A stretch of 64,000 bases of DNA from Microbacterium capsulatum (GTDB lineage Bacteria; Actinomycetota; Actinomycetes; Actinomycetales; Microbacteriaceae), in NCBI RefSeq assembly GCF_030865425.1, contig NZ_JAVFCB010000006.1, positions 62,001 through 126,000 on the forward strand, written 5' to 3'. Both the position numbers and the translations under genes were made by a program. How positions within the stretch are numbered: the first letter of the stretch is position 1; each line of letters opens with the position of its first letter. The notes below the pieces were generated by a model. That model was not told the DNA's origin and did not search any database. It was given only the letters and a program-made list of their open reading frames with translations. This document shows positions 1 through 64,000 of the stretch, piece by piece.

Positions 1-50
1 CCGGCTGCGACGGTCGCGCCGATCAGCTTCTTGGTGAGGGAGATGGTCAC
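1..50 (-). CDS. Start of probable BMP-family (BmpA/PnrA-like) substrate-binding lipoprotein, cut by window edge
   Basis: Only the first 16 codons are present. A GTG at 48-50 on the minus strand follows a strong GGAGG ribosome-binding site (60-56) with 5-nt spacing. The translated start, MTISLTKKLIGATVAA, is a positively charged n-region running into a hydrophobic stretch, as in a lipoprotein signal peptide. In Microbacteriaceae the gene in this place beside manC and sdh is often a BmpA-type nucleoside-binding lipoprotein, so the family call is from gene neighbourhood, not from homology seen here. Confidence 0.5.
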   Translation of the reverse strand, partial: MTISLTKKLIGATVAA

Positions 51-287
51 TCGGGCCTCCAGAACACGAGACCCGCGGCCATCGCGGGTCAATTGGAAAG
101 TTACCTACTGTGACGCGGATCGGGCACCCTCGTCCCTGAGGCACTGGCCAATGGTTACAAACCTGAGATCATCTGCGCTCGGTCGTGCTCATATGAGCAG
201 AAGGGGGTTCTCGTCCCCCGCTTCAGAGCGTCCGTCCGCCCGTCCCCGCACCGGTCGAGCCGCTCGCGGACGCCGCGGCGGATCCGC
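51..287. promoter_or_regulatory. Intergenic control region with two inverted repeats
   Basis: This 237-nt gap lies between the manC stop and the leftward partial gene, both on the minus strand. It holds a perfect 8-bp inverted repeat (70-77 and 83-90) in the probable leader of the left gene, and a perfect 14-bp palindrome TGCTCATATGAGCA at 186-199. The second looks like an operator. No clear -35/-10 pair was found and no gene was seen. Confidence 0.35.
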
Positions 288-1403
288 TCACAGCACGTCG
301 CCGCGGCCGGTGAGCTTGAGCGATTCGACGACGCCCTTGACCCGCTGCGCGTGCTCGATCGTCGTCACGAGCAGCGCGTCCGGGGTGTCCACCACGACGA
401 TGTCCTTCACGCCGACGAGGCTGATCACCCGCGACGTCTGACTGACCAGGATCCCGGTCGCCGCGTCGGAGAGCACCCGCGCCGACGGCCCGAGCACGGC
501 CAGGTCGTTCTTGCGCCCGTTCAGGATCAGCTTGGTGAGCGAGGCGAAGTCGCCCACGTCGTCCCAGTCGAAGTGCCCCGGCACGACGGCCAGGCGCCCG
601 CGCTCGGCGGCCGGCTCGGCGATCGCGTAGTCGATCGCGATCTTCGGCAGTCCCGGCCAGATCCGGTCGACGACCGGTCCGCGCCGGTCGCGGTCGTCCC
701 ACGCCTCGGCGAGCTCGATCAGCCCCGCGTGCAGCGCCGGCTGGTGCAGCGCGAGCTCGGCCAGCAGCACGTCGGCCCGGGCGATGAACATGCCGGCGTT
801 CCACAGATAGGTGCGGTCGGCGATGTAGGACTTCGCGGTCGCGAGGTCGGGCTTCTCCACGAAGCGCTCGACGAGGGCGGCCTCGCGCGCGCCCTCGACG
901 ACGAGTTCGCCGCCCTGCTTGATGTAGCCGAAGCCGACCGCGGGCTCGGTGGGGGTGATCCCGATCGTGACGATGTACCCCTGCCGGGCGACCTCGACGG
1001 CGTCGCGCACGGCGAACTCGAACACCCGGGTGCCGCGGATGACATGGTCTGCGCTGAAGGATCCGATGATGACGTCCGGGTCGCGGCGGTGCAGGATCGC
1101 GGCGGCGAGCCCGATCGCGGCGGCCGACTCGCGCGGCTCGGACTCCAGGATCACGTTCTTGTCGGCGATGCCGGGCAGCTGCTGCTCGACCGCGGCGCGG
1201 TGCGCGCGACCGGTGACGACGGCGATCCGGTCGGGCCCGGTCAGCGGCGCCAGACGATCCCAGGTGTCGCGGAGCAGGGACTGCCCCGACCCGGTCAGGT
1301 CGTGCAGGAACTTCGGCGCGTCGGCCCGGGACAGGGGCCAGAGCCGCGACCCGATGCCCCCCGCGGGGATGACGGCGTAGAAGTCCTTGATGGGCGCGCG
1401 CAT
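288..1403 (-). CDS. manC: Mannose-1-phosphate guanylyltransferase
   Basis: Makes GDP-mannose from mannose-1-phosphate and GTP in the cytosol, for mannosylated glycans and lipids. The 371-residue protein opens with the nucleotidyltransferase signature around residues 12-32 (VIPAGGIGSRLWPLSR, then APKFL). Middle motifs include SADHVI and FVEKPD, and ATAKSYIADRTYLWNAGMF carries the sugar-binding Lys/Asn region. It ends near the catalytic domain and lacks the C-terminal cupin isomerase of bifunctional ManC proteins. It sits next to sdhCDAB as in other Microbacteriaceae. A 44-bp gap separates it from the upstream aldo/keto reductase gene on the same strand, so co-transcription is possible. Confidence 0.9.
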   Translation of the reverse strand: MRAPIKDFYAVIPAGGIGSRLWPLSRADAPKFLHDLTGSGQSLLRDTWDRLAPLTGPDRIAVVTGRAHRAAVEQQLPGIADKNVILESEPRESAAAIGLAAAILHRRDPDVIIGSFSADHVIRGTRVFEFAVRDAVEVARQGYIVTIGITPTEPAVGFGYIKQGGELVVEGAREAALVERFVEKPDLATAKSYIADRTYLWNAGMFIARADVLLAELALHQPALHAGLIELAEAWDDRDRRGPVVDRIWPGLPKIAIDYAIAEPAAERGRLAVVPGHFDWDDVGDFASLTKLILNGRKNDLAVLGPSARVLSDAATGILVSQTSRVISLVGVKDIVVVDTPDALLVTTIEHAQRVKGVVESLKLTGRGDVL

Positions 1404-1448
1404 GGCCCCCAGGCTATCGGTGCCGCCCGACGGGGTGCGGTGATGTGC

Positions 1449-2264
1449 TCAGAGCATCTCCAGCGGCACCGGATGGGCGGGCGCCGGGAAGCGCCGGTCG
1501 ATCACGGCGAGCACGTCCTCGGGCAGGGTCGTGCCGAGCGCCGCCGCGTTCTCCCGCGCGTGGGCGACCGTCGCCGCCTTCGGGATGGCGAGCACGTCTC
1601 CCGCGCGGACCGCCCAGGCGAGCACGAGCTGCGCGACCGTGAGGCCGAGCGTCGCGGCGAGCTCGGCGAGCACGGGATCGCGGAGCACCCGGGCCTGCTC
1701 GAGCGGCGAGTACGCCATCGCCGGAATACCCTGCTCGCGCAGCAGCGGCAGCAGGTCCGCCTCGGGTCCGCGCCGCGTCGGGTTGTACAGGATCTGATCG
1801 GTCGCAGCGCCGTCCGGGAGCTCGGCGAGATCGTCCGGGTCGAGGTTGCTCACACCCCAGGCCAGGATCGCGCCCTCGTCGCACAGCCGCTCGAACGCCT
1901 CGACCGTCTCCTCGAACGGCACGGGCCCGCGCCAGTGCAGCAGATAGAGATCGAGCCGGTCGGTGCCGAGACGGGTGAGGCTGCCGTGCACGGCGCGGCG
2001 CACGCCGGCCGCGTCGGCGTTGTTGGGGAGCACCTTGCTCACCAGGAACACGTCGTCGCGGCGGCCCCGGATCGCCTCCCCGACGAGCTCCTCGGAGCGC
2101 CCGGATCCGTACATCTCGGCGGTGTCCACGACGCGCAGGCCGGCGTCGAGACCGGCGCGGATCGCGGCGATCTCCTCGTCGCGGCGGGAGGGGTCGTCGC
2201 CGATGAACCAGGTGCCGATGCCGATCTCCGGAACCACCGGACCGTGCGGAAAACGGATGCTCAT
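1449..2264 (-). CDS. Aldo/keto reductase
   Basis: NAD(P)H-dependent oxidoreductase of the AKR family, about 271 residues, a TIM barrel acting on small carbonyl compounds. The catalytic tetrad is visible: Asp and Tyr in VVDTAEMYG, Lys in FLVSKV and His in LYLLHW. The C-terminal half has the usual cofactor region (LAIPKAATVAHARENAAAL). I chose the ATG at 2262-2264 (MSIRFPHG). The longer reading frame to 2303 adds 13 Arg-rich residues unlike AKR N-termini. The physiological substrate cannot be told from sequence. Confidence 0.85.
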   Translation of the reverse strand: MSIRFPHGPVVPEIGIGTWFIGDDPSRRDEEIAAIRAGLDAGLRVVDTAEMYGSGRSEELVGEAIRGRRDDVFLVSKVLPNNADAAGVRRAVHGSLTRLGTDRLDLYLLHWRGPVPFEETVEAFERLCDEGAILAWGVSNLDPDDLAELPDGAATDQILYNPTRRGPEADLLPLLREQGIPAMAYSPLEQARVLRDPVLAELAATLGLTVAQLVLAWAVRAGDVLAIPKAATVAHARENAAALGTTLPEDVLAVIDRRFPAPAHPVPLEML

Positions 2265-2433
2265 GCACTCACCGTACGGCCGCCTGCGATCGCTTCCGTG
2301 CATGGATCCGATCGGAGACCTGCATCGCGCTAAGGGTCACCTACGTCGATCTCAGCGTTCTGACAGGAATAGGATGTGGGAGATCGGACGCCTGCGCGCC
2401 GCGATCCTTCGCTATCGATCAGGGAGGACGACC

Positions 2434-2868
2434 GTGTCCGCAAGCACTCGCTTGACACCGTCGATTTCGGAAACCACGTCCAAGACGCCGCGCGGCACCC
2501 TCTACCGGGGCCGCGAAGGCATGTGGTCCTGGGTTCTGCATCGCATCACTGGAATCGCCATCTTCTTCTTCCTCCTGGTGCACGTGCTCGACACGTCGCT
2601 CATCCGGGTCTCGCCGGAGGCGTACAACGCGGTCCTCGGCACCTACAAGAACCCGATCATGGGTCTTGGTGAGACGGTGCTGGTGGCCGCGATCGTGTTC
2701 CACGCGATGAACGGACTGCGGATCATCCTGGTGGACGTGTGGTCCAAGGGCGCCCGCTACCAGCGGCAGATGTTCTGGGGCGTCATCGGCGTCTGGGCGG
2801 TGCTGATGCTCGGCTTCGCGCCCCGCCACCTGATGAACGTCTTCTCCGCGGTGGGAGGTGGCCACTGA
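2434..2868 (+). CDS. sdhC: Succinate dehydrogenase cytochrome b556 subunit
   Basis: First gene of sdhCDAB; membrane anchor of complex II, passing electrons from SdhB to quinone and holding heme b. The GTG at 2434 follows AGGGAGG at 2421-2427, which decides the start and gives 144 residues. Three hydrophobic segments are clear. The family signature lies in RGREGMWSWVLHRITG (quinone-site Ser/Arg region) and a likely heme-ligand His in FHAMNGLR. The stop overlaps the sdhD start by one base (TGATG), so translational coupling is likely. Confidence 0.93.
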   Translation: MSASTRLTPSISETTSKTPRGTLYRGREGMWSWVLHRITGIAIFFFLLVHVLDTSLIRVSPEAYNAVLGTYKNPIMGLGETVLVAAIVFHAMNGLRIILVDVWSKGARYQRQMFWGVIGVWAVLMLGFAPRHLMNVFSAVGGGH

Positions 2869-3308
2869 TGACCACGCAGGCTCATCTCGCCGCCCCGCGG
2901 CGCAACAAGGGCGTCAACTGGGAGAAGTGGGGCTGGATCTACATGCGCATCTCGGGCGTCGTGCTCGTGGTGCTCATCTTCGGCCACCTGTTCGTGAACC
3001 TGATGCTCGGCGAGGGCATCCACGCGCTGGACTTCGCGTTCGTCGCCGGCAAGTACGCCACCCCGTTCTGGCAGTGGTGGGACGTGCTGATGCTGTGGCT
3101 GGCGCTCATCCACGGCGCCAACGGCATGCGCACGGTCGTGAACGACTACGTCGGGCACACCGGCGTCCGCAAGGCCCTGCTCGTCGTGCTCGGTCTCGCA
3201 GCCGCGCTGCTGATCCTGCTCGGCACGCTGGTCGTGTTCACCTTCGACCCGTGCAACGGCGTGTTCCAGGACGGCGCGATGTGGGCGACCTGCCACCCCG
3301 GCAAGTGA
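2868..3308 (+). CDS. sdhD: Succinate dehydrogenase hydrophobic membrane anchor subunit
   Basis: Second anchor of complex II, 146 residues with three transmembrane helices. The helix with IFGHLFVNLML and the one with LIHGANGMRTVVNDY carry the conserved His and Arg expected near heme and quinone. It begins within the sdhC stop codon. A 69-nt gap follows before sdhA, with nothing recognisable in it. The C-terminus (DPCNGVFQDGAMWATCHPGK) has two Cys whose role is unknown. Confidence 0.9.
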   Translation: MTTQAHLAAPRRNKGVNWEKWGWIYMRISGVVLVVLIFGHLFVNLMLGEGIHALDFAFVAGKYATPFWQWWDVLMLWLALIHGANGMRTVVNDYVGHTGVRKALLVVLGLAAALLILLGTLVVFTFDPCNGVFQDGAMWATCHPGK

Positions 3309-3377
3309 TCCCCCGGACAGCGCGAAGCTACGCAGCCACCAGCGACAGCGGCGAAATACACAGATAGGCATATCCCA

Positions 3378-5204
3378 GTGACCACTGAGACCCAGGATTC
3401 CGTCGTCAAGAACGGCGTGCACCACCATCAGTTCGACATCGTCATCGTCGGCGCCGGAGGCGCGGGCATGCGCGCCGCGATCGAGGCCGGCCCCGGCGCG
3501 AAGACCGCGGTGATCTCGAAGCTCTACCCCACCCGCTCGCACACGGGCGCGGCGCAGGGCGGCATGGCCGCGGCGCTCGCGAACGTCGAGGAGGACAGCT
3601 GGGAGTGGCACACCTTCGACACCGTCAAGGGCGGCGACTACCTCGTCGACCAGGATGCGGCGGAGATCCTCGCGAAGGAGGCCATCGACGCGGTCATCGA
3701 CCTCGAGAACATGGGCCTGCCGTTCAACCGCACCCCCGAGGGCAAGATCGACCAGCGCCGCTTCGGCGGGCACACGGCCGAGCACGGCAAGACCCCCGTC
3801 CGCCGCGCCTGCTACGCGGCCGACCGCACCGGCCACATGATCCTGCAGACGCTGTTCCAGAACTGCGTCAAGCTCGGCATCAACTTCTTCAACGAGTTCT
3901 ACGTGCTCGACCTGATCACGGTGAAGGACGAGGCGGGAAAGACCGGCATCGCCGGCGTCGTCGCCTACGACCTCTCCACGGGCGAGCTGCACGTCTTCCA
4001 CGCCAAGGCCGTGATCTTCGCGACCGGCGGTTTCGGCAAGATCTTCAAGACCACCTCGAACGCGCACACCCTCACCGGCGACGGCGTGGGCATCGTGTGG
4101 CGCAAGGGTCTGCCGCTCGAGGACCTCGAGTTCTTCCAGTTCCACCCCACCGGTCTCGCCGGGCTCGGGATCCTGCTCACCGAGGGCGCCCGCGGCGAGG
4201 GAGCGATCCTGCGCAACGCCTCCGGCGAGCGGTTCATGGAGCGCTACGCCCCGACCATCAAGGACCTCGCGCCGCGCGACATCGTCGCCCGTTGCATGGT
4301 GCAGGAGGTCGCGGAGGGCCGCGGCGCCGGCCCGCACAAGGACTACGTGCTGCTGGACTGCACGCACCTCGGCGCCGAGGTCCTGGAGACCAAGCTCCCC
4401 GACATCACCGAGTTCGCGCGCACCTACCTCGGCGTCGACCCGGTCGTCGAGCCGGTGCCGGTCATGCCGACCGCGCACTACGCGATGGGCGGCATCCCGA
4501 CGAACAACAACGGCGAGGTCCTCGCCGACAACGACACGATCGTGCCCGGCCTGTACGCCGCCGGCGAGTGCGCGTGCGTCTCGGTGCACGGCGCGAACCG
4601 CCTCGGCACGAACTCGCTGCTGGACATCAACGTGTTCGGCAAGCGGTCGGGTCGCAACGCCGTCGAGTACGTCAAGACCGCCGAGTTCCTGCCCCTCCCC
4701 GAGGCGCCGGAGACCGCGGTCAAGGAGATGCTCGAGGGCCTGCGCAACAACGCCGGCACCGAGCGGATCGCCGTGCTGCGCAAGAAGCTGCAGGACGAGA
4801 TGGACAAGGGCGCCCAGGTGTTCCGCACGCACGACTCGCTGCAGCACGTGCTGGGCGTCATCGCCGAGCTGCGCGAGCGGTACAAGAACGTGCACGTCGA
4901 CGACAAGGGCAACCGGTTCAACACCGACCTGCTCGAGGCCGTCGAGCTCGGGTTCCTCCTCGACATCGCCGAGGTCGTGGTCTACGCCGCGCAGAACCGC
5001 GAGGAGAGCCGCGGCGGCCACATGCGCGACGACTTCCCGAAGCGCGACGACGAGAAGTACATGAAGCACACGATGGCCTACCTGACCGGCGACCCGCACT
5101 CGTCGACGCCGAGCGACCACATCCGGCTGGACTGGAAGCCGGTCGTGTTCACGAAGAACGAGCAGGGCGAGTTGAACTACCCGCCGATGGAGAGGAAGTA
5201 CTGA
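3378..5204 (+). CDS. sdhA: Succinate dehydrogenase flavoprotein subunit
   Basis: Catalytic subunit of complex II and the TCA cycle, oxidising succinate to fumarate with covalent FAD; 608 residues, full length. The N-terminal Rossmann motif [14 protein letters not shown] binds [17 protein letters not shown] carries the His that covalently binds FAD. FHPTG and the Arg-rich [10 protein letters not shown] and [10 protein letters not shown] segments form the active site, and [13 protein letters not shown] is the late signature. The start is GTG with only a weak ribosome-binding site. Its stop overlaps the sdhB ATG by one base. Confidence 0.96.
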
Positions 5205-5983
5205 TGTCCACCGCTCTTGTCGATCCGGACGCCGTCGCCGACCTGCAGGCCGCCGATGACAACGGCGTGCAGTCGTTCCTGGTGACGTTCAACATCCGCC
5301 GCTTCGACCCCGAGGTCGACAGCGAGCCGCGATGGGTGGACTACGACGTGGAGCTGTACTCCACGGACCGCGTGCTCGACGCGCTGCACAAGATCAAGTG
5401 GGAGGTGGACGGATCCCTCACGTTCCGCCGCTCCTGCGCGCACGGCATCTGCGGATCCGACGCGATGCGCATCAACGGTCGCAACCGCCTCGCCTGCAAG
5501 ACGCTGATCAAGGACCTGGACATCTCCAAGCCGATCTACGTCGAGGCGATCAAGGGCCTGCCGCTGGAGAAGGACCTCGTCGTCGACATGGAGCCGTTCT
5601 TCGCCGCGTACCGCGAGGTGAAGCCGTTCCTGCTCGCGACCAGCGAGCCGGCGAAGGGCAAGGAGCGCGTGCAGTCGATCGCCGACCGTGCGATCTTCGA
5701 CGACACCACCAAGTGCATCCTGTGCGCCGCGTGCACCTCGTCCTGCCCCGTGTTCTGGACCGACGGGCAGTACTTCGGACCTGCCGCGATCGTGAACGCG
5801 CACCGCTTCATCTTCGACTCCCGCGACGACGGCGCCGATGTGCGTCTGGACATCCTCAACGACAAGGAGGGCGTGTGGCGCTGCCGCACGACCTTCAACT
5901 GCACCGAGGCGTGCCCGCGCGGCATCGAGGTCACCAAGGCGATCGCCGAGGTCAAGCAGGCGGTCCTGCGCGGCCGTCCCTGA
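5204..5983 (+). CDS. sdhB: Succinate dehydrogenase iron-sulfur subunit
   Basis: Electron-transfer subunit of complex II, 259 residues with three FeS clusters. The 2Fe-2S motif is SCAHGICGSD...RLAC, with Asp as one ligand position, as in E. coli SdhB. The 4Fe-4S motif is CILCAACTSSCP, and the remaining Cys are in CRTTFNCTEACPRGIEV. The N-terminal 20 residues before the ferredoxin fold are a loose extension. Last gene of the operon, closed by the hairpin at 6003-6034. Confidence 0.95.
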   Translation: MSTALVDPDAVADLQAADDNGVQSFLVTFNIRRFDPEVDSEPRWVDYDVELYSTDRVLDALHKIKWEVDGSLTFRRSCAHGICGSDAMRINGRNRLACKTLIKDLDISKPIYVEAIKGLPLEKDLVVDMEPFFAAYREVKPFLLATSEPAKGKERVQSIADRAIFDDTTKCILCAACTSSCPVFWTDGQYFGPAAIVNAHRFIFDSRDDGADVRLDILNDKEGVWRCRTTFNCTEACPRGIEVTKAIAEVKQAVLRGRP

Positions 5984-6002
5984 TCGGATCCGCCCATCTG
6001 TC

Positions 6003-6034
6003 GAGAGGCGCCACCCCCCGGGGTGGCGCCTCTC
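6003..6034 (+). terminator. Hairpin terminator of sdhCDAB
   Basis: Perfect 15-bp inverted repeat (6003-6017 with 6020-6034) starting 19 nt after the sdhB stop. The stem is GC-rich with no T-run, as is usual for actinobacterial terminators. Confidence 0.75.
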
Positions 6035-6077
6035 CGCGTCTGCCGGCGGATCCCGCCCACTCGCTAGGGTGAGGTCC

Positions 6078-7261
6078 GTGGGGGATTCCGGATCCGAGCT
6101 GCGGGAGCGCTTCGAGGCGCCCCTCGAGCGGGCCGCCGCCCTCACCCGCCGCACGATGCAGGCGTTCCCGATCCGGGTGTGGCGACGCTTCCTGCGCCGC
6201 AACGGCTTCCTGCTCTCCGCCGGGATGAGCTATCAGGGCCTGTTCGCCGTGTTCGGCCTGCTGTACACCGGCTTCGCCTCGGTCGGGCTCTGGCTCGGCG
6301 GCAGCGAGCGGGCGATCCGGCTGGTCACCCGGATCGCGCCAATTACATCCCCGGCATCGTCGGCGAGAACGGCCTGGTGAAGCCCGACGATGTGCAGACG
6401 CTCGCGGCCTCCTCGACCGGAGTGCTCGGCGTCACCGGGATCATCGCCGCCGGGGTGGTCGCATGGACCGGGATCACCGCCGTCACGTTCACCCGCCGCG
6501 CCGTGCGCGACATCTTCGGGCTGCCGTACGACACCCGCAGCTTCGTGCTCCTCAAGATCGCGGACGGGCTCGCCGGGCTCGCGTTCGGGCTCGTGCTGCT
6601 GATCGGATCCGTGCTCGGCTTCGTCGGCGTCTGGGCGCTGCGGCAGGTGTTCGACCTGCTCGGCTGGACCGTCGGCGCGACCGTGTTCGACACGCTCACC
6701 AGGATCGGGTCGATCCTGGTGATGCTCGTGATCGACTCCGCCGCGATGGCGCTGCTCGTGCGGTTCCTCACAGGGACGCGGCTGGCGTGGCGCACGATCC
6801 TGCCCGGCTCGGTGCTCGGCGGGGCGGCGGTCGTCGTGCTCCAGCTGGGCGCCGGCCTGCTGCTGGCGCACACGCCCGGCAACCCCCTGCTCGCCACGTT
6901 CGCGGTGGTCGTCGCGATGCTGCTGTGGTGCCGCTGGGTGGCGGTCGTCGTCCTCGTCGCGGCGGCCTGGATCGCGCTCACCGCGGAGGACGGCGACGAG
7001 CCGCTGCAGGAGGAGGACGCGGACGCCGCGCGCCGGGCCGAGCTCGCCGCGCTCGCGCTCGCCGCACAGGTGCGGCTGCGCCGCGCGCAGGCCGAGCACG
7101 ACGCCGCGCCGTGGTGGCGGCGACGGGCGACCTCCCGCGCCCTGCGCGAGGCGAGGCAGGAGTGGGGCGACGCGCTCGCGGACGAGCAGGAGTCGGCTCT
7201 GCAGAGCGCGGATCCGTTCGGGCTCCGGCGCGCGCGGGGCGATGTCCCCGGCCCTCGTTAG
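6078..7261 (+). pseudogene. YihY/BrkB-family inner membrane protein, interrupted by a frameshift
   Basis: YihY proteins are multi-helix membrane proteins of unclear function. The first frame starts at GTG 6078 and gives the N-terminal signature (RVWRRFLRRNGFLLSAGMSYQGLFAVFGLLYTGFA), then stops at 6380. The rest (NYIPGIVGENGLV... onward) is in another frame from about 6341 to 7261. The break lies at about 6333-6341. Adding one base there would join RIA to NYIPGIV and restore a protein of about 394 residues with a charged C-terminal tail. Five or six helices can be seen. It is either a real disruption or a one-base sequencing error. Confidence 0.8.
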
Positions 7262-7271
7262 GCTGGATCCC

Positions 7272-8165
7272 ATGCCCCATCTGCGTATCGCCACGGTCAA
7301 CGTCAACGGGATCCGCGCCGCGGTCCGCAACGGGATGCACGCCTGGCTGGACGACGCGGGCGTCGACGTGCTCACGCTGCAGGAGGTGCGCGCGCAGGAC
7401 GAGCACATCGAGGCCTCGTTCCCCGGCTGGTCGATCCTGCACGACGAGGCGACCGCGAAGGGCCGTGCCGGCGTCGCCGTGCTGAGCCGCGTGCCCGCGC
7501 TCGCCTCGCGCACCGAGCTCGGCCCCGAGGACTTCGACTCGAAGGGGCGCTGGCTCGAGGCGGACTTCCTGCTCGGCGACACCCCGCTCACCGTGGTGAG
7601 CGCGTACGTGCACAGCGGCGAGGCGGACACTCCGAAGCAGGAGGAGAAGTGGAAGTTCCTCGACGCGATGACGGCGCGCATGCAGGAGCTTTCCGCCGAC
7701 GGCGCCCTTGCGCTCGTCACCGGCGATCTCAACGTCGGGCATCGCCCCCTCGACATCCTGAACTGGAAGGGCAACGTCAAGAAGTCTGGTTACCTGGCGC
7801 GTGAGCGCGCCTACTTCGACCGCTTCCTCGGCGCCGCCGGTGAGCCCGCAGTCGGCCAGGAGGGCATCGGCCGGGGCATGGTCGGGCAGCTCAGCGACAC
7901 GCGGGCGTACGCCGCGGAAGGCGGCGGCACGGGCCTCGGCTGGGTCGACGTCGGACGGGTGGCGGCCGGCGAGGTTCCCGGTCCGTACACCTGGTGGACG
8001 ATGCGCGGCCAGGCGTTCGACAACGACGCCGGCTGGCGGATCGACTACCACCTCGCCACCGCTCCCCTCGCGGAGCGCGCGACCGGCTACCACGTCGCCC
8101 GCGCCGCGACCTACGCCGAGCGCTGGAGCGACCACACCCCGGTGGTCGTCGACTACACGTACTGA
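7272..8165 (+). CDS. xthA: Exodeoxyribonuclease III (AP endonuclease family)
   Basis: Mg-dependent AP endonuclease and 3'-repair exonuclease of base excision repair; 297 residues. Motifs in order: TVNVNGIRAA (metal Asn), DVLTLQEVRA (metal Glu), GRWLEAD, VSAYVHSG (catalytic Tyr), LVTGDLNVGH (Asp/Asn pair), GWRIDYHLAT and the terminal WSDHTPVVVDY with the catalytic Asp-His. I took the ATG at 7272 rather than an upstream in-frame ATG at 7242 because the family begins directly with this beta strand and the upstream ATG lies inside the YihY reading frame. Confidence 0.92.
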   Translation: MPHLRIATVNVNGIRAAVRNGMHAWLDDAGVDVLTLQEVRAQDEHIEASFPGWSILHDEATAKGRAGVAVLSRVPALASRTELGPEDFDSKGRWLEADFLLGDTPLTVVSAYVHSGEADTPKQEEKWKFLDAMTARMQELSADGALALVTGDLNVGHRPLDILNWKGNVKKSGYLARERAYFDRFLGAAGEPAVGQEGIGRGMVGQLSDTRAYAAEGGGTGLGWVDVGRVAAGEVPGPYTWWTMRGQAFDNDAGWRIDYHLATAPLAERATGYHVARAATYAERWSDHTPVVVDYTY

Positions 8166-8181
8166 CCCGCGGCAACACTGC

Positions 8182-8868
8182 TCAGTCCCGGCGCTCCTCA
8201 CGGTACGGTTTCGCTGTCTCCGGTGCGTCCTTCCCCTGGGGGAACTCGCAGGTGAACTCGCCTCGATAGCCGAACAGCAGCCCGAACACACAGTTGCGGA
8301 CTTCGAGATCGATCACGAAGAGCTCTCGTTCATCGTCGAAGTATTCGGTGAGGTACGCGCGCCCGCTCAACAGCGAGGGGACTCGAAACGCGATCGGTCC
8401 CTCGTAGAAGCGCTGCGCCCCGGAGACCAGCTGGAGGGCGCCGTCGTCGCTGACGGACAGATCCAGTTCCACCGCGAGATGCTGATGCGTGCCGAGATAG
8501 TCGACGATCCGCCCGCGCGCCTCACTGTAAATCATCGTGGCATCGAAGCGACGCCGCCGTCCCTGCCGCACGTGCATGGTGCGGGCGAACGTGACCGTCT
8601 CGCGACCGAAGCTGTCGAGGTACGGATGGTTGTCGATCCGGAACGGGATCCCGCGGCCCTTCTCCGGGAACATGATGTTGCGTACGGAGCCGAGTGCGAG
8701 GAACGGGACGGTCCACCACGGTCCGCGCCGCACCTGGGTCATCACCCCGTGGCCGATGCAGCCGTACCCGGCCGACACGCCGACGCCGAACCGCCGCTGC
8801 AGCTGCGGATGGAGCCGGACGAACTCCTCCCCCAGTGCGCGCCTGAAGACTCCCTCGGTTCGGGTCAC
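8182..8868 (-). CDS. DUF4166 domain-containing protein
   Basis: A 228-residue soluble protein of the DUF4166 family, function unknown. The family is recognised from FRRALGEEFVRLHPQLQRRFG near the N-terminus, GRGIPFRIDNHPYLDSFGRETVTFARTMH in the middle, and SGAQRFYEGPIAFRVPSLLSGRAYLTEYFDDERELFVIDLEVRNCVFGLLFGYRGEF at the end. No catalytic motif or signal peptide is visible. The GTG start overlaps the stop of the upstream SRPBCC gene by four bases (GTGA), so the two are probably made together. It converges on xthA with a 16-nt gap. Confidence 0.8.
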   Translation of the reverse strand: MTRTEGVFRRALGEEFVRLHPQLQRRFGVGVSAGYGCIGHGVMTQVRRGPWWTVPFLALGSVRNIMFPEKGRGIPFRIDNHPYLDSFGRETVTFARTMHVRQGRRRRFDATMIYSEARGRIVDYLGTHQHLAVELDLSVSDDGALQLVSGAQRFYEGPIAFRVPSLLSGRAYLTEYFDDERELFVIDLEVRNCVFGLLFGYRGEFTCEFPQGKDAPETAKPYREERRD

Positions 8869-9515
8869 CGCTCGATCCCCGCGAGCGAGGGCGGTGCGTC
8901 CCGCATGATCTCGGATCCGCGCACCGGCGGTCGCGACAGACATCGCCGCGCTCGCGGGCGAGGCCCGGGCCGGAGTGCGCGCCACCATGCGGTGCGTTCC
9001 GGCGCGACTCCCTCCTCCGCCCAGAGACGCAGGCGGTCGAAGCTGCGCGCGGTGAGCCACCACACGAACGGTCGCACGAGCAGCGGGTCGAGCACCCGCC
9101 CCAGCGCGCCCCAGCCCGGTTCGTAGTCGAAGCCGGTGAGGAAGCGAACACCGTCCGAGGTCGGAATGTAGCGCCAGTAGCCCCTGCCCTTGCGGAGGGG
9201 CGAGAGACGATCGCGGGAGTCGAAGACGAGAGCGGAGGTCCGCTCGCCCCCGCCTCCGTTCCGGGTGCCGAGCGATACCCCGGTGCCGCGGATGGTGTGC
9301 AGCCCGAGGCCGCGTTCGTACTCGAACTCCTGAGCGCCGTCGAGGCGGAGCCGCACGGGCCGGATCACGCTGAAACGCGCGTCCCACCGGACGTGCCGAT
9401 GCGGATCCTGAGTGAGCTCCCACACGGTCTCCAGCGATGCTCGTATCGAGATCTCGACGTACAGCGCTCGGTCCCTGCGCGGACCGATCCGCGTCTTCCC
9501 CCCGGGAGTCGCCAT
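8865..9515 (-). CDS. SRPBCC (START-like) family protein
   Basis: A 216-residue protein with a polyketide-cyclase/START-like fold: an N-terminal strand and helix (ALYVEISIRASLETVWELTQDPHRHVRWDARFS) is the family signature, followed by alternating strands and a long C-terminal helix (LDPLLVRPFVWWLTARSFDRLRLWAEEG). Such folds bind hydrophobic ligands in a central cavity. The last about 35 residues are Arg/Pro-rich and probably disordered. It forms a two-gene unit with the DUF4166 gene and is divergent from trpS across 55 nt. The ligand is unknown. Confidence 0.75.
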   Translation of the reverse strand: MATPGGKTRIGPRRDRALYVEISIRASLETVWELTQDPHRHVRWDARFSVIRPVRLRLDGAQEFEYERGLGLHTIRGTGVSLGTRNGGGGERTSALVFDSRDRLSPLRKGRGYWRYIPTSDGVRFLTGFDYEPGWGALGRVLDPLLVRPFVWWLTARSFDRLRLWAEEGVAPERTAWWRALRPGPRPRARRCLSRPPVRGSEIMRDAPPSLAGIER

Positions 9516-9567
9516 GCCCCCACCCTAGGGGCCTGACAGTCGGCGCCCTGCCGCACCATAGGATTGA

Positions 9568-10575
<1,008 letters not shown>

Positions 10576-10673
10576 CGGCGCGCCGGCTGCGCCCGGCGGC
10601 CCTGCCTTAGTCGCGGTTTCGGCCGGGGTGGTGCGGTCGGGCCGATCCTGGCCGAAGTTCAACCTCCCCGTCC

Positions 10674-10748
10674 CGACACAACGCAGGAGATTCCGGTGGC
10701 CTCGCGGTGCCCACCGCCCAGCGGGACCGCTTCTCCTGGGTTGTGTCG
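10674..10748. repeat. Hairpin element, copy 1 (left of the AbiEi-DUF559 gene)
   Basis: 75-bp imperfect palindrome. The outer arms are 17 bp (10674-10690 and 10732-10748) with one mismatch, core ACACAACGCAGGAGA. A smaller inner stem is formed by 10694-10699 and 10711-10716. It shares its arm sequence with the element at 11750-11822. It starts 99 nt after trpS and ends 36 nt past the 3' end of the AbiEi-DUF559 gene, and might also act as a transcription terminator. Confidence 0.8.
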
Positions 10749-10784
10749 TGACGTGGCAGCCGATCGCCCCGCACTGCCCGAGCG

Positions 10785-11639
10785 TCACCGTCGGCAGGCG
10801 AGTAGCCCGCGCACGGCGTCCGTCAGCACGTGGGGCTCCGTGAGGATGATGTTCGCGGTGGGGCGCACGCAGGCATATCCGCGAGCCGCAAGAGCCAGGT
10901 CCCTGCGACGGTCCTCCTCCTGCTTCTGCCACCCCGCATGATGTGCACGGCTGTCGCACTCGACGACGATCCACCCGTCCACGAGGATGTCGACCCGCCC
11001 CACCCCGTCGATCACCTTCTGCAGTTCGATGCGTCGGCCGAACTGCCGCAGCTGCAGACGGGCGAGGCTCTCCGGTCCCGATTCCGCCCTACCATCGATG
11101 AGCCGCCGCAGGGACCGGTAACGATGCGGTACGCGGGAGAAGATCTGCGCGACGTCGTCGGAATCGACCTCACCGAGGAACAGGGCGCTGTCGAGGGTCG
11201 CCACGATCTGTCGCGGCTCCTGGCAGTCGAACGACTGAACCAGCGCGCTGACGACATCGACAGTGTGCGCGTCACCGCTCTGGCTCCGCCAGTGGATGGT
11301 GGCGGTCGCCCCGTCCGCCTCCAAGCGTTTCCGCCGTGAATGCGGGGAACGGAGACGAGCGCGGTGCGGCTCCACCTGCACATGGAGCTGCCCTCGGCGA
11401 TGCACGAACACGCCCCGCGCTTCGAGCGCCGCGACGCAATCCAGCCGGCCGCCCACCCGTTGGGCTCGGAACACGACGTCGGGGATGTCACCGGACAGAT
11501 ACACGTCGCGCCGTGCGCGCCTCAGCAGCCCCAGGGCCAACGCGTCGCGGATCTGCTCCCGACTGACCCCGGACCCGCGCAGCTCCTGATAGCTGACGCA
11601 CCGGTGCGTCGGGATCCCGAATGCGTCGAACTCATCCAT
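10785..11639 (-). CDS. AbiEi-type winged-helix plus DUF559 (Vsr-like) protein, orphan
   Basis: 284 residues with two parts. Residues about 1-60 resemble the AbiEi antitoxin winged helix (SYQELRGSGVSREQIRDALALGLLRRARRDVYL). The C-terminal 110 residues resemble DUF559, a relative of the very-short-patch-repair nuclease: GVGRVDILVDGWIVVECDSRAHHAGWQKQEEDRRRDLALAARGYACVRPTA, with the Asp, Glu-x-Asp and Arg/Asp positions of a PD-(D/E)xK-like site. No AbiEii toxin gene lies beside it, so it is an orphan. The ATG at 11637-11639 was chosen because the longer frame lacks family sequence. It is flanked on both sides by matching hairpin elements. Confidence 0.75.
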   Translation of the reverse strand: MDEFDAFGIPTHRCVSYQELRGSGVSREQIRDALALGLLRRARRDVYLSGDIPDVVFRAQRVGGRLDCVAALEARGVFVHRRGQLHVQVEPHRARLRSPHSRRKRLEADGATATIHWRSQSGDAHTVDVVSALVQSFDCQEPRQIVATLDSALFLGEVDSDDVAQIFSRVPHRYRSLRRLIDGRAESGPESLARLQLRQFGRRIELQKVIDGVGRVDILVDGWIVVECDSRAHHAGWQKQEEDRRRDLALAARGYACVRPTANIILTEPHVLTDAVRGLLACRR

Positions 11640-11749
11640 CAAGGGATCGTCGCAGCGCGCGTCGGACGGGTGGGCGGCGTTCACGCAATCGGTGAGAACG
11701 TCCGCGGAGACGACGGCTGTGGAGGACCAGCTCCTCCCCCGGACCACGC

Positions 11750-11822
11750 ACACAACGCAGGAGAATGCCGGCCTAACCCCCCGGCTGATCCGGGTTCAGG
11801 CGGAGAAACTCCTGCGTTGTGT
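11750..11822. repeat. Hairpin element, copy 2 (right of the AbiEi-DUF559 gene)
   Basis: 73-bp palindrome with perfect 14-bp arms (11750-11763 and 11809-11822, ACACAACGCAGGAG and its complement) and an inner 5-bp stem (11767-11771 with 11781-11785). The arms match copy 1. It lies 110 nt upstream of the AbiEi-DUF559 start and 55 nt past the end of the serine hydrolase gene, for which it could also serve as terminator. Confidence 0.8.
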
Positions 11823-11877
11823 TGTGGGTAAGCGCCCACCGGGCCTATGCCGGCGGAACCTGGGATGGTTCAGCCGG

Positions 11878-13263
11878 TCAGACCGCTTCCACGCGGCGGG
11901 CGATCCGGTCGCCGATCCGGAGGGCCGTGACGGCGCCCGAGCCGTCGCGCACGTAGGCGATCGACTGCTCGGGGTCCTCGACGCCGGGGTCGCTGGAGAG
12001 CACGCTCTCCCCCCGCGGCAGCAGCCACGGGCTGGACAGCGGGTCGATCGTGAAGGTGCCGTCCTGGCGGGCCGCCGGCAGCGAGATGAGCTCGAACGCC
12101 CGCCTGTCCTCGCGCACGCGCAGGTCGACCTGACCGTAGAACCCGCAGTCGTACCGGCCGACGAGGTCGCGGTGGGTCTCGGCGTCGAACGGCGCCACCT
12201 CGACGCGTTCCTCGGCACCGTAACGCGCCTCCAGCAGCACGGCCTCGAGGGCGCGGGTGATCCGCTTGCCCTTGACCGAGTTCGACAGGATCGCGTAGGC
12301 GAAGTCGTCCTCGGGGATCATCCGGAACCGGCTCGCGTAGCCGATGGTGAGGCCGTCGTGACCGAACGCGGCACGGCCGCGCCGGTGCTCGCGCATCCAC
12401 GCGTAGCCGACCTCCTGGCCGGGCACGCCGCGCGATGCGAGGCAGCGGGTGAAGCCCAGCTCGGGGTCGCGCCGGCGCGCGTATGCCGCGTAGCGCATGA
12501 GCTCCCGGCCGGTGCTGAGCACGCCGCCACCCGGCACGTCCCACCCGGGCAGCTGCCAGCCCCGCTGCCAGCCCTCGTTGCGGGCCAGGCGCGCGACGCC
12601 GTCGGTGATGTCGTGCGGGGCCGCGACCCGGTAGGTGATCGCCTCGTCGGCCGTGGTGAACGTCTGCGCCATCCCGGCCGGCACGAGCACGCGCTCGCGC
12701 AGGACGTCGGCCCACGCCCGCCCGGTGATGCGCTCGATGACGGCACCGGCGACCATGAAGCCGGGACCCGAGTACGAGAAGTCCGTGCCCGGCGCGAACA
12801 TCAGGGCGTCGTCGGCGAAGTGCCGGATGGACGCGGCGATGCTGTCGTCGGCGTGATTCGCGAGCAGCTCGCCGGCGCGGCCGATCATGTACTGCGCGTC
12901 GATCCCGGATCCGTGCGTGAGCAGGTGCCGCATCGTGATCCGCGGATCGAGCGCGCCGAGGTCGGCGAGCAGCGGGGCGATCGGCGCCTCGATGTCGAGC
13001 AGCCCTTCGGCCTCGAGCTGGGCGGCGATCAGCCCGACGAAGGTCTTCGAGATCGATCCGACCTGGAAGATCGTGTCGCCGGTGACCGGCAGCGGGTGTT
13101 CGAGGTTCGTCACGCCGTAGCCGGTCGCGACGGACTCGCCGCCCAGGCTCAGGCCGATGCCCACGCCCGGGACCTGCAGCTCGTCGAGCAGCGCGGGCAC
13201 GCGCTCGTCGAGCACGCCGAGCAGGGACGTCAGGTCGTCGGTGCGGATCGTCGTCATCGTCAT
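11878..13263 (-). CDS. Serine hydrolase, beta-lactamase/D-aminopeptidase family
   Basis: 461 residues with the class C beta-lactamase/penicillin-binding fold. SISK (about residues 69-72) is the SxxK nucleophile motif; the tyrosine motif reads YSG rather than the common YxN; FGHDGLTIGYAS holds the third motif (HxG). No signal peptide is seen, so it probably acts in the cytosol, perhaps as an aminopeptidase or esterase on the transported compound. It is the last gene of the ABC transporter operon, its ATG overlapping the upstream permease stop by four bases, which argues for a job on that transporter's substrate. Confidence 0.82.
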   Translation of the reverse strand: MTMTTIRTDDLTSLLGVLDERVPALLDELQVPGVGIGLSLGGESVATGYGVTNLEHPLPVTGDTIFQVGSISKTFVGLIAAQLEAEGLLDIEAPIAPLLADLGALDPRITMRHLLTHGSGIDAQYMIGRAGELLANHADDSIAASIRHFADDALMFAPGTDFSYSGPGFMVAGAVIERITGRAWADVLRERVLVPAGMAQTFTTADEAITYRVAAPHDITDGVARLARNEGWQRGWQLPGWDVPGGGVLSTGRELMRYAAYARRRDPELGFTRCLASRGVPGQEVGYAWMREHRRGRAAFGHDGLTIGYASRFRMIPEDDFAYAILSNSVKGKRITRALEAVLLEARYGAEERVEVAPFDAETHRDLVGRYDCGFYGQVDLRVREDRRAFELISLPAARQDGTFTIDPLSSPWLLPRGESVLSSDPGVEDPEQSIAYVRDGSGAVTALRIGDRIARRVEAV

Positions 13264-14129
13264 CCGTTCACGGTCTTGGGGTCGAGGAGGTCGCGCAGCG
13301 CGTCGCCGGCGATGTTGATCGCGAGGATGAAGATCACGAACACGATCGCAGGCGGGGCCACGAGCCAGGGTGCGCTGCCGATGTACTGCAGCGAGTCGGA
13401 GATCATGGATCCGAAGTCGGGCTGCGGCGGCCGCACCCCGAAGCCGAGGAAGCTGAGCGCCGCGTAGGCGCCGGAGGACATCGACAGGTTGATGGCGGCG
13501 ATGACGATCAGCGGAGACGCGATGTTCGGCAGCACGTGACGCAGGATGATCCAGGCGTTGCCGTGCCCGCTCAGCCGGGCCGCGCTGATGTAGTTGCGCG
13601 TCATCACCTCCTGGGTCGCGCTGCGCACCGTGCGGGCGAAGCGCGGGATGAAGACGATGCCGATCGCGACCGCCGCGTTCGCGAGACCTCGTCCAAGGAT
13701 CGCGAGCACGAGGATCGCCAGCAGGTACTCCGGGATGGCGAAGAGGAAGTCGACCACGCGGGAGATCAGGCCGTCGATCCGTCCTCCCCAGAAGCCCGCG
13801 ATGAGCCCGAGCGCGGTGCCGACGACGAGCGAGAAGATCGTCGCCATGACCGCGGCGGCCACGGCGGGCCCGATCGCGACGAGCACCCGGGATAGCTGGT
13901 CGCGGCCGAGCGCGTCCGTGCCGAAGAGGAACTGCGGCGTCGGGCCGAGCAGGCGCGCGCCCACGGCCAGCTGGGTCGGCGGGTACGGCGCGACCCAGGG
14001 GCCGACGACGGCCAGCACGACGAACAGGGCGAGCACCCCGAAGGCGATCCCGCCGACGACCGAGGGGCGACGGCGCTTGCGCGCCTTCGGCACCGTGTTG
14101 GCGATGGTCTCGGTGAGTTCCGTGGTCAT
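13260..14129 (-). CDS. Peptide-type ABC transporter permease, DppC-like
   Basis: 289-residue inner-membrane permease of the peptide/opine/nickel class. N-terminal OppC-like region with one helix, then TPQFLFGTDALGRDQLSRVLVAIG, a typical DppC motif, and the binding-protein-dependent transport domain with the EAA-like loop (ISAARLSGHGNAWIILRHVLPNIASPLIVI). Five to six helices. Pairs with the DppB-like gene just upstream (4-bp overlap) to form the channel. Confidence 0.9.
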   Translation of the reverse strand: MTTELTETIANTVPKARKRRRPSVVGGIAFGVLALFVVLAVVGPWVAPYPPTQLAVGARLLGPTPQFLFGTDALGRDQLSRVLVAIGPAVAAAVMATIFSLVVGTALGLIAGFWGGRIDGLISRVVDFLFAIPEYLLAILVLAILGRGLANAAVAIGIVFIPRFARTVRSATQEVMTRNYISAARLSGHGNAWIILRHVLPNIASPLIVIAAINLSMSSGAYAALSFLGFGVRPPQPDFGSMISDSLQYIGSAPWLVAPPAIVFVIFILAINIAGDALRDLLDPKTVNG

Positions 14130-15073
14130 TTTCTCGCGATCCTTCGATCCAAGGCCGGGACCAGCAGGTCCACGATGAGGTTGGCGGCGATGAACGAGCC
14201 GGCGAGCACGAGCGCCTGGGCGTTCAGCTGCACGAAGTCCCGGGAGCTGATCGACTGCAGGATGCCGCGGCCGAGGCCGGGCAGGCTGAAGATCTGCTCC
14301 ACGATCAGCAGTCCGCCGATGAGCGCACCGAAGGTGAACCCGACGAAGGTGACGATCGGCGGGAGCGCGGCGCGCAGCGCGTAGCCGTAGGTGACCCGCG
14401 CGTCCGACAGCCCGTTGACCCGGGCGGAGGTGACGAACGGCTGGTGCAGCACCTCGAGCATCGCGGCGCGCGTCATCTGCATGATCAGCGGCGCAGTCGG
14501 GATCCCCACCGCGATCGCCGGCAGCAGCATCGTCTGCAGGTTGCCGGACGGGCTGTCCTGGAAGGGGATGTAGGTCGGCGAATACAGGTTCGTCAGGAAG
14601 TTCGTGGCGAGGATGATCGCGATCGTGCCGGTGATGAAGCCGGGGATCGCGAACAGCAGGATCATCGGCACCCGGATGGTGACGTCGACGGCGGATCCCG
14701 CCCGCTTGGCCGCGAGGACGCCCAGCGGGACGCCGATCAGGATCGCCACGATGAGGCTCATGGTCGCGAGCTCGAAGGACACCGGGATCTGCTGCTGCAG
14801 GATCTGCGTCGTCTTCAGGCCCGAGATCGGCGAGGTGCCCCAGTCGCCGCGAAGCACCCCGAACAGCCAGTCGAAGTACTGCACGAAGATCGGCCGGTCG
14901 TAGCCGAAGTGGTGCTCGAGTTCGGCGATGCGGGCCGGGGTGGCCTGGGACCCCGCGATGAGCAGCGCGGGGTTGCCGTCCACGAGGCCGCGCCCGGCGA
15001 AGAAGATCAGGGCGCTGAGCACGAACAGCACCACGAGCGACGTGCCGATCCGGCCGAAGATGTACTTGGTCAT
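14126..15073 (-). CDS. Peptide-type ABC transporter permease, DppB-like
   Basis: 315 residues. The family N-terminus is clear (MTKYIFGRIGTSLVVLFVLSALIFFAGR), followed by the periplasmic segment with YDRPIFVQYFDWLFGVLRGDWGTS and the EAA-like loop (VTSARVNGLSDARVTYGYALRAALPPIVTFVG). Six helices. I used the ATG at 15071-15073, which overlaps the upstream ATPase stop (ATGA); the frame extends further upstream but that part is a shadow of the ATPase gene. Confidence 0.9.
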   Translation of the reverse strand: MTKYIFGRIGTSLVVLFVLSALIFFAGRGLVDGNPALLIAGSQATPARIAELEHHFGYDRPIFVQYFDWLFGVLRGDWGTSPISGLKTTQILQQQIPVSFELATMSLIVAILIGVPLGVLAAKRAGSAVDVTIRVPMILLFAIPGFITGTIAIILATNFLTNLYSPTYIPFQDSPSGNLQTMLLPAIAVGIPTAPLIMQMTRAAMLEVLHQPFVTSARVNGLSDARVTYGYALRAALPPIVTFVGFTFGALIGGLLIVEQIFSLPGLGRGILQSISSRDFVQLNAQALVLAGSFIAANLIVDLLVPALDRRIARK

Positions 15074-16065
15074 GCGTCCGCTCCCTCCACGACGCGGCGA
15101 GCGAGCTGCAGCGAGCCCGGGAAATGGCAGCGCACGGCGCGACCGTCGTCGTCGTGCACGAGCTCCGGCGCCTCGACGCGGCAGCGGTCCTGCGCGACGG
15201 GGCAGCGCGAGGCGAAGCGGCAGCCGACCGGGCGCTCGACCGCGCTCGGCGGATCGCCCTCGAGGATGATCCGCTCCGGCTGGAACTCGTCGCCCGGGAT
15301 GCTCGGCTCGGCGGAGCGCAGCGCGACCGAGTAGGGGTGGCGCAGCTGGTCGTCGAACTCGTCGGCGGGGGCCAGCTCGACGATCTGGCCGAGGTACATC
15401 ACGGCGATCCAGTCGCTGATCCCGCGCACGGCGCGCAGGTCGTGCGAGATGAAGATGAAGGCGGCGCCGGTGCGCTCCTGCAGGTCGCGCAGCAGCTCGA
15501 TCACCTGCATCTGCAGGGAGGCGTCCAGCGAGCTGACCGCCTCGTCGAGGAGGATCAGGGCCGGGTCGGATGCGATGGCGCGGGCGATGCAGACGCGCTG
15601 CTGCTGGCCGCCGGAGAGCTCGTGCGGGTAGCGGCTCATCAAAGCGGGGTCGAGGTCGACCATCCCCATCAGCTCGCCGATCCGCGTCGTGCGTGCGGAG
15701 CGGGACATCCGCGGGAGGGCCTCGCCGATCGCCTGCGCGATCGTGCGGCGCGGGTTCAGGGCGCTCGCCGGGTCCTGGAAGACGGCCTGCACCGCACCGG
15801 TGTGGGCGCCGGCAGGCGTGCCGTTCCATCGGATCGTGCCGGCGTCGGCCTTGTCCAGGCCCACGAGCACGCGGCCCAGGGTCGACTTGCCGCAGCCGGA
15901 CTCGCCGACGACGCCGAGCGTGCGGCCGGGCTCGACCCTGACGTCGATCCCGTCGACGGCGTGCAGATACCGACGGTGGCCGAACAGCTTCTCCTGCGGG
16001 AGCGGGAACCGCCGCTCCACGCCCGTCGCTTCGAGCGCGAACGGCACGGACTGGGTGATGGTCAC
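15070..16065 (-). CDS. Peptide-type ABC transporter ATP-binding protein, DppF-like
   Basis: 331-residue ATPase. Walker A GESGCGKST, Q-loop VFQDPAS, signature LSGGQQQR, Walker B LILLDEA with D-loop SSLDAS, and switch His in FISHDL are all present. The C-terminal oligopeptide-transporter domain has the Cys-containing motif CRFASRCPVAQDRC, typical of OppF/DppF and in related proteins an iron-sulfur site. GTG start overlapping the upstream ATPase stop (GTGA). Energises transport together with the DppD-like subunit. Confidence 0.9.
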   Translation of the reverse strand: MTITQSVPFALEATGVERRFPLPQEKLFGHRRYLHAVDGIDVRVEPGRTLGVVGESGCGKSTLGRVLVGLDKADAGTIRWNGTPAGAHTGAVQAVFQDPASALNPRRTIAQAIGEALPRMSRSARTTRIGELMGMVDLDPALMSRYPHELSGGQQQRVCIARAIASDPALILLDEAVSSLDASLQMQVIELLRDLQERTGAAFIFISHDLRAVRGISDWIAVMYLGQIVELAPADEFDDQLRHPYSVALRSAEPSIPGDEFQPERIILEGDPPSAVERPVGCRFASRCPVAQDRCRVEAPELVHDDDGRAVRCHFPGSLQLARRVVEGADA

Positions 16066-16868
16066 GACTGGGGCTTTCTGTCGGAGGCGCGGGGCGCCGA
16101 GACCTGCATGCGGGCGGCGGCGAAGAGCTGCCGCGTGTACGGATGGCCCGGGTTCGCCATCAGCTGCTCGGTCGGGCCGTCCTCGACGATCCGGCCGTGC
16201 CGCATCACCACGATCCGCGTGCACACCTCGGTGACGACGCCGATGTCGTGCGTGATCAGCAGCAGGGTCATCTCGCGGGAGTCGAGCTCCCGCTGGAGCA
16301 GATCCAGGATCTGCGCCTGCACCGTGACGTCGAGCGCGGTGGTCGGCTCGTCCGCGATGAGCAGGCGGGGCTCGTTGATGAGCGACATCGCGATGAGCAC
16401 GCGCTGACGCATGCCGCCGGACAGCTCGTGCGGGAACGCCTTGCGCTTGACCGCCGGCTCGGGGATGCCGACCTCGGCGAGGGCCTCCTCGATGAGCGGG
16501 ATGCACTCGGCGCGGGAGATCCTGCGGTGCGCCTGCAGCACGTCGCGCAGCTGGTCGCCGACGCGGATCACCGGGTTGAGGCTGGCGAGCGGATCCTGCG
16601 GGATCCGCGCGATCTCGGCGCTGCGCAGTTCTCGGAACCGGGCCGTGCTGAGTCCGCCGAGCTCGGTGCCGCGGAAGGCGATGCCGCCGTCGACGCGTGA
16701 GCCGGTGGGCAGCGAGCGCAGGATCGCGGAGGTCAGCGTGCTCTTTCCGGATCCGGATTCGCCGACGATTCCGACGCGCTCGCCCGCGGCGATCGAGAGG
16801 GACACGTCCGCCACGGCCGGGCGCGGTGCGGCCCGGTACGTGATGGACACATCGTTCAGCTCAAGCAT
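16062..16868 (-). CDS. Peptide-type ABC transporter ATP-binding protein, DppD-like
   Basis: 268-residue ATPase with Walker A GESGSGKST, Q-loop RIPQDP, signature LSGGMRQR, Walker B LLIADEPTTALD and switch His in LITHDIG. It ends soon after the ABC domain and lacks most of the usual C-terminal extension, so it is shorter than typical DppD. A 55-nt gap separates it from the binding-protein gene upstream, a common place for mRNA processing or partial termination. Confidence 0.88.
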   Translation of the reverse strand: MLELNDVSITYRAAPRPAVADVSLSIAAGERVGIVGESGSGKSTLTSAILRSLPTGSRVDGGIAFRGTELGGLSTARFRELRSAEIARIPQDPLASLNPVIRVGDQLRDVLQAHRRISRAECIPLIEEALAEVGIPEPAVKRKAFPHELSGGMRQRVLIAMSLINEPRLLIADEPTTALDVTVQAQILDLLQRELDSREMTLLLITHDIGVVTEVCTRIVVMRHGRIVEDGPTEQLMANPGHPYTRQLFAAARMQVSAPRASDRKPQS

Positions 16869-16923
16869 GGGACGAGCCTTTCTGGGGTGGGGCCGGACCG
16901 GGGATCCGACCCCACCGGATCGA

Positions 16924-18462
16924 TTACTTCGAGACCTGCGAGAGGAAGGTGCGGCTCTGGCTCGAGGGCACCTTGACGCCCTGGAGGCTGGAGGCGTGCG
17001 CCACGAACATGTCCTTGGCCAGCAGGGTGATCGTCGGGTAGATGAGGGTCGCCTCCTGCATCTCGACCTTGCTCAGCGCCTTCTGGTAGTCGGTCTCGCT
17101 GCCCGCGGCGAAGGCCGCGTTGATCAGCTTCTGCAGCGAGTCCGGCACCGGGCCCTGGCGCCCGGCGACCGGCGCGACGTACTGGTACGGGTTCGAGTAG
17201 TACGACTGCGCGTTCCAGCTCAGCTGGTAGTTCAGCGCCTTGCGACGCGCGCTCCAGGTGGCGGCCTCGAGCGGTTCGAGCTGCACCTTGAAGCCGGCCT
17301 TCGCGAGCTGCGCCTGCATCACGGCCATGAGGTCGTTCGTGCCCGGGTCGTAGCCGTTGATGTAGAGCAGGCTGATGTCGAGCCCGTTCGGGTAACCGGC
17401 GTCGGCGAGCAGCTGCTTGGCCTTCGCGACGTCCTGCGTGTGGTTCGGCACGTCGCTCAGCTTCGGCGCCCACGCGAGGCTCGGCGGCAGGTAGGCGCTC
17501 GGCCGGGCGGCGCCGCCGTAGGCCTGGTCGGCCAGGGCCTTGCGGTCGAAGGCGAGGGCCATCGCCTGGGCGACCTTCGGGTTGTCGAACGGCGCCTTGG
17601 TGTTGTTGATCTGCAGGAAGATCGTCGAGTCGGTGTGCACCTGGTCGACGGTGAACCCGGCGCTCTTGAGATCCTTCGCCGATCCCTGGTCGGGGAAGAT
17701 GATGTCGACCTTCTTCGCCTTCAGGTTGCTGACCTGGGTGCCCATGGTCGGCATGTACAGCACGGTGAGCTTGGCCGCTTTGGCCTTGTCGCCCCAGTAG
17801 TCCGCGTTGCGGGTGAAGGTGAGGCTGGTCTCCGGCTGGTAGTCCGTCTGGCTCCACGGTCCGGTGCCGACCATCTTGGTGGCGAGGTTCTCCTTGGCGG
17901 CGTCCTTGCTCATGATCGCGCAGCCCCACACCAGAGGGTTGCCCATGTTGTTCACGAAGCCGGCGTCCGGGCTCGAGAGGTGGAACTTGACGGTCTTCGC
18001 GTCGACCTTCTCGACGCTCGTGAACGTCGAGAACAGTTCCTTGTCGATGCGGTTCGGGCTCGAGGTGATGCGCGTGAAGGTGTAGACGACGTCATCGGCG
18101 GTGAACGTCGAGCCGTTGGAGAACTTCACCCCGTCGCGCAGCGTGAACGTGTACGTGAGGCCGTCCGAGGACTTCTGGTAGCCGGTCGCCAGCGACGGCT
18201 TGAGCTGCCCGTCCGCCGTCGTGGTCATGAGGCACTCGTAGCTGAGCTGCCAGGCGAACCGGTCCGCGAACAGGCTGGAGGCCTGCGGGTCGAGCGACGA
18301 CGGCGCGGTGGTCTCGGCGACGGTCAGGTCGGCCGAGGCTCCCCCGGCTCCACCCCCGGCGCTGCCCGTGCTGGGCGGGCTGCAGGCGGCGAGCGCGGCG
18401 ACGCTCACGATGCCGACGCCGACCAGGGCCAGGCGCTTCAGGATGCGCTGCGGAGAAGACAT
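16924..18462 (-). CDS. Peptide-type ABC transporter substrate-binding lipoprotein
   Basis: 512 residues, family SBP_bac_5. The signal peptide ends in a lipobox LAAC (Cys about residue 26), so it is anchored on the outer face of the membrane. The body has the family pattern: LDPQASSLFADR, YTFTLRDGVKFSNGSTFTADDVVYTF and AMALAFDRKALADQAYGG. First gene of the operon; start ATG at 18460-18462 preceded by GGAAGGAACCCGA. Its promoter is overlapped by repeated sites probably bound by the divergent IclR protein. The ligand could be a peptide or another small polar compound. Confidence 0.9.
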   Translation of the reverse strand: MSSPQRILKRLALVGVGIVSVAALAACSPPSTGSAGGGAGGASADLTVAETTAPSSLDPQASSLFADRFAWQLSYECLMTTTADGQLKPSLATGYQKSSDGLTYTFTLRDGVKFSNGSTFTADDVVYTFTRITSSPNRIDKELFSTFTSVEKVDAKTVKFHLSSPDAGFVNNMGNPLVWGCAIMSKDAAKENLATKMVGTGPWSQTDYQPETSLTFTRNADYWGDKAKAAKLTVLYMPTMGTQVSNLKAKKVDIIFPDQGSAKDLKSAGFTVDQVHTDSTIFLQINNTKAPFDNPKVAQAMALAFDRKALADQAYGGAARPSAYLPPSLAWAPKLSDVPNHTQDVAKAKQLLADAGYPNGLDISLLYINGYDPGTNDLMAVMQAQLAKAGFKVQLEPLEAATWSARRKALNYQLSWNAQSYYSNPYQYVAPVAGRQGPVPDSLQKLINAAFAAGSETDYQKALSKVEMQEATLIYPTITLLAKDMFVAHASSLQGVKVPSSQSRTFLSQVSK

Positions 18463-18505
18463 TCGGGTTCCTTCCGTCTTTGGAAGATCAAGGGGATCGT
18501 GAGTG

Positions 18506-18534
18506 AAGATAACAGGTCTCAGTGTGCACTGCAA
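18506..18534 (-). promoter_or_regulatory. Promoter of the ABC transporter operon
   Basis: Reading leftwards, a -35 TTGCAG (18534-18529) and a -10 TATCTT (18511-18506) are separated by 17 bp, close to the sigma-70-type consensus. The -35 lies inside the repeat at 18525-18535. Confidence 0.65.
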
Positions 18535-18555
18535 CACACTGATTTGCATTGCAAC
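18525..18555. promoter_or_regulatory. Direct-repeat operator, probably for the IclR regulator
   Basis: TGCACTGCAAC at 18525-18535 and TGCATTGCAAC at 18545-18555, identical at 10 of 11 positions and exactly 20 bp apart, two helical turns. They lie between the divergent ABC operon and IclR gene, and the first covers the -35 of the operon, as a repressor site would. Confidence 0.6.
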
Positions 18556-18633
18556 GCGATGCGACGTATGAGAAAGTTGTCCCGACGCCGACCCCTGCGT
18601 CACCGAACCACCGCGCCCACAGGATCGGATGCC

Positions 18634-19428
18634 GTGAACACGACTCAGCCCGCCAACCCCCGGAACAACTCGGCCTCGCTGCGCAAGGCCCTGGCGATCC
18701 TGCAGCACCTCGGCGACGCCGCCGGGGAGGATCAGAGCCTCGGTCAGATCTCTACCGCGCTCGATCTGAACAAGAGCACGGTCACCCGCCTGCTGCAGCC
18801 GCTGCTGGAGACCTCGTTCGTCGAGGCCGGGGACGCGCCCAGCACCTATCGCCTGAGCTGGCAGAACGCGCGGCTCGGGCAGGCCTACCTCGGCAGCCTT
18901 CGCCCCGACCGCGACATGCACCAGACTCTCGTCGACCTCAGCGCGGCGACGCGCGAGACGACCCATCTCGTGCGCGCCTCAACGACGAACGTGGTCTACA
19001 TCGACAAGGTGGACAGCCCCTATGCGGTGCGCATGGTGTCGAGGATCGGCAACGTCCAGCCGATGTACTCCACGAGCGTCGGAAAGTGCATTCTGGCGCA
19101 CGCCGGCGACGACCTGATCGCCGCCGTGGTCGCCGCCGGGATGCCGCCGCGCACCCCGGCGACCATCACCACCGAAGCGGCGTTGCGCGCCGAGCTGGCC
19201 CTCATCCGCGAGCGCGGCTGGGCGATCGACGACGTCGAGAACGAGGACGGGATCCGCTGCGTCGCCGCGCCCGTCTTCGACGCGTCCGGCGAGTGCAGCC
19301 TGGCGATCAGCGTCTCCGGCCCGGTATCCCGCGTGCCGAGCGAGCGCGTCGCCGCCCTCGCTCCGCTCGTGACCACCGCGGCCGGCGACATCTCCCGGCG
19401 CCTGGGCGCCGCCTCCCCCGTGCGCTGA
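18634..19428 (+). CDS. IclR-family transcriptional regulator
   Basis: 264 residues. Residues about 10-75 form the winged helix (SLRKALAILQHLGDA...SLGQISTALDLNKSTVTRLLQPLLETSFVEA); the rest is the IclR effector domain (YIDKVDSPYAVRMVSRIGNVQPMYSTSVGKCILA, then RERGWAIDDVENEDGIRCVAAPVFDASGECSLAISVSGP). The GTG at 18634 begins just before the HTH; in-frame ATGs upstream (18559, 18568) would add a basic stretch without family support. It probably controls the divergent ABC operon. Confidence 0.85.
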   Translation: MNTTQPANPRNNSASLRKALAILQHLGDAAGEDQSLGQISTALDLNKSTVTRLLQPLLETSFVEAGDAPSTYRLSWQNARLGQAYLGSLRPDRDMHQTLVDLSAATRETTHLVRASTTNVVYIDKVDSPYAVRMVSRIGNVQPMYSTSVGKCILAHAGDDLIAAVVAAGMPPRTPATITTEAALRAELALIRERGWAIDDVENEDGIRCVAAPVFDASGECSLAISVSGPVSRVPSERVAALAPLVTTAAGDISRRLGAASPVR

Positions 19429-19478
19429 CATCGTCCGGGTCGGGCCCCGATGCCGATGCGCGGTGGCAGGATGGGCGC

Positions 19479-20354
19479 ATGCCGGAGATGCCAGAGGTGC
19501 AGGGGCTGGTCGACTTCCTCGCGGAACGGGTGGTGGGGCTGACCATCACCCGCGCCTCCGTGTCCGCGATCTCCGCTTTGAAGACCTTCGACCCTCCGGT
19601 GACGGCCCTGACCGGCAGCCGGGTGACCGGATCCGCGCGGCACGGCAAGTTCCTCGATCTCAGCCTCGGCAGCGACACGGAGCCGCGGCTGCACCTCGTC
19701 TTCCACCTCGCCAAGGCGGGCTGGCTGCGCTGGTACGACAAGCTGCCGACGACGCTGATCCGTCCCGGCAGGTCGCCGATCGCGATGCGGATCGCGTTCG
19801 ACGACGGCAGCGGGTTCGACCTCACCGAGGCCGGCACGAAGAAGTCCCTCGCGGTCCACGTCGTGCACGATCCCGCCGACGTCCCCGGCGTCGCACGGCT
19901 GGGACCGGATCCCCTCGAGCCGTCGTTCACGCGCGACGCGTTCGCGGCGCTGCTCGAGGGGCGGCGCACGCAGATCAAGGGCCTGCTGCGCGACCAGGGC
20001 GTGATCGGCGGGATCGGCAACGCCTACTCCGACGAGATCCTGCACGCGGCGAAGATGTCGCCGTACGCGCCCTCCGGCGGGCTCTCCGCCGACGACGTCA
20101 CGCGGCTCTACGACGCGATGCAGTCGACGCTGCGCGAAGCCGTCGCGGAGGCGACCGGCAGACCGCCCGCGGACCTGAAGGACGCCAAACGACGCGGAAT
20201 GCAGGTGCACGGCCGGCGCGGCGAGACCTGCCCGGTCTGCGGCGACACCGTGCGCAGCGTCTTCTTCGCCGACCGCTCGCTGGAGTACTGCCCGACCTGC
20301 CAGACCGGCGGCAAGCCCCTCGCCGACCGCCGGCTGTCCCGGCTGCTGAAGTGA
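19479..20354 (+). CDS. Fpg/Nei-family DNA glycosylase
   Basis: 291-residue base-excision-repair glycosylase/AP lyase. It begins MPEMPEV, so removal of Met leaves the catalytic N-terminal Pro followed by Glu. The helix-two-turn-helix region is TQIKGLLRDQGVIGGIGNAYSDEILHAAKMSPY, and the C-terminal zinc finger uses CPVC...CPTC. The start at 19479 is fixed by the need for Pro at position 2. It may be Fpg (8-oxoG) or a Nei-like actinobacterial branch; I cannot decide between them. Confidence 0.9.
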   Translation: MPEMPEVQGLVDFLAERVVGLTITRASVSAISALKTFDPPVTALTGSRVTGSARHGKFLDLSLGSDTEPRLHLVFHLAKAGWLRWYDKLPTTLIRPGRSPIAMRIAFDDGSGFDLTEAGTKKSLAVHVVHDPADVPGVARLGPDPLEPSFTRDAFAALLEGRRTQIKGLLRDQGVIGGIGNAYSDEILHAAKMSPYAPSGGLSADDVTRLYDAMQSTLREAVAEATGRPPADLKDAKRRGMQVHGRRGETCPVCGDTVRSVFFADRSLEYCPTCQTGGKPLADRRLSRLLK

Positions 20355-20429
20355 CATCGGCCGTCACAAAGCGCATGCGGCGGAATGAAACGGCGATGAG
20401 CGCGTTGACTAAGCTGAGAGCAGTACACG

Positions 20430-20576
20430 TGCTCCGGGGTCGGTGCGAATCCGAACCGGCGGTGAGAGTCCGCGAACCGAGGGGCATCCCAGATGCGCCC
20501 GAGGCCGATCCGGTGGAATTCCGGGACCGACGGTGATGCGAGCAGCGCTCGCTAGTCCGGATGAGAGGCAGCACGG
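20430..20576 (+). ncRNA. FMN riboswitch (RFN element)
   Basis: All conserved RFN blocks are present in order: GGGGTCGGTGCGAATCCGAA near 20436, CCGGCGGTGAGAGTCCGCGA from about 20456, and later GACCGACGGT, TAGTCCGGATGAGAGG and the closing AGCACG near 20570. It lies 56 nt upstream of ribD. FMN binding is expected to lower expression of the downstream rib operon by termination or by blocking translation; the leader between the aptamer and the ribD ATG is short and has a possible ribosome-binding site (GAGGAAG) near 20619. Confidence 0.95.
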
Positions 20577-20631
20577 ATGATCGCCGCGCGCCCCGGGCAT
20601 TCGATCCCTGCATAGGACGAGGAAGAACCAC

Positions 20632-21702
20632 ATGACGGCGACAGCGGCGGAGCGGGCAGCGATGACGCACGCGCTCGAGATCGCGCGCCGCGGCCCGCGC
20701 GGGCTGAATCCGCAGGTGGGCGCCGTGATCCTCTCCCCCGACGGCGCCGTGCTCGCGGAGGGCTGGCACCGCGGCGCCGGCACGGCCCACGCCGAGGTCG
20801 ACGCCCTCTCGCAGCTCCTGCCGGACGAACTCCGCGGCGCCACCGCCGTCGTCACGCTCGAGCCGTGCAACCACACCGGGCGCACCGGTCCCTGCGCGCA
20901 GGCGCTCATCGACGCCGGCGTGGCCCGCGTGGTCTACGCCCTGGACGACCCGGGCGACCACTCCGGCGGCGGAGCGGACCGGCTCCGCGCAGCGGGCGTC
21001 GACGTCGTCTCCGGCGAGCAGGCGGACGCCGCCCGCGCCCTGATCGCGGACTGGCTGGACGTGCAGCGGCTCGGCCGCCCCCGCGTGACCGTGAAGTGGG
21101 CGCAGAGCCTGGACGGCCGGGCCGCCGCGGCGGACGGATCCAGCCAGTGGATCACCGGACCCGACGCCCGCGCCGACGTGCACCGCCGCCGGGCCGCGTC
21201 CGACGCGATCGTCGTCGGCACCGGGACCGTGCTCGCCGACGACCCCGCCCTCACCGCACGGGACGGCGACCGGCTCTTCCCGCACCAGCCGATCCCCGTC
21301 GTGATCGGCACGAGGCGGACCCCGGCCGACGCCGCACTCCGCCGCCACCCGCACGAGCCGCTGTTCTATGCGGGGCACGACCTCGCCGCGGTCCTCGCCG
21401 ACCTGCGCGACCGCGGCGTGCAGCGCGTGTTCGTCGAGGGCGGGCCCACCCTGGCCAGCGCGTTCCTCGCCGCCGGCCTCGCCGACGACGTGCTCGCATA
21501 CCTCGCGCCCGTCCTCCTCGGCGGACCGCGGCTGGCGCTCACCGACATCGGCGTGCCGTCGATCGGGGCCGCGCGGAGGCTGACCGTCGACGAGTGGCTC
21601 CCGCTCGGCCCCGACCTGCTCGCGATCGCGCGACCGGAGCAGGAGGCGGCGCCCGGGGCCGAGACCCAGTACCAGACCACCCGGAACGAGGGAGCAGCCT
21701 GA
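20632..21702 (+). CDS. ribD: Bifunctional riboflavin biosynthesis deaminase/reductase
   Basis: Carries out the second and third steps of riboflavin synthesis: deamination of the diaminopyrimidinone, then reduction of the ribosyl chain with NADPH. 356 residues. The N-terminal cytidine-deaminase domain has the zinc motifs HAEVDAL and PCNHTGRTGPC. The C-terminal reductase domain starts near RPRVTVKWAQSLDGR and has VFVEGGPTLASAFL and LAPVLLGG. First gene of the rib operon under the FMN riboswitch; its stop overlaps the ribE ATG. Confidence 0.95.
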   Translation: MTATAAERAAMTHALEIARRGPRGLNPQVGAVILSPDGAVLAEGWHRGAGTAHAEVDALSQLLPDELRGATAVVTLEPCNHTGRTGPCAQALIDAGVARVVYALDDPGDHSGGGADRLRAAGVDVVSGEQADAARALIADWLDVQRLGRPRVTVKWAQSLDGRAAAADGSSQWITGPDARADVHRRRAASDAIVVGTGTVLADDPALTARDGDRLFPHQPIPVVIGTRRTPADAALRRHPHEPLFYAGHDLAAVLADLRDRGVQRVFVEGGPTLASAFLAAGLADDVLAYLAPVLLGGPRLALTDIGVPSIGAARRLTVDEWLPLGPDLLAIARPEQEAAPGAETQYQTTRNEGAA

Positions 21703-22358
21703 TGTTCACCGGAATCATCGAGGAGATCGGCGAGATCACCGCGATCACGCCCGCGGGAGACGGCTGGCGGCTGACCGTGCGCGCGCCGAAGGCCGCGGCG
21801 GACGCCGTGCACGGCGAGTCCATCGCGGTGAGCGGCGTGTGCCTCACGGTCGTCGGATCCACCGCCGACACGTTCGACACCGACGTCATGAAGCAGACCC
21901 TCGACGTCGCCGCGATCGGCGGCGCGACCGTCGGCACCCGCGTGAACATCGAGAAGGCGATGCCGGTCGGCGCCCGCCTCGGCGGCCACATCGTGCAGGG
22001 CCACGTCGACGGCACGGGCGTCGTGCGGGAGGTCCGCCCGGGCGCGCAGTGGAGCGTGCTGCGGATCTCGCTGCCGCACGACCTCGCCCCGCTCGTCGTG
22101 GACAAGGGATCCATCTCCGTGGACGGCACCTCGCTGACCGTCAGCGCGGTGAGCGAGCCGGCCGCCCCCACCGGCTGGTTCGAGGTGTCCCTCATCCCGG
22201 AGACCCTCGCCGCGACCACCCTCGGATCCCGCGCCGCCGGGGACCGCGTGAACCTCGAGACCGACATCCTCGCCCGGCACGTCGAGCGGCTGCTCGCGTT
22301 CCGCTCCGCAGACACCGGCGCCGACCGCGCCGCATCACCGGAAGGAGGCTCGCGATGA
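21702..22358 (+). CDS. ribE: Riboflavin synthase alpha chain
   Basis: Catalyses the dismutation of two dimethyl-ribityllumazine molecules to riboflavin. 218 residues made of two repeated barrels: MFTGIIEEIGEI with ESIAVSGVCLTV in the first, and GHIVQGHVDGTG with GSISVDGTSLTV in the second. ATG overlaps the ribD stop by one base (TGATG) and the stop overlaps ribBA by four (ATGA). The last about 16 residues are an unconserved tail. Confidence 0.95.
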   Translation: MFTGIIEEIGEITAITPAGDGWRLTVRAPKAAADAVHGESIAVSGVCLTVVGSTADTFDTDVMKQTLDVAAIGGATVGTRVNIEKAMPVGARLGGHIVQGHVDGTGVVREVRPGAQWSVLRISLPHDLAPLVVDKGSISVDGTSLTVSAVSEPAAPTGWFEVSLIPETLAATTLGSRAAGDRVNLETDILARHVERLLAFRSADTGADRAASPEGGSR

Positions 22359-23644
22359 GCCTTTCCACCATTCCCGAGGCGCTGGAGTCCCTGCGCGCGG
22401 GCCGCCCCGTCCTCGTCGCGGACGACGAGAACCGCGAGAACGAGGGCGACGTCATCCTCTCGGCCGAGCTCGCGTCGCCGGAGTGGATCGCCTGGACGGT
22501 CCGCTGGACGTCGGGGTACCTGTGCGCGCCCATGCCCGGCGACATCGCCGACACCCTCAACCTGCCGCCCATGGTCGAGTCGAACGAGGACGCGCGCGGC
22601 ACCGCCTACACGATCAGCGTGGACGCCGCCGAGGGCGTCACCACCGGCATCAGCGCCGCCGACCGCGCGCACACCCTGAATGTGCTCGCGGACGCGGCCT
22701 CGACCGCCACCGACCTGATCCGCCCCGGTCACGTGCTGCCGCTGCGTGCCGTGGACGGCGGCGTGCGCCAGCGCGGCGGGCACACCGAGGCGGCCGTCGA
22801 GCTGATGCGCCTGGCGGGCCTCCGCCCGGTCGGCGCGATCGCCGAGGTCGTCGCCGAGGACGGCAGCATGATGCGCCTGCCCGGCCTGCTGGAGCTCGGC
22901 GAGCGCGACGGGATCCCCGTGATCACGATCGAGCAGCTCGTCACCTATCTCAACGAGACGGATCCGCGCGACGAGGCCGACTGCGTCGCGAACAACACCC
23001 GTCGCCGGGTCAGCCTGCGCGCCGACGCGACCGTGCCCACGACGCACGGCGTCTTCCGCTTCCTCGCGTACAAGGACCGCGTCACCGGCACCGACCACGT
23101 CGCGATCGTCGCCGGCGAACCCGGCGAGACCGCCCTCGTCCGGGTGCACTCCGAGTGCCTCACCGGCGAGGCGTTCGGCTCCCTGAAGTGCGAGTGCGGC
23201 CCGCAGCTCGAGGCGGCGATGGACGCGATCGAGCACGAGGGCGGGATCGTCATCTACATGCGCGGCCACGAGGGGCGCGGCATCGGCCTGATCAACAAGC
23301 TGCGCGCGTACAGCCTGCAGGAGGAGGGGCTCGACACCGTCGACGCCAACCTCGCCCTGGGCCTGCCCGCCGACGCGCGCGACTACGCGGCGGCGGCCGG
23401 GATCCTCACGGACCTCGGCGTCTCGAAGGTGCGCCTGCTGACGAACAACACCGACAAGGTCGCGCAGCTGCGCGAGCTGGGCCTGGACGTCATCGAGCAG
23501 GTGCCGCTGATCGTCGGCGTCGGCCCCAACAACCACCAGTACCTTGAGACCAAGCGCGACCGCATGGGCCACATCATCGGCGAGTCCGAGCTCGCCGCGG
23601 CGCTGGCCCACCACGGGTCGCAGGCCGGGAAGGACGACGCATGA
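22355..23644 (+). CDS. ribBA: Bifunctional DHBP synthase / GTP cyclohydrolase II
   Basis: Supplies both starting compounds of riboflavin: the four-carbon phosphate from ribulose-5-phosphate (N-terminal RibB domain, residues 1-200, with DDENRENEGD and RPGHVLPLRAVDGGVRQRGGHTEA) and the pyrimidine from GTP (C-terminal RibA domain, with RVHSECLTGEAFGSLKCECGPQL holding the three zinc Cys, and YMRGHEGRGIGLINKLRAY). 429 residues. A GGAGG site lies before the ATG. Confidence 0.95.
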   Translation: MSLSTIPEALESLRAGRPVLVADDENRENEGDVILSAELASPEWIAWTVRWTSGYLCAPMPGDIADTLNLPPMVESNEDARGTAYTISVDAAEGVTTGISAADRAHTLNVLADAASTATDLIRPGHVLPLRAVDGGVRQRGGHTEAAVELMRLAGLRPVGAIAEVVAEDGSMMRLPGLLELGERDGIPVITIEQLVTYLNETDPRDEADCVANNTRRRVSLRADATVPTTHGVFRFLAYKDRVTGTDHVAIVAGEPGETALVRVHSECLTGEAFGSLKCECGPQLEAAMDAIEHEGGIVIYMRGHEGRGIGLINKLRAYSLQEEGLDTVDANLALGLPADARDYAAAAGILTDLGVSKVRLLTNNTDKVAQLRELGLDVIEQVPLIVGVGPNNHQYLETKRDRMGHIIGESELAAALAHHGSQAGKDDA

Positions 23645-24114
23645 GCGGCGCGGGAGCACCGGCGACGGGCGGATTCGACGCGAGCGGGCTGAACGTGGTC
23701 GTCATCGCGGCGACCTGGCACGAGGTCATCATGGACGGCCTCATCGCGGGCGCCGAGCGCGTCCTCGAGGAGACCGGGGCGAACCACCGTCTGGTCCGCG
23801 TTCCCGGATCCTTCGAGCTCGCCGTCGCGGCGCAGGCCGCGTTCGCAGGCGGTGCGGACGCGGTGGTCGCGCTCGGCGTGATCATCCGCGGCGGCACCCC
23901 GCACTTCGAGTACGTGTCCGCGGCCGCCACCGACGGCCTCACCCGGGTCTCGCTCGACGCCGGCCGGCCGGTCGGCTTCGGCCTGCTCACGCTGGACGAC
24001 GAGCAGCAGGGCCTCGACCGTGCGGGCCTTCCGGGATCCAAGGAGGACAAGGGCGCCGAGGCGGCCGACGCCGCCCTGCGCACCGCCCAGGTCATCCGCG
24101 CGCTCCGCGGCTGA
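23641..24114 (+). CDS. ribH: 6,7-dimethyl-8-ribityllumazine synthase
   Basis: Condenses the RibD and RibB products into the lumazine precursor of riboflavin and usually assembles into large capsid-like or pentameric particles. 157 residues. Motifs: WHEVIMDGLIAGA, VPGSFELAVAAQ, ALGVIIRGGTPHFEYVSAAATDGL with the catalytic His-Phe-Glu, and PVGFGLLTLDDEQQ. The ATG overlaps the ribBA stop by four bases. Last gene of the operon. Confidence 0.95.
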   Translation: MSGAGAPATGGFDASGLNVVVIAATWHEVIMDGLIAGAERVLEETGANHRLVRVPGSFELAVAAQAAFAGGADAVVALGVIIRGGTPHFEYVSAAATDGLTRVSLDAGRPVGFGLLTLDDEQQGLDRAGLPGSKEDKGAEAADAALRTAQVIRALRG

Positions 24115-24199
24115 GTCGCCGGGCACCGGGCGACGGCCCGGGGCGTCGGGCGGGCGCGCCTGCCTGGCGCGGGGGTGCGACCGGGCCTAGCCTGGGGTC

Positions 24200-24562
24200 A
24201 TGCAGACCGTGCGCGAGATCGTCGTCTTCATCCACCTGCTCGGCTTCGCGACCCTGTTCGGCGCCTGGCTGGCCCAGGCGTTCGGGGGCAAGCGCCAGTT
24301 CACGACGCTGATGAACGTCGGACTGGCGATCGCCGGTATCGCCGGCCTCGCCCTCGCCGCTCCCTGGGGGATCACCTTCACACCCGGCATGAGCTTCTAC
24401 ATGAAGATCACGGTCAAGTTCGTGGTCCTCATCATCATCGGCGCCCTGCTCGGCATCGGCATGGCCCGGCAGAAGCGCGGCGCGGGGGTTCCGGCCGGGA
24501 TGTTCTGGGCCGTCGGCGCGCTCACCCTGCTGAACGCCATCCTCGGCTTCTTCTGGCACTGA
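24200..24562 (+). CDS. Small integral membrane protein, unknown function
   Basis: 120 residues with four hydrophobic segments: about 5-25 (EIVVFIHLLGFATLFGAWLAQ), 38-58, 70-90 (ITVKFVVLIIIGALLGIGMA) and 97-118. The His in the first helix and the arrangement recall small Fe-S- or heme-type membrane proteins, but no signature is decisive. It stands alone after the rib operon, 85 nt from ribH. Confidence 0.7.
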   Translation: MQTVREIVVFIHLLGFATLFGAWLAQAFGGKRQFTTLMNVGLAIAGIAGLALAAPWGITFTPGMSFYMKITVKFVVLIIIGALLGIGMARQKRGAGVPAGMFWAVGALTLLNAILGFFWH

Positions 24563-24590
24563 GCGCCCGATCCACTCCGACAGCACGGCG

Positions 24591-24629
24591 AGGACGCGGG
24601 AGCCGACCCCTCGGATCCCGCGTCTTCGT
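24591..24629 (+). terminator. Terminator-like hairpin
   Basis: 9-bp perfect stem (24595-24603 with 24618-24626), extendable to 13 bp with one mismatch, 28 nt after the membrane-protein stop. GC-rich, no T-run. Confidence 0.5.
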
Positions 24630-24791
24630 GTCTGCGGCGCTGCATCATTTGAATTGATGTGGCGCCGCGCTTCTGTGTATTGGCGTGATTCTGATCTCCG
24701 GGGTTGACTGTGAGCACCCACCCGAAGAGGCTCCCGGCGCATCCGCGACCGGAGCTGCGAAGATCAGCATTGCTCGGACAGAGGAGTCCCC
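24630..24791 (+). promoter_or_regulatory. Upstream region of the amine permease/oxidase operon
   Basis: Contains an imperfect palindrome CATCATTTGAATTGATG at 24645-24661, a TTGACT at 24704-24709 with no well-placed -10, and AGAGGAG shortly before the permease ATG. The palindrome may be an operator; the promoter itself could not be placed. Confidence 0.35.
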
Positions 24792-26327
24792 ATGAGCGTT
24801 GAGATCGCCACATCCGCGATTCGCACCCAGAACTTCCGCAAGACGCTGGGCCGATTGGACATCATCTTCCTGTCGATCGCCGCGATCATCTCGATCGACA
24901 CGGTCGCCCAGATCGCCGCCGGCGGCGGCGCCCAGGCCTTCACCTGGACGCTCGTGATCGGCATCGCGTTCCTGTTCCCGTACGCCCTGGTCGTCGCCGA
25001 GCTCGGCAGCGCGTTCCACGAGGAGGGCGGGCCGTTCGTCTGGGTGCGCCTCGCATTCGGCAAGCTCGCGGCCTCGATCTCGACGATGTTCTACTGGATC
25101 ACCAACCCGCTGTGGATGGGCGGGTCCCTCGTCTTCATCTCGGCCGCCACCTGGAACGCCTACATCTCTCCGCTGCCGGACGGCTCCCCGCTGGATCTGC
25201 TGTTCAAGATCGCGTTCATCTGGATCGCGATCGCGACCGCGATCGTCGGCCTGCAGTACGGCAAGCACATCGTCGCGGCCGGCGGCATCGTCAAGGTCGC
25301 GCTGCTGGCGATCTTCGTCGTCACGGTCGTCCTCTACGCGATCCAGCACGGCGTGCACGGCTACGCCGTCGGCGACTTCTCCCCCACCATGGGCGGCTTC
25401 CTCGCCGTCACCCCGGTCATCCTCTTCGCGGTGGTCGGGTTCGAGGCGCCGAACGGCGCCGCCGAGGAGATGCGCGACCCGCAGAAGGACATCCCGCGCG
25501 CCGTCGCATCCTCCGGACTGATCTCGATCCTCTGCTACCTCGTGCCGATCTTCGCGATCCTCGCGGTGCTGCCGGCCGACAAGGTGCAGGGTGCCACCGG
25601 CCTGCTCGACGCCTTCAAAGAGGTCTTCACCGTCTATGGCGCCGCCGCCCAGCCGCTCATGGTCGTCGCCGGCATCCTGTTCGTGTTCGTCGTGCTGACC
25701 CAGGCGAGCGCCTGGATGATCGCCTCCGACCGGGTCCAGGCCGCCGCCGGCGCCGACGGCGCGTTCTTCCGCTACTTCGGCACGTTCTCGAAGCGCTTCG
25801 GCACCCCGGTGCGGATGAACATGCTGTCCGGCATCATCGCGACCGTGTTCTGCGTCGCTGCGACACTGCTGCTCAAGGGCGGCACCGCCGCGGTCTTCAC
25901 GGTCGTGCTCACCGTCGCGATCTCGACCCTGCTGCTGTCGTACCTGGTGATCTTCCCGACCGTGATCGCGCTGCGCAGGAAGTACCCCGACGTGCCCCGG
26001 CCGTTCCGGATCCCCGGCGGCACCGCGGGCCTGTGGATCTGCACCGTCGTCATCTACGCGTGGGTCGTGCTCGGCGCCTGGGTCGCCGTCTTCCCCGGCA
26101 CGCTCGAGTCGCTGTTCGGCCTGCCCTACAAGTTCATGGACGTGTGGGGCGTGGACCGCGGCACGTTCGAGACCTTCACGATCGGCACCCTCGTCGTGAT
26201 CGGACTGCTCGCGATCGTCGGCTACCTCTACGAGCGCCGCCGTCCCGGATACGTCGCACAGGCCGGCTCCCCCGACACCGCCGAACCGGTCGAGACCCTT
26301 CTCGCGGCCCAGCCGCAGGAGGCGTGA
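24792..26327 (+). CDS. APC-family amino acid/amine permease
   Basis: 511 residues, about 12 transmembrane helices, amino acid-polyamine-organocation superfamily. Helix 1 has the broken-helix region IFLSIAAIISIDTVAQIAAGGGAQAF; later conserved stretches include FPYALVVAELGSAFHEEGGPFVWVRLAFG and FAVVGFEAPNGAAEEMRDPQKDIPRAV, the family's TM6-7 loop. It is followed 76 nt later by a copper amine oxidase gene on the same strand, so its substrate is probably an amine used as carbon or nitrogen source. Start ATG with AGAGGAG upstream. Confidence 0.88.
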   Translation: MSVEIATSAIRTQNFRKTLGRLDIIFLSIAAIISIDTVAQIAAGGGAQAFTWTLVIGIAFLFPYALVVAELGSAFHEEGGPFVWVRLAFGKLAASISTMFYWITNPLWMGGSLVFISAATWNAYISPLPDGSPLDLLFKIAFIWIAIATAIVGLQYGKHIVAAGGIVKVALLAIFVVTVVLYAIQHGVHGYAVGDFSPTMGGFLAVTPVILFAVVGFEAPNGAAEEMRDPQKDIPRAVASSGLISILCYLVPIFAILAVLPADKVQGATGLLDAFKEVFTVYGAAAQPLMVVAGILFVFVVLTQASAWMIASDRVQAAAGADGAFFRYFGTFSKRFGTPVRMNMLSGIIATVFCVAATLLLKGGTAAVFTVVLTVAISTLLLSYLVIFPTVIALRRKYPDVPRPFRIPGGTAGLWICTVVIYAWVVLGAWVAVFPGTLESLFGLPYKFMDVWGVDRGTFETFTIGTLVVIGLLAIVGYLYERRRPGYVAQAGSPDTAEPVETLLAAQPQEA

Positions 26328-26403
26328 CGCGCCGTCCAGCCCCCGACCGAACCGCCAGAACCCGCCACCCGAGCCCTGATCCGGGTTCACCGAAGGAGAC
26401 ACC

Positions 26404-28350
26404 GTGAGCACTCCCCTCATCACCCCCGTGGTCGTCGCGCATCCGCTGGATCCGCTGAGCGCCGAGGAGATCGCCGCCGCGCGCGACCACCTGATCGCCG
26501 AGGGGCGGCTCGGCGAGACCGTGCGGGTGGCCTACCTGTCGCTGCGCGAGCCGGCCAAGGCCGTGCTGCGCGCCGGCGGGCCGGTCCCGCGCGAGGCCCG
26601 CGCGATCCTGCTCGACACCGCGACCGGGCGGACCACCGATGTGGTGGTCGACCTGCACGCCGGATCGACCGTGTCGGCCGCCGACGTCGACCCGGCTCTG
26701 GCCGGTCAGGCGCCGGTGCTGATCGAGGAGTTCGAGGCGATCGAGGGGATCCTCCAGGCGGACGAGGGCTGGCGGGCGGCGCTCGCGACCCGGGGTCTCG
26801 CCCCGGACCAGGTGCGCGTCGCCCCGCTGTCCGCGGGCATCTTCGACTACGAGGGCGAGGAGGGCCGCCGGCTGCTGCGCGGGCTCGCGTTCGTGCAGCG
26901 CGAGCCGGGCGACTACGCCTGGGGGCACCCGGTCGACCAGCTGGTCGCGTTCGTCGACATGATCGAGCGCAAGGTCGTGCGGATCATCGACGACGGCCCG
27001 AGCGACGACCCGCTCACGGACGGGAACTTCGAGGATCCGGAGATCACCGGGCCGCTGCGCACCGACCTCAAGCCGCTGCACATCACCCAGCCGGAGGGCC
27101 CGAGCTTCACCCTCGAGGGCAACGTGCTGCGCTGGCAGAAGTGGGACCTGCACGTCGGGTTCGACGCCCGGGAGGGGCTCATCCTCGGCCAGATCGGCTT
27201 CGACGACCACGGCGTGCGCCGCTCGATCATCGAGCGCGCCTCGATCGCGGAGATGGTCGTCCCCTACGGCGACCCCGCCCCGTACCGCTCGTGGCAGAAC
27301 TACTTCGACACCGGGGAGTACCTGGTCGGACGCGACGCGAACTCGCTCGAGCTCGGCTGCGACTGCCTGGGCGAGATCACCTACCTCTCTCCTGTGGTGG
27401 CCGACGACTTCGGCAATCCCCGCGAGATCACCCAGGGCATCTGCATCCACGAGGAGGACTTCGGCCTGCTCTGGAAGCACACCGACGAGTGGGCGAACCA
27501 CCGCTCGTCCCGCCGCCAGCGCCGTCTCGTGGTGAGCTTCTTCACCACCGTCGGCAACTACGACTACGGCTTCTACTGGTACTTCTACCTGGACGGCACC
27601 ATCCAGTTCGAGGCGAAGGCCACCGGCATCGTGTTCACGGCCCGATACCCGGGCGCCGGGTACCCGTACGCCTCGCAGATCGCCCCGGGCCTGGCCGCTC
27701 CGTACCACCAGCACCTGTTCTGCGCCCGGCTCGACATGGCCGTGGACGGCGAGAGCAACGCGGTGCACGAACTCGACCTGCAGCGCGTGGCGCAGGGCCC
27801 CGGCAACCCGCACGGCAACGCGTTCACCCGGTCCCGCCGGGTGCTCGCGCACGAGTCGGAGGGGCGCCGCAAGGCGGAGGGATCCCTCGGCCGAGTGTGG
27901 GAGGTCGTCAACACCGAGAAGCGCAATCACGTCGGCGAGCACGTGGCCTACACCCTGTTCCCGGAGGGACAGCCCACCCTCGCCGCGGCGGACGGCTCGT
28001 CGATCAGCAAACGCGCCGCGTTCGCGACCGATCACCTCTGGGTGACCCGCTACGCGGAGGGCGAGCGCTATCCCGCCGGTGACTTCGTGAACCAGAGCGT
28101 CGGATCCCCGGGCCTGCCGGAATACGTCGCCGCGGACCGCGGCATCGACGGCGAGGACATCGTGCTGTGGCACAGCTTCGGCCTCACGCACTACCCGCGC
28201 ACCGAGGACTGGCCGATCATGCCCGTGGACTACGCCGGGTTCACGCTGAAGCCCACCGGCTTCTTCGACCGGAACCCGGCGCTCGACGTGCCGCCGTCGC
28301 CGAGCGGCCACGCCTGCACGCACTGCGCGGACGGCGCCTGCCACTGCTGA
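26404..28350 (+). CDS. Copper amine oxidase (TPQ-dependent), first copy
   Basis: Oxidises primary amines to aldehydes, ammonia and hydrogen peroxide. 648 residues. The cofactor Tyr is Y386 in VGNYDYG, converted by the enzyme itself to topaquinone; the catalytic base is D302 in YFDTGEYL; copper ligands are H435 and H437 in HQHLF and H596 in GLTHYP. The N2/N3 domains occupy roughly residues 10-200. GTG start with GAAGGAGA upstream. The C-terminal tail [13 protein letters not shown] holds four Cys and three His, unusual for the family. The aldehyde product fits the ALDH gene encoded at 33.1 kb. Confidence 0.95.
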
Positions 28351-28408
28351 CGGACGTCCACACGGCTCCCGAGTCGGTGCGGTCGGGGGATTCGCACCGG
28401 CCCGGGCC

Positions 28409-28448
28409 CTGAGGCGCGGGTGCTCCCAGCGGGGCACCCGCGCCTCAG
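28409..28448. terminator. Bidirectional terminator between amine oxidase and LysR genes
   Basis: Perfect 15-bp inverted repeat (28409-28423 with 28434-28448), 10-nt loop, between the two convergent genes. It overlaps the last codons of the LysR gene. Confidence 0.8.
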
Positions 28449-29368
28449 TGCGCGTCGGCGCCGAACAGCTCGCGGGCCAGAACCGCCACGGCCCTGGTCC
28501 GCGCGGTCGGCCGCACCTTCGCGACGCGGGCGAAGCAGACGTCCAGCGCGGGCGCCGCACCGGCGATCGGCAGCACCCGCAGCTCCCCGCCGTCGTAGGT
28601 GCGCGGCGTGAGCGGCACCTGGTTCAGGATCGAGTATCCGTGCCCGCGTGCGACGAGCGAGCGCACCGTCTCGTAGCTGTGCGAGCTGTACCGCACGCGC
28701 GGCACGACCCCGGCGTCCTGCAGCATGCCCAGGAAGTACTCCCGCGAGTGCGGCAGATCCAGCAGCACCAGTTCGGAGTCGGCGAGATCGGCCAGCGCCA
28801 CCTCGTCCTGCCGGGCGAGCGGATGGTCCGCCGCGAGGATCACGTGCGGCGGCGCGGAGAACAGCGGGTCGAACACGAGATCGTGCACCCGGCCGAAGTC
28901 GTAGACGATGCCGCCCTCGACCGCCCCGGACAGCAGCAGCTCGGTGGTGTCCTCCATGTCGGCCTCGATGATCTCGATCCGCAGCTCCGGGTGCTCCTGC
29001 TCCACGCGCGAGATGAGCTGCGGCAGCACGAACGGCGCGAGCGTGACGAAGCACGCCAGCCGCAGCGTGCCGCGCACCTGATGGTGGTGCCCGCGGACGG
29101 TGTCGGTCATCTCCTCGACCTGGGCGAGCACCGACTGCGCGTCGCGGAGCAGCTGCTCCCCGGCCTCGGTCAGGGCGAGCCCCTTGCTGCGCTGGCGCAC
29201 GAACAGCTGCACGCCCAGCGACTTCTCCAGCTGCGCGATCGCCGTCGACACGGCGGACTGCGCGACGTGCAGGTCGATCGACGCCTCCGTCATGGAGCGG
29301 TGCGTGGCCGCCGTGACGAAGTACCGCAGCTGGACGAGCGTCATGTCCGCGCTCTGGAGTCTGGCCAT
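28445..29368 (-). CDS. LysR-family transcriptional regulator
   Basis: 307 residues. Winged helix at about 10-68 (LVQLRYFVTAATHRSMTEASIDLHVAQSAVSTAIAQLEKSLGVQLFVRQRSKGLALTEAG), then the two-lobed effector domain. The ATG at 29366-29368 is only 7 nt below a TACACT -10-like box, so the mRNA may be leaderless; an alternative ATG eight codons later (MTLVQLRYF) matches family N-termini. It is divergent from the flavin monooxygenase operon and probably controls it. Confidence 0.87.
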   Translation of the reverse strand: MARLQSADMTLVQLRYFVTAATHRSMTEASIDLHVAQSAVSTAIAQLEKSLGVQLFVRQRSKGLALTEAGEQLLRDAQSVLAQVEEMTDTVRGHHHQVRGTLRLACFVTLAPFVLPQLISRVEQEHPELRIEIIEADMEDTTELLLSGAVEGGIVYDFGRVHDLVFDPLFSAPPHVILAADHPLARQDEVALADLADSELVLLDLPHSREYFLGMLQDAGVVPRVRYSSHSYETVRSLVARGHGYSILNQVPLTPRTYDGGELRVLPIAGAAPALDVCFARVAKVRPTARTRAVAVLARELFGADAH

Positions 29369-29407
29369 GAACCCAAGTGTATCAACAGAGCAGATGCACC
29401 CCTTCGG

Positions 29408-29426
29408 ATCTGTGAAGTGTACAGAT
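29408..29426. promoter_or_regulatory. LysR-type operator palindrome
   Basis: ATCTGT-N7-ACAGAT, perfect 6-bp arms, midway in the 111-nt divergent region between the LysR gene and the flavin monooxygenase operon. LysR proteins commonly bind one such site to regulate both themselves and the divergent operon. Confidence 0.55.
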
Positions 29427-29479
29427 GTCACGCCGCTCGGGACGATGGAGATCAAGACCCCGAAGCTGTGGAGGAACGG

Positions 29480-30802
29480 ATGTCGCACGAAGACGTGGAG
29501 GTGCTGGTCGTCGGCGCCGGCCAGGCGGGCATCGCGATGAGCGAGCACCTGACCCGGGCCGGCGTGGAGCACCTGGTGATCGAACGGGACCGGATCGCGG
29601 AGCGCTGGCGCTCGTGGCGCTGGGACTCCCTGGTCGCGAACGGACCCGCCTGGCACGACCGCTTCCCCGGCCTGGAGTTCGACGGGGATCCCGACGGCTT
29701 CGCCGGCAAGGAGCAGGTCGCCGACTACCTCGTCGCCTACGCCGAGAAGATCCACGCCCCGATCCGCACCGGGGTCGAGGTGCTCAGCGTCCGCAGGCAC
29801 GAGGGCCGGCCCGGGTTCCGCGTGCAGACGAGCGGGGGAACGATCGACGCCCGCTACGTCGTCGCCGCGACCGGACCGTTCCAGCGGCCGATCGTCCCGG
29901 ACGTGGTCCCCGCCGACGCCGGGATCCACCAGCTGCACTCGAGCCGGTACCGCAACCCCGGCCGGCTCCCCGCGGGCGCGGTGCTCGTGGTCGGGGCGGG
30001 GTCCTCGGGCGTGCAGATCGCCGACGAGCTGCGCCGTTCCGGGCGCGAGGTGTTCCTCGCGGTCGGCCCGCACGACCGGCCGCCGCGCCGATACCGTGGC
30101 CGCGACTTCTGCTGGTGGCTGGGCGTGCTCGGCAAGTGGGACATGGCCGCTCCCCCGGCGGGCGCCGAGCACGTGACGATCGCCGTGAGCGGCGCGCACG
30201 GCGGGCAGACCGTCGACTTCCGCGCCCTTGCGGAGTCGGGCGTGACCCTGCTCGGCCGGGCCGGCGCGTTTGCGGACGGCGTGCTCTCGATCGCCTCCGA
30301 CCTGCGCGACAACGTCCTCGCCGGGGACGCGAACTACCTGTCCGTCCTGGACGAGGCCGACGCGTATGTCGCGCGCAACGGCCTGGACCTTCCGGAGGAG
30401 CCCGAGGCGCACGAGATCCGTCCCGATCCGGAGAGCCTCACGCATCCGCTGCTGTCCCTCGATCTGCAGGCGGCCGGCGTGACCTCGATCGTGTGGGCGA
30501 CCGGCTTCGCGCTGGACTACTCCTGGCTGCAGATCGACCCGGCGGCGTTCGACGAGCGCGGCCGGCCCCGGCACCAGCGCGGCGTGTCCGCCGAGCCCGG
30601 GGTGTACTTCCTCGGCCTGCCGTGGCAGTCCCGCCGCGGATCGAGTTTCCTCTGGGGCGTCTGGCACGACGCCCGCTACATCGCCGACCAGATCGGGATC
30701 CAGCGCGGCTACGCCGCCTACCCCGCCGCGGCCGCCCCCGACCACCGCACCCACCCCGCCCGCGCCCTCGAGGCCGAGCTCGCATCGACTGGAGTCGCAT
30801 GA
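29480..30802 (+). CDS. Flavin-containing monooxygenase-like oxidoreductase
   Basis: 440 residues. FAD motif VLVVGAGQAGIAMSEHL at the N-terminus; second Rossmann motif AVLVVGAGSSGVQIADEL near 175 for NADPH; between them AATGPFQRPIVP and SSRYRNPGRLP resemble the class B flavin monooxygenase linker. The strict FxGxxxHxxxW fingerprint is replaced by IHQLHSSRY, so it belongs to the ArsO/CzcO-like side of the family. ATG with GGAGGAACGG upstream. First gene of a five-gene overlapping operon; a role in oxygenating a nitrogen compound is an inference. Confidence 0.82.
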   Translation: MSHEDVEVLVVGAGQAGIAMSEHLTRAGVEHLVIERDRIAERWRSWRWDSLVANGPAWHDRFPGLEFDGDPDGFAGKEQVADYLVAYAEKIHAPIRTGVEVLSVRRHEGRPGFRVQTSGGTIDARYVVAATGPFQRPIVPDVVPADAGIHQLHSSRYRNPGRLPAGAVLVVGAGSSGVQIADELRRSGREVFLAVGPHDRPPRRYRGRDFCWWLGVLGKWDMAAPPAGAEHVTIAVSGAHGGQTVDFRALAESGVTLLGRAGAFADGVLSIASDLRDNVLAGDANYLSVLDEADAYVARNGLDLPEEPEAHEIRPDPESLTHPLLSLDLQAAGVTSIVWATGFALDYSWLQIDPAAFDERGRPRHQRGVSAEPGVYFLGLPWQSRRGSSFLWGVWHDARYIADQIGIQRGYAAYPAAAAPDHRTHPARALEAELASTGVA

Positions 30803-31236
30803 TGCCCACGCACACCCGCATCCGCCCGTTCAACACCAAGGTCACCTACCCGGAGCAGAACCTGGACAACGACCTCTGCCAGGCCGTCGTCGCGAACGGC
30901 GTCGTGTACCTGCGCGGCCAGATCGGACAGGACCTGGACACGCGGGAGTCGGTCGGCATCGGCGACGTCGAGGCGCAGGCCGAGAAGGCGATGGCGAACA
31001 TCGCGATGCTGCTGGAGGAGGCCGGGTCCTCGCTCGAGGACATCGTCAAGGTCGTCGTCTACATCATCGACCCGCGCTACCGGGAGGCGGTCTACCGCGT
31101 GATGGGACGCTGGCTGAAGGGCGTCTTCCCCGTCTCGACCGGCCTGGTCGTCAGCGCGCTGGCCCGCCCGGAGTGGCTCGTCGAGATCGACGCCACCGCC
31201 GTGATCTCGGCTCCCGCCGAGGGGGCGCGGGGATGA
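30799..31236 (+). CDS. RidA/YjgF family protein
   Basis: 145 residues. RidA proteins deaminate reactive enamine/imine intermediates, and related members act in catabolic pathways. Family features: GVVYLRGQIGQDLD, VEAQAEKAMANIAMLLEEAGSSLEDIVKVVVYIIDPRYREAVYRVMG and the terminal WLVEIDATAVI. The conserved ligand-binding Arg of the RidA subgroup is not obvious at the end of the sequence (VSALARPEWLVEIDA), so it may be an Rid-like subgroup. The start is one of two adjacent ATGs (30799 or 30802); the first overlaps the monooxygenase stop. Confidence 0.85.
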   Translation: MMPTHTRIRPFNTKVTYPEQNLDNDLCQAVVANGVVYLRGQIGQDLDTRESVGIGDVEAQAEKAMANIAMLLEEAGSSLEDIVKVVVYIIDPRYREAVYRVMGRWLKGVFPVSTGLVVSALARPEWLVEIDATAVISAPAEGARG

Positions 31237-31904
31237 CCTTCTCGATCGTCGCGCGCGACGAGACCGGCGCCTTCGGATCCGCGATCTCGTCGTCCTCCCC
31301 CGCGGTCGCCGCGCGCTGCGTGCACCTCGCCGACGGGATCGGCGCCGTGAACTCGCAGAACGTCACCGACCCGCGACTCGGACCGCTCCTGCTGACGGCG
31401 CTGCGCAGCGGCGCGTCCGCCGCCGAGGCCGTCGACGCGGTCACCGCGCAGACCCCGCACATCGCGTTCCGCCAGCTCCTCGTCGTCGACGCGGAGGGCC
31501 GCTCCGCGGTGTACTCCGGCGAGCGCGCGCTCGGCCGGGTGGCCGCCGCGACCGGCCACGGCGTCGCCGCCGGCGGCAACATGCTCGCCTCCCACGAGAT
31601 CCCGCAGCGCATGGTCGACGCCTTCCACGCCGCGGAGGGCGAGCTCGAGCACCGCCTGCTCGCGGCGATGCGCGCGGCCGTCGCCGCCGGCGGCGAGGAG
31701 GGACCGGTGCACTCGGCCGGGCTCGCCGTCGTCCGTGACGCGGGCTGGCGGGTGACGGACCTGCGCGTGGACTGGAGCGAGACGGATCCGATCGCGGAAC
31801 TCGACGACCTCGTGCAGCGCTGGCTGCCGCAGCGCGACGACTACGTGACCCGTGCGCTGGCCCCCTCGGACGCGCCTTCCTACGGGGTCCCGGGCGATGA
31901 GTGA
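31233..31904 (+). CDS. DUF1028 (Ntn-hydrolase-like) protein
   Basis: 223 residues. DUF1028 is a family with a probable N-terminal-nucleophile hydrolase fold, often found beside amine/amide catabolism genes, function unproven. The signature is MTFSIVARDETGAFGSAISSSSPAVAARCVHLADGIGAVNSQNVTDPRLGPLLLTALRSG, with GHGVAAGGNMLAS later. The ATG overlaps the RidA stop by four bases, and the gene overlaps the next by eight. Thr2 would be the nucleophile if Met is removed. Confidence 0.83.
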   Translation: MTFSIVARDETGAFGSAISSSSPAVAARCVHLADGIGAVNSQNVTDPRLGPLLLTALRSGASAAEAVDAVTAQTPHIAFRQLLVVDAEGRSAVYSGERALGRVAAATGHGVAAGGNMLASHEIPQRMVDAFHAAEGELEHRLLAAMRAAVAAGGEEGPVHSAGLAVVRDAGWRVTDLRVDWSETDPIAELDDLVQRWLPQRDDYVTRALAPSDAPSYGVPGDE

Positions 31905-33108
31905 CACGACCGCGCTCTCCGACGCCCCGCCCCCGCCGGCCAGGGACGTCGCCGCCCTCAAAGACGCCGCCGACCGCACGGTCGCCGCGGCGGCGGCCGA
32001 CCTGATCCGGCTCTCCGAGACGCTGCACGCGCACCCCGAGACCGCGTGGAAGGAGCACCGTGCCGCGGCGTGGGTCGGCGAAGCCCTGGCCGCCGCCGGA
32101 TTCCGGGTCACCCCGCACTACCTGGGTCTGCAGACGGCGCTGCTCGCCGAGGCCGGATCGGGACCGGTGATCATCGGGATCATGGCCGAGTACGACGCCC
32201 TGCCGGGCCTCGGACACGCCTGCGGGCACAACCTCATCGCCGCCGGCGCGGTCGGCGCGGGCCTCGCGCTCGCACCGCTCGCGGACGAGCTCGGCATCAC
32301 CGTGCGCGTCTACGGCACCCCCGCGGAGGAGGGCGGCGGCGGCAAGATCGAGCTCATCGAGGCCGGCGCGTTCCGCGATCTGGACCTCGCGATGATGGTG
32401 CACCCGGCGCCGGTCGACGTCGCCGAGGCCCGCCCGTTCGCGGTCTCGCACAGCCACATCGCGTACGACGGGGTGTCCGCGCACGCGGCCGCCTACCCGG
32501 ACGAGGGCGTGAACGCGAACGACGCGTTCGTGCTCGCCCAGGTCGCGATCGGGCTGCTGCGCCAGCAGCTGCCCGCCGACACCCGGGTGCACGGCGTGCA
32601 GACGGTCGGCGGGTACGCGCCGAACGCGATCCCGGAGCGCACCGAGGGCCGCTGGTACACGCGGGCGAACACGCTCGCCGAGCTGGAGGTGCTGGAGGAG
32701 CGCGTCCGCCGCTGCTTCGAGGCCGGAGCTCTGGCGTCCGGGGCGACGCTGAGCATCACCCCGGAGAGCAAGCCCTACTCGGAGTTCCGCACCGATGAGC
32801 GGGCGCTCGAGGCCTACCGCGCCAACGCGATCGCCCGAGGGCGCGTGTTCGCGGATCCGGAGGTCGCCGGCCGGATGAACCGCGCCTCCACGGACATGGG
32901 CAACGTCTCGCAGCTCGTCCCGGCGATCCATCCCTACATCGGGGTCGACTCGCTGCCGTACAGCAACCACCAGAAGGAGTTCGCCGCGGCCTGCGTCGGA
33001 CCCGTCGCAGAGAAGGCGCTTCTGGACGCCGCGGTCCTGATGGCCTGGACCGCGATCGACGTCGTCACCGCGACCGCCCCGACCACTCCGAAGGAGAGCA
33101 CCGCATGA
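31897..33108 (+). CDS. M20-family amidohydrolase (AbgB/HipO-like)
   Basis: 403-residue metallo-aminoacylase/amidohydrolase. Metal-binding stretches: AEYDALPGLGHACGHNL, TPAEEGGGGK and MMVHPAPVD; dimerisation domain in the middle (HIAYDGVSAHAAAYPDEGVNANDAF). No signal peptide; cytosolic. It probably splits an amide bond of an N-acyl compound, consistent with RidA and aldehyde dehydrogenase partners. The ATG at 31897 is chosen since the earlier in-frame ATG (31852) lies deep in the DUF1028 gene. Confidence 0.9.
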   Translation: MSDTTALSDAPPPPARDVAALKDAADRTVAAAAADLIRLSETLHAHPETAWKEHRAAAWVGEALAAAGFRVTPHYLGLQTALLAEAGSGPVIIGIMAEYDALPGLGHACGHNLIAAGAVGAGLALAPLADELGITVRVYGTPAEEGGGGKIELIEAGAFRDLDLAMMVHPAPVDVAEARPFAVSHSHIAYDGVSAHAAAYPDEGVNANDAFVLAQVAIGLLRQQLPADTRVHGVQTVGGYAPNAIPERTEGRWYTRANTLAELEVLEERVRRCFEAGALASGATLSITPESKPYSEFRTDERALEAYRANAIARGRVFADPEVAGRMNRASTDMGNVSQLVPAIHPYIGVDSLPYSNHQKEFAAACVGPVAEKALLDAAVLMAWTAIDVVTATAPTTPKESTA

Positions 33109-34586
33109 CCGCCATCGACTGGACCGCGCGCAGCCGCGACCTCGCCATCGACGGCCGCGCCGTCATCGACGGCCGCCGGATCGAGGCGTCGGACTCCGCG
33201 ACCATCCCCGTGCAGAGCCCGGGCTCGCTCGGCCACCTCGCGGATCTCGCGGCGGGCACCGTCGACGACGTGGACCGTGCGGTCGCGGTCGCCCGGCGCG
33301 CGTTCGACGAAGGATCCTGGAGCCGTCGCAGCGCCGCCGACCGGGGCCGCGCCCTGGTCCGCCTCGCGGACCTGGTGATGGCGAACCTCGAGGAGCTCGC
33401 GCTGCTGGAGACCCTCGACTCGGGCAAGCCGATCGCGCAGACCCTCGCGGTCGACGTGCCGGGCACCGCGGACACGTTCCGCTGGTACGGCGAGCTCGCC
33501 GACAAGCGCTTCGACGAGATCCCGGCGACTCCCCCGGGCGCGACCGCCCTCGTGCAGCGGGTGCCCCTCGGGGTCGTCGGCGCGATCACGCCGTGGAACT
33601 ACCCGCTCGAGATCGCCGCCTGGAAGCTCGCGCCCGCGCTCGCGAGCGGCAACAGCGTCGTGCACAAGCCCGCGACCGAGACATCGCTGACCGCGCTGCG
33701 CCTGGCCGATCTGGCGCTGGAGGCGGGGATCCCGGCGGGCGTCCTGAACGTGGTGCCCGGGCGCGGATCGGTCGTCGGCGAGCGGCTCGCGCTGCACCCC
33801 GACGTCGACGTGCTCGCCTTCACCGGCTCGACCGCGGTCGCCAAGCGGCTCATGGTGAGCGCCGGGAACTCGAACATGAAGCGGGTGGCTCTCGAGGCGG
33901 GCGGCAAGAGCTCGAACCTGGTCTTCGCCGACGCCGACCTGGCGACCGCCGCGGCCAAGGCCGCGTTCGGCGCGTTCTACAACCAGGGTCAGGTGTGCTC
34001 CGCGAACTCCCGGATCCTCGTCGAGCGCCGCGCGCACGACGAGTTCGTGGCGCTGCTCACCGCCGCGGCGGCGGAGTACGCGCCGAGCGACCCGCTCGCA
34101 GGCGGCGACGGCAACGGCAGCCTGATCAGCCGCGCGCACGCCGACGACGTCTCCGCCGCGATCGCGCGGGCGGCCGCGGACGGCGAGCTCGTCGCGGGAG
34201 GCGAGCGGGTGACGATCACCGGATCCGATGCGTACCTGAACCCGGCGATCGTCACGGGCCTCGACGCCGGGCACGACCTGCACCGGGTCGAGGTCTTCGG
34301 TCCGCTCGTGGCGGTGCTCGCGTTCGACGACGAGGACGAGGCGGTGCGGCTCGCCAACGACACCGAGTACGGCCTGGCGGCCTCGCTCTGGACGAACGAC
34401 TTCGGTCGCGCGCACCGGGTGTCGCAGCGGCTGGTGGCCGGGACCGTCTCCGTGAACGCCGTGGACGCGCTGGGCCTGACCACGCCGTTCGGCGGCTTCC
34501 GGCAGTCGGGCTTCGGCCGCGACCTGTCCCGGCATGCGCTGGACAACTACACCGACTGGAAGACGACCTGGTTCCAGCACGGCTGA
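33105..34586 (+). CDS. Aldehyde dehydrogenase
   Basis: 493-residue NAD(P)-dependent enzyme oxidising aldehydes to acids. Cofactor region GVVGAITPWNYPLEIAAWKLAPAL, general base Glu in LEAGGKSSN, catalytic Cys in NQGQVCSAN, and the late motif EVFGPLVAVLAF. Closest in pattern to gamma-glutamyl-aminobutyraldehyde or betaine-type aldehyde dehydrogenases. It overlaps the M20 gene by four bases and ends the operon. The natural substrate may be the aldehyde released by the copper amine oxidase. Confidence 0.93.
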   Translation: MTAIDWTARSRDLAIDGRAVIDGRRIEASDSATIPVQSPGSLGHLADLAAGTVDDVDRAVAVARRAFDEGSWSRRSAADRGRALVRLADLVMANLEELALLETLDSGKPIAQTLAVDVPGTADTFRWYGELADKRFDEIPATPPGATALVQRVPLGVVGAITPWNYPLEIAAWKLAPALASGNSVVHKPATETSLTALRLADLALEAGIPAGVLNVVPGRGSVVGERLALHPDVDVLAFTGSTAVAKRLMVSAGNSNMKRVALEAGGKSSNLVFADADLATAAAKAAFGAFYNQGQVCSANSRILVERRAHDEFVALLTAAAAEYAPSDPLAGGDGNGSLISRAHADDVSAAIARAAADGELVAGGERVTITGSDAYLNPAIVTGLDAGHDLHRVEVFGPLVAVLAFDDEDEAVRLANDTEYGLAASLWTNDFGRAHRVSQRLVAGTVSVNAVDALGLTTPFGGFRQSGFGRDLSRHALDNYTDWKTTWFQHG

Positions 34587-34602
34587 CGAGGCGAGGACGA
34601 CC

Positions 34603-35043
34603 ATGACGATATCCCGGGCAGCCGCGACGTGGCGCGGGCTGCAGCTGGCGGCGTTCGCCGCGGCGGTGGCCTGCGTGGTCCTGCATGCCGCCCTGACGCT
34701 CACGACGGGGTCACCGACCGCCGTCGTGATGACCGGCGTGGCCGCCGCGTGCGGACTGTGCCTGCGCCCGCGCCGGTCGATCGCCGCGGAGGCCGCCTGG
34801 GGATCCGCGCTCGCGATGTCGGCGGGGATGCTGCTGTTCCATGTCTGGTCGGCGGGCGCCGGCGAGCACCGGCACCGGGCGGGCGCGTCGGTGCTCGGTG
34901 CGGGGCCGGCGGCGGCTTCGGGCGGCGCCCTGCACACGGCGGCGATCGCCTGCAACGGCCTGGAGCTCGCGCTGGTGATGGCGGCGGCGATCGCGATCGG
35001 GGTGCGCCGGCGGCGGGGAGGATCCCGGCCGATGCCGGCCTGA
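34603..35043 (+). CDS. Small membrane protein, DUF5134-like, unknown function
   Basis: 146 residues with four predicted helices: about 15-35 (LQLAAFAAAVACVVLHAALT), 41-55, 67-87 (AAWGSALAMSAGMLLFHVW) and 112-132. A His-rich loop (GEHRHRAG) and further His in membrane segments could bind a metal. Layout (helices, SAGMLL core) resembles the protein at 58270-58866, which also sits near a copper amine oxidase. Start ATG 34603 has GCGAGGACG before it. A link to copper is only a guess. Confidence 0.6.
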   Translation: MTISRAAATWRGLQLAAFAAAVACVVLHAALTLTTGSPTAVVMTGVAAACGLCLRPRRSIAAEAAWGSALAMSAGMLLFHVWSAGAGEHRHRAGASVLGAGPAAASGGALHTAAIACNGLELALVMAAAIAIGVRRRRGGSRPMPA

Positions 35044-35050
35044 GCACGGT

Positions 35051-35106
35051 TGTCAACATCCCTTGACAGACCTCCTGGCGTCAACGTACATTGACGCCAG
35101 GAGGTC
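35051..35106 (+). promoter_or_regulatory. Promoter and double operator of the small HTH gene
   Basis: -35 TTGACA (35063-35068) and -10 TACATT (35087-35092), 18-bp spacing. Two copies of GTCAA-N6-TTGAC lie here: 35051-35068 as TGTCAA/TTGACA, and 35080-35095. The second is the heart of a perfect 16-bp-armed palindrome (35069-35084 with 35091-35106) whose right arm contains the AGGAGG ribosome-binding site. This layout suggests tight autoregulation. Confidence 0.7.
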
Positions 35107-35111
35107 TTGTC

Positions 35112-35315
35112 ATGGTGAGAACCGCGAACGCCCTGGATCCGCAGGGCGAACCCCTCGCCGAGCTGCACCGGCTGGTCGAGGTCCGGCGCGACATCGCCCG
35201 CGCCGAGGAGGTGCAGGTGCGCCGGGCGCGCGCCGCCGGCTACTCCTGGCAGGCGATCGCGAGCGCGCTGGGCACGACCCGCCAGGCCGCGCACCGCCGG
35301 TTCGGGAAGCGCTGA
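35112..35315 (+). CDS. Small helix-turn-helix protein
   Basis: 67 residues. The C-terminal half, RRARAAGYSWQAIASALGTTRQAAHRRFGKR, is a compact helix-turn-helix of the kind found in many short actinobacterial regulators, preceded by a charged helix (ELHRLVEVRRDIARAEEVQ). ATG at 35112 follows AGGAGGTCTTGTC; an earlier in-frame ATG-like start at 35091 lies inside the promoter palindrome. It probably binds that palindrome. No partner gene follows; instead there is a hairpin element and a gene remnant. Confidence 0.75.
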   Translation: MVRTANALDPQGEPLAELHRLVEVRRDIARAEEVQVRRARAAGYSWQAIASALGTTRQAAHRRFGKR

Positions 35316-35335
35316 GCCGACCCGGTCCCCACCGC

Positions 35336-35394
35336 TTCGAAGTGCGCATTCGGCTGGATCCGAGCCCGGATTGCAGCAAAGCACGCACTTCGAA
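35336..35394. repeat. Hairpin element, third in window
   Basis: Outer arms of 11 bp (35336-35346 TTCGAAGTGCG and 35384-35394), inner stem 35358-35362 with 35367-35371; 59 bp in all. The architecture (outer arms, short inner stem, 37-nt middle) resembles the elements at 10674 and 11750, but the arm sequence differs. It begins 20 nt after the HTH gene and ends 8 nt before a gene remnant. Confidence 0.65.
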
Positions 35395-35402
35395 ACGAGT
35401 CC

Positions 35403-35531
35403 GGCCTTGCCCGGATCCGCGGGCGAGGCGAGCCGGATCACGCCGAACTGCTCAGCGCGATCCGCGCGAGGGACGTGGAGTCGGCTTCGACGACCGCCCT
35501 CGCCCTGCTCGACCACACCCGGGCACACTGA
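35403..35531 (+). pseudogene. Remnant of a GntR/FCD-domain regulator gene (3' end only)
   Basis: 43 codons with no start, reading GLARIRGRGEPDHAELLSAIRARDVESASTTALALLDHTRAH and a TGA. The pattern H-x-E/x-LL-x-AIRARD, then Ala-rich helix to the stop, is that of the last helix pair of the FCD effector domain of FadR-type GntR proteins. The 5' part is gone; sequence directly before is the hairpin element. Identification rests on this short match only. Confidence 0.45.
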
Positions 35532-35537
35532 CGGCCT

Positions 35538-35567
35538 CCGGACAGGACGATCCCGGACAGGACCATC
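35538..35567. repeat. 15-bp tandem duplication
   Basis: Two adjacent copies of CCGGACAGGACNATC, period 15 bp, differing at one base, in the gap before pckG's 3' end. The rest of the 35532-35701 gap shows no gene. Confidence 0.6.
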
Positions 35568-35701
35568 CCGGCCGGAGCTTCCGGGCGCACGACGAACGCG
35601 GCGGCAGGACGCCGGGACCACTCAGCTTTTTCGTCCCCGACATCCCGCCGCCGCGGGTCCTGGTGGCGCTGTGCGCCGAGGGGCCGGCAGGGCCCCTGCG
35701 T

Positions 35702-35731
35702 GTCCGATCCCTGCAGGCTCAGGGACCGGAC
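35702..35731 (-). terminator. Terminator of pckG
   Basis: 12-bp stem with one mismatch (35702-35713 with 35720-35731) and a 6-nt loop, 7 nt beyond the pckG stop on the minus strand. Confidence 0.65.
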
Positions 35732-35738
35732 GCGCGTC

Positions 35739-37607
35739 TCATGCGTTCGACAGGCGGTAGCGCAGCGACGCGAGTTCGGTGGTCAGGGCGGCCGGCAGGC
35801 GGTCGCCGAACATGGCGAAGAACTCCTCGGTCGACTCGGCCTCGCGGGTCCACGACGCGGCGTCGATCGAGAACAGCTCCTCCATGTCTGCCGCGGTCAC
35901 GCCCGCGCCCTCGAGGTTGAGGTCCTCGATCCTGGGCAGGCGGCCGATCGGGCTCTCCACGGCGCCGACCCGTCCCTCGATGCGGCGGATGATCCAGTCG
36001 ATCACCCGGGCGTTGTCGCCGAAGCCCGGCCACAGGAACCGGCCGTCGGCGCCGCGGCGGAACCAGTTCACCTGGAAGATCCGCGGGGCCTTGTCGAAGC
36101 GGACCGCACGGCCCATCTTCAGCCAGTGCGCGAAGTAGTCGCCCATGTTGTATCCGCAGAACGGCAGCATCGCGAACGGGTCGCGGCGCAGCTCGCCGAC
36201 CGTGCCCTCGGCCGCCGCGGTGCGCTCGGACGAGATGGTCGCGCCGAGGAACACACCGTGGCTCCAGTCCGTCGCCTCGACGACGAGCGGGACGTTGGTG
36301 GCCCGGCGTCCGCCGAACAGGATCACGTCGAGCGGCACGCCCTCCGGGTCCTCCCAGTCGGCCGCGATCTGCGGGCACTGGGCGGCGGAGACGGTGAAGC
36401 GCGAGTTCGGGTGCGCGGCGGGACGACCGGACTCCGGCGTCCACGGCTTGCCCTCCCAGTCGATGAGGTGCGCGGGTGCCTCGTCGGTCAGGCCCTCCCA
36501 CCACACGTCGCCGTCGGGGCGCAGCGCCACGTTCGTGAAGATCGTGTTGCCCCAGAGCGTCTCGACCGCGGTGACGTTGGTCGACTCGCCGGTGCCGGGG
36601 GCGACGCCGAAGAAGCCGGCCTCCGGGTTGATCGCGTGCATGCGGCCGTCGGCGCCGGGACGGATCCAGGTGATGTCGTCGCCGAGGGTCTCGACGCGCC
36701 AGCCCGGGATGGTCGGGCGGAGCATGGCGAGGTTGGTCTTGCCGCAGGCCGACGGGAACGCGGCGGCCACGTGGTAGGCCTTGCCCTCGGGCGAGACGAC
36801 GCGGATGAGCAGCATGTGCTCAGCCATCCAGCCCTCGTCGCGGGCGAGGACCGAGGCGATCCGCAGCGCGAAGCACTTCTTGGCGAGGATCGCGTTACCG
36901 CCGTAGCCCGAGCCGTAGGAGTAGACCTCGAGCGTGTCGGGGAAGTGCACGATCCACTTCTCGTCGTTGCAGGGCCAGGTGCTGTCCGGCTCGCCGGCCG
37001 CGAGCGGGGCGCCGACCGAGTGCACGGTGCGCACCCACTGCTTCCCTTCGGCGATCTGGCCGACGACGGCGTTGCCGACGCGGGTCATGATGCCGATCGA
37101 GGCGACCGCGTAGGCGCTGTCCGTGATCTGCACGCCGATCTGCGAGATGGGGCCGCCGACCGGGCCCATCGAGAACGGCACGACGTACATCGTGCGGCCC
37201 CGCATGGACCCCTCGAAGATCTCGGTCATCTTGGCGTGCATCTCGGCCGGGTCGGCCCAGTTGTTCGTGGGGCCGGCGTCGATCTGCTCGGCGGAGGCGA
37301 TGAACGTGCGCGCCTCGGTGCGCGCGACGTCGCTCGGGTGCGAGCGGGCCAGGTAGGAGCCGGGCCGCCACTCGGGGTTGAGCTTGATGAGCTTGCCCTC
37401 GGAGACGAGCTCGTGCAGGATCGCGTCGTTCTCCGCGGCGGATCCGTCGACCCAGTGCACGCGCGCCGGCTGGGTGAGCGCGCGGATCTCCTCGACCCAG
37501 GCCGCCAGCTCGGCGAAGGCAGGGGTGTCGTAGTCGGGAGAGGCACCGTACTCGTGCACGGGGGCGAAGGACGAGGTGCGCGGGGTGAGCGTCTCAGCGA
37601 TGGCCAT
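35739..37607 (-). CDS. pckG: Phosphoenolpyruvate carboxykinase (GTP)
   Basis: Converts oxaloacetate and GTP to PEP, CO2 and GDP, the first committed step of gluconeogenesis; 622 residues, full length. Motifs: RTEARTFI near the N-terminus, [33 protein letters not shown], the kinase-1 loop [16 protein letters not shown] with the GTP-specific Cys, and [13 protein letters not shown]. Start ATG with TAGGAG upstream. Divergent from the RamB-like regulator; phased TTTGC motifs sit between them, fitting control by carbon source. Confidence 0.96.
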
Positions 37608-37643
37608 GTCTTGCTCCTAACAAGAGTGGGGCGATGGATCCAG

Positions 37644-37670
37644 TTTGCGCCTTCTTTGCCCGTGTTTTGC
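37644..37670. promoter_or_regulatory. Phased TTTGC repeats, probable RamB-type control site
   Basis: TTTGC occurs at 37644, 37655 and 37666, exactly 11 bp apart, in the 110-nt divergent region between pckG and the RamB-like gene. RamB sites in corynebacteria have a TTTGC core. Equal phasing puts the three cores on one DNA face. Confidence 0.5.
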
Positions 37671-37717
37671 GCCCCTGGGGTGCACAAGAATTGCATTTCT
37701 TTCGCTATGATCAAGGA

Positions 37718-39157
37718 ATGGCCACCGGACTCGAACTTTCAACCCTCGGACACCGCATCCGGCACCACCGCACGCAGCGCGGCTTGACCCTCGACGAACT
37801 GGGTGCCGCGGTCGGCGTCGCGGGCTCGCAGCTCAGCCTGATCGAGAACGGCAAGCGCGAGCCGAAGCTGTCGCTGCTGCAGGCGATCGCCGACGCGACC
37901 GGCACCGAGGTGAGCGACCTCATCTCCGGGGAGCCGCCGAACCGGCGTGCGGCACTGGAGATCGAGCTGGACCGCGCGCAGTCCAGCTCGGTGTTCCGCC
38001 AGCTCGGGATCGCGCCGGTGCGCGTGAACAAGGGCATGCCGGACGAGACGATCGAGTCGATCCTCGGCCTGCACCGCGAACTGCACCGCCGCGAGCGCGA
38101 GGCGATCGCCACGCCCGAGGAGGCGCGCCGGGCCAACACCGAGCTGCGACTGAAGATGCGCGCGCTCGACAACCACCTGCCCGACATCGAGGCGCTCGCG
38201 GAGAAGCAGCTGAAGTCGGCGGGACACGCCTCCGGCGCGCTCACGCACCGCACGGTCAGCATCATGGCCGAGCAGCTCGGCTTCGAGCTGCTCTACGTCG
38301 ACGACCTGCCGCATTCGACGCGCTCGGTCACCGACCTCGAGCACGGCCGGATCTACCTGCCGCCGGCGTCGATCCCCGGCGGGCACGGCCTGCGCTCGAT
38401 GGCGCTGCAGGCGATGGCGCACCGGCTGCTCGGGCACACTCCGCCCACCGACTACGCCGACTTCCTGCAGCAGCGGCTCGAGATCAACTACTTCGCCGCG
38501 TGCTGCCTCATCCCGGAAACGGCCGGTGTCGCGTTCCTGCAGCAGGCGAAGAAGGACCGCAACCTCGCCGTGGAGGACTTCCGCGACGCGTTCGGCGTGA
38601 CGCACGAGGCCGCCGGGATGCGGATGACGAATCTGATGACCGCGCACCTCGACATGCGGCTGCACTTCCTCCGGGTGGACGAGTCGGGCGCCCTCACCCG
38701 GGTGTACGAGAACGACGACCTGCCGCTGCCGATGGACGTCACCGGATCCGTCGAGGGGCTCACGGTGTGCCGCAAGTTCTCGGCGCGCGCCGCGTTCAGC
38801 CAGCGCAACCGCACCACCGAGCACTACCAGTACACGGACACCCCGTCCGGCACGTTCTGGTGCTCGACGCAGACCGGATCCACCGACGGCGGCGGCTTCT
38901 CCGTGACCGTCGGCGTGCCGTTCGACGACGCGCGCTGGTGGCGCGGCCGCGAGACCACGGACCGCGCGCAGTCGACGTGCCCGGACGAGGCGTGCTGCCG
39001 CCGCCCGCCGGCCGCGATCGCGGAGCGCTGGAGCGACAAGGCGTGGCCGAGCGCGCGCGTGCACACGCACATGTTCTCGCCGCTCCCCCGCGGCGCGTTC
39101 CCCGGCGTCGACGACAACGAGGTGTACTCCTTCCTCGACCGGCACGCGGCGCAGTAG
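37718..39157 (+). CDS. ramB: RamB/ScfR-type transcriptional regulator (XRE + IrrE-like + DUF2083)
   Basis: 479 residues. N-terminal HTH at about 10-65 (LGHRIRHHRTQRGLTLDELGAAVGVAGSQLSLIENGKREPKLSLLQAIADATGTEVSDL); central ImmA/IrrE-like domain around 215-310 (RLEINYFAACCLIPETAGVAFLQQAKK), where the peptidase HExxH is not visible; C-terminal domain with paired Cys (CPDEACCRR). Matches RamB/PrpR regulators of acetate and propionate metabolism. ATG 37718 follows AAGG. The divergence from pckG supports a role in carbon metabolism. The symbol is by family, not by proof of orthology. Confidence 0.85.
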   Translation: MATGLELSTLGHRIRHHRTQRGLTLDELGAAVGVAGSQLSLIENGKREPKLSLLQAIADATGTEVSDLISGEPPNRRAALEIELDRAQSSSVFRQLGIAPVRVNKGMPDETIESILGLHRELHRREREAIATPEEARRANTELRLKMRALDNHLPDIEALAEKQLKSAGHASGALTHRTVSIMAEQLGFELLYVDDLPHSTRSVTDLEHGRIYLPPASIPGGHGLRSMALQAMAHRLLGHTPPTDYADFLQQRLEINYFAACCLIPETAGVAFLQQAKKDRNLAVEDFRDAFGVTHEAAGMRMTNLMTAHLDMRLHFLRVDESGALTRVYENDDLPLPMDVTGSVEGLTVCRKFSARAAFSQRNRTTEHYQYTDTPSGTFWCSTQTGSTDGGGFSVTVGVPFDDARWWRGRETTDRAQSTCPDEACCRRPPAAIAERWSDKAWPSARVHTHMFSPLPRGAFPGVDDNEVYSFLDRHAAQ

Positions 39158-39165
39158 AGCGGGCG

Positions 39166-39202
39166 CCGGACCCTCATCGTCCCGTTCGGGACGGAGGGCC
39201 GG
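39166..39202 (+). terminator. Hairpin terminator after the RamB-like gene
   Basis: Stem of 4+5+6 bp (39166-39169/39199-39202, 39171-39175/39194-39198, 39178-39183/39188-39193) with small bulges and a GTTC loop, 8 nt after the stop codon. Confidence 0.7.
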
Positions 39203-39258
39203 CCGGATCGTGCCTCAGCCGGGGGCGGAGGGTCGGAATCGTGTCGCCGGAACTTTCG

Positions 39259-39272
39259 TCTACAGTAGTGGA
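39259..39272. promoter_or_regulatory. Regulon site A (TCTACA-N2-TGTRGA type)
   Basis: TCTACAGTAGTGGA, right half partly degenerate. It covers a TACAGT -10-like hexamer (39261-39266), 9 nt before the ATG of the amidohydrolase, so binding would block transcription of a nearly leaderless mRNA. Confidence 0.5.
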
Positions 39273-39275
39273 ATA

Positions 39276-40601
39276 ATGAAAGCGACACGGTTCGGCGACG
39301 CAGCCGATCTCCTCCTGCACGGCGGACGGATTCGCACGTTCGATCCGCATGGATCCGTCACCGACGCCCTGGCCGTCGCGGACGGCCGCATCGTCGCGGT
39401 CGGGGCGGAGGCGAAACGGCTCCCCGCGACCGAGGTCATCGACCTCGACGACCGGACCGCCATCCCCGGGGTGAACGATGCGCACCTGCACGCCGCCTGG
39501 CTCGGCGCCCGCTGGCCGCATCTCTTCTTCTCCGATGCGCCCCAGGCGCACCAGCCCGCCGGAGAGCTCGTGCGGACGGACGCGGAGCGCCGCGGCGCCC
39601 TTCGCGAAGCCTGGCGCCTGCTCGCCGAGCTCGGCATCACGAGCTACACCGAGCCCGGGATCGGGCCCGGCGAGGACGACGGCGAGACCGGGTGCTTCGG
39701 CACCGCCATGCTCGACGCCTACCTCGACCTGCACCGCCGGGGCGCGCAGACCGCGCGCGTCACGCTGCTGCGACTGTTCGGCACGCTCGACGGGTCCGCC
39801 GACCTCGACGCGTTCGAGCGCGGGATCGCCGAGCCTCGTCCGGAGACGGATCCGCGCTGGCTCGCCGTGACCGGGGTGAAGATCTTCGCGGACGGGATCC
39901 CGCCGATGACCACGGCATGGGTCAGCGAACCCTATCCGGACGGCAGCACGGGAGCGCTGCTTCCCCGGGGCGCCGAGGGCGCGCTGCACGCCTACCGGCG
40001 GATGATCGAGCTGGCGGTCTCGCACGGCGAACAGGTCGCGGTGCACGCGACCGGCGACCGATCGATCGAGGAGTTCCTGCGCGTGCTCGAGGCGCGCCCG
40101 CGCAACGACGCCGCGCCGCACTACGTCGTACACGGCGACCTGGCCACGCCCGGGCAGATCGCCCGGATGCGGGCGATCGGGAGCGGCTTCGCCGTGCAGC
40201 CGCTCATCGCGGCGCACACCCGGGAGTGGGCCGGCGCCCAACTCGGCGAGGAGCGGATCGCGACGGCATGGCCGCTCGACAGGATGCTCCGCTCAGGCGC
40301 GCTCACCACGATCACGAGCGACGCGCCCATCGCCACCCCGGACTGGCGACGGAGCCTCGACGCCTCACTCGCGCTGCTCGGCCGCGACGACGCCGAGTCG
40401 CGCGAGGCCCTTCTACGGAGCATCACGGTCTCCCCCGCGATCCAGGACGGCGCCGCGGACTGGAAGGGCACGCTGGAGGCCGGCAAGGTCGCCGACATCA
40501 CCGTCCTCGACGAGGATCCCGTCGAGCCCGGTCGCGCTCTCGCCGGCATCGGCATCGCGCGCACGATCGTGGACGGGCGCACCGTGCACCTGCGTGCCTG
40601 A
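39276..40601 (+). CDS. Amidohydrolase of the YtcJ-like family
   Basis: 441 residues, metal-dependent hydrolase of the amidohydrolase superfamily. Metal ligands appear in order: DAHLHAAW (HxH), TGVKIFADG (bridging Lys), VAVHATGDRSIEEFL and VVHGDLATP (His), TITSDAPIATP (Asp). It is shorter than typical YtcJ proteins of about 530 residues. No signal peptide. Starts at ATG 39276; an earlier in-frame ATG (39210) would extend through the operator. It may cleave an amide, urea or ester of the island's substrate. Confidence 0.85.
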   Translation: MKATRFGDAADLLLHGGRIRTFDPHGSVTDALAVADGRIVAVGAEAKRLPATEVIDLDDRTAIPGVNDAHLHAAWLGARWPHLFFSDAPQAHQPAGELVRTDAERRGALREAWRLLAELGITSYTEPGIGPGEDDGETGCFGTAMLDAYLDLHRRGAQTARVTLLRLFGTLDGSADLDAFERGIAEPRPETDPRWLAVTGVKIFADGIPPMTTAWVSEPYPDGSTGALLPRGAEGALHAYRRMIELAVSHGEQVAVHATGDRSIEEFLRVLEARPRNDAAPHYVVHGDLATPGQIARMRAIGSGFAVQPLIAAHTREWAGAQLGEERIATAWPLDRMLRSGALTTITSDAPIATPDWRRSLDASLALLGRDDAESREALLRSITVSPAIQDGAADWKGTLEAGKVADITVLDEDPVEPGRALAGIGIARTIVDGRTVHLRA

Positions 40602-40669
40602 AGCTTCCCGAAGACCCGCGGACCGTCGGGCGCCCGCTGCCTCGCCGAGCGCTCCCCGCAGAACAAGAC

Positions 40670-40698
40670 GCCGTTCCCGGTCGGTCGCCGGGAACGGC
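40670..40698. terminator. Bidirectional terminator
   Basis: Perfect 11-bp stem (40670-40680 with 40688-40698), 7-nt loop, between the convergent amidohydrolase and methyltransferase genes. Confidence 0.8.
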
Positions 40699-40718
40699 AT
40701 CTCGTCACGGCAACTGGA

Positions 40719-41702
40719 TCAGACGGCCGTGGCAACGAGCACGCGCGGGCTCGCCGGAAGGTCGATCCGCTCGCGCACGTCCCAGCCGGCGTCGGCCAGC
40801 CAGCCGCGCACCTCGGCCTCGGGGTGGACGATCGTGCCGTCGATCACGAGGTACTCGCCCGCGTGCAGCGCGTCGATGCGCCGCTGGTCGGCGTCGCCGT
40901 CGAGGAAGAAGTCCAGCACGGTCAGAGTGGCGCCGGGGGCCGCGGCCGCACGCAGGCGTCGGAAGATCTGCGCGTTCTCCTCGGCCGAGAAGCGGTGGAT
41001 CACGTGGTTGGCGAGCACGAGGTCGTAGGAGCCCTCCGGCTGCGAGGTCGCGGTGTCACCGGTCTGGACGGTCGTGCGATCCGCGAACCCCGCCGCCGCG
41101 ACGGCCTCCGCCACGCCGTCCTCGAAGCCGGGGGCGTAGAGGAATGTCGTGCGCAGCTCGGGATTGCGCGCCATGGCCTCGAGCGCGAAGTCGGCGGAGA
41201 GCCCGCCGAAGTCGAGGGCGTTCGTCGCGCCCGCAAGGTCGACTCGTCTGCCGAACTCCTGCGCGTGCAGGGTGTTGTATGTCATCACGCCGGACATGAA
41301 CGTGCCCCAACGGGCGTCGTCCATCTGCAGGTCGCCCGGCTCCGTGGTGTCGACCGTGCGTGCGAACTGGAGCCAGTGCGGGTAGCTGATCCCGCCGAGG
41401 AAGGTGAGGAACGGCGCGAGATCGAGCACCGAGGCGTCGCCGACGAGATACGCGGCGGCGTCGTCCGCGAGGAGGTAGCGACCGTCGGCGCGCGTCATCA
41501 GCCCCAGCCCGGCCATGCCGTCGGCGAGGATGCGCGCGATGCGCGGACTCACGCCCGTGCGGGCCGCGATCGCCGGGACGGTGTCGGCGCCGTCGGCGAC
41601 CGCGGCGAACAGGCCGATCCGGCTCGCCTCGAAGAGCTGCTGCGACGCCATGTAGCCGGTGGCAATGTCCAGGATCCGCGTGGCGTCGGAGGTGTTCGTC
41701 AT
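40719..41702 (-). CDS. SAM-dependent methyltransferase, O-methyltransferase-like
   Basis: 327 residues. The N-terminal 100 residues form the dimerisation/winged-helix domain of small-molecule O-methyltransferases (DIATGYMASQQLFEASRIGLFAAVADGADTVPAIAARTGVSPRIARILADGMAGLGLM). The C-terminal Rossmann part has LDFGGLSADFALEAMARNPE, a variant of the usual DVGGGxG SAM loop, then YDLVLANHVIHRFSAEENAQIFRRLRAAAAPGATLTVLDFF. Own promoter with regulon site B. Substrate unknown. Confidence 0.83.
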   Translation of the reverse strand: MTNTSDATRILDIATGYMASQQLFEASRIGLFAAVADGADTVPAIAARTGVSPRIARILADGMAGLGLMTRADGRYLLADDAAAYLVGDASVLDLAPFLTFLGGISYPHWLQFARTVDTTEPGDLQMDDARWGTFMSGVMTYNTLHAQEFGRRVDLAGATNALDFGGLSADFALEAMARNPELRTTFLYAPGFEDGVAEAVAAAGFADRTTVQTGDTATSQPEGSYDLVLANHVIHRFSAEENAQIFRRLRAAAAPGATLTVLDFFLDGDADQRRIDALHAGEYLVIDGTIVHPEAEVRGWLADAGWDVRERIDLPASPRVLVATAV

Positions 41703-41720
41703 GTCGTGCCTTTCGTATTG

Positions 41721-41734
41721 TCTACGTATGTTGG
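41721..41734. promoter_or_regulatory. Regulon site B
   Basis: TCTACGTATGTTGG, a degenerate match to TCTACA-N2-TGTRGA, 18 nt upstream of the methyltransferase ATG and overlapping a possible -10 (TAGACA on the minus strand). Confidence 0.4.
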
Positions 41735-41775
41735 AATTAAAGCTGAAGGTTTCACCTCGTCGGCGCAGCGCCGCA

Positions 41776-42483
41776 TCAATCCGCGGCGAGGAAGGCGAGG
41801 ACGGCGGCGCGGAACTCGGGGGTGTGCAGGGCCGCGAGATGGTCGCCGGGCACCCGCTGCACGCGAGAGAAGGGCGCGGTGGCGGCGAGCGCTTCGACCC
41901 CCTGTGCCATCGGATCCTCGACCCCTCCGACGAGCAGCGTCGGCTGCGTGGGCGCGTCCGCCGCCGGGTCGAAGGGCTCGGAGGCGAGTCCTTCGACGAG
42001 GTCCAGCAGAGCGGCGGGGCGGTTGCCGGGCAGCATCGCCATCCCGAGGATCATGGCTGTGATCGGATCCGTCGGCGCCTCGCCGCAGGCGAGCGCCGCG
42101 CGCGCGCCGGGCAGGTCGACCAGGGTGAAGGGCTCGACCGGGCTGAGCCCCCCGAGCACGACACGGCGCACGCGCATCCGCGGATGCGTGGCGAGGGCCC
42201 ATCCGAGCCGGGCGCCCAGGGAGTACCCGACGAGGTCGATCTCCTCCCCCGCGACCGTCTCGGCGAGCAGGTCGACGACCGCGGAGGTCGGCAGCACGCC
42301 GACCTCGGGGCTGTCGCCGTGCGCGGGGAGGTCGACGAGCACGTGCGGCCGTTCAGCCGGAGCCCACTCGGAGTCCGGCCAATCGACCCCGGCGCGCGAG
42401 GCGAGCCCGTGCAGGAACAGGATCGGCCTGCCGGATCCCTCGCGGCGGCGGACGGACAGGGCGGTCTCGGGAGCTCCGGTCAT
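41776..42483 (-). CDS. Alpha/beta-fold hydrolase
   Basis: 235 residues. Oxyanion region FLHGLASRAG, nucleophile elbow GYSLG (Ser about residue 89), acid Asp probably in LVGGVEDPMA, and base His in VPGDHLAAL near the C-terminus. Short enough to lack a large lid domain. No signal peptide. It lies 46 nt downstream of the TetR gene on the same strand and probably shares its transcript. Confidence 0.85.
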   Translation of the reverse strand: MTGAPETALSVRRREGSGRPILFLHGLASRAGVDWPDSEWAPAERPHVLVDLPAHGDSPEVGVLPTSAVVDLLAETVAGEEIDLVGYSLGARLGWALATHPRMRVRRVVLGGLSPVEPFTLVDLPGARAALACGEAPTDPITAMILGMAMLPGNRPAALLDLVEGLASEPFDPAADAPTQPTLLVGGVEDPMAQGVEALAATAPFSRVQRVPGDHLAALHTPEFRAAVLAFLAAD

Positions 42484-42529
42484 CGGGCGCCCTCCTCTCG
42501 CTGAGGCGCGGCGGCGACCCGGAACGGGC

Positions 42530-43117
42530 TCAGCGCAGCCGCGCGAGGAACTGGTCGATGTAGCCCCGGTACTCGACGATGCGCTCGCCGTCCGGGTACA
42601 TGAGGTTGATCACGGTCGCGCCGACCGCGGCGGAGATGAACTCGTTCGCGAACGGGACGAAGTCCTGTGCGCGGATCGCGCCCTCGTCGCTGGCCGCCTC
42701 CATGCGCTCCACGAGCTGCACCCGCCAGGAGCTCAGGTGACTCCGGTACAGCTCCGCGAGCGCCTCGTTCGACATCGCGTACTCCCAGAGCGCCAGCAGC
42801 ACGCGTCCCGCCGCGATCTGCTCCGGATCGCCGGGGATCGTGGCATCGAGGAACCCGCGCAGGGCGGCCTCGGCGGACTCCGGAGCGGATCCGGCCTCCT
42901 GGATCCCTTCGGAGATCTGCGCGAGGATCGTCTCGAATGTCGCCGCGACGATGCTCTCCTTGCCAGGGAAGTAGTGCTTCAGCGCTCCGTTCGCGAAGCC
43001 CGCCTCCGAGGCGATGCTGCGCATGGTCGCCGCCTCGAAACCGCCCTTGAGAATGATTCCCTTGGCGACCTCGACGATCTCGCGACGACGCTGATCGTGA
43101 TCGATGATCTTCGGCAT
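42530..43117 (-). CDS. TetR-family transcriptional regulator (candidate regulator of the island)
   Basis: 195 residues. HTH at about 8-55 (RRREIVEVAKGIILKGGFEAATMRSIASEAGFANGALKHYFPGKESIVAATFETI), then an all-helical ligand-binding domain resembling the BetI-like C-terminal type. ATG 43115-43117 with GGAAGGAACCC upstream. It lies 77 nt after the ABC ATPase gene, inside the island, and is the only DNA-binding protein there, so it is the best candidate to bind the five TCTACA-type sites and be released by the pathway substrate. Confidence 0.87.
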   Translation of the reverse strand: MPKIIDHDQRRREIVEVAKGIILKGGFEAATMRSIASEAGFANGALKHYFPGKESIVAATFETILAQISEGIQEAGSAPESAEAALRGFLDATIPGDPEQIAAGRVLLALWEYAMSNEALAELYRSHLSSWRVQLVERMEAASDEGAIRAQDFVPFANEFISAAVGATVINLMYPDGERIVEYRGYIDQFLARLR

Positions 43118-43194
43118 GGGTTCCTTCCGCCCAGACGATCCTGCGCTCCGCACGTCCCGCGCCGCAGGGTGTGCACGCGCTGGATCGCTGCCTG

Positions 43195-44028
43195 CTACCG
43201 TACCGGGGCATCCGCGGCCTCGCGCAGTGCCAGCCATTCCGCGCGCCGTGCCCTCTGCGTGGCAGGGTCGGCGACCGGCGATGCCAGTCGCAGCCGCTCG
43301 GAATACGGATGCCGGGGTGCCCGGGTGATCTGCTCGCCCTCGCCGGTCTCCACGATCTCGCCGCGATACATCACCGCGACGCGATGGCAGACCCGGCGGA
43401 CCACGCCCAGGTCGTGGGACACGAACAGATACGACACACCGGTGTCCCGCTGCAGCTCTATGAAGAGGTCCAGGATCGTGGCCTGAGTCGTGAGGTCGAG
43501 CGCACTGACGGGCTCGTCGCACACGATGAGGCGCGGCCGGCGCACCAGAGCCCTGGCGATCGCGATGCGCTGCCGCTGACCTCCGGAGAACTCGCTGGGA
43601 TAGCGGTCCATCGCCGTCTCGGGCAGACGCACCCGGTCGAGCATCTCGCGCACGCGGGACTGCGCCTCGCGGCTGCCCAGGCCGGTGGCCAGCAGCGGCT
43701 CGGAGAGGATGTCGCCGATCGTCAGCGCGGGGTTCAGGGATCCGTACGGATCCTGGAACACCACCTGCACGTCCCTCGCGAGCTCGCGCCGCGCGGCGCG
43801 GCCGAGCGCCGTGATGTCCCGTCCGTCGAAGTGGATCCGGCCGCCGGTCACGGGCGCCAGGCCCAGGATGGCCTTGCCGAGAGTGGACTTGCCCGAGCCG
43901 GACTCGCCCACGAGTCCCATGCACTCTCCCGACCCCACGTCGATCGAGACACCGTGCAGGGCGCGGAAGGCGCTGCGGCCTCGGCCGTACTCGACGACCA
44001 GGTCCTGCACCTCGAGCAGCGCGGTCAT
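43195..44028 (-). CDS. Peptide-type ABC transporter ATP-binding protein (second system)
   Basis: 277-residue ATPase. Walker A GESGSGKST, Q-loop VFQDPYGSLNP, signature FSGGQRQR, Walker B LIVCDEPVSALD, switch His in FVSHDLG. The C-terminal extension is short and lacks the Cys motif of OppF. ATG overlaps the stop of the fused permease-ATPase gene by four bases. Works as the second ATPase half of the importer. Confidence 0.9.
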   Translation of the reverse strand: MTALLEVQDLVVEYGRGRSAFRALHGVSIDVGSGECMGLVGESGSGKSTLGKAILGLAPVTGGRIHFDGRDITALGRAARRELARDVQVVFQDPYGSLNPALTIGDILSEPLLATGLGSREAQSRVREMLDRVRLPETAMDRYPSEFSGGQRQRIAIARALVRRPRLIVCDEPVSALDLTTQATILDLFIELQRDTGVSYLFVSHDLGVVRRVCHRVAVMYRGEIVETGEGEQITRAPRHPYSERLRLASPVADPATQRARRAEWLALREAADAPVR

Positions 44029-45833
44029 GCGGACACCTCCGTCGTCTCGGCCGAGCCGACCGCGTGCGCGGCCTCGGCGTCCAGCCCCGCGCGTCCCGGG
44101 GCGTCGTCGAGCGACGCCGCGATGAGCTCGCGGGTGTACTCCTGCCGCGGACGGGCGAACAGCGGATCCACATCGCCCTGTTCGACGATCGCCCCACCGC
44201 GCATGACGATCACGCGGTCGCAGATGTCGGCGACGACGCCGAAGTTGTGCGTGACGATCAGCAGGGCCATGCCGTACTCCTGCTGCAGCTCGCGGAGCAG
44301 TTCGAGCACCTCCGCCTGCACCGTGACGTCGAGGGCGGTTGTGGGCTCGTCGGCGACGAGGATCGACGGACGGCCCGAGATCGCACCGGCGATGAGCACG
44401 CGCTGCGCCATGCCGCCGGAGACCTGGTGGGGGTAGCTGCGCATGACCCGCTCGGGATCGGCGAGCCCGACCCGCAGCAGCACCTCGCGGGCCCTGGCCC
44501 TGGCATCGGCGGCCGACATGCCGTGCACGCGGCGCAGCGGCTCGATGAGCTGATGCCCGATCGTGTAGGAGGGGTCGAGGTTGGACATCGGCTCCTGCGG
44601 CACGTAGCCGAGCTCGCGCCCGAGCATCGCTTGACGCTGCTTCGGGGCGGCGCCCGCGACGTCGTGGCCGGCGATCCGGATCGCGTCGGCCGAGCTCGCG
44701 CCGCTGGCGGGAAGCAGATCCAGGATCGAGAAGATCGTCTGGGACTTGCCGGATCCGGACTCGCCGACGATGCCGACGACCTCGCCAGGCGCGACGTCGA
44801 GTGTGACGCCGTGCACGACCTCGACCACCCCGCTCGGGGTCGCATGGCTGACCCGCAGGTTCTCCACCCGCAGCGCCGCGGCCTCTGCGCCGTGCCGCAC
44901 GGTGCCGGTGGCCGGGCCCGCCTCGGCCGCGGGCGCGAGGACGCGGCCGCGCCGCAGCCGGGGCGTGCGCACCTGGGCGAGCTCGGCAAGGGTCGAGCCC
45001 ATGATCGCGAGCGCGGCGATCGTGAGCCCGAGGGCCACCGACGGCCACAGCAGCATGAGCGGGTAGGTGAGCATGAGCCGGAAGCCCTCGAGCATCATCG
45101 CGCCCCAGCTCGGCACGTTCGAGTCGCCGATGCCGAGGAACTGCAGGCCCGCCTGCATGCCCATGGCCATGCCTGCGGTGAGCGCGGTCTGGATGATCAC
45201 CGGCGGGTACACGGCGGTGACCACGTGCCGGGAGATGATCCGCGCGTCGGACAACCCCGAGACGCGCGCCGCGTCGATGTACGGCTCCTCGCGCACGGCG
45301 AGGGTCTGCGAGCGCGCGATCCGGAAGTACCCGGGCACCATGAACACGCCGAGCGTGACCATGAGCAGTTCGAAGTTGTTGCGGCTGCCGGCAGCGACCA
45401 CGAGCAGGATGATCATGCCCGGGATGGACTGCAGTGCGTCGCTGAGCCACATCGCGATCCGGTCGAACCCGCCGCGGAAGTAGCCGGCCGCCACGCCCGT
45501 CGGCACGCCGATCACGACCGCGGTGACGATCGTGACGAGCGCACCCCAGATCGTGATGCGGGTCCCGTACACGAGGCGGCTGAGGATGTCGCGTCCGGTC
45601 GAGTCGGCGCCGAGCAGATGCGCGGCGGAGGGCGGCGCCTTGGCGGCGGCGAGGTCGACGAAGTTGGGGTCCATCGGCGCCAGCAGGGGGGCGGACACCC
45701 CCGCGAGCACGATGAGCAGGAACAGCGCGAGCGGCAGGTACCCGCCGGGGTGGCGCAGAAAGCGCCGGAACAGGCCGGAGCGGCGGCGCTGCCGCGCCCG
45801 GTCGTAGGCGACGCGGATGTCGGTCGTGGTCAT
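44025..45833 (-). CDS. Fused ABC permease (DppC-like) and ATP-binding protein (DppD-like)
   Basis: 602 residues in one open frame. Residues about 1-290 form a DppC-type permease (HLLGADSTGRDILSRLVYGTRITIWGAL; EAA-like IDAARVSGLSDARIISRHVVTAVYPPVIIQ). After a Pro/Ala linker, residues about 325-600 are an ABC ATPase (GESGSGKSQ Walker A, VPQEPMSNLDP, VSGGMAQR, ILVADEPTTALD, VTHNFG). The Walker A ends in Ser-Gln rather than Ser-Thr, a tolerated variant in some DppD. Such fusions are known in actinobacteria. ATG overlaps the upstream permease stop by four bases. Confidence 0.9.
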   Translation of the reverse strand: MTTTDIRVAYDRARQRRRSGLFRRFLRHPGGYLPLALFLLIVLAGVSAPLLAPMDPNFVDLAAAKAPPSAAHLLGADSTGRDILSRLVYGTRITIWGALVTIVTAVVIGVPTGVAAGYFRGGFDRIAMWLSDALQSIPGMIILLVVAAGSRNNFELLMVTLGVFMVPGYFRIARSQTLAVREEPYIDAARVSGLSDARIISRHVVTAVYPPVIIQTALTAGMAMGMQAGLQFLGIGDSNVPSWGAMMLEGFRLMLTYPLMLLWPSVALGLTIAALAIMGSTLAELAQVRTPRLRRGRVLAPAAEAGPATGTVRHGAEAAALRVENLRVSHATPSGVVEVVHGVTLDVAPGEVVGIVGESGSGKSQTIFSILDLLPASGASSADAIRIAGHDVAGAAPKQRQAMLGRELGYVPQEPMSNLDPSYTIGHQLIEPLRRVHGMSAADARARAREVLLRVGLADPERVMRSYPHQVSGGMAQRVLIAGAISGRPSILVADEPTTALDVTVQAEVLELLRELQQEYGMALLIVTHNFGVVADICDRVIVMRGGAIVEQGDVDPLFARPRQEYTRELIAASLDDAPGRAGLDAEAAHAVGSAETTEVSA

Positions 45834-46771
45834 GCGACGCGCACCTTCGGGTTGATCCAGCCGAGCACGAGGTCGAGCACGAGGTTGACGATCACGACGA
45901 AGACGATCGAGACGACCGTGATGCCCAGCAGCATCGGGATGTCGCCGTTCTGGGAAGACTGGTTGGTGAGCATGCCGATGCCGGGGAGGCTGAAGATCTG
46001 CTCGACGACGATCGCCCCGCTGAGCAGGCCGACGAACATGAGCGCGATGACCGTGAGGGCGGCGGGCGACGCGTTGCGCAGGATGTGCAGGTTCACCCGG
46101 GCCGGGGACAGGCCACGGCTGCGCAGCGTGCGCACCCAGTCCTGCCTGCTCTGCGCGATCACCGCGTTGCGCAGCTGCTCCGACACGGCGACCACGCCGC
46201 CGAGCGCGAGGGAGATCGCCGGCAGCGTGAGGGAGCGGATCCAGCCGTCGAGCGACTGCGCCGGCTGCACGTAGCCGACCGCCGGGAACCACTTCAGCTG
46301 CACCGCGAACCACAGCACCAGCACGAGGCTGACCCAGAAGCCCGGCAAAGCGAACAGGACGACCGAGACGCCCTTCAGGATCCGGTCGAACCAGGTGCCC
46401 GGGCGGAGGCCGGTGATCATCCCGAAGGCGATTCCGAGCACTGCGGTCAGCAGCGTCGCGAACGTCACGACCGACAGCGTGACCGGGATCTTGATGGCGA
46501 GCTGAGCGCCGACCGGCTGGAAGTTGCGCCAGGAGGTGCCGAAATCGCCTGTCACGAGGTGGGAGAACCAGTCCCAGAACTGCACGATCAGCGGACGGTC
46601 GATGCCGATCTTCGTCGCCAGCGCGGCCTGCTGCGCCGGCGTCGCCGTCGTGCCGAGCAGCGCGGCCGTCGGGTCCTTGATCGCAAGATGCGCGAGGAAG
46701 AACGTCGCGACCGACACCGCCACGAGCAGCACGACACCGGAGAGCAGCCGCTTCGCGGTGAACAGGAGCAT
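45830..46771 (-). CDS. Peptide-type ABC transporter permease, DppB-like (second system)
   Basis: 313 residues, six helices. N-terminus MLLFTAKRLLSGVVLLVAVSVATFFLAHLAIKDPTAAL is typical; the periplasmic segment has RPLIVQFWDWFSHLVTGDFGTSWR, and the EAA-like loop is IAQSRQDWVRTLRSRGLSPARVNLHILRNASPAALTVIAL. Start ATG 46769-46771 with GAGAGGCCCCC upstream. Lies 93 nt after the binding-protein gene. Confidence 0.9.
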   Translation of the reverse strand: MLLFTAKRLLSGVVLLVAVSVATFFLAHLAIKDPTAALLGTTATPAQQAALATKIGIDRPLIVQFWDWFSHLVTGDFGTSWRNFQPVGAQLAIKIPVTLSVVTFATLLTAVLGIAFGMITGLRPGTWFDRILKGVSVVLFALPGFWVSLVLVLWFAVQLKWFPAVGYVQPAQSLDGWIRSLTLPAISLALGGVVAVSEQLRNAVIAQSRQDWVRTLRSRGLSPARVNLHILRNASPAALTVIALMFVGLLSGAIVVEQIFSLPGIGMLTNQSSQNGDIPMLLGITVVSIVFVVIVNLVLDLVLGWINPKVRVA

Positions 46772-46864
46772 GGGGGCCTCTCGAAGGGAAGGGGTGAGGA
46801 TCCGGTCGTCGAGCGAGGAGCCGCGGGGCTGCCGTCGCTCGACGACCGGTCGCGCGTGCGGGCG

Positions 46865-48394
46865 TCAGCCCTTGGTGAAGTAGCGCAGCGTCGGGAACAT
46901 CATCCCGATGACCGGCTGGACCTTGATACCGGGGACCGAGTAGTAGGTGTTGTCCGCCTGGTACCAGACAGACCACCAGGCCTGATCGACGAGCGCCTTG
47001 TTCAGCTCCTTGACCGCCGCCGTCTGCTCGGCGCCCTTCGCCGTGTGCACCTTATCCACGAGCGGCTTCAGCACCGAGTTGCTCGCGTAGTCGGGCGCGG
47101 GGTCGAACCACTGCTTGGAGGTGACCTGCCGGGCCACCGTGGCCACATCGTTGCCGTCCATCGCGAGGAACGAGATGAACATCGGGTAGTTCGGCGCGTT
47201 CAGCTGGTAGTCGGGCATCTGCATGTTGTCCCAGGTCACCTTGACGCCGATCGCGGTCAGCGCCTGTTCGGCCGCGGGCTTCCACTGCTCGAAGATCGGC
47301 GACATCGGCATCGAGATGGCGAAGCCGCTCCCGTAGCCGGCGTCGGCGAGGAGCTTCTTCGCCTTGTCCACGCTGTAGGCGTAGTTCTTGTTCAGCGCCG
47401 TGTCGTTGACCGGACCGCCGTCGGGGAAGACCTGGGTCGTCGCCACGCCCGCACCGTTGCCGACCGCCTTGAGGATCGCAGCGCCGTCGAACGCATAGTT
47501 CAGGGCCTGGCGCACCTTGAGTTCGCCCAGGGCCTTGTTCTTGGCGCCGGTGTGGTCTGTGATCACCAGGCCTGCCCAGCCGGAGACACGGGACGCAGTG
47601 TTCCAGCCCTGCTGCTGGGCCTGCGCCTTGTTCGCGACATCGCCGTACTGCACGTTGATCTGCCCGCTCTGCATCGCATTCTGCCGAGCCGTCGCGTCCA
47701 GGATCGGGAAGATCGCGACGTTCTTGAACGCGTAGGTCTTGGCATCCCAGTAGTTGGCCACCTTGGTGAAGTGGTACTCGGATCCTGCGACGCTCTTGGC
47801 CGCGTCGAGCGTGTACGGTCCGGAGCCCACCGGTGCCTTGCCAAGAGTGCCGGCCGCGATCGCCTTGGGCGACATCACGTAGCTGCGGCCGAGTCCCATG
47901 AAGTACAGGATGGTGTCGTCGCGCTGGGTGAGGTTGATCCTGACGGTGCGGTCGTCGACCTTCTCGAAGGACGACACGTTCGTGTACGCCTCGCCGGAGC
48001 GTGCGCCGGCCTTGAGGTAGTCGAGGCTCTTCACCACCGCATCGGCGTCGACCGGCGTGCCGTCGCTGAATGTGCCACCCTTGTGCAGAGTGAGGGTGAT
48101 GCTCAGGTCGTCGGAGGCGACCTGCCACTTCTCCGCGAGGGCGGGAATCGGCTTGCCGTCCTTGTCGAGCGCGATGAGCGCGTCATACACGGCGGACAGG
48201 TACGGCCCGTCGAAGCCGATGTCGGCGAGCGACGGATCCCAGGACGTGACATCCAGGAAGTTGCCGATGTTCAGGTCGTCCGGCGCGCTCGCGGCGGCGG
48301 CGTCGCTCGCCTGCGGGGTGCCGCCGCCGGAGCAGCTGGTGAGGGCGAAGGCCGCAGCCAGGGCCGCGGCGATCGCGAGGGGCACTCGTTTCAT
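46865..48394 (-). CDS. Peptide-type ABC transporter substrate-binding lipoprotein (second system)
   Basis: 509 residues, SBP_bac_5 family. Signal peptide with lipobox LTSC (Cys about residue 21), so anchored outside the membrane. Family stretches: TSWDPSLADIGFDGPYLSAVYDALI, LTLHKGGTFSDGTPVDADAVVKSLDY, LKVRQALNYAFDGAAILKAVGNG. First gene of the leftward transport operon, under regulon site C. The bound ligand is unknown; the nearby enzymes suggest an ester, amide or sulfate ester. Confidence 0.9.
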   Translation of the reverse strand: MKRVPLAIAAALAAAFALTSCSGGGTPQASDAAAASAPDDLNIGNFLDVTSWDPSLADIGFDGPYLSAVYDALIALDKDGKPIPALAEKWQVASDDLSITLTLHKGGTFSDGTPVDADAVVKSLDYLKAGARSGEAYTNVSSFEKVDDRTVRINLTQRDDTILYFMGLGRSYVMSPKAIAAGTLGKAPVGSGPYTLDAAKSVAGSEYHFTKVANYWDAKTYAFKNVAIFPILDATARQNAMQSGQINVQYGDVANKAQAQQQGWNTASRVSGWAGLVITDHTGAKNKALGELKVRQALNYAFDGAAILKAVGNGAGVATTQVFPDGGPVNDTALNKNYAYSVDKAKKLLADAGYGSGFAISMPMSPIFEQWKPAAEQALTAIGVKVTWDNMQMPDYQLNAPNYPMFISFLAMDGNDVATVARQVTSKQWFDPAPDYASNSVLKPLVDKVHTAKGAEQTAAVKELNKALVDQAWWSVWYQADNTYYSVPGIKVQPVIGMMFPTLRYFTKG

Positions 48395-48494
48395 GGTTCC
48401 TTCTCTCGGGTGCGGGTGGGGAAGAAGGTTCGAAGAGCCCTCGGTCGCACTCCGGGGAGTCGCGCCGACGTCACTTCGATGTGTCGTTGCGTTT

Positions 48495-48522
48495 AGTCTA
48501 CATGTGTGGAAAAAGAGCGCAA
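48495..48522 (-). promoter_or_regulatory. Promoter of the second ABC operon
   Basis: Reading leftwards, -35 TTGCGC (48522-48517), 16-bp spacer, -10 TAGACT (48500-48495). Regulon site C covers the -10. Confidence 0.5.
48497..48510. promoter_or_regulatory. Regulon site C
   Basis: TCTACATGTGTGGA; one mismatch from TCTACA-N2-TGTAGA. Including flanks it matches site E at 18 of 20 positions in the same relative orientation to the target gene. Overlaps the -10 of the ABC operon. Confidence 0.6.
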
Positions 48523-48536
48523 GTCCTCTTTTCCAC
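48506..48536 (-). terminator. Hairpin between aldo/keto reductase gene and ABC operon promoter
   Basis: Arms 48506-48517 and 48526-48536 pair over 11 bp with one bulged A; A/T-rich stem. It lies downstream of the leftward aldo/keto reductase gene and could end its transcript, but it also overlaps the promoter of the next operon, so the role is unclear. Confidence 0.4.
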
Positions 48537-48643
48537 GAAACGGCGCGACCCCCCCTGCGCTCTTGTCTCCGAGTGCATCCGGGGTGACCGGGAGCGCAGG
48601 ATCCTCTCCGCGGAGCATGGGCTCGCGGCCGATCCCAGCCGCC

Positions 48644-49600
48644 TCACCACGCCCCGTCATCCCGCACGTCGACGTCGGCCTGCAGGCCGGCGAGCGCCGT
48701 ACGGAGCTCCGCGCCGTGTGCCGCGGAGAGCGCGAGGGCGGCGTGGTTCTGCTCGAGCTGGGACAGGCGCGAGGCGCCGAAGAGCACGTTCGCGATCGCG
48801 GGATTCGTCAGGCAGAACGCGATGCCGAGCGCGGCAGGGGTGACCCCGAACTCCGCGGCGACGTGCGCGACCCGGGGGTAGAGCGCGAGGATCCGGTCCC
48901 GGATCCCGCCGACGTCGGCTCCGATCTTGCGCTGCGGCGCGAGTCCCGTGGCCAGGATCCCGCCCTCGAAGACGTCCGAGGCCTGCAGGGCGAGCGTGCC
49001 GTCCGCGAAGAGCGGCGCATACGAGGCACCCTCGGCCATCGACCGTCGTGCGATCCCGTATTTGAGCTGGGCGAACGTCGGGCCGACGAGGCCCATGGAG
49101 GCGGCGGAGTCGAGCGCCGCACGGGTGTGCCCGATCCGCCAGTTGTTGATGCCCCATCCGCCGACGAGGCCCTCGTCGATGAGCTCGTTCACGTCGGCGA
49201 CGACGCGCGGGATGTCCGGCTCGTCCAGGTAGTCGCCGACGACGAGGGTGTCGAAGCGCTCGAGGCCCGCGCGCTCCAGGCTGTCCGCGAGCTGGGCCCG
49301 GAAGCCCTGGTTCGGCCAATCCCAGAGCCACAGCTTGCCGCACAGCACGACGTCATCCCGGGCTACCCCGCTCTCGCGCAGCGCCGTCCCGAAGAGGATG
49401 TCCGTGCGCGCGTTCTCCGCGTGCGGACCCATGTTGTAGTACGCGACGTCGAAGAAGCCCGCGTCGAGCTCGACGGCGCGGCGGATCATCGTCACCGCGT
49501 CGGCGGGATCCATCCGATCCCAGGTGTTCCACGATCCGAGGGCGAGCGGCGGCACGGCCAGTCCGCCGAGGTTGCGGCGGGGGCGGGTGAGGGCGGACAT
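48644..49600 (-). CDS. Aldo/keto reductase-like protein lacking the usual catalytic His (paralogue 1)
   Basis: 318 residues with an AKR barrel. Asp and Tyr are present in FFDVAYYN and Lys in LCGKLW, but where the family has LLLH the sequence is TLVVGDYLDEPD, with no His. The C-terminus keeps the cofactor loop (NVLFGASRLSQLEQNHAAL). It shares a distinctive GSW.T.DRMD start and LQASD.EGG segment with the protein at 51586-52557. Divergent from the SDR operon across regulon site D. It may be a reductase with altered chemistry, or bind without catalysis. Confidence 0.8.
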   Translation of the reverse strand: MSALTRPRRNLGGLAVPPLALGSWNTWDRMDPADAVTMIRRAVELDAGFFDVAYYNMGPHAENARTDILFGTALRESGVARDDVVLCGKLWLWDWPNQGFRAQLADSLERAGLERFDTLVVGDYLDEPDIPRVVADVNELIDEGLVGGWGINNWRIGHTRAALDSAASMGLVGPTFAQLKYGIARRSMAEGASYAPLFADGTLALQASDVFEGGILATGLAPQRKIGADVGGIRDRILALYPRVAHVAAEFGVTPAALGIAFCLTNPAIANVLFGASRLSQLEQNHAALALSAAHGAELRTALAGLQADVDVRDDGAW

Positions 49601-49650
49601 GAGACTCCTTCGACTCGGACCGAGGACCCGGAGAAGCCGGGTTGCTTTTT

Positions 49651-49664
49651 TCTATGCTTGTAGA
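49651..49664. promoter_or_regulatory. Regulon site D, in the divergent promoter region
   Basis: TCTATGCTTGTAGA, two mismatches from the consensus. It lies between -35 TTGCTT (49642-49647) and -10 TATAAC (49666-49671, 18-bp spacing) of the rightward SDR operon, and 50 nt before the leftward aldo/keto reductase ATG, so it could control both. Confidence 0.55.
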
Positions 49665-49699
49665 ATATAACGGGAATCACCCGTCAGAGAGGACCTGGG

Positions 49700-50419
49700 A
49701 TGACCGTCTCGCCCCGCCGCATTCTTGTCACCGGAGGAGCCTCCGGACTCGGCCGAGGCATCGCCGCCGCCTTCGCCGAGGCCGGAGACGAAGTGATCAT
49801 CGGCGACGTGAACGCCGAGGGCGCCGAGTCCGCGGCTGCGGAACTCGGCGCCACCGCGATCGCGCTGGACATCGCGGACCCCGCGTCCGTCGCCGCCGCC
49901 GGGGCCGCGCTCGGGACGATCGACGTGCTCGTCAACAACGCCGGCGTGGTGCTCGGCGGCGGCACCCAGCAGGAGGTCCCGCTCGAGGTGTTCGACACCG
50001 CGGTCGCCGTGAACATCCGAGGCACGTTCCTCATGCTCCGCGAGTTCGCCCCGCGCCTGCCCGACGGCGGCGCGATCGTGAACACCTCGTCGATCGGCAG
50101 TCGGCAGCCGACTCCGGGAATGGGCCACTACGAGATGACCAAGGCCGCGGTCGACGCGATGACGCGCACGGCCGCGATCGAGCTCTCCGGACGTCGGATC
50201 CGCGTGAACGCGGTGGCACCGGGCCCGATCCTGACCCCGCTGACCGCCGGCTTCGCGACGGATCCGCAGGCGAGGGCCGCCTGGGAGGCGCGGATTCCGC
50301 TCGGCGCGATCGCCGAGGTCGAGCAGGTCGCCCCGCTCGTCGTCTTCCTCGCCGGCGAGGGCGCGAGCCACATCACCGGTGTCTCCGTCCCCGTCGACGG
50401 CGGCCAGCTGCTCGTCTGA
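49700..50419 (+). CDS. Short-chain dehydrogenase/reductase
   Basis: 239 residues, classical SDR. Cofactor motif TGGASGLGRG, NNAG at about residue 78, catalytic Ser in NTSSIGS and the YxxxK motif in GHYEMTK. An acidic residue after the second strand (IIGDVN) favours NAD(H). First gene of a rightward six-gene operon reaching to 55844; ATG with GAGAGGACCTGGG upstream. Probably oxidises or reduces an alcohol/ketone step of the island's pathway. Confidence 0.9.
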   Translation: MTVSPRRILVTGGASGLGRGIAAAFAEAGDEVIIGDVNAEGAESAAAELGATAIALDIADPASVAAAGAALGTIDVLVNNAGVVLGGGTQQEVPLEVFDTAVAVNIRGTFLMLREFAPRLPDGGAIVNTSSIGSRQPTPGMGHYEMTKAAVDAMTRTAAIELSGRRIRVNAVAPGPILTPLTAGFATDPQARAAWEARIPLGAIAEVEQVAPLVVFLAGEGASHITGVSVPVDGGQLLV

Positions 50420-50477
50420 CGTCGACCGCCGAGACGCGGTCCTTCAGGCCGCCTCACCATCCTCCGGAAGGATCCGA

Positions 50478-51578
50478 ATGCCCCTCCCCACCACCACCCG
50501 CGCCGCGGTGCTCGTCGAGCACGGGCAGCCGCTCGTCCTGCAGGACCTCCCCCTGCCCGCCGAGGTCGCGCCCGGCGCGGCGCTCGTGCGCATCGCGTGC
50601 TCGACCCTGTGCGGCACCGACATCGAGATCTGGGAGGGCAGGATGTCCTTCCCCGGCATGCTGCCGATGGTGCTCGGCCATGAGATGGTCGGCGAGATCG
50701 TCACGCTCGGCCAGGGCACGGTCGACGCGCTGGGCCGCGACCTGAGGGTCGGCGACCGGATCGGCTGGTCGGAATCGGTCTGCGGCGAGTGCCATGGCTG
50801 CGTCGTGCTGCGCGAGCCCGTGCACTGCTCGCGGCGCGGCTACGGCTTCCTCCAGCGCTCCGACGTCCCGCCGTTCGCCACCGCCGGCCTGTCGGAATAC
50901 GCGTATGTCACGCCGGGCGCGGCCAAGCTGCTGCTGCCCGCCGCCGTCAAGGACACCTGGGCGTCGATGGCGGGCTGCGCGGCGAAGACCGTCCTGCGAG
51001 CGTTCGAGCGCGGCGGCCGGATCCGTCCCGGTTCCACGGTCGTCGTACAGGGCGCGGGCGCGCTCGGGATCTTCGCGACAGCCGTGGCGAGGATCTCCGG
51101 CGCCGGCCGGGTCATCACGGTCGGCGCCCCCGCGGCCCGACTCGAGCTCGCCGCGCGCTTCGGCGCAGACGCTGTCGTGGATTTCCGCGACGGTCCGGTC
51201 GTCGCGCAGGTGCACGAGCTCACGGACGGACGCGGCGCGGATCACGTGTTCGACTTCGCCGGCGCACCGGGCGTCGGCCCGGACGCGGTCGAGATGGCTG
51301 CGCGGCGCGGCACCGTCGTGATCGTCGGATCCACCGGCCCCGCCGGGGATCCCTTCCCTCTCAGCACCGTGATGGGCAAGGAACTGACCATGGTCGGCTC
51401 CTTGAACGGCGACATCGCCGATTACGCCCGCTCGCTCGAGTTCTTCCAGGCCTTCGCCGAACGCTTCCCGTGGGACGACCTGTTCAGCGTGCCGGTCGGC
51501 CTCGACCAGGCGTCCGAGAAGATCGCGCACATGCACCGCCTCGACGAGGTCAAGGCCGTCATCGATCCCCGACTGTGA
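50478..51578 (+). CDS. Zinc-dependent alcohol dehydrogenase
   Basis: 366 residues, medium-chain dehydrogenase family. Catalytic zinc: Cys in CSTLCGTD and His-Glu in LGHEMVGE. Structural zinc: four Cys within CGECHGCVVLREPVHC. NAD motif VVVQGAGALGIFATAVA. Start ATG 50478 with GGAAGGATCC upstream; the longer frame from 50379 lies in the SDR gene. 58 nt after the SDR gene, 7 nt before the next aldo/keto reductase gene. Confidence 0.9.
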   Translation: MPLPTTTRAAVLVEHGQPLVLQDLPLPAEVAPGAALVRIACSTLCGTDIEIWEGRMSFPGMLPMVLGHEMVGEIVTLGQGTVDALGRDLRVGDRIGWSESVCGECHGCVVLREPVHCSRRGYGFLQRSDVPPFATAGLSEYAYVTPGAAKLLLPAAVKDTWASMAGCAAKTVLRAFERGGRIRPGSTVVVQGAGALGIFATAVARISGAGRVITVGAPAARLELAARFGADAVVDFRDGPVVAQVHELTDGRGADHVFDFAGAPGVGPDAVEMAARRGTVVIVGSTGPAGDPFPLSTVMGKELTMVGSLNGDIADYARSLEFFQAFAERFPWDDLFSVPVGLDQASEKIAHMHRLDEVKAVIDPRL

Positions 51579-51585
51579 GGACCCC

Positions 51586-52557
51586 ATGAACGACACCACG
51601 ACAACCGCACTCCCCCAGCGCGAGATCGGCACGAGCGGCATTCGCGCGTCGCTCTTCTCACTCGGATCCTGGCATACCTACGACCGCATGGACTTCGGCG
51701 ACGCGACGGCCATGCTGCGCGAGGCCGTGGACCGCGGCGTCAACCTGTTCGACGTCGGCGTGTACACCGGGCCCGGCATGCCGCCGGCTTTCACCGACGT
51801 GATCTTCGGCGCCATGGTGCGCGCGGCCGGCCTGCGTCGTCACGAATGGCTGCTGTCGTCGAAGCTGTGGCTCGAGGCGTTCGGTGCGGACGGCTTCCGC
51901 CCGCAGTTGGAGAACGCCCTGATCCGGGTCGGTGCGGAGCACGCGGACCTCGTCATCCTCGGCGATCTGCGCCGCGACGACCTGGAGCTTCGCGACCTGG
52001 TGCTCGACCTCGCCTCGCTCTCCGAGGCCGGGCTGATCCGGGCGTGGGGCGTGAACAACTGGTCGGCGTCGACGATCCAGCAGCTCATCGACATCTCCGC
52101 GGCCGAAGGCGTCGCCGGCCCGCAGATCGCGCAGCTGAAGTACAGCGTCTCGCGCCGCTCGATCCCCGACGGAGAGCCGTTCGCCCGGCTCTGGGAGCAG
52201 GGCCTGACCCTGCAGGCCTCCGACTGCCTGGAGGGGGGCGTGCTCGCCGGAAAGGTGAACGGCGACCGGCAGATCGGCCGGGACCCGGGCGGGATCCGCG
52301 AGCGGATCATCGACGACGTCCCCGCCTTCGTCGCGCTCGCGGAGTCGCTCGGCGTGACCGCGGCGCAGCTCGGGATCGCGTTCACACTCACTCACCCGGC
52401 GCTCACCACGACCCTGTTCGGGGCGTCCGGCGTCGCACAGCTGCGCGCGAACCTCGACGCCGCGGCGCTCGTCGACCGCGTCGGGCCGGCCGAGCTGCGC
52501 ACGCTGGTCGCGCCGTTCTGGGCCGACCGCGACGTCGTCGATCCAGAAGGACCCTGA
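51586..52557 (+). CDS. Aldo/keto reductase-like protein lacking the usual catalytic His (paralogue 2)
   Basis: 323 residues, paralogue of the protein at 48644-49600: both open with LGSW.TYDRMD or TWDRMD and share SLSEAGLIRAWGVNNW-like and LKY..SRRS segments. Asp and Tyr lie in LFDVGVYTG and Lys in LSSKLWL; the His position reads LVILGDLRRDD, so the catalytic His is missing here too. The cofactor loop TTLFGASGVAQLRANL is kept. ATG 7 nt after the alcohol dehydrogenase stop. Confidence 0.82.
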   Translation: MNDTTTTALPQREIGTSGIRASLFSLGSWHTYDRMDFGDATAMLREAVDRGVNLFDVGVYTGPGMPPAFTDVIFGAMVRAAGLRRHEWLLSSKLWLEAFGADGFRPQLENALIRVGAEHADLVILGDLRRDDLELRDLVLDLASLSEAGLIRAWGVNNWSASTIQQLIDISAAEGVAGPQIAQLKYSVSRRSIPDGEPFARLWEQGLTLQASDCLEGGVLAGKVNGDRQIGRDPGGIRERIIDDVPAFVALAESLGVTAAQLGIAFTLTHPALTTTLFGASGVAQLRANLDAAALVDRVGPAELRTLVAPFWADRDVVDPEGP

Positions 52558-52603
52558 CCCGCGGCCGCTGCGCCGTCCCTCCCCACCCAGAAGGATCCCC
52601 GCC

Positions 52604-53599
52604 ATGACCCTCACCGCCGCCGGGCACCCCACCGTCCCCCCTGTCCCGTTCGATCCCGAGGTCCAAGCCGTCCTCGACACCCTCGCCGCGGACCCGCAGC
52701 CTCCGCTCACCCGGGAGACGCTGCCCCGGGAGGGCGTCGCGACCATGTTCCCCGACAACGACACCGTGATCTCCGGGCGCCCGATCGACTGGGAGGACCG
52801 AGTCATCCCGGGACCGGCCGGCGACCCCGGCGTCGAGGTGACCGTCTTCCGCCCGCGCGGTGACGCCGGATCCCTCCTCCCGGCCTTCCTGAACATCCAC
52901 GGCGGAGGCCAGATCGTCGGGCACCGCAGCTGGGAGACCGGCCGCGTCGTCGACATCGTCGCCGAGCACGGCGTCGTCGCGGTGAACGTGGAGTACCGGC
53001 TCGCCCCCGAGCACCCCTCGCCCGCCGGCCTCGACGACTGCTACGCCGCGCTTCTCTGGCTGCACGCGCACGCCGCCGAACTCGGCGTGGACCCCGACCG
53101 GATCGTCGTCGGCGGCGGCAGTGCGGGCGGAGGCCTGGCGGCCGGCGTGGCGCTGCTCGCGCGCGACCGTCAGGGCCCGCCGATCGCCGGGCAGCTGCTG
53201 CTCTGCCCGATGCTGGACAACACGAACGCGACGGTGTCGAGCCGGCAGTACGACGGGATCGGGACCTGGCAGCGCGAGGCGAACCTGCTCGCCTGGTCGT
53301 GCCTGCTCGGCGAGGAGCTCGCGCACAGCCCCGAGGCGTCGGCGTACGCCGCCCCCGCGCACGCCGTCGATCTGTCGCGCCTCGCCCCCGCATACATCGA
53401 GGTCGGCGCGGCGGAGATGTTCCGCGATGAGGACACGCAGTACGCCCTCCGGATCTGGGCTGCGGGCGGCCAGGCCGAGCTGCACGTCTGGGCCGGCGGC
53501 GCCCACGGGTTCGACATGTACATGCCCGAGGCCGAGATCAGCCGGGCGGCCCTGGCCGCCAGGGCGTCGTGGCTGCGCCGGATCTGGGGCCGGTCGTGA
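52604..53599 (+). CDS. Alpha/beta hydrolase, hormone-sensitive-lipase type (esterase 1)
   Basis: 331 residues. Oxyanion motif HGGGQ, VEYRLAPEHP, nucleophile in GGGSAGGG, acid Asp in EMFRDEDTQ and base His in GGAHGFDMY: the complete HSL-family set. Cytosolic esterase on small esters. ATG 52604 with AGAAGGATCC upstream. GTGA overlap with the next gene, a paralogue in tandem. Confidence 0.92.
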   Translation: MTLTAAGHPTVPPVPFDPEVQAVLDTLAADPQPPLTRETLPREGVATMFPDNDTVISGRPIDWEDRVIPGPAGDPGVEVTVFRPRGDAGSLLPAFLNIHGGGQIVGHRSWETGRVVDIVAEHGVVAVNVEYRLAPEHPSPAGLDDCYAALLWLHAHAAELGVDPDRIVVGGGSAGGGLAAGVALLARDRQGPPIAGQLLLCPMLDNTNATVSSRQYDGIGTWQREANLLAWSCLLGEELAHSPEASAYAAPAHAVDLSRLAPAYIEVGAAEMFRDEDTQYALRIWAAGGQAELHVWAGGAHGFDMYMPEAEISRAALAARASWLRRIWGRS

Positions 53600-54636
53600 C
53601 CGGCGCCGCCACGACGGAGACGGGCGCGACGTCCGCGACGGGCCGCAGCGCGACCGGGTCCGTCCCGCCCGTCCCCTACGATCCGGAGCTCGTGGAGGGC
53701 CTTGCCGCCTTCCTCGACCTCGTCGAGATCGTCCCGCTCCGTGCCGGCACGATCCTCGCCAACCGAGCGCACTTCGCGACGATCGTCCCGCCGATGGCCG
53801 TGCAGGCCGAGGGCAGGGCGGTGACCTGGGAGGACCGCACGATCCCCGGTCCGGACGGCGCCCCGGACGTCGACATCACGATCGTGCGCCCATCGTCGCC
53901 GCGCCCCGGCCCGGCACCGGCGGTGCTGTCGATCCACGGCGGCGGGATGGTGCTCGGCACGCGCTTCTTCGGCACGCCGGAGCTCGTCGACCTGGCCGAG
54001 CGGCACGGGGTCGTCGGCGTCGCCGTGGAGTACCGGCTCGCACCCGAGCACCCTGGCCCCGCGCAGGCCGAGGACTGCTATGCCGCCCTCGTCTGGATGG
54101 CCGCGCATGCCGACCAGCTCGGGATCGATCCGGAGCGCATCCTCGCGTCGGGGCAGAGTGCGGGCGGAGGCCTCTCCGCCGCGGTGGCGCTCCTGGCACG
54201 TGATCGGCGGGGCCCGCATCTGGCCGGGCAGCTGCTGGGATGCCCCATGCTCGACGACCGCAACGAGACCGTCTCCGCCCGGCAGTACGACGGCATCGGC
54301 GCCTGGGACCGCAACAACAACGACACCGCCTGGACCGCGATCGCCGGCGCGGACCGCTTCACCGACCGCGTCTCGCCCTACACCGCGGCGGCCCGGGCGG
54401 AGGACCTGTCCGGCCTGCCGCCCGCGTTCATCGAGGTCGGTGCCGCCGAGACGTTCCGGGACGAGGCCGTCGACTACGCCTCGCGCATCTGGGCGACCGG
54501 CGGGCAGGCCGAGCTGCACGTCTGGGCCGGCGGTTACCACGGCTTCTCCGGCTTCTCGCCCGACGCGATCGTCTCGGTGGCCGCGAACGCCGCACGGGAG
54601 AGCTGGCTGCGCCGCGTGCTGCGGCTCGACGGGTGA
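53596..54636 (+). CDS. Alpha/beta hydrolase, hormone-sensitive-lipase type (esterase 2)
   Basis: 346 residues, tandem paralogue of the gene before. HGGGM, VEYRLAPEHP, SGQSAGGG, ETFRDEAVD and GGYHGFSGF give the oxyanion hole and catalytic triad. GTG at 53596 overlaps the previous stop (GTGA); a longer frame starts inside the previous gene. The N-terminal 30 residues are Thr/Ala-rich and unconserved. Two esterases side by side suggest two ester bonds or two acyl sizes. Confidence 0.92.
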   Translation: MTGAATTETGATSATGRSATGSVPPVPYDPELVEGLAAFLDLVEIVPLRAGTILANRAHFATIVPPMAVQAEGRAVTWEDRTIPGPDGAPDVDITIVRPSSPRPGPAPAVLSIHGGGMVLGTRFFGTPELVDLAERHGVVGVAVEYRLAPEHPGPAQAEDCYAALVWMAAHADQLGIDPERILASGQSAGGGLSAAVALLARDRRGPHLAGQLLGCPMLDDRNETVSARQYDGIGAWDRNNNDTAWTAIAGADRFTDRVSPYTAAARAEDLSGLPPAFIEVGAAETFRDEAVDYASRIWATGGQAELHVWAGGYHGFSGFSPDAIVSVAANAARESWLRRVLRLDG

Positions 54637-55844
54637 GCCGGACGATCGCGGGCCCGGTCGCGCGGATGGGCACGCTGCGCGCGATGCTCGTGCTCGGCCT
54701 GCTGGAGGCGTTCGGCCCGCTGTCCATGGACCTGTACCTGCCGCAGCTGCCGCAGCTCGCGAGCGCTCTGGGCACGAGTGACGCGCTCGCTCAGGCCACG
54801 ATGTCGGCGTGCATGATCGGCCTCGGCCTCGGTCAGCTCGTCGCCGGCCCCCTGAGCGACCGCTTCGGCCGTCGCCGGCCGCTGCTCGTGGGCGTCGCCG
54901 CGTTCGCCGCCCTGTCGCTCGCCTGCGCCCTCGCACCCGGGATCGAGCTGCTGCTCGTCGCCCGGTTCCTCCAAGGCCTGGCGGGTTCGGCCGGGATCGT
55001 CATCTGCCTCGCGGTCGCGCGCGACCAGTTCCAGGGCGCGGAGCTCAGCCGGATGCTTTCACATCTGTTCCTCGTCTCGGGCACGGCACCCGTGGTCGCC
55101 CCCGTCGTGGGCGGGCAGCTGGCGCGGATCATGGACTGGCGCGGCGTGTTCGGCGTGCTCGCCGTCATCGGGGCGACGCTGCTCCTGCTCGTGATGCTCG
55201 CACTTCCGGAGACCTTGGACCCCGCCGGACGACATGCAGGAGGGATCCGCGAGCTGGGCTCCCATACCGGCGCCGTGCTGCGGGACCGGCTGTTCGTCGC
55301 CGTGCTGTGCGCCGGTGCCGGCGGAGGTGTGGCGTTCTTCACGTACCTCTCACTCACCTCCTTCGTGCTGCAGGACGAGTTCGGGCTGGATCCGCAGGGG
55401 TTCGGCACCGCGTTCGCGCTCGGAGCCCTGGCCAACATCCTCGGCAGCCAGATCAGCCGACCGATCGTGCGGCGCGCCGGTCCGCTCCGCGTGTACCTGC
55501 TGGGGGTCACGTCGATGGCACTGGCCTGCGCCCTGCTGGCGATCCTGGCGCTGCTGAGCGCGGGCATGCCGGGATTCGTCGCGGCGCTCGTCGGGTTCAT
55601 GCTCTGCACGGGTCTGGGCGGGCCGAACTCCTCCGCGCTCGCGCTCGCGCATCACGGCGCCCGCGCCGGCACCGCCTCGGCGATGCTCGGCATGTCGACG
55701 TTCCTCGTCGGTCCGCTGGTGTCGCCGCTGGCCGCGAGCGCGGGTGGCACGAACGCGATCACGATGGGGGTGACGATGGCGTCCGCGTCCTTGCTGGCTG
55801 CCGCGGTCGCCTGGACGGCCGTTCGCCCCGCCGCACGCGGGTGA
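54633..55844 (+). CDS. MFS transporter of the Bcr/CflA drug-resistance type
   Basis: 403 residues, 12 helices, proton-coupled exporter family. The signature for Bcr/CflA, LEAFGPLSMDLYLPQLPQLA, is in helix 1, and the loop motif GPLSDRFGRRRPLL follows helix 2. GTG start overlaps the previous stop (GTGA). It ends 18 nt before the convergent sulfatase gene. It may export a toxic intermediate or side product of the pathway. Confidence 0.88.
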   Translation: MSRTIAGPVARMGTLRAMLVLGLLEAFGPLSMDLYLPQLPQLASALGTSDALAQATMSACMIGLGLGQLVAGPLSDRFGRRRPLLVGVAAFAALSLACALAPGIELLLVARFLQGLAGSAGIVICLAVARDQFQGAELSRMLSHLFLVSGTAPVVAPVVGGQLARIMDWRGVFGVLAVIGATLLLLVMLALPETLDPAGRHAGGIRELGSHTGAVLRDRLFVAVLCAGAGGGVAFFTYLSLTSFVLQDEFGLDPQGFGTAFALGALANILGSQISRPIVRRAGPLRVYLLGVTSMALACALLAILALLSAGMPGFVAALVGFMLCTGLGGPNSSALALAHHGARAGTASAMLGMSTFLVGPLVSPLAASAGGTNAITMGVTMASASLLAAAVAWTAVRPAARG

Positions 55845-55862
55845 CGTCGGGGACCTGCGCAC

Positions 55863-58197
55863 TCAGTCGAGCAGGCGGGCGCTGATCTCGTCGATCGCGA
55901 TCATGACTTCGTGGTTCTCGGGGATCTTGGCGCCCGGCACGTAGCGGACGGACCGCAGGGAACCGGAGTGGCGGAACGCGCCGCGCCGCTCATGCAGGTC
56001 CCAGTCGACCGGACCCGCGCCGTCGAAGCCGATGCTGATCCCGGCGAACGGCGCCATCCCCACCATCATCGGCACCTCCACCCCGCCGAGGAGCTCCCGC
56101 CCGTCGACGGCCACGGAGATCGCCCACCGGAAGCCGGGCAGCGCGTCGAAGCGGGTCGTGACGCGCCGCACCGATCCGCGAACAGCCGCTCGCGAGCGGT
56201 GCATGACGCCGTAGGCGTTGTAGGACAGCACCAGCTCGCCCGCCTCGGCGAAGAGCATGTAGCCGCCGCCCTGATCCCCGTGCGAGAACAGCACGCCTTC
56301 GCCGAGCTCTCCGTTCAGCTCCGCCTCGACGACGAAGGAGCGCAGCGCGGTCAGGCGCGCCGAGCGCCAGCGCTCGAGGGTGGGAGTCCCGAGGCGGATC
56401 GTGACCGGCAAGGTGCGCTCCAGGTCCGTCGCCGGGCGCTGGACGAACAGCGAGAAGTCGTCATCGAGGGGGAAGACGGTGTTGTGCCACGCCTCGCGCC
56501 GCCATCGTTCCGCGAGCTCCGCGACGAGCTCGGGATCCGAATCGGCGATGTCGTTCGTCTCGGCCGGGTCGGCGACGAGGTCGTAGAGCTGCCACGTCGA
56601 CAGGTCGTCGTCGGACTCCCTCAGGGCGGGAGAGACGGCCTTGTGCCGTCCGTGGAAGAGCGCGCGCTGCCCGACGAGCGCGAGGTATTGACCGCCGCGG
56701 GCCTCCGCCTCGCGTCCTGTCCGCAGCACCGGCACGAGGCTCACGCCATCGGCCTCCTCGACCGGCTCGCCGTGCAGGCGGGTCGGTCGCTGCGCGCCCG
56801 CGAGCTCGAGCAGAGTGGGCGCCAGATCCGTGATGTAGGCGAACCCTTCGCGGAGACCGTCGTCGCCGCCCTGCCGTCGGAGCCCGGCGGGCCAGGACAG
56901 CACGAGCGGGGTGTGCACGCCCCCCTCGTGCACCGAGGTCTTGTAGCTCCGGAACGGGGTGTTCGAGACATGCGCCCACCCGGCCGGATAGTGGCCGTGC
57001 ACCCGGGGCCCGCCGAGCTCGTCCAACGGTCGCTCCACATCCCGGGTCCAGTCGTGCGGCAGCCCGGCCTCGAGCACGAACTGGCTGAAGTAGCTGCGGG
57101 TGCCGCGCAGCCCGCCCTCGGCGGTGCCGCCGTTGTCGCTCGTGAAGACGATGATCGTGTTGTCGTACTCTCCGATCTCCTTCAGGTGGGCCACGAGCCG
57201 CGCGAGCGATTGATCGACGCCGTCCACGGCCGCTGCGTACACGGCCATGTGCTGCGCGAAGAGCTCCTTGGACGCGGTGTCGAGGTCGTCCCAGCGCGGA
57301 ACGCCTCCGGTGTTCTCCGTGGTCGACGGAGAGATCGGTGTGCCGGGCGGGAACAGACCGATCTCGATCTGCCGGCGGAACCGGTCTGCGCGCACCCGGT
57401 CCCAGCCGTCCTCGTACATCCCGCGGTACTTCTCGATGTCTGCCGGCTTCGCCTGCACAGGGCCGTGCACCGCGTGGTGGGCGAAGTAGAGGAAGAACGG
57501 GCGTGTCTCGTCGCCGGCACGCAGCGCGTCGATCATCGAGATCGCCTCGTCCGTCAGACGGTCGGTGAGGTACTCGTCGTCGCGGAAGGGCTCCGTGACG
57601 ACGGTGTTGTCCCGCACGATGCGGTGCGGGTGGTACAGCGTCGTGAAGCCGTCCATCGAACCGAAGTAGTGGTCGAACCCGCGCTGCACGGGCCACGACG
57701 CCCGATCGGCGCCGTCGTGCATGCGCGACTCCAGAGTGAGGTGCCACTTGCCGACCATGAACGTGGCGTACCCGTTCGCGCGCAGGGACTCGGCGAGCGT
57801 GGGCAGCGTCGTCGGCAGCAGCATGCGGAACCCGGGGTATCCCGGGTCGGCATGGGCGACCATCCCGAAGCCCGCCCGATGCGGGTTGGCCCCGGTGAGC
57901 AGGGCTGCTCTGCTGGGCGAGCAGACCGGGGTGGCGTGGAAGCTGCTGAACCGGTATCCGTCGTCCGCGAGCGCCTGGACCGCCGGCGTGTCGATCTCGC
58001 CGCCGAAGGGTGAGACGTCGCTGAAACCCAACATCGTCGACGAGCACGACGACGATGTTGGGAGCTCCCGCGGGAGCGCGCTCCGGCTTCGGCCACCAGG
58101 GGCGGGACTGCGACGATCTCGTCGCGATCGTGCCGCCGAAGCCCTCGTAGCCGCGCGGGTCGGCGCCCTCGGCGCCGCGCAGATCCGGTGCGCTCAC
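55863..58197 (-). pseudogene. Arylsulfatase, frameshifted near the N-terminus
   Basis: Sulfatases hydrolyse sulfate esters using formylglycine made from Cys by a separate enzyme not in this window. The first frame, from GTG 58195-58197 (AGGAGG upstream), reads to PNIVVVLVDDVG; the rest (GFSDVSPFGGEIDTP...) is one base out of frame. The break lies between 58024 and 58035, where dropping one base restores VDDVGFSD. The formylglycine site PVCSPSRAALLTG has its Cys at 57921-57923, and the metal residues (VDD, FTSDNGG) are present. Restored length is about 778 residues, like AtsA-type enzymes. The break falls in a 13-bp inverted repeat (58027-58039 with 58050-58062). Confidence 0.85.
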
Positions 58198-58213
58198 GTC
58201 TCCTCCTTGAAAC

Positions 58214-58227
58214 TCTACACCTGTAGA
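58214..58227. promoter_or_regulatory. Regulon site E, perfect half-sites
   Basis: TCTACACCTGTAGA: perfect inverted half-sites around CC. It lies 16 nt upstream of the sulfatase GTG and shares its flanks with site C. Best copy of the set. Confidence 0.65.
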
Positions 58228-58269
58228 CTAAAGCATGACCGCGGCGTTCGCGAGGACCGGGGCCGCGCC

Positions 58270-58866
58270 TCACAGCACGACCATGACCCCCATCGCGATG
58301 AGCGAGATCGCCATGGCCGCCCCTTCGGCCTCGAGCAGGAGACGAACCCCGGCGGCACCCGCCGGACGGTGCCGCACCCGCTCCGCCGTCATGAGCACGA
58401 GCAGCACGAGCACACCGGCCGCGGCGAGCACCCCGGCGGGGACCGCGCCGCCGTGTCCGCCGTGAGCCCCACCGACTGCCACTCCAGGAGCCACTCCCCC
58501 TGCGGCCGGATGCGCCGCGCCGATCGATGCGAACGCGCACAGCGTCATCACGATGCAGCCGAAGGCGCGGTGAAAGCACGCGCCGGCGTGCGAGCGGCCC
58601 CGGATACCGGCGGCCCCGAGCATCGCGGAGCACAGGCCGGCCGCGGCGACGAGCAGCGCGATCCGCGCGTCCGCACCGTCGGCCCAGAGCAGGACCATGC
58701 CGGCAGCCATCACCACGGCGCTCTGCCGGCCCTGCCAGGGCACCGCCGCCCCCCGGGAGAGACGGCCCGCTCCGAGGCAGCAGACCGCGGCCGTGATCGC
58801 GGATCCGATCATCAGCCACATCGCCGTCTCGTGCAGGGGTGCCACGGAAGAAGTTTTATTGATCAT
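58270..58866 (-). CDS. Small membrane protein, DUF5134-like, unknown function
   Basis: 198 residues with five or six hydrophobic segments, His-rich loop GGAHGGHGG and a segment HAGACFHRAFGC with two His and two Cys. These could bind metal. Layout resembles the small membrane protein at 34603-35043, also close to a copper amine oxidase. The ATG at 58864-58866 lies inside the TetR-type palindrome and has no ribosome-binding site; GTG at 58845 or ATG at 58821 are possible starts. Divergent from the TetR gene. Confidence 0.6.
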   Translation of the reverse strand: MINKTSSVAPLHETAMWLMIGSAITAAVCCLGAGRLSRGAAVPWQGRQSAVVMAAGMVLLWADGADARIALLVAAAGLCSAMLGAAGIRGRSHAGACFHRAFGCIVMTLCAFASIGAAHPAAGGVAPGVAVGGAHGGHGGAVPAGVLAAAGVLVLLVLMTAERVRHRPAGAAGVRLLLEAEGAAMAISLIAMGVMVVL

Positions 58867-58874
58867 ATGCTCAA
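58859..58874. promoter_or_regulatory. Operator palindrome in the divergent TetR region
   Basis: TTGATCATATGCTCAA. Nearly the same as the site at 59625-59640; pattern TTGAKC-N4-GCTCRA. It sits 28 nt before the TetR ATG, as expected for autorepression. Confidence 0.65.
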
Positions 58875-58901
58875 AATCAAGATCTGCGCCAGGATGGAGG
58901 C

Positions 58902-59486
58902 ATGCCCCGCGTGGTCGATCACGACGCCCGCCGCCGCGACATCGCCGCGGCGCTCCTCGCCGTGGCCGCGCGGGATGGCCATGAGGGCGTGAACTCCCGC
59001 GCCGTCGCGCGCGAACTGGGAGTCGCGGTCGGCTCGCTCTGGCACTACTTCGACGGATTCGACGACGTGATCCGCGCCGCCGCGGCCGAGGTCACCCGGC
59101 GCACCGAGGAGCGCATCCAGCGAGCGACGGAGGGCCTGCGCGGCCTCGCCCGCCTCGATGCGCTCATGCGCGAGGTGCTGCCGATCGATGCGACCACCCG
59201 CACCGAAGCGCACATCGTGGTCGGCTTCTGGGGACGACTGGCCTCGCTCGCCCCGACCGAGGGCTCCGGGATGCCGACGCTGCCGCTCTGGCGCTCGGAG
59301 ACCGAGGAGGCGCTCGAGGAGGCCGTCGCGGACGGCGAGCTGCGCGCCGGGACGCCGCGCGAGGATCTGCTCGCGCTGCTCCGCGCGATCACCTACGGCC
59401 AGCAGGTCGTCGAGGTCGCCGAGCCGGTCGGACCCGAGGCGCACCTCGCGGTGCTCGCCGCGATCGTCACCCCCTGGCGGGCCTGA
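58902..59486 (+). CDS. TetR-family regulator of the second amine oxidase locus
   Basis: 194 residues. HTH at about 8-55 (ARRRDIAAALLAVAARDGHEGVNSRAVARELGVAVGSLWHYFDGFDDVIRAAAAEV) and a BetI-like helical C-terminal domain with TRTEAHIVVGFWGRLA. ATG 58902 with GGATGGAGG upstream. The two palindromes around it and before the amine oxidase gene suggest it represses itself, the divergent membrane protein and the oxidase. Confidence 0.87.
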   Translation: MPRVVDHDARRRDIAAALLAVAARDGHEGVNSRAVARELGVAVGSLWHYFDGFDDVIRAAAAEVTRRTEERIQRATEGLRGLARLDALMREVLPIDATTRTEAHIVVGFWGRLASLAPTEGSGMPTLPLWRSETEEALEEAVADGELRAGTPREDLLALLRAITYGQQVVEVAEPVGPEAHLAVLAAIVTPWRA

Positions 59487-59624
59487 CCGCTCCCATCCGC
59501 CCGGGAGGAGTGACGTCCGTCGCCCCCGCGGACCGGTTTCCGACCGGCACCGCTCCTCGAAACGGGATCGGCACGACCGTTGCATCGCCGGCCCGTTCGG
59601 CGTACGATCGCTCCAACCCGTTTA

Positions 59625-59640
59625 TTGAGCAATCGCTCGA
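59625..59640. promoter_or_regulatory. Operator palindrome upstream of the second amine oxidase
   Basis: TTGAGCAATCGCTCGA, 21 nt before the oxidase ATG; 12 of 16 positions agree with the site at 58859 and the outer half-sites are the same type. Confidence 0.65.
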
Positions 59641-59661
59641 AAAAGGCAGCAGAGGTCGACG

Positions 59662-61656
59662 ATGTCCCACCACTCCCCGCAGCAGATCACCCTGGACGCG
59701 ATCGCGGTACCGCACCCCCTGGATCCGCTCACCGGATCCGAGATCGCCGCAGCCCGCGCGATCCTGGAGTCCGCGGGCCTGCTCGGCGAGACCGTGCGGG
59801 TGCCGATGCTGCTGCCGGACGAGCCGACCAGGCAGGAACTCGCCGCGTGGACGCCGGGCGCGCCGATCGACCGCCGGGTCGATGCGACCCTGCTCGACAC
59901 GGCGACCGGCGTCGCGACGGACGTGATCGTCTCGGTCACGCGCGGCGAGGTGCTCCGCGCCGAGCGCGTGCCGAACGACGCCCCGCCGTACGGCCAGCCT
60001 CAGTACCTGTTCGAGGAGTACGAGCGTGCCGAGGCGATCGCGAAGGCCTCCCCCGAGTGGCGCGCCGCGATGGAGCGTCGCGGACTCGCCGAGCACATCG
60101 ACCTCGCGTTCTGCTCGCCGCTCGCGCCGGGCTTCACCGGCCGCGCCGACGAGGTCGGCCGTCGCGTGATCCGCTCGCTGACGTTCCTCCGCTACGACGA
60201 GCTGGACTCGCCCTGGGCGCACCCGGTCGAGGGCCTCATCGTGCACATCGACCTCACCGCGGACAGCGTGATCCGGGTCGAGGACCACGGCGACGTGCCG
60301 GTTCCGGCAGGGCACGGCAACTACTACCCGGAGGTGCAGGGCGAGGCCCGCACCAGCCTCAAGCCGATCGAGATCATCCAGCCGGACGGCCCGAGCTTCG
60401 CCGTGTCCGGCTCGCTCGTCGAGTGGGAGAACTGGTCGATGCGGGTGAGCTTCAACGCCCGGGAGGGCCTGGTGCTGCACGACGTGCGCTTCGACGGCCG
60501 ACCCGTGCTGAGCCGGGCGAGCGTGCCCGAGATGGTCGTCCCCTACGGAGACACCTCGCCGGGCCGGTTCTGGATCAGCTACTTCGACGCCGGAGAGTAC
60601 CTGCTCGGCAAGAACGCGAACCACCTCGAGCTCGGCTGCGACTGCCTCGGCGTGATCCGCTACCTGGACGGCCACGTGGCCGACGACCGCGGCAACCCGG
60701 TGCGGATCCCGAACGTGATCTGCATGCACGAGGAGGACGCGGGGATCCTCTGGAAGCACACCGACATGCAGGGCCGGTCCGAGGTGCGCCGCGCGCGGAA
60801 GTTCGTCGCGTCGTACTTCTCCACGATCGGCAACTACGACTACGGCTTCTACTGGAACTTCGGCCTGGACGGCACGATCGAGGTCGTCGCGAAGGCGACC
60901 GGCATCGTGTTCGTCGGCGCCGGCGAGCCCGGCGTCCCGCAGCGCCACGCCACCGAGCTCGCGCCCGGGGTGTTCGCGCCGGTGCACCAGCACCTGTTCT
61001 GCGCGCGGCTCGACGTCGCCGTCGACGGATCCGACAACCGCCTCGTCGAGGTCGACGCCGAGCGCGTGCCGATGGGACCGGAGAACCCCTTCGGCAACGC
61101 GTTCAGCTGGACGGAGACCGTGCTCGGCTCGGAGTCCGCCGCCCGGCGCGAGGCGGACACCTCCGTCGCCCGGGTGTGGGAGGTGCAGAGCGCCTCGCGC
61201 GCCAACGCCGTGGGACGCCCGACCGCGTACCAGCTCGTCCCGCAGCCGACCGCGCTGCTGATGGCGGATCCGGCCTCCTCGGTCGCCGCGCGCGCGACCT
61301 TCGCGACCAAGCACCTGTGGGCGACCGCGCACCGCGAGGGCGAGCTGTGGCCGGCCGGACGATTCCCGAACGCGCACCAGGGCGGATCCGGCCTTCCGGC
61401 GTACACCGCCGGGGACGCGCCGCTGGACGGCCCGGACGGCGCCGACCTCGTGCTCTGGCACACCTTCGGGCTCACCCACTTCCCGCGGCCCGAGGACTGG
61501 CCCATCATGCCCGTCGACACCGCCGGCTTCGCCTTCCGCCCGCACGGGTTCCTCGACCAGAACCCCGGCATGGACGTGCCGGAGTCGTCGCAGGCGCACG
61601 CGGTCGCCGGTGAGTCCTGCTGCGGCGGAGGCGACGCGTGTGCGTGCGGCCATTGA
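59662..61656 (+). CDS. Copper amine oxidase (TPQ-dependent), second copy
   Basis: 664 residues, same family as the enzyme at 26404-28350. Topaquinone precursor Y392 in IGNYDYG; catalytic base D309 in YFDAGEYL; copper ligands H442 and H444 in HQHLF and H606 in GLTHFP. Converts primary amines to aldehydes with release of ammonia and H2O2. Ends in a tail with CC, CxC and His (GESCCGGGDACACGH). ATG 59662 follows AAAGGCAGCAGAGG. Nearby MoaF supports a role in monoamine use. Confidence 0.95.
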   Translation: MSHHSPQQITLDAIAVPHPLDPLTGSEIAAARAILESAGLLGETVRVPMLLPDEPTRQELAAWTPGAPIDRRVDATLLDTATGVATDVIVSVTRGEVLRAERVPNDAPPYGQPQYLFEEYERAEAIAKASPEWRAAMERRGLAEHIDLAFCSPLAPGFTGRADEVGRRVIRSLTFLRYDELDSPWAHPVEGLIVHIDLTADSVIRVEDHGDVPVPAGHGNYYPEVQGEARTSLKPIEIIQPDGPSFAVSGSLVEWENWSMRVSFNAREGLVLHDVRFDGRPVLSRASVPEMVVPYGDTSPGRFWISYFDAGEYLLGKNANHLELGCDCLGVIRYLDGHVADDRGNPVRIPNVICMHEEDAGILWKHTDMQGRSEVRRARKFVASYFSTIGNYDYGFYWNFGLDGTIEVVAKATGIVFVGAGEPGVPQRHATELAPGVFAPVHQHLFCARLDVAVDGSDNRLVEVDAERVPMGPENPFGNAFSWTETVLGSESAARREADTSVARVWEVQSASRANAVGRPTAYQLVPQPTALLMADPASSVAARATFATKHLWATAHREGELWPAGRFPNAHQGGSGLPAYTAGDAPLDGPDGADLVLWHTFGLTHFPRPEDWPIMPVDTAGFAFRPHGFLDQNPGMDVPESSQAHAVAGESCCGGGDACACGH

Positions 61657-61792
61657 GGCACGGCGAGGGGCGCGCGCCGCGCACCCCGACCCCCGGATCG
61701 CCCCCGTAACACCCCTGTGCGCCGGTGATACCATGCCGGAACGGATCGTATACAACGTCGTCACGCCCCCGTCCTACCCGAGGTGATCAGCT

Positions 61793-62749
61793 GTGGCCGG
61801 AGTCCCCCTCTCCCCCGCCGAGTCCGTCTCGACACTCGTCGCGCGGAACATCAGCGAGTTCCGCTCCGCGGTCTCGGACTCCTTCGTGCCGCTGCACGTG
61901 AGCGGCGAAGGATCCGGCGCCTTCCGCGGCGTGATCCGCGGCGCCGCCGTCGACGAGGTGCACGTCACCGACGTGCGCGCGACCCGGCACGTCGTCGAGC
62001 GCACGCCCGAGCTCATCGCGCGCGGCGACCGGTCGTACTTCAAGGTCAGCCTCATGCTCGCCGGCACCGGACTGCTCATCCAGGACGACAGGGAGGCCGT
62101 GCTCACCCCCGGCGACCTCGCGGTCTACGACACCGACCGGCCGTACTCGCTCGTCTTCGACGAGGACTTCCGCACCATGGTCGTGATGTTCCCGAAGCAT
62201 CTGCTGAGCCTGCCTCCCGACATGATCGGCCAGCTCACCGCCGTGCGGATCTCGGGCCAGGAGGGCCTCGGCGGCATGGTCGTGCCCTATCTGCGCCAGC
62301 TCGCCGCGAACCTCGATCAGCTGGCGGGCTCCACCGGCGCGCGTCTGGCGCACAGCGCGCTCGACCTCGTGTCCACGGTGTTCACCCGCGAACTGGGCCT
62401 GGACGAGGCCGCTGCCGACCCGCATCGCGCGCTCCTGCAGCGCATCCGCGGGCACATCGACCGCAATCTCGCCTCCGCGGACCTCGGCCCGTCCTCGATC
62501 GCCGCCGCGCACTTCATCTCCACGCGGCACCTGCACGGCCTGTTCCAGGGTCAGGGCACCACGGTGTCGACCTGGATCCGCACCCGCCGCCTCGAGCAGT
62601 GCCGTCGCGACCTCCTCGACCCGGTCCTCGCCGACCGTCCCGTCGCCGCGATCGCCGCCCGCTGGGGATTCGTCGACGCCGCGCATTTCAGCCGCGCGTT
62701 CAAGACCGCGTACGGCGTCTCGCCGAGCGAGTACCGCTCCACGCGCTGA
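61793..62749 (+). CDS. AraC-family transcriptional regulator
   Basis: 318 residues. N-terminal AraC-binding-like domain with a cupin look (SYFKVSLMLAGTGLLIQDDREAVLTPGDLAVYDTDRPYSLVFDEDFRTMVVMFPK); C-terminal 100 residues hold two HTHs (IRGHIDRNLASADLGPSSIAAAHFISTRHLHGLFQ and PVAAIAARWGFVDAAHFSRAFKTAYGVSPSEYR). The layout matches regulators of monoamine or aromatic-amine genes such as FeaR. GTG start with AGGTGATC upstream. 136-nt gap after the oxidase gene, no gene seen in it. Confidence 0.87.
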   Translation: MAGVPLSPAESVSTLVARNISEFRSAVSDSFVPLHVSGEGSGAFRGVIRGAAVDEVHVTDVRATRHVVERTPELIARGDRSYFKVSLMLAGTGLLIQDDREAVLTPGDLAVYDTDRPYSLVFDEDFRTMVVMFPKHLLSLPPDMIGQLTAVRISGQEGLGGMVVPYLRQLAANLDQLAGSTGARLAHSALDLVSTVFTRELGLDEAAADPHRALLQRIRGHIDRNLASADLGPSSIAAAHFISTRHLHGLFQGQGTTVSTWIRTRRLEQCRRDLLDPVLADRPVAAIAARWGFVDAAHFSRAFKTAYGVSPSEYRSTR

Positions 62750-62938
62750 TCCGCGCCCTCCGCCGCCCGCGTCGGACGGCGCGGCGCGCCCGGACGACCC
62801 TCCCTTGCCCCTCCGGGCACGCCGGTTGACTGTCGGCGCGCGATCCGCCCCGCGCCGTTGAGCATCGGATCGCCCCCGGCGAGCATGGGCACACGCCTCG
62901 CATTCCCGCGAGGAGACTGGGTCGAAGGAGTCCCGAAC
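62750..62938. promoter_or_regulatory. Intergenic region before the MoaF-like gene
   Basis: 189 nt. TTGACT occurs at 62825-62830 without a convincing -10. A TTGAGC half-site at 62858-62863 resembles one arm of the TetR-type operators at 58859 and 59625, but the second arm is poor. No gene was seen. Confidence 0.3.
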
Positions 62939-63739
62939 GTGTCCGATGAACTGATCGCACCCGCCGTGGATCCGGCGCTCGACGAGTGGCGGACGTATGA
63001 CGAGTTCGCCGCGGGGATCGACGCCTACCGCCTGCCGTCGACGAGCCTCGACGGCACCGACCTGATCCTCACCCTCGAGGACGGCGCGACCCTGTCCCTG
63101 CGCTTCGGTGCCGGCACCGTCGCCTGGGAGGGTTTCGGATCCTCCGGCACCGACCCGTACGACGCCGTCGCCGTGCGCGAGGACGTCGTTTTCGTCAACC
63201 TTCCGCTCGAGACCCGCGAGCGCGAGGCCGTCACGATCGTGTACTCGACGCGCACGCACCGCGCGACCGTGATCCGCTCCCGCATCGCGGCGGAGCCCGT
63301 CGAGGGCACCCCGCAGGTCGGGCAGGAGTTCTGGGCCGCGACCACGGACGGCGGCGCGGCGACCGGCGAGGTGCCCGGGCCCAGCCGCGACCTCATCGGC
63401 AAGCGCAACGTGTACCGGTACAGCCCGCACCACCTGTACGAGCACGTCTACGTCTCCAGCCGGCGCTACGCCTGGCAGTGCCTGGAGGGCGTGCAGCGCG
63501 GCCACGGCGACATGGACCTCTCGACCGTGTGGAAGTTCGCGGACGGCCTGTACCTGTTCTGCTTCCGCGAGTTCCGGATCGCCGTCGCGAGCGTCTGGCT
63601 GCACGATCTCGGCTACCAGCTCCGCACGACGGGGATCTTCCTCGGCCTGAACGGCGCGGGCGCCTCCGAGCACTCCCGCGCCGGCGGCCACATCTATCCG
63701 CTGGGCTCGGTGTCGTACCCCGACGCCCAGCCGGTCTGA
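62939..63739 (+). CDS. moaF: MoaF-like protein of monoamine catabolism
   Basis: 266 residues with two barrel-like halves joined by GQEFWAATTDGGAATGEVPGPSRDLIGKRNVYRYSPHHLYEHVYVSSRRYAWQCLEGVQRGHGD, which marks the MoaF family (MoaF N and C domains). In enteric bacteria moaF lies in the monoamine regulon beside the tyramine oxidase gene, in agreement with this setting. The exact function is unproven. GTG 62939 with GAAGGAG eight nt upstream; an earlier ATG (62858) lacks a site. Confidence 0.82.
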   Translation: MSDELIAPAVDPALDEWRTYDEFAAGIDAYRLPSTSLDGTDLILTLEDGATLSLRFGAGTVAWEGFGSSGTDPYDAVAVREDVVFVNLPLETREREAVTIVYSTRTHRATVIRSRIAAEPVEGTPQVGQEFWAATTDGGAATGEVPGPSRDLIGKRNVYRYSPHHLYEHVYVSSRRYAWQCLEGVQRGHGDMDLSTVWKFADGLYLFCFREFRIAVASVWLHDLGYQLRTTGIFLGLNGAGASEHSRAGGHIYPLGSVSYPDAQPV

Positions 63740-63786
63740 CCGCGGTCGCCGTGGACCCGTCCACCCCGATCCCGCAGAGGAGCACG

Positions 63787-64000
63787 ATGACCAACGCCGA
63801 CATCATCCGCGCGCACTACGCGGCCAGCGACCGCGGCGACCTCGACGGGATGCTCGCCCCGCTCGGCGCCGGCGTGCGCTGGACCGAGGCGGCCGGGTTC
63901 CCCTACGGGGGCACATACGTCGGCCCCGAGGCCGTCGCCGAGAACGTGTTCGCGCGGATCCAGGAGGACTGGGACGACTACACGCTCGCCGTGGACGAGG
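63787..64000 (+). CDS. SnoaL/NTF2-like protein, cut by window edge
   Basis: ATG 63787 with GAGGAG upstream; 71 codons reach the window end without a stop. The start MTNADIIRAHYAASDRGDLDGMLAPL, then VRWTEAAGFPYGGTYVGPEAVAENVF, is the N-terminal helix-strand pattern of the SnoaL/nuclear transport factor 2 fold. Lies 47 nt after moaF, probably in the same operon. Such proteins bind or isomerise small molecules; nothing further can be said. Confidence 0.75.
   Translation, partial: MTNADIIRAHYAASDRGDLDGMLAPLGAGVRWTEAAGFPYGGTYVGPEAVAENVFARIQEDWDDYTLAVDE

Follow-up and report, generated by a model that had tools for sequence, protein, structure and literature searches.

Actinobacterial AbiEi–Vsr-like nuclease genes bracketed by matching inverted-pair elements: a probable REPIN/RAYT-like partnership

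The window, a stretch of 64,000 nucleotides from Microbacterium capsulatum, contains an AbiEi-like/DUF559 (Vsr-type) nuclease gene whose neighbours are a trpS-like class I tRNA synthetase gene and a gene for a beta-lactamase-family hydrolase. A sequence-only reading of this DNA had placed two matching palindromic elements around the gene, and these are present: each consists of the left arm ACACAACGCAGGAG and, as its right arm, the reverse complement. The features of the locus are as follows.

9571–10575, plus strand: trpS-like class I tRNA synthetase gene, the tail-to-tail neighbour, which marks a recurring site of such units.
10676–10746, no strand assigned: downstream element, 71 bp between the outer arm ends, with arms at 10676–10689 and 10733–10746 (one mismatch).
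10785–11639, minus strand: AbiEi-like/DUF559 (Vsr-type) nuclease gene, 284 aa from a likely ATG at 11639, in a frame open to 11753.
10788–11084, minus strand: Vsr/homing-endonuclease-like nuclease domain, residues 187–285 (numbering from 11642), assigned from structure and invariant residues.
11094–11492, minus strand: middle domain, residues 51–183 (numbering from 11642), resembling the AbiEi C-terminal domain, assigned from structure and arm co-variation.
11493–11630, minus strand: winged-helix part, residues 5–50 (numbering from 11642), with an AbiEi_4 match at residues 13–49 and 6y8q aligned over residues 5–183.
11750–11822, no strand assigned: upstream element, 73 bp, with perfect arms at 11750–11763 and 11809–11822, lying 110 bp before the ATG.

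In the downstream element, complementarity of the arms continues to 10666–10690/10732–10756 at 88%. Allowing up to one mismatch, the 14-bp arm has four matches in the whole 3.99-Mb genome (17 contigs; reversed control, 0), all of which are the four arms of the two gene-flanking elements, and the same search returned no further copy of the arm. A random placement of arms relative to DUF559 genes, the outcome that the sequence-only reading had named as counting against its proposal, was therefore not seen in the window genome, where the arm occurs only beside the gene.

The window protein matched the Pfam families AbiEi_4 (6e-5), MTES_1575 (4e-4) and DUF559 (9e-4), all under the curated cut-offs, while NCBIfam gave no match, PADLOC returned AbiEi models alone (E = 0.012 and 0.045), and a sequence comparison with solved structures gave no useful match. 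Across 64 aligned family members (E ≤ 0.01), MTES_1575 was matched by 64/64, DUF559 by 55/64 and AbiEi_4 by 43/64, the only other families matched being AbiEi_3_N and DUF287; a passage of PMC3710099 names MTES_1575 as the carrier of a novel Vsr REase domain. The predicted structure (pLDDT 94.7, pTM 0.90) contains a Vsr/EDxHD-type nuclease fold, with residues 187–285 matching 3hrl (Z 13.0), I-Bth0305I (3r3p; Z 12.4, rmsd 2.6 over 95 residues) and Vsr (1cw0; Z 11.2, rmsd 2.4 over 100 residues). Matches in a viral structure library were mostly partial, several of them named DUF559 or Vsr-like. When the N-terminal 185 residues were modelled alone, Foldseek placed AbiEi (6y8q) first (E 1.6e-6, TM 0.54) and Rv2827c third (E 5.9e-3); on the DALI scale the fit of this part to AbiEi is middling (Z 6.5, rmsd 4.8 over 161 residues), and the two-domain AbiEi fold is present at about residues 5–183 of the model. 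Ten positions are invariant in the 64 aligned members (E191, Q208, D218, E228, D230, H235, D244, R247, D248 and R260), and the same ten score 1.0, as two-decimal frequencies, in a 110-member set. Judged by its model, the window protein resembles a fusion of an AbiEi DNA binder with a Vsr/homing-type nuclease whose active-site residues are invariant.

Two known systems share parts of this architecture. Tn7 TnsA is a PD-(D/E)XK nuclease acting at element ends; the likeness here lies in the PD-(D/E)XK nuclease, with a weak structural match only (Z 7.5), and unlike Tn7 the window gene has no transposition partner genes beside it. The resemblance to the AbiE type IV toxin–antitoxin systems is in the two-domain AbiEi fold and in the kind of DNA bound, since AbiEi too binds a pair of inverted repeats, of 23 bp, and Rv2827c binds four, according to sections of PMC7319586. 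The window gene differs in its extra nuclease domain and in having sites that flank the gene and are dispersed; with a tRNA synthetase gene and a beta-lactamase-family hydrolase gene as its neighbours, it has no adjacent toxin gene (AbiEii, DUF1814) at the window locus and for this reason falls outside AbiE.

Bracketing extends well beyond the window. Among 149 genomes of the genus, a protein search (E ≤ 1e-20) found homologues in 118, one to four in each, and 110 homologue loci were compared (the window's own plus 29 plus 80, taken best matches first from a longer list). When the arm was a 12-mer with no more than one mismatch, an inverted-arm pair common to both flanks was found at 58/110 loci, against 400 of 11,990 mismatched upstream/downstream combinations and 0/110 shuffles. 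A looser rule called a paired-arm element with one arm sequence on both flanks at 84/110 loci, a count that keeps two GC-rich doubtful calls (L192 and L252) that the Mantel, length and geometry counts exclude; there was no bracket call at the other 26. The looser rule was positive for 13/200 mismatched flanks, 1/300 random places in the window and 1/140 in other high-GC loci, the mismatched rate probably exceeding the random rate because some homologues share arms. A strict rule combined with equal length retained 69/110 loci, versus 4/300 mismatched flanks and 0/300 random window places. In another genus of the same family, 21/30 loci were bracketed (mismatched flanks, 9/150), as were 15/30 in a genus that belongs to the same class but to a different family (mismatched flanks, 10/150), where the remaining 15 gave no call. 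A profile search of 296 genomes of the phylum returned 26 loci, three of them overlapping the 110-locus set, and 18 of the 26 were bracketed. The window genome itself holds at least six homologues (profile search; 8 of 65 candidates scored), all six of which are bracketed under the looser rule. At four loci (L173, L177, L250 and L254) the gene-side elements stand in tandem arrays with a start-to-start period of about 130–195 bp. The earlier suggestion that gene and elements belong together thus gains from comparison, the pairing recurring with changing arms across the genus and in two other genera.

The arms themselves differ from gene to gene. The six homologues of the window genome have six unlike arms, crossed flanks being positive in 3/30 combinations, and among paralogues within one genome crossed flanks matched in 1/68 cases, whereas own flanks matched at 45/56 of these loci. 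A genome-wide repeat independent of the gene is rejected on account of these same-genome crosses together with the restriction of the window arm to the flanks of its gene. Because the site sequences differ between genes yet match on both sides of each, the pattern points to a private set of target sites for every protein. The more alike two proteins are, the more alike are their arms (Mantel rho 0.22, against a maximum of 0.109 in 1000 permutations), and the trend persists among pairs below 55% identity (rho 0.144, a value reached in 0/1000 permutations). By domain, the partial Mantel correlation was highest for the middle domain (0.188; reached in 0/300 permutations), followed by the winged helix (0.079; 8/300) and the nuclease domain (0.058; 15/300). 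Specificity had been expected in the winged helix and was hardly found there; from this co-variation, the middle domain appears to set arm specificity.

We then consider what an element is. Within loci of the genus, elements differ in length by 0 bp (139 cases), 1 bp (45) or 2 bp (5), so that 189 of 197 differences fall within 0–2 bp; none is of 3–8 bp, and the remainder are of 9 (3), 11 (1), 12 (2), 21 (1) and 22 bp (1). In the other two genera 46/52 differences are 0 or 1 bp and the rest are 3, 20, 23, 25, 30 and 30 bp, a less clean phasing because some of these (3, 25, 30 bp) are no whole turns. The 38 elements of the window family, the window's two included, measure 71–73, 80–83 or 91–94 bp, with one of 65 bp, and an independent pattern search for the CACAACGTCG family that allowed 62–92 bp returned 54 elements of 79–81 bp (52) or 91–92 bp (2). 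Sequence information in the arm runs out after about 18 bp, and the spacer shows no conservation. Spacer foldability has a mean z of −0.28 (11% under −2) compared with 0.00 (4% under −2) for neighbouring sequence (Mann–Whitney p 0.098), centred self-complementarity in the same element set is 0.332 against 0.297 in shuffled spacers, and in 52 elements of the CACAACGTCG family it is 0.326 against 0.322; there is at most a slight tendency to self-pairing. The hairpin that had been proposed as the working form is not supported: the spacer lacks conservation and clear self-complementarity, and the distance between the arms is helix-phased. Given these phased lengths and the absence of clear spacer self-complementarity, the most fitting description of an element is a pair of inverted double-strand sites, each about 18 bp long, that keep to one face of the helix. 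As a separate observation, window-type elements at L008, L018, L050 and L069 overlap CACAACTCCTGC-type elements by about 19 bp, as if nested or sharing an arm.

These properties bear on the view that the gene has nothing to do with the elements around it, which would be ordinary terminators of transcription or RNA hairpins. Both window elements fold as RNA better than 200/200 dinucleotide shuffles, whichever strand is taken (z −5.05 to −6.93), and a position downstream of genes is common among elements, as it would be among terminators. The loop, at about 40–65 nt, is nevertheless long and its spacer without clear pairing, while gene-specific arms common to both flanks and a phased length would be foreign to a terminator; the window elements yielded no terminator-like site and no Rfam match, on which grounds we reject a terminator or RNA element as their identity and regard this view as very improbable.

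A second view is that the elements are autoregulatory operators, through which an AbiEi-like protein represses its own gene by binding paired inverted repeats and perhaps forming a loop that joins the two sides; dispersed elements would then be decoys or regulon sites, and units would change by ordinary homologous recombination. AbiEi and Rv2827c both bind inverted repeats and autoregulate, as set out in sections of PMC7319586. The distance from the end of the upstream element to the start codon varies rather little (median 105 bp, IQR 96–126, n = 82, with start codons chosen by rule), and phased spacing suits cooperative binding, so that the upstream element and the phasing are explained as well by an operator as by the partnership we favour. 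Left unexplained are the matching downstream element, the tandem clusters, the dispersed copies in convergent gaps and by unrelated genes, and the retention of a nuclease domain with invariant active-site residues. We therefore hold the operator view to be unlikely, though not remotely so.

The dispersed copies were traced in three families. Exact window-type arms occur in 12/149 genomes, at up to 11 arms per genome, and include three genomes without a homologue at E ≤ 1e-20 (G006, G009 and G072). The family GCACAACTCCTGCA occurs in 9/149 genomes with up to 13 elements, and the family CACAACGTCG likewise in 9/149, with counts of 19, 10, 7, 4, 4, 4, 3, 2 and 1 (reversed control, 0), giving 1–19 copies per family and genome for these two. 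The gene is bracketed by CACAACGTCG elements in six of the nine genomes (L187, L210, L224, L235, L236 and L259), and in a seventh, G037, an element lies on the gene's upstream side only. Of the other two, G031 has a sole homologue at E ≤ 1e-20 (L201) with arms other than CACAACGTCG, and G011 has CACAACGTCG elements and no cognate bracketed gene among two of its three homologues. Separately, two CACAACGTCG elements of G011 (L414, on C11) lie about 1.05 kb apart and enclose an epimerase-like ORF (named by eye); with no DUF559 homologue inside, this pair was rejected as a homologue bracket.

The 19-copy genome, G118, was compared with its close relative G031, a contrast that represents one species pair. 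Twelve sites were queried and 11 located, and a further two (L428/L435 and L429/L433) brought the total to 13, some of which hold two elements in G118. At these orthologous sites G031 has one exact element, three with mismatched arms, one single arm and eight empty sites; in G031, where no cognate gene was found, elements are thus absent or degraded at 12 of 13 G118 sites, which gain and loss both fit. At L428 the further relative G025 is likewise empty. At L421/L462, where the empty site consists (by eye) of a stop and a start that overlap, G118 has the two split by an element with an imperfect 8-bp direct repeat. This repeat, noted by eye, is the only one in the eight empty-site comparisons, and no clear target-site duplication was seen at the other sites. 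The spacers of dispersed copies are unrelated (by eye), so recent copying is not seen, the exceptions being local tandem duplicates and perhaps two contig-end clusters in G073. The empty-site and spacer comparisons bear on the two marks of a MITE, target-site duplication and near-identical copies. One convergent gap holds two elements in G058, one in G009 and one in G016, and none in several further relatives. At L334 and L336 the same gap was observed to contain other repeats: in G007 a different palindrome, with TGACTTGCG arms and a G run, and in G006 GGCTTCGACAGGCTCAG-type repeats.

By crude gene calling, 76 elements were placed 23 in convergent, 20 in tandem and 3 in divergent gaps, with 16 in predicted ORFs and 14 unknown, and a second set of 23 comprised 10 tandem, 4 convergent and 3 divergent placements, 5 in predicted ORFs and 1 unknown; by the same crude calling, gene ends are not the sole location of dispersed elements. 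Avoidance of promoters, considered as a sign of REP-like placement, was suggested by the 76 elements but not by the 23, and was discarded. From the genomes compared, elements appear to be more numerous and more intact where the cognate gene is present.

Turning to the chromosomal position of the bracketed unit, a search with the trpS end found it in 39/58 genomes, from which 30 loci were taken. A homologue stands directly after trpS in 11 of these, always in opposite orientation, and is absent in 19. Ten of the 11 have an element in the interval from trpS to the gene (at L331 it overlaps the end of homology), and the trpS-proximal gap of the 19 loci without the unit has no element-like pair, a few pairs lying farther off in the next gene (by eye). 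In all, 49 homologue loci adjoin trpS, every one tail-to-tail, with a GNAT gene on the other side at 36, none detected at 10, and an inconsistent or trpS-side placement at 3. The distance from trpS to GNAT is 16–194 bp in eight genomes without the unit and 1176–1394 bp in six with it, so a fixed insertion site with empty alleles (trpS–unit–GNAT versus trpS–GNAT) is present. Of the 49 loci at this site, 36 are bracketed; their arms gave 30 different 12-mer calls, among which several represent a single arm read in another register and one (L192) is doubtful.

Genomes whose trpS regions are 92–93% identical may carry units with proteins only 45–50% identical, which points to replacement of units and led us to reject purely vertical drift of the arms; overall, protein identity follows trpS identity with a rho of 0.277 (permutation maximum 0.207). 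Sequence comparison thus gives the appearance of whole units being occasionally replaced on a partly vertical background. The proposal that the gene might move with its elements as a unit draws support from the occupied and empty alleles and from unlike units between similar flanks. Six flank contexts account for 75/110 loci. Carriage by phages or plasmids was rejected, with matches in 0/50,697 phage records and in 4/72,556 plasmid records, the latter at 30–36% identity over parts of the protein. Given the few flank contexts, the trpS-identity signal and the lack of a phage match, the unit is not a vigorous mobile element. The E ≤ 1e-20 search also revealed two DUF559 homologues about 17–23 kb apart and in opposite orientation in 12 genomes (G007, G018, G019, G037, G062, G080, G081, G119, G120, G129, G137 and G144), one of the two being the trpS-side copy in G007, G018 and G019.

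A fixed site for which empty alleles exist, dissimilar units between like flanks, and the presence of I-Bth0305I and Vsr among the nearest nuclease-domain structures would all be expected of a free-standing homing endonuclease that cuts the empty trpS–GNAT allele, and a few other sites, so that the bracketed unit is copied in, with specificity turning over in cycles of invasion and loss. The likeness to I-Bth0305I and Vsr extends to the invariant acidic and histidine residues. However, the window gene is free-standing between two protein genes, and the matching arms are in the elements that bracket it rather than spanning the empty site, as the 19 trpS gaps without a pair illustrate; nor would homing explain the dispersed arm copies. 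We consider homing improbable as the full account, and the label of homing endonuclease incomplete for the system.

The comparison with REP elements flanking a RAYT gene, made from the window alone, is apt, and the closer analogue is the REPIN, described in part of PMC3116915 as an inverted REP pair at fixed spacing, most often 71 or 110 bp in P. fluorescens SBW25. In both systems a gene is flanked by its cognate repeats, short sites form inverted pairs at a conserved distance around a variable spacer, copies are dispersed, tandem clusters occur, and several gene–repeat pairs share a genome. The protein differs, being here an AbiEi–Vsr nuclease fusion where the RAYT is an HUH tyrosine transposase; an HUH motif with a catalytic tyrosine (Y1 transposase) did not appear among the Pfam matches of the 64 members or in the model, which matches AbiEi and Vsr. 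The repeats differ also: the window arms contain no GTAG and the arm consensuses of the 84 loci have no constant GTAG tag, the spacer forms no clear hairpin, spacing changes by about whole turns, and the copy numbers observed are low. The system would work like REPIN–RAYT but, with no HUH/Y1 domain and no constant GTAG, is not a RAYT system. No description of a DUF559/AbiEi gene paired with its own bracketing repeats was found among the titles and abstract openings listed for open-licence PMC papers.

Together, these findings make a REPIN/RAYT-like gene–repeat partnership, built on an unrelated nuclease and with private paired sites for each protein, the reading that we favour and think reasonably probable. 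Weighing on the other side are the 26 of 110 loci with no bracket call, the 15 of 30 in the more distant genus, the elements in genomes where no cognate gene was found, the unrelated spacers, the low copy numbers and the absence of a clear target-site duplication, together with the small number of flank contexts and the lack of a phage match. Each element would be occupied by two protomers, on inverted sites of about 18 bp whose separation is fixed and in phase with the helix. The AbiEi-like part would do the binding, with the middle domain apparently setting specificity; binding of the paired arms is strongly implied by the co-variation of arm and protein and by what AbiEi proteins do, and the dimer geometry on the paired sites is putative. 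Once bound, the protein would have its Vsr-like nuclease domains positioned at the unconserved spacer, over it or close by, and the invariance of the active-site residues suggests that the nuclease may cut or nick the element. One or more site pairs would flank the gene on each side, and further copies could disperse in the chromosome. Spread or exchange of elements and of the bracketed unit would proceed through nicking or cutting of an element; that nuclease action may spread or maintain the elements is suggested by copy number, by the contrast with G031, in which no cognate gene was found, and by the exchange of units. Bracketed units would be gained, lost and exchanged for one another at a small number of fixed positions in the chromosome.

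More tentatively, and with chances that we place a little short of even, these genes may constitute an undescribed actinobacterial class of AbiEi–Vsr nucleases, each with its own bracketing and dispersible inverted-pair element. Such a nuclease would act across the phased spacer in the manner of two DNA-bound half-sites placing two nuclease domains, would spread or maintain the elements and exchange units, and its recognition code and sites would turn over together.

Orphan 'DUF559/AbiEi' proteins of Actinobacteria thereby gain a predicted DNA target that is legible beside each gene, and the family offers a large natural catalogue of protein–site pairs in which specificity differs between relatives of 40–50% identity, so that binding, spacing and cleavage become directly testable. 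Should the partnership be real, the REPIN/RAYT way of life would have arisen independently on a Vsr-type nuclease, and the presence of a set of intergenic repeats in these genomes would be accounted for.
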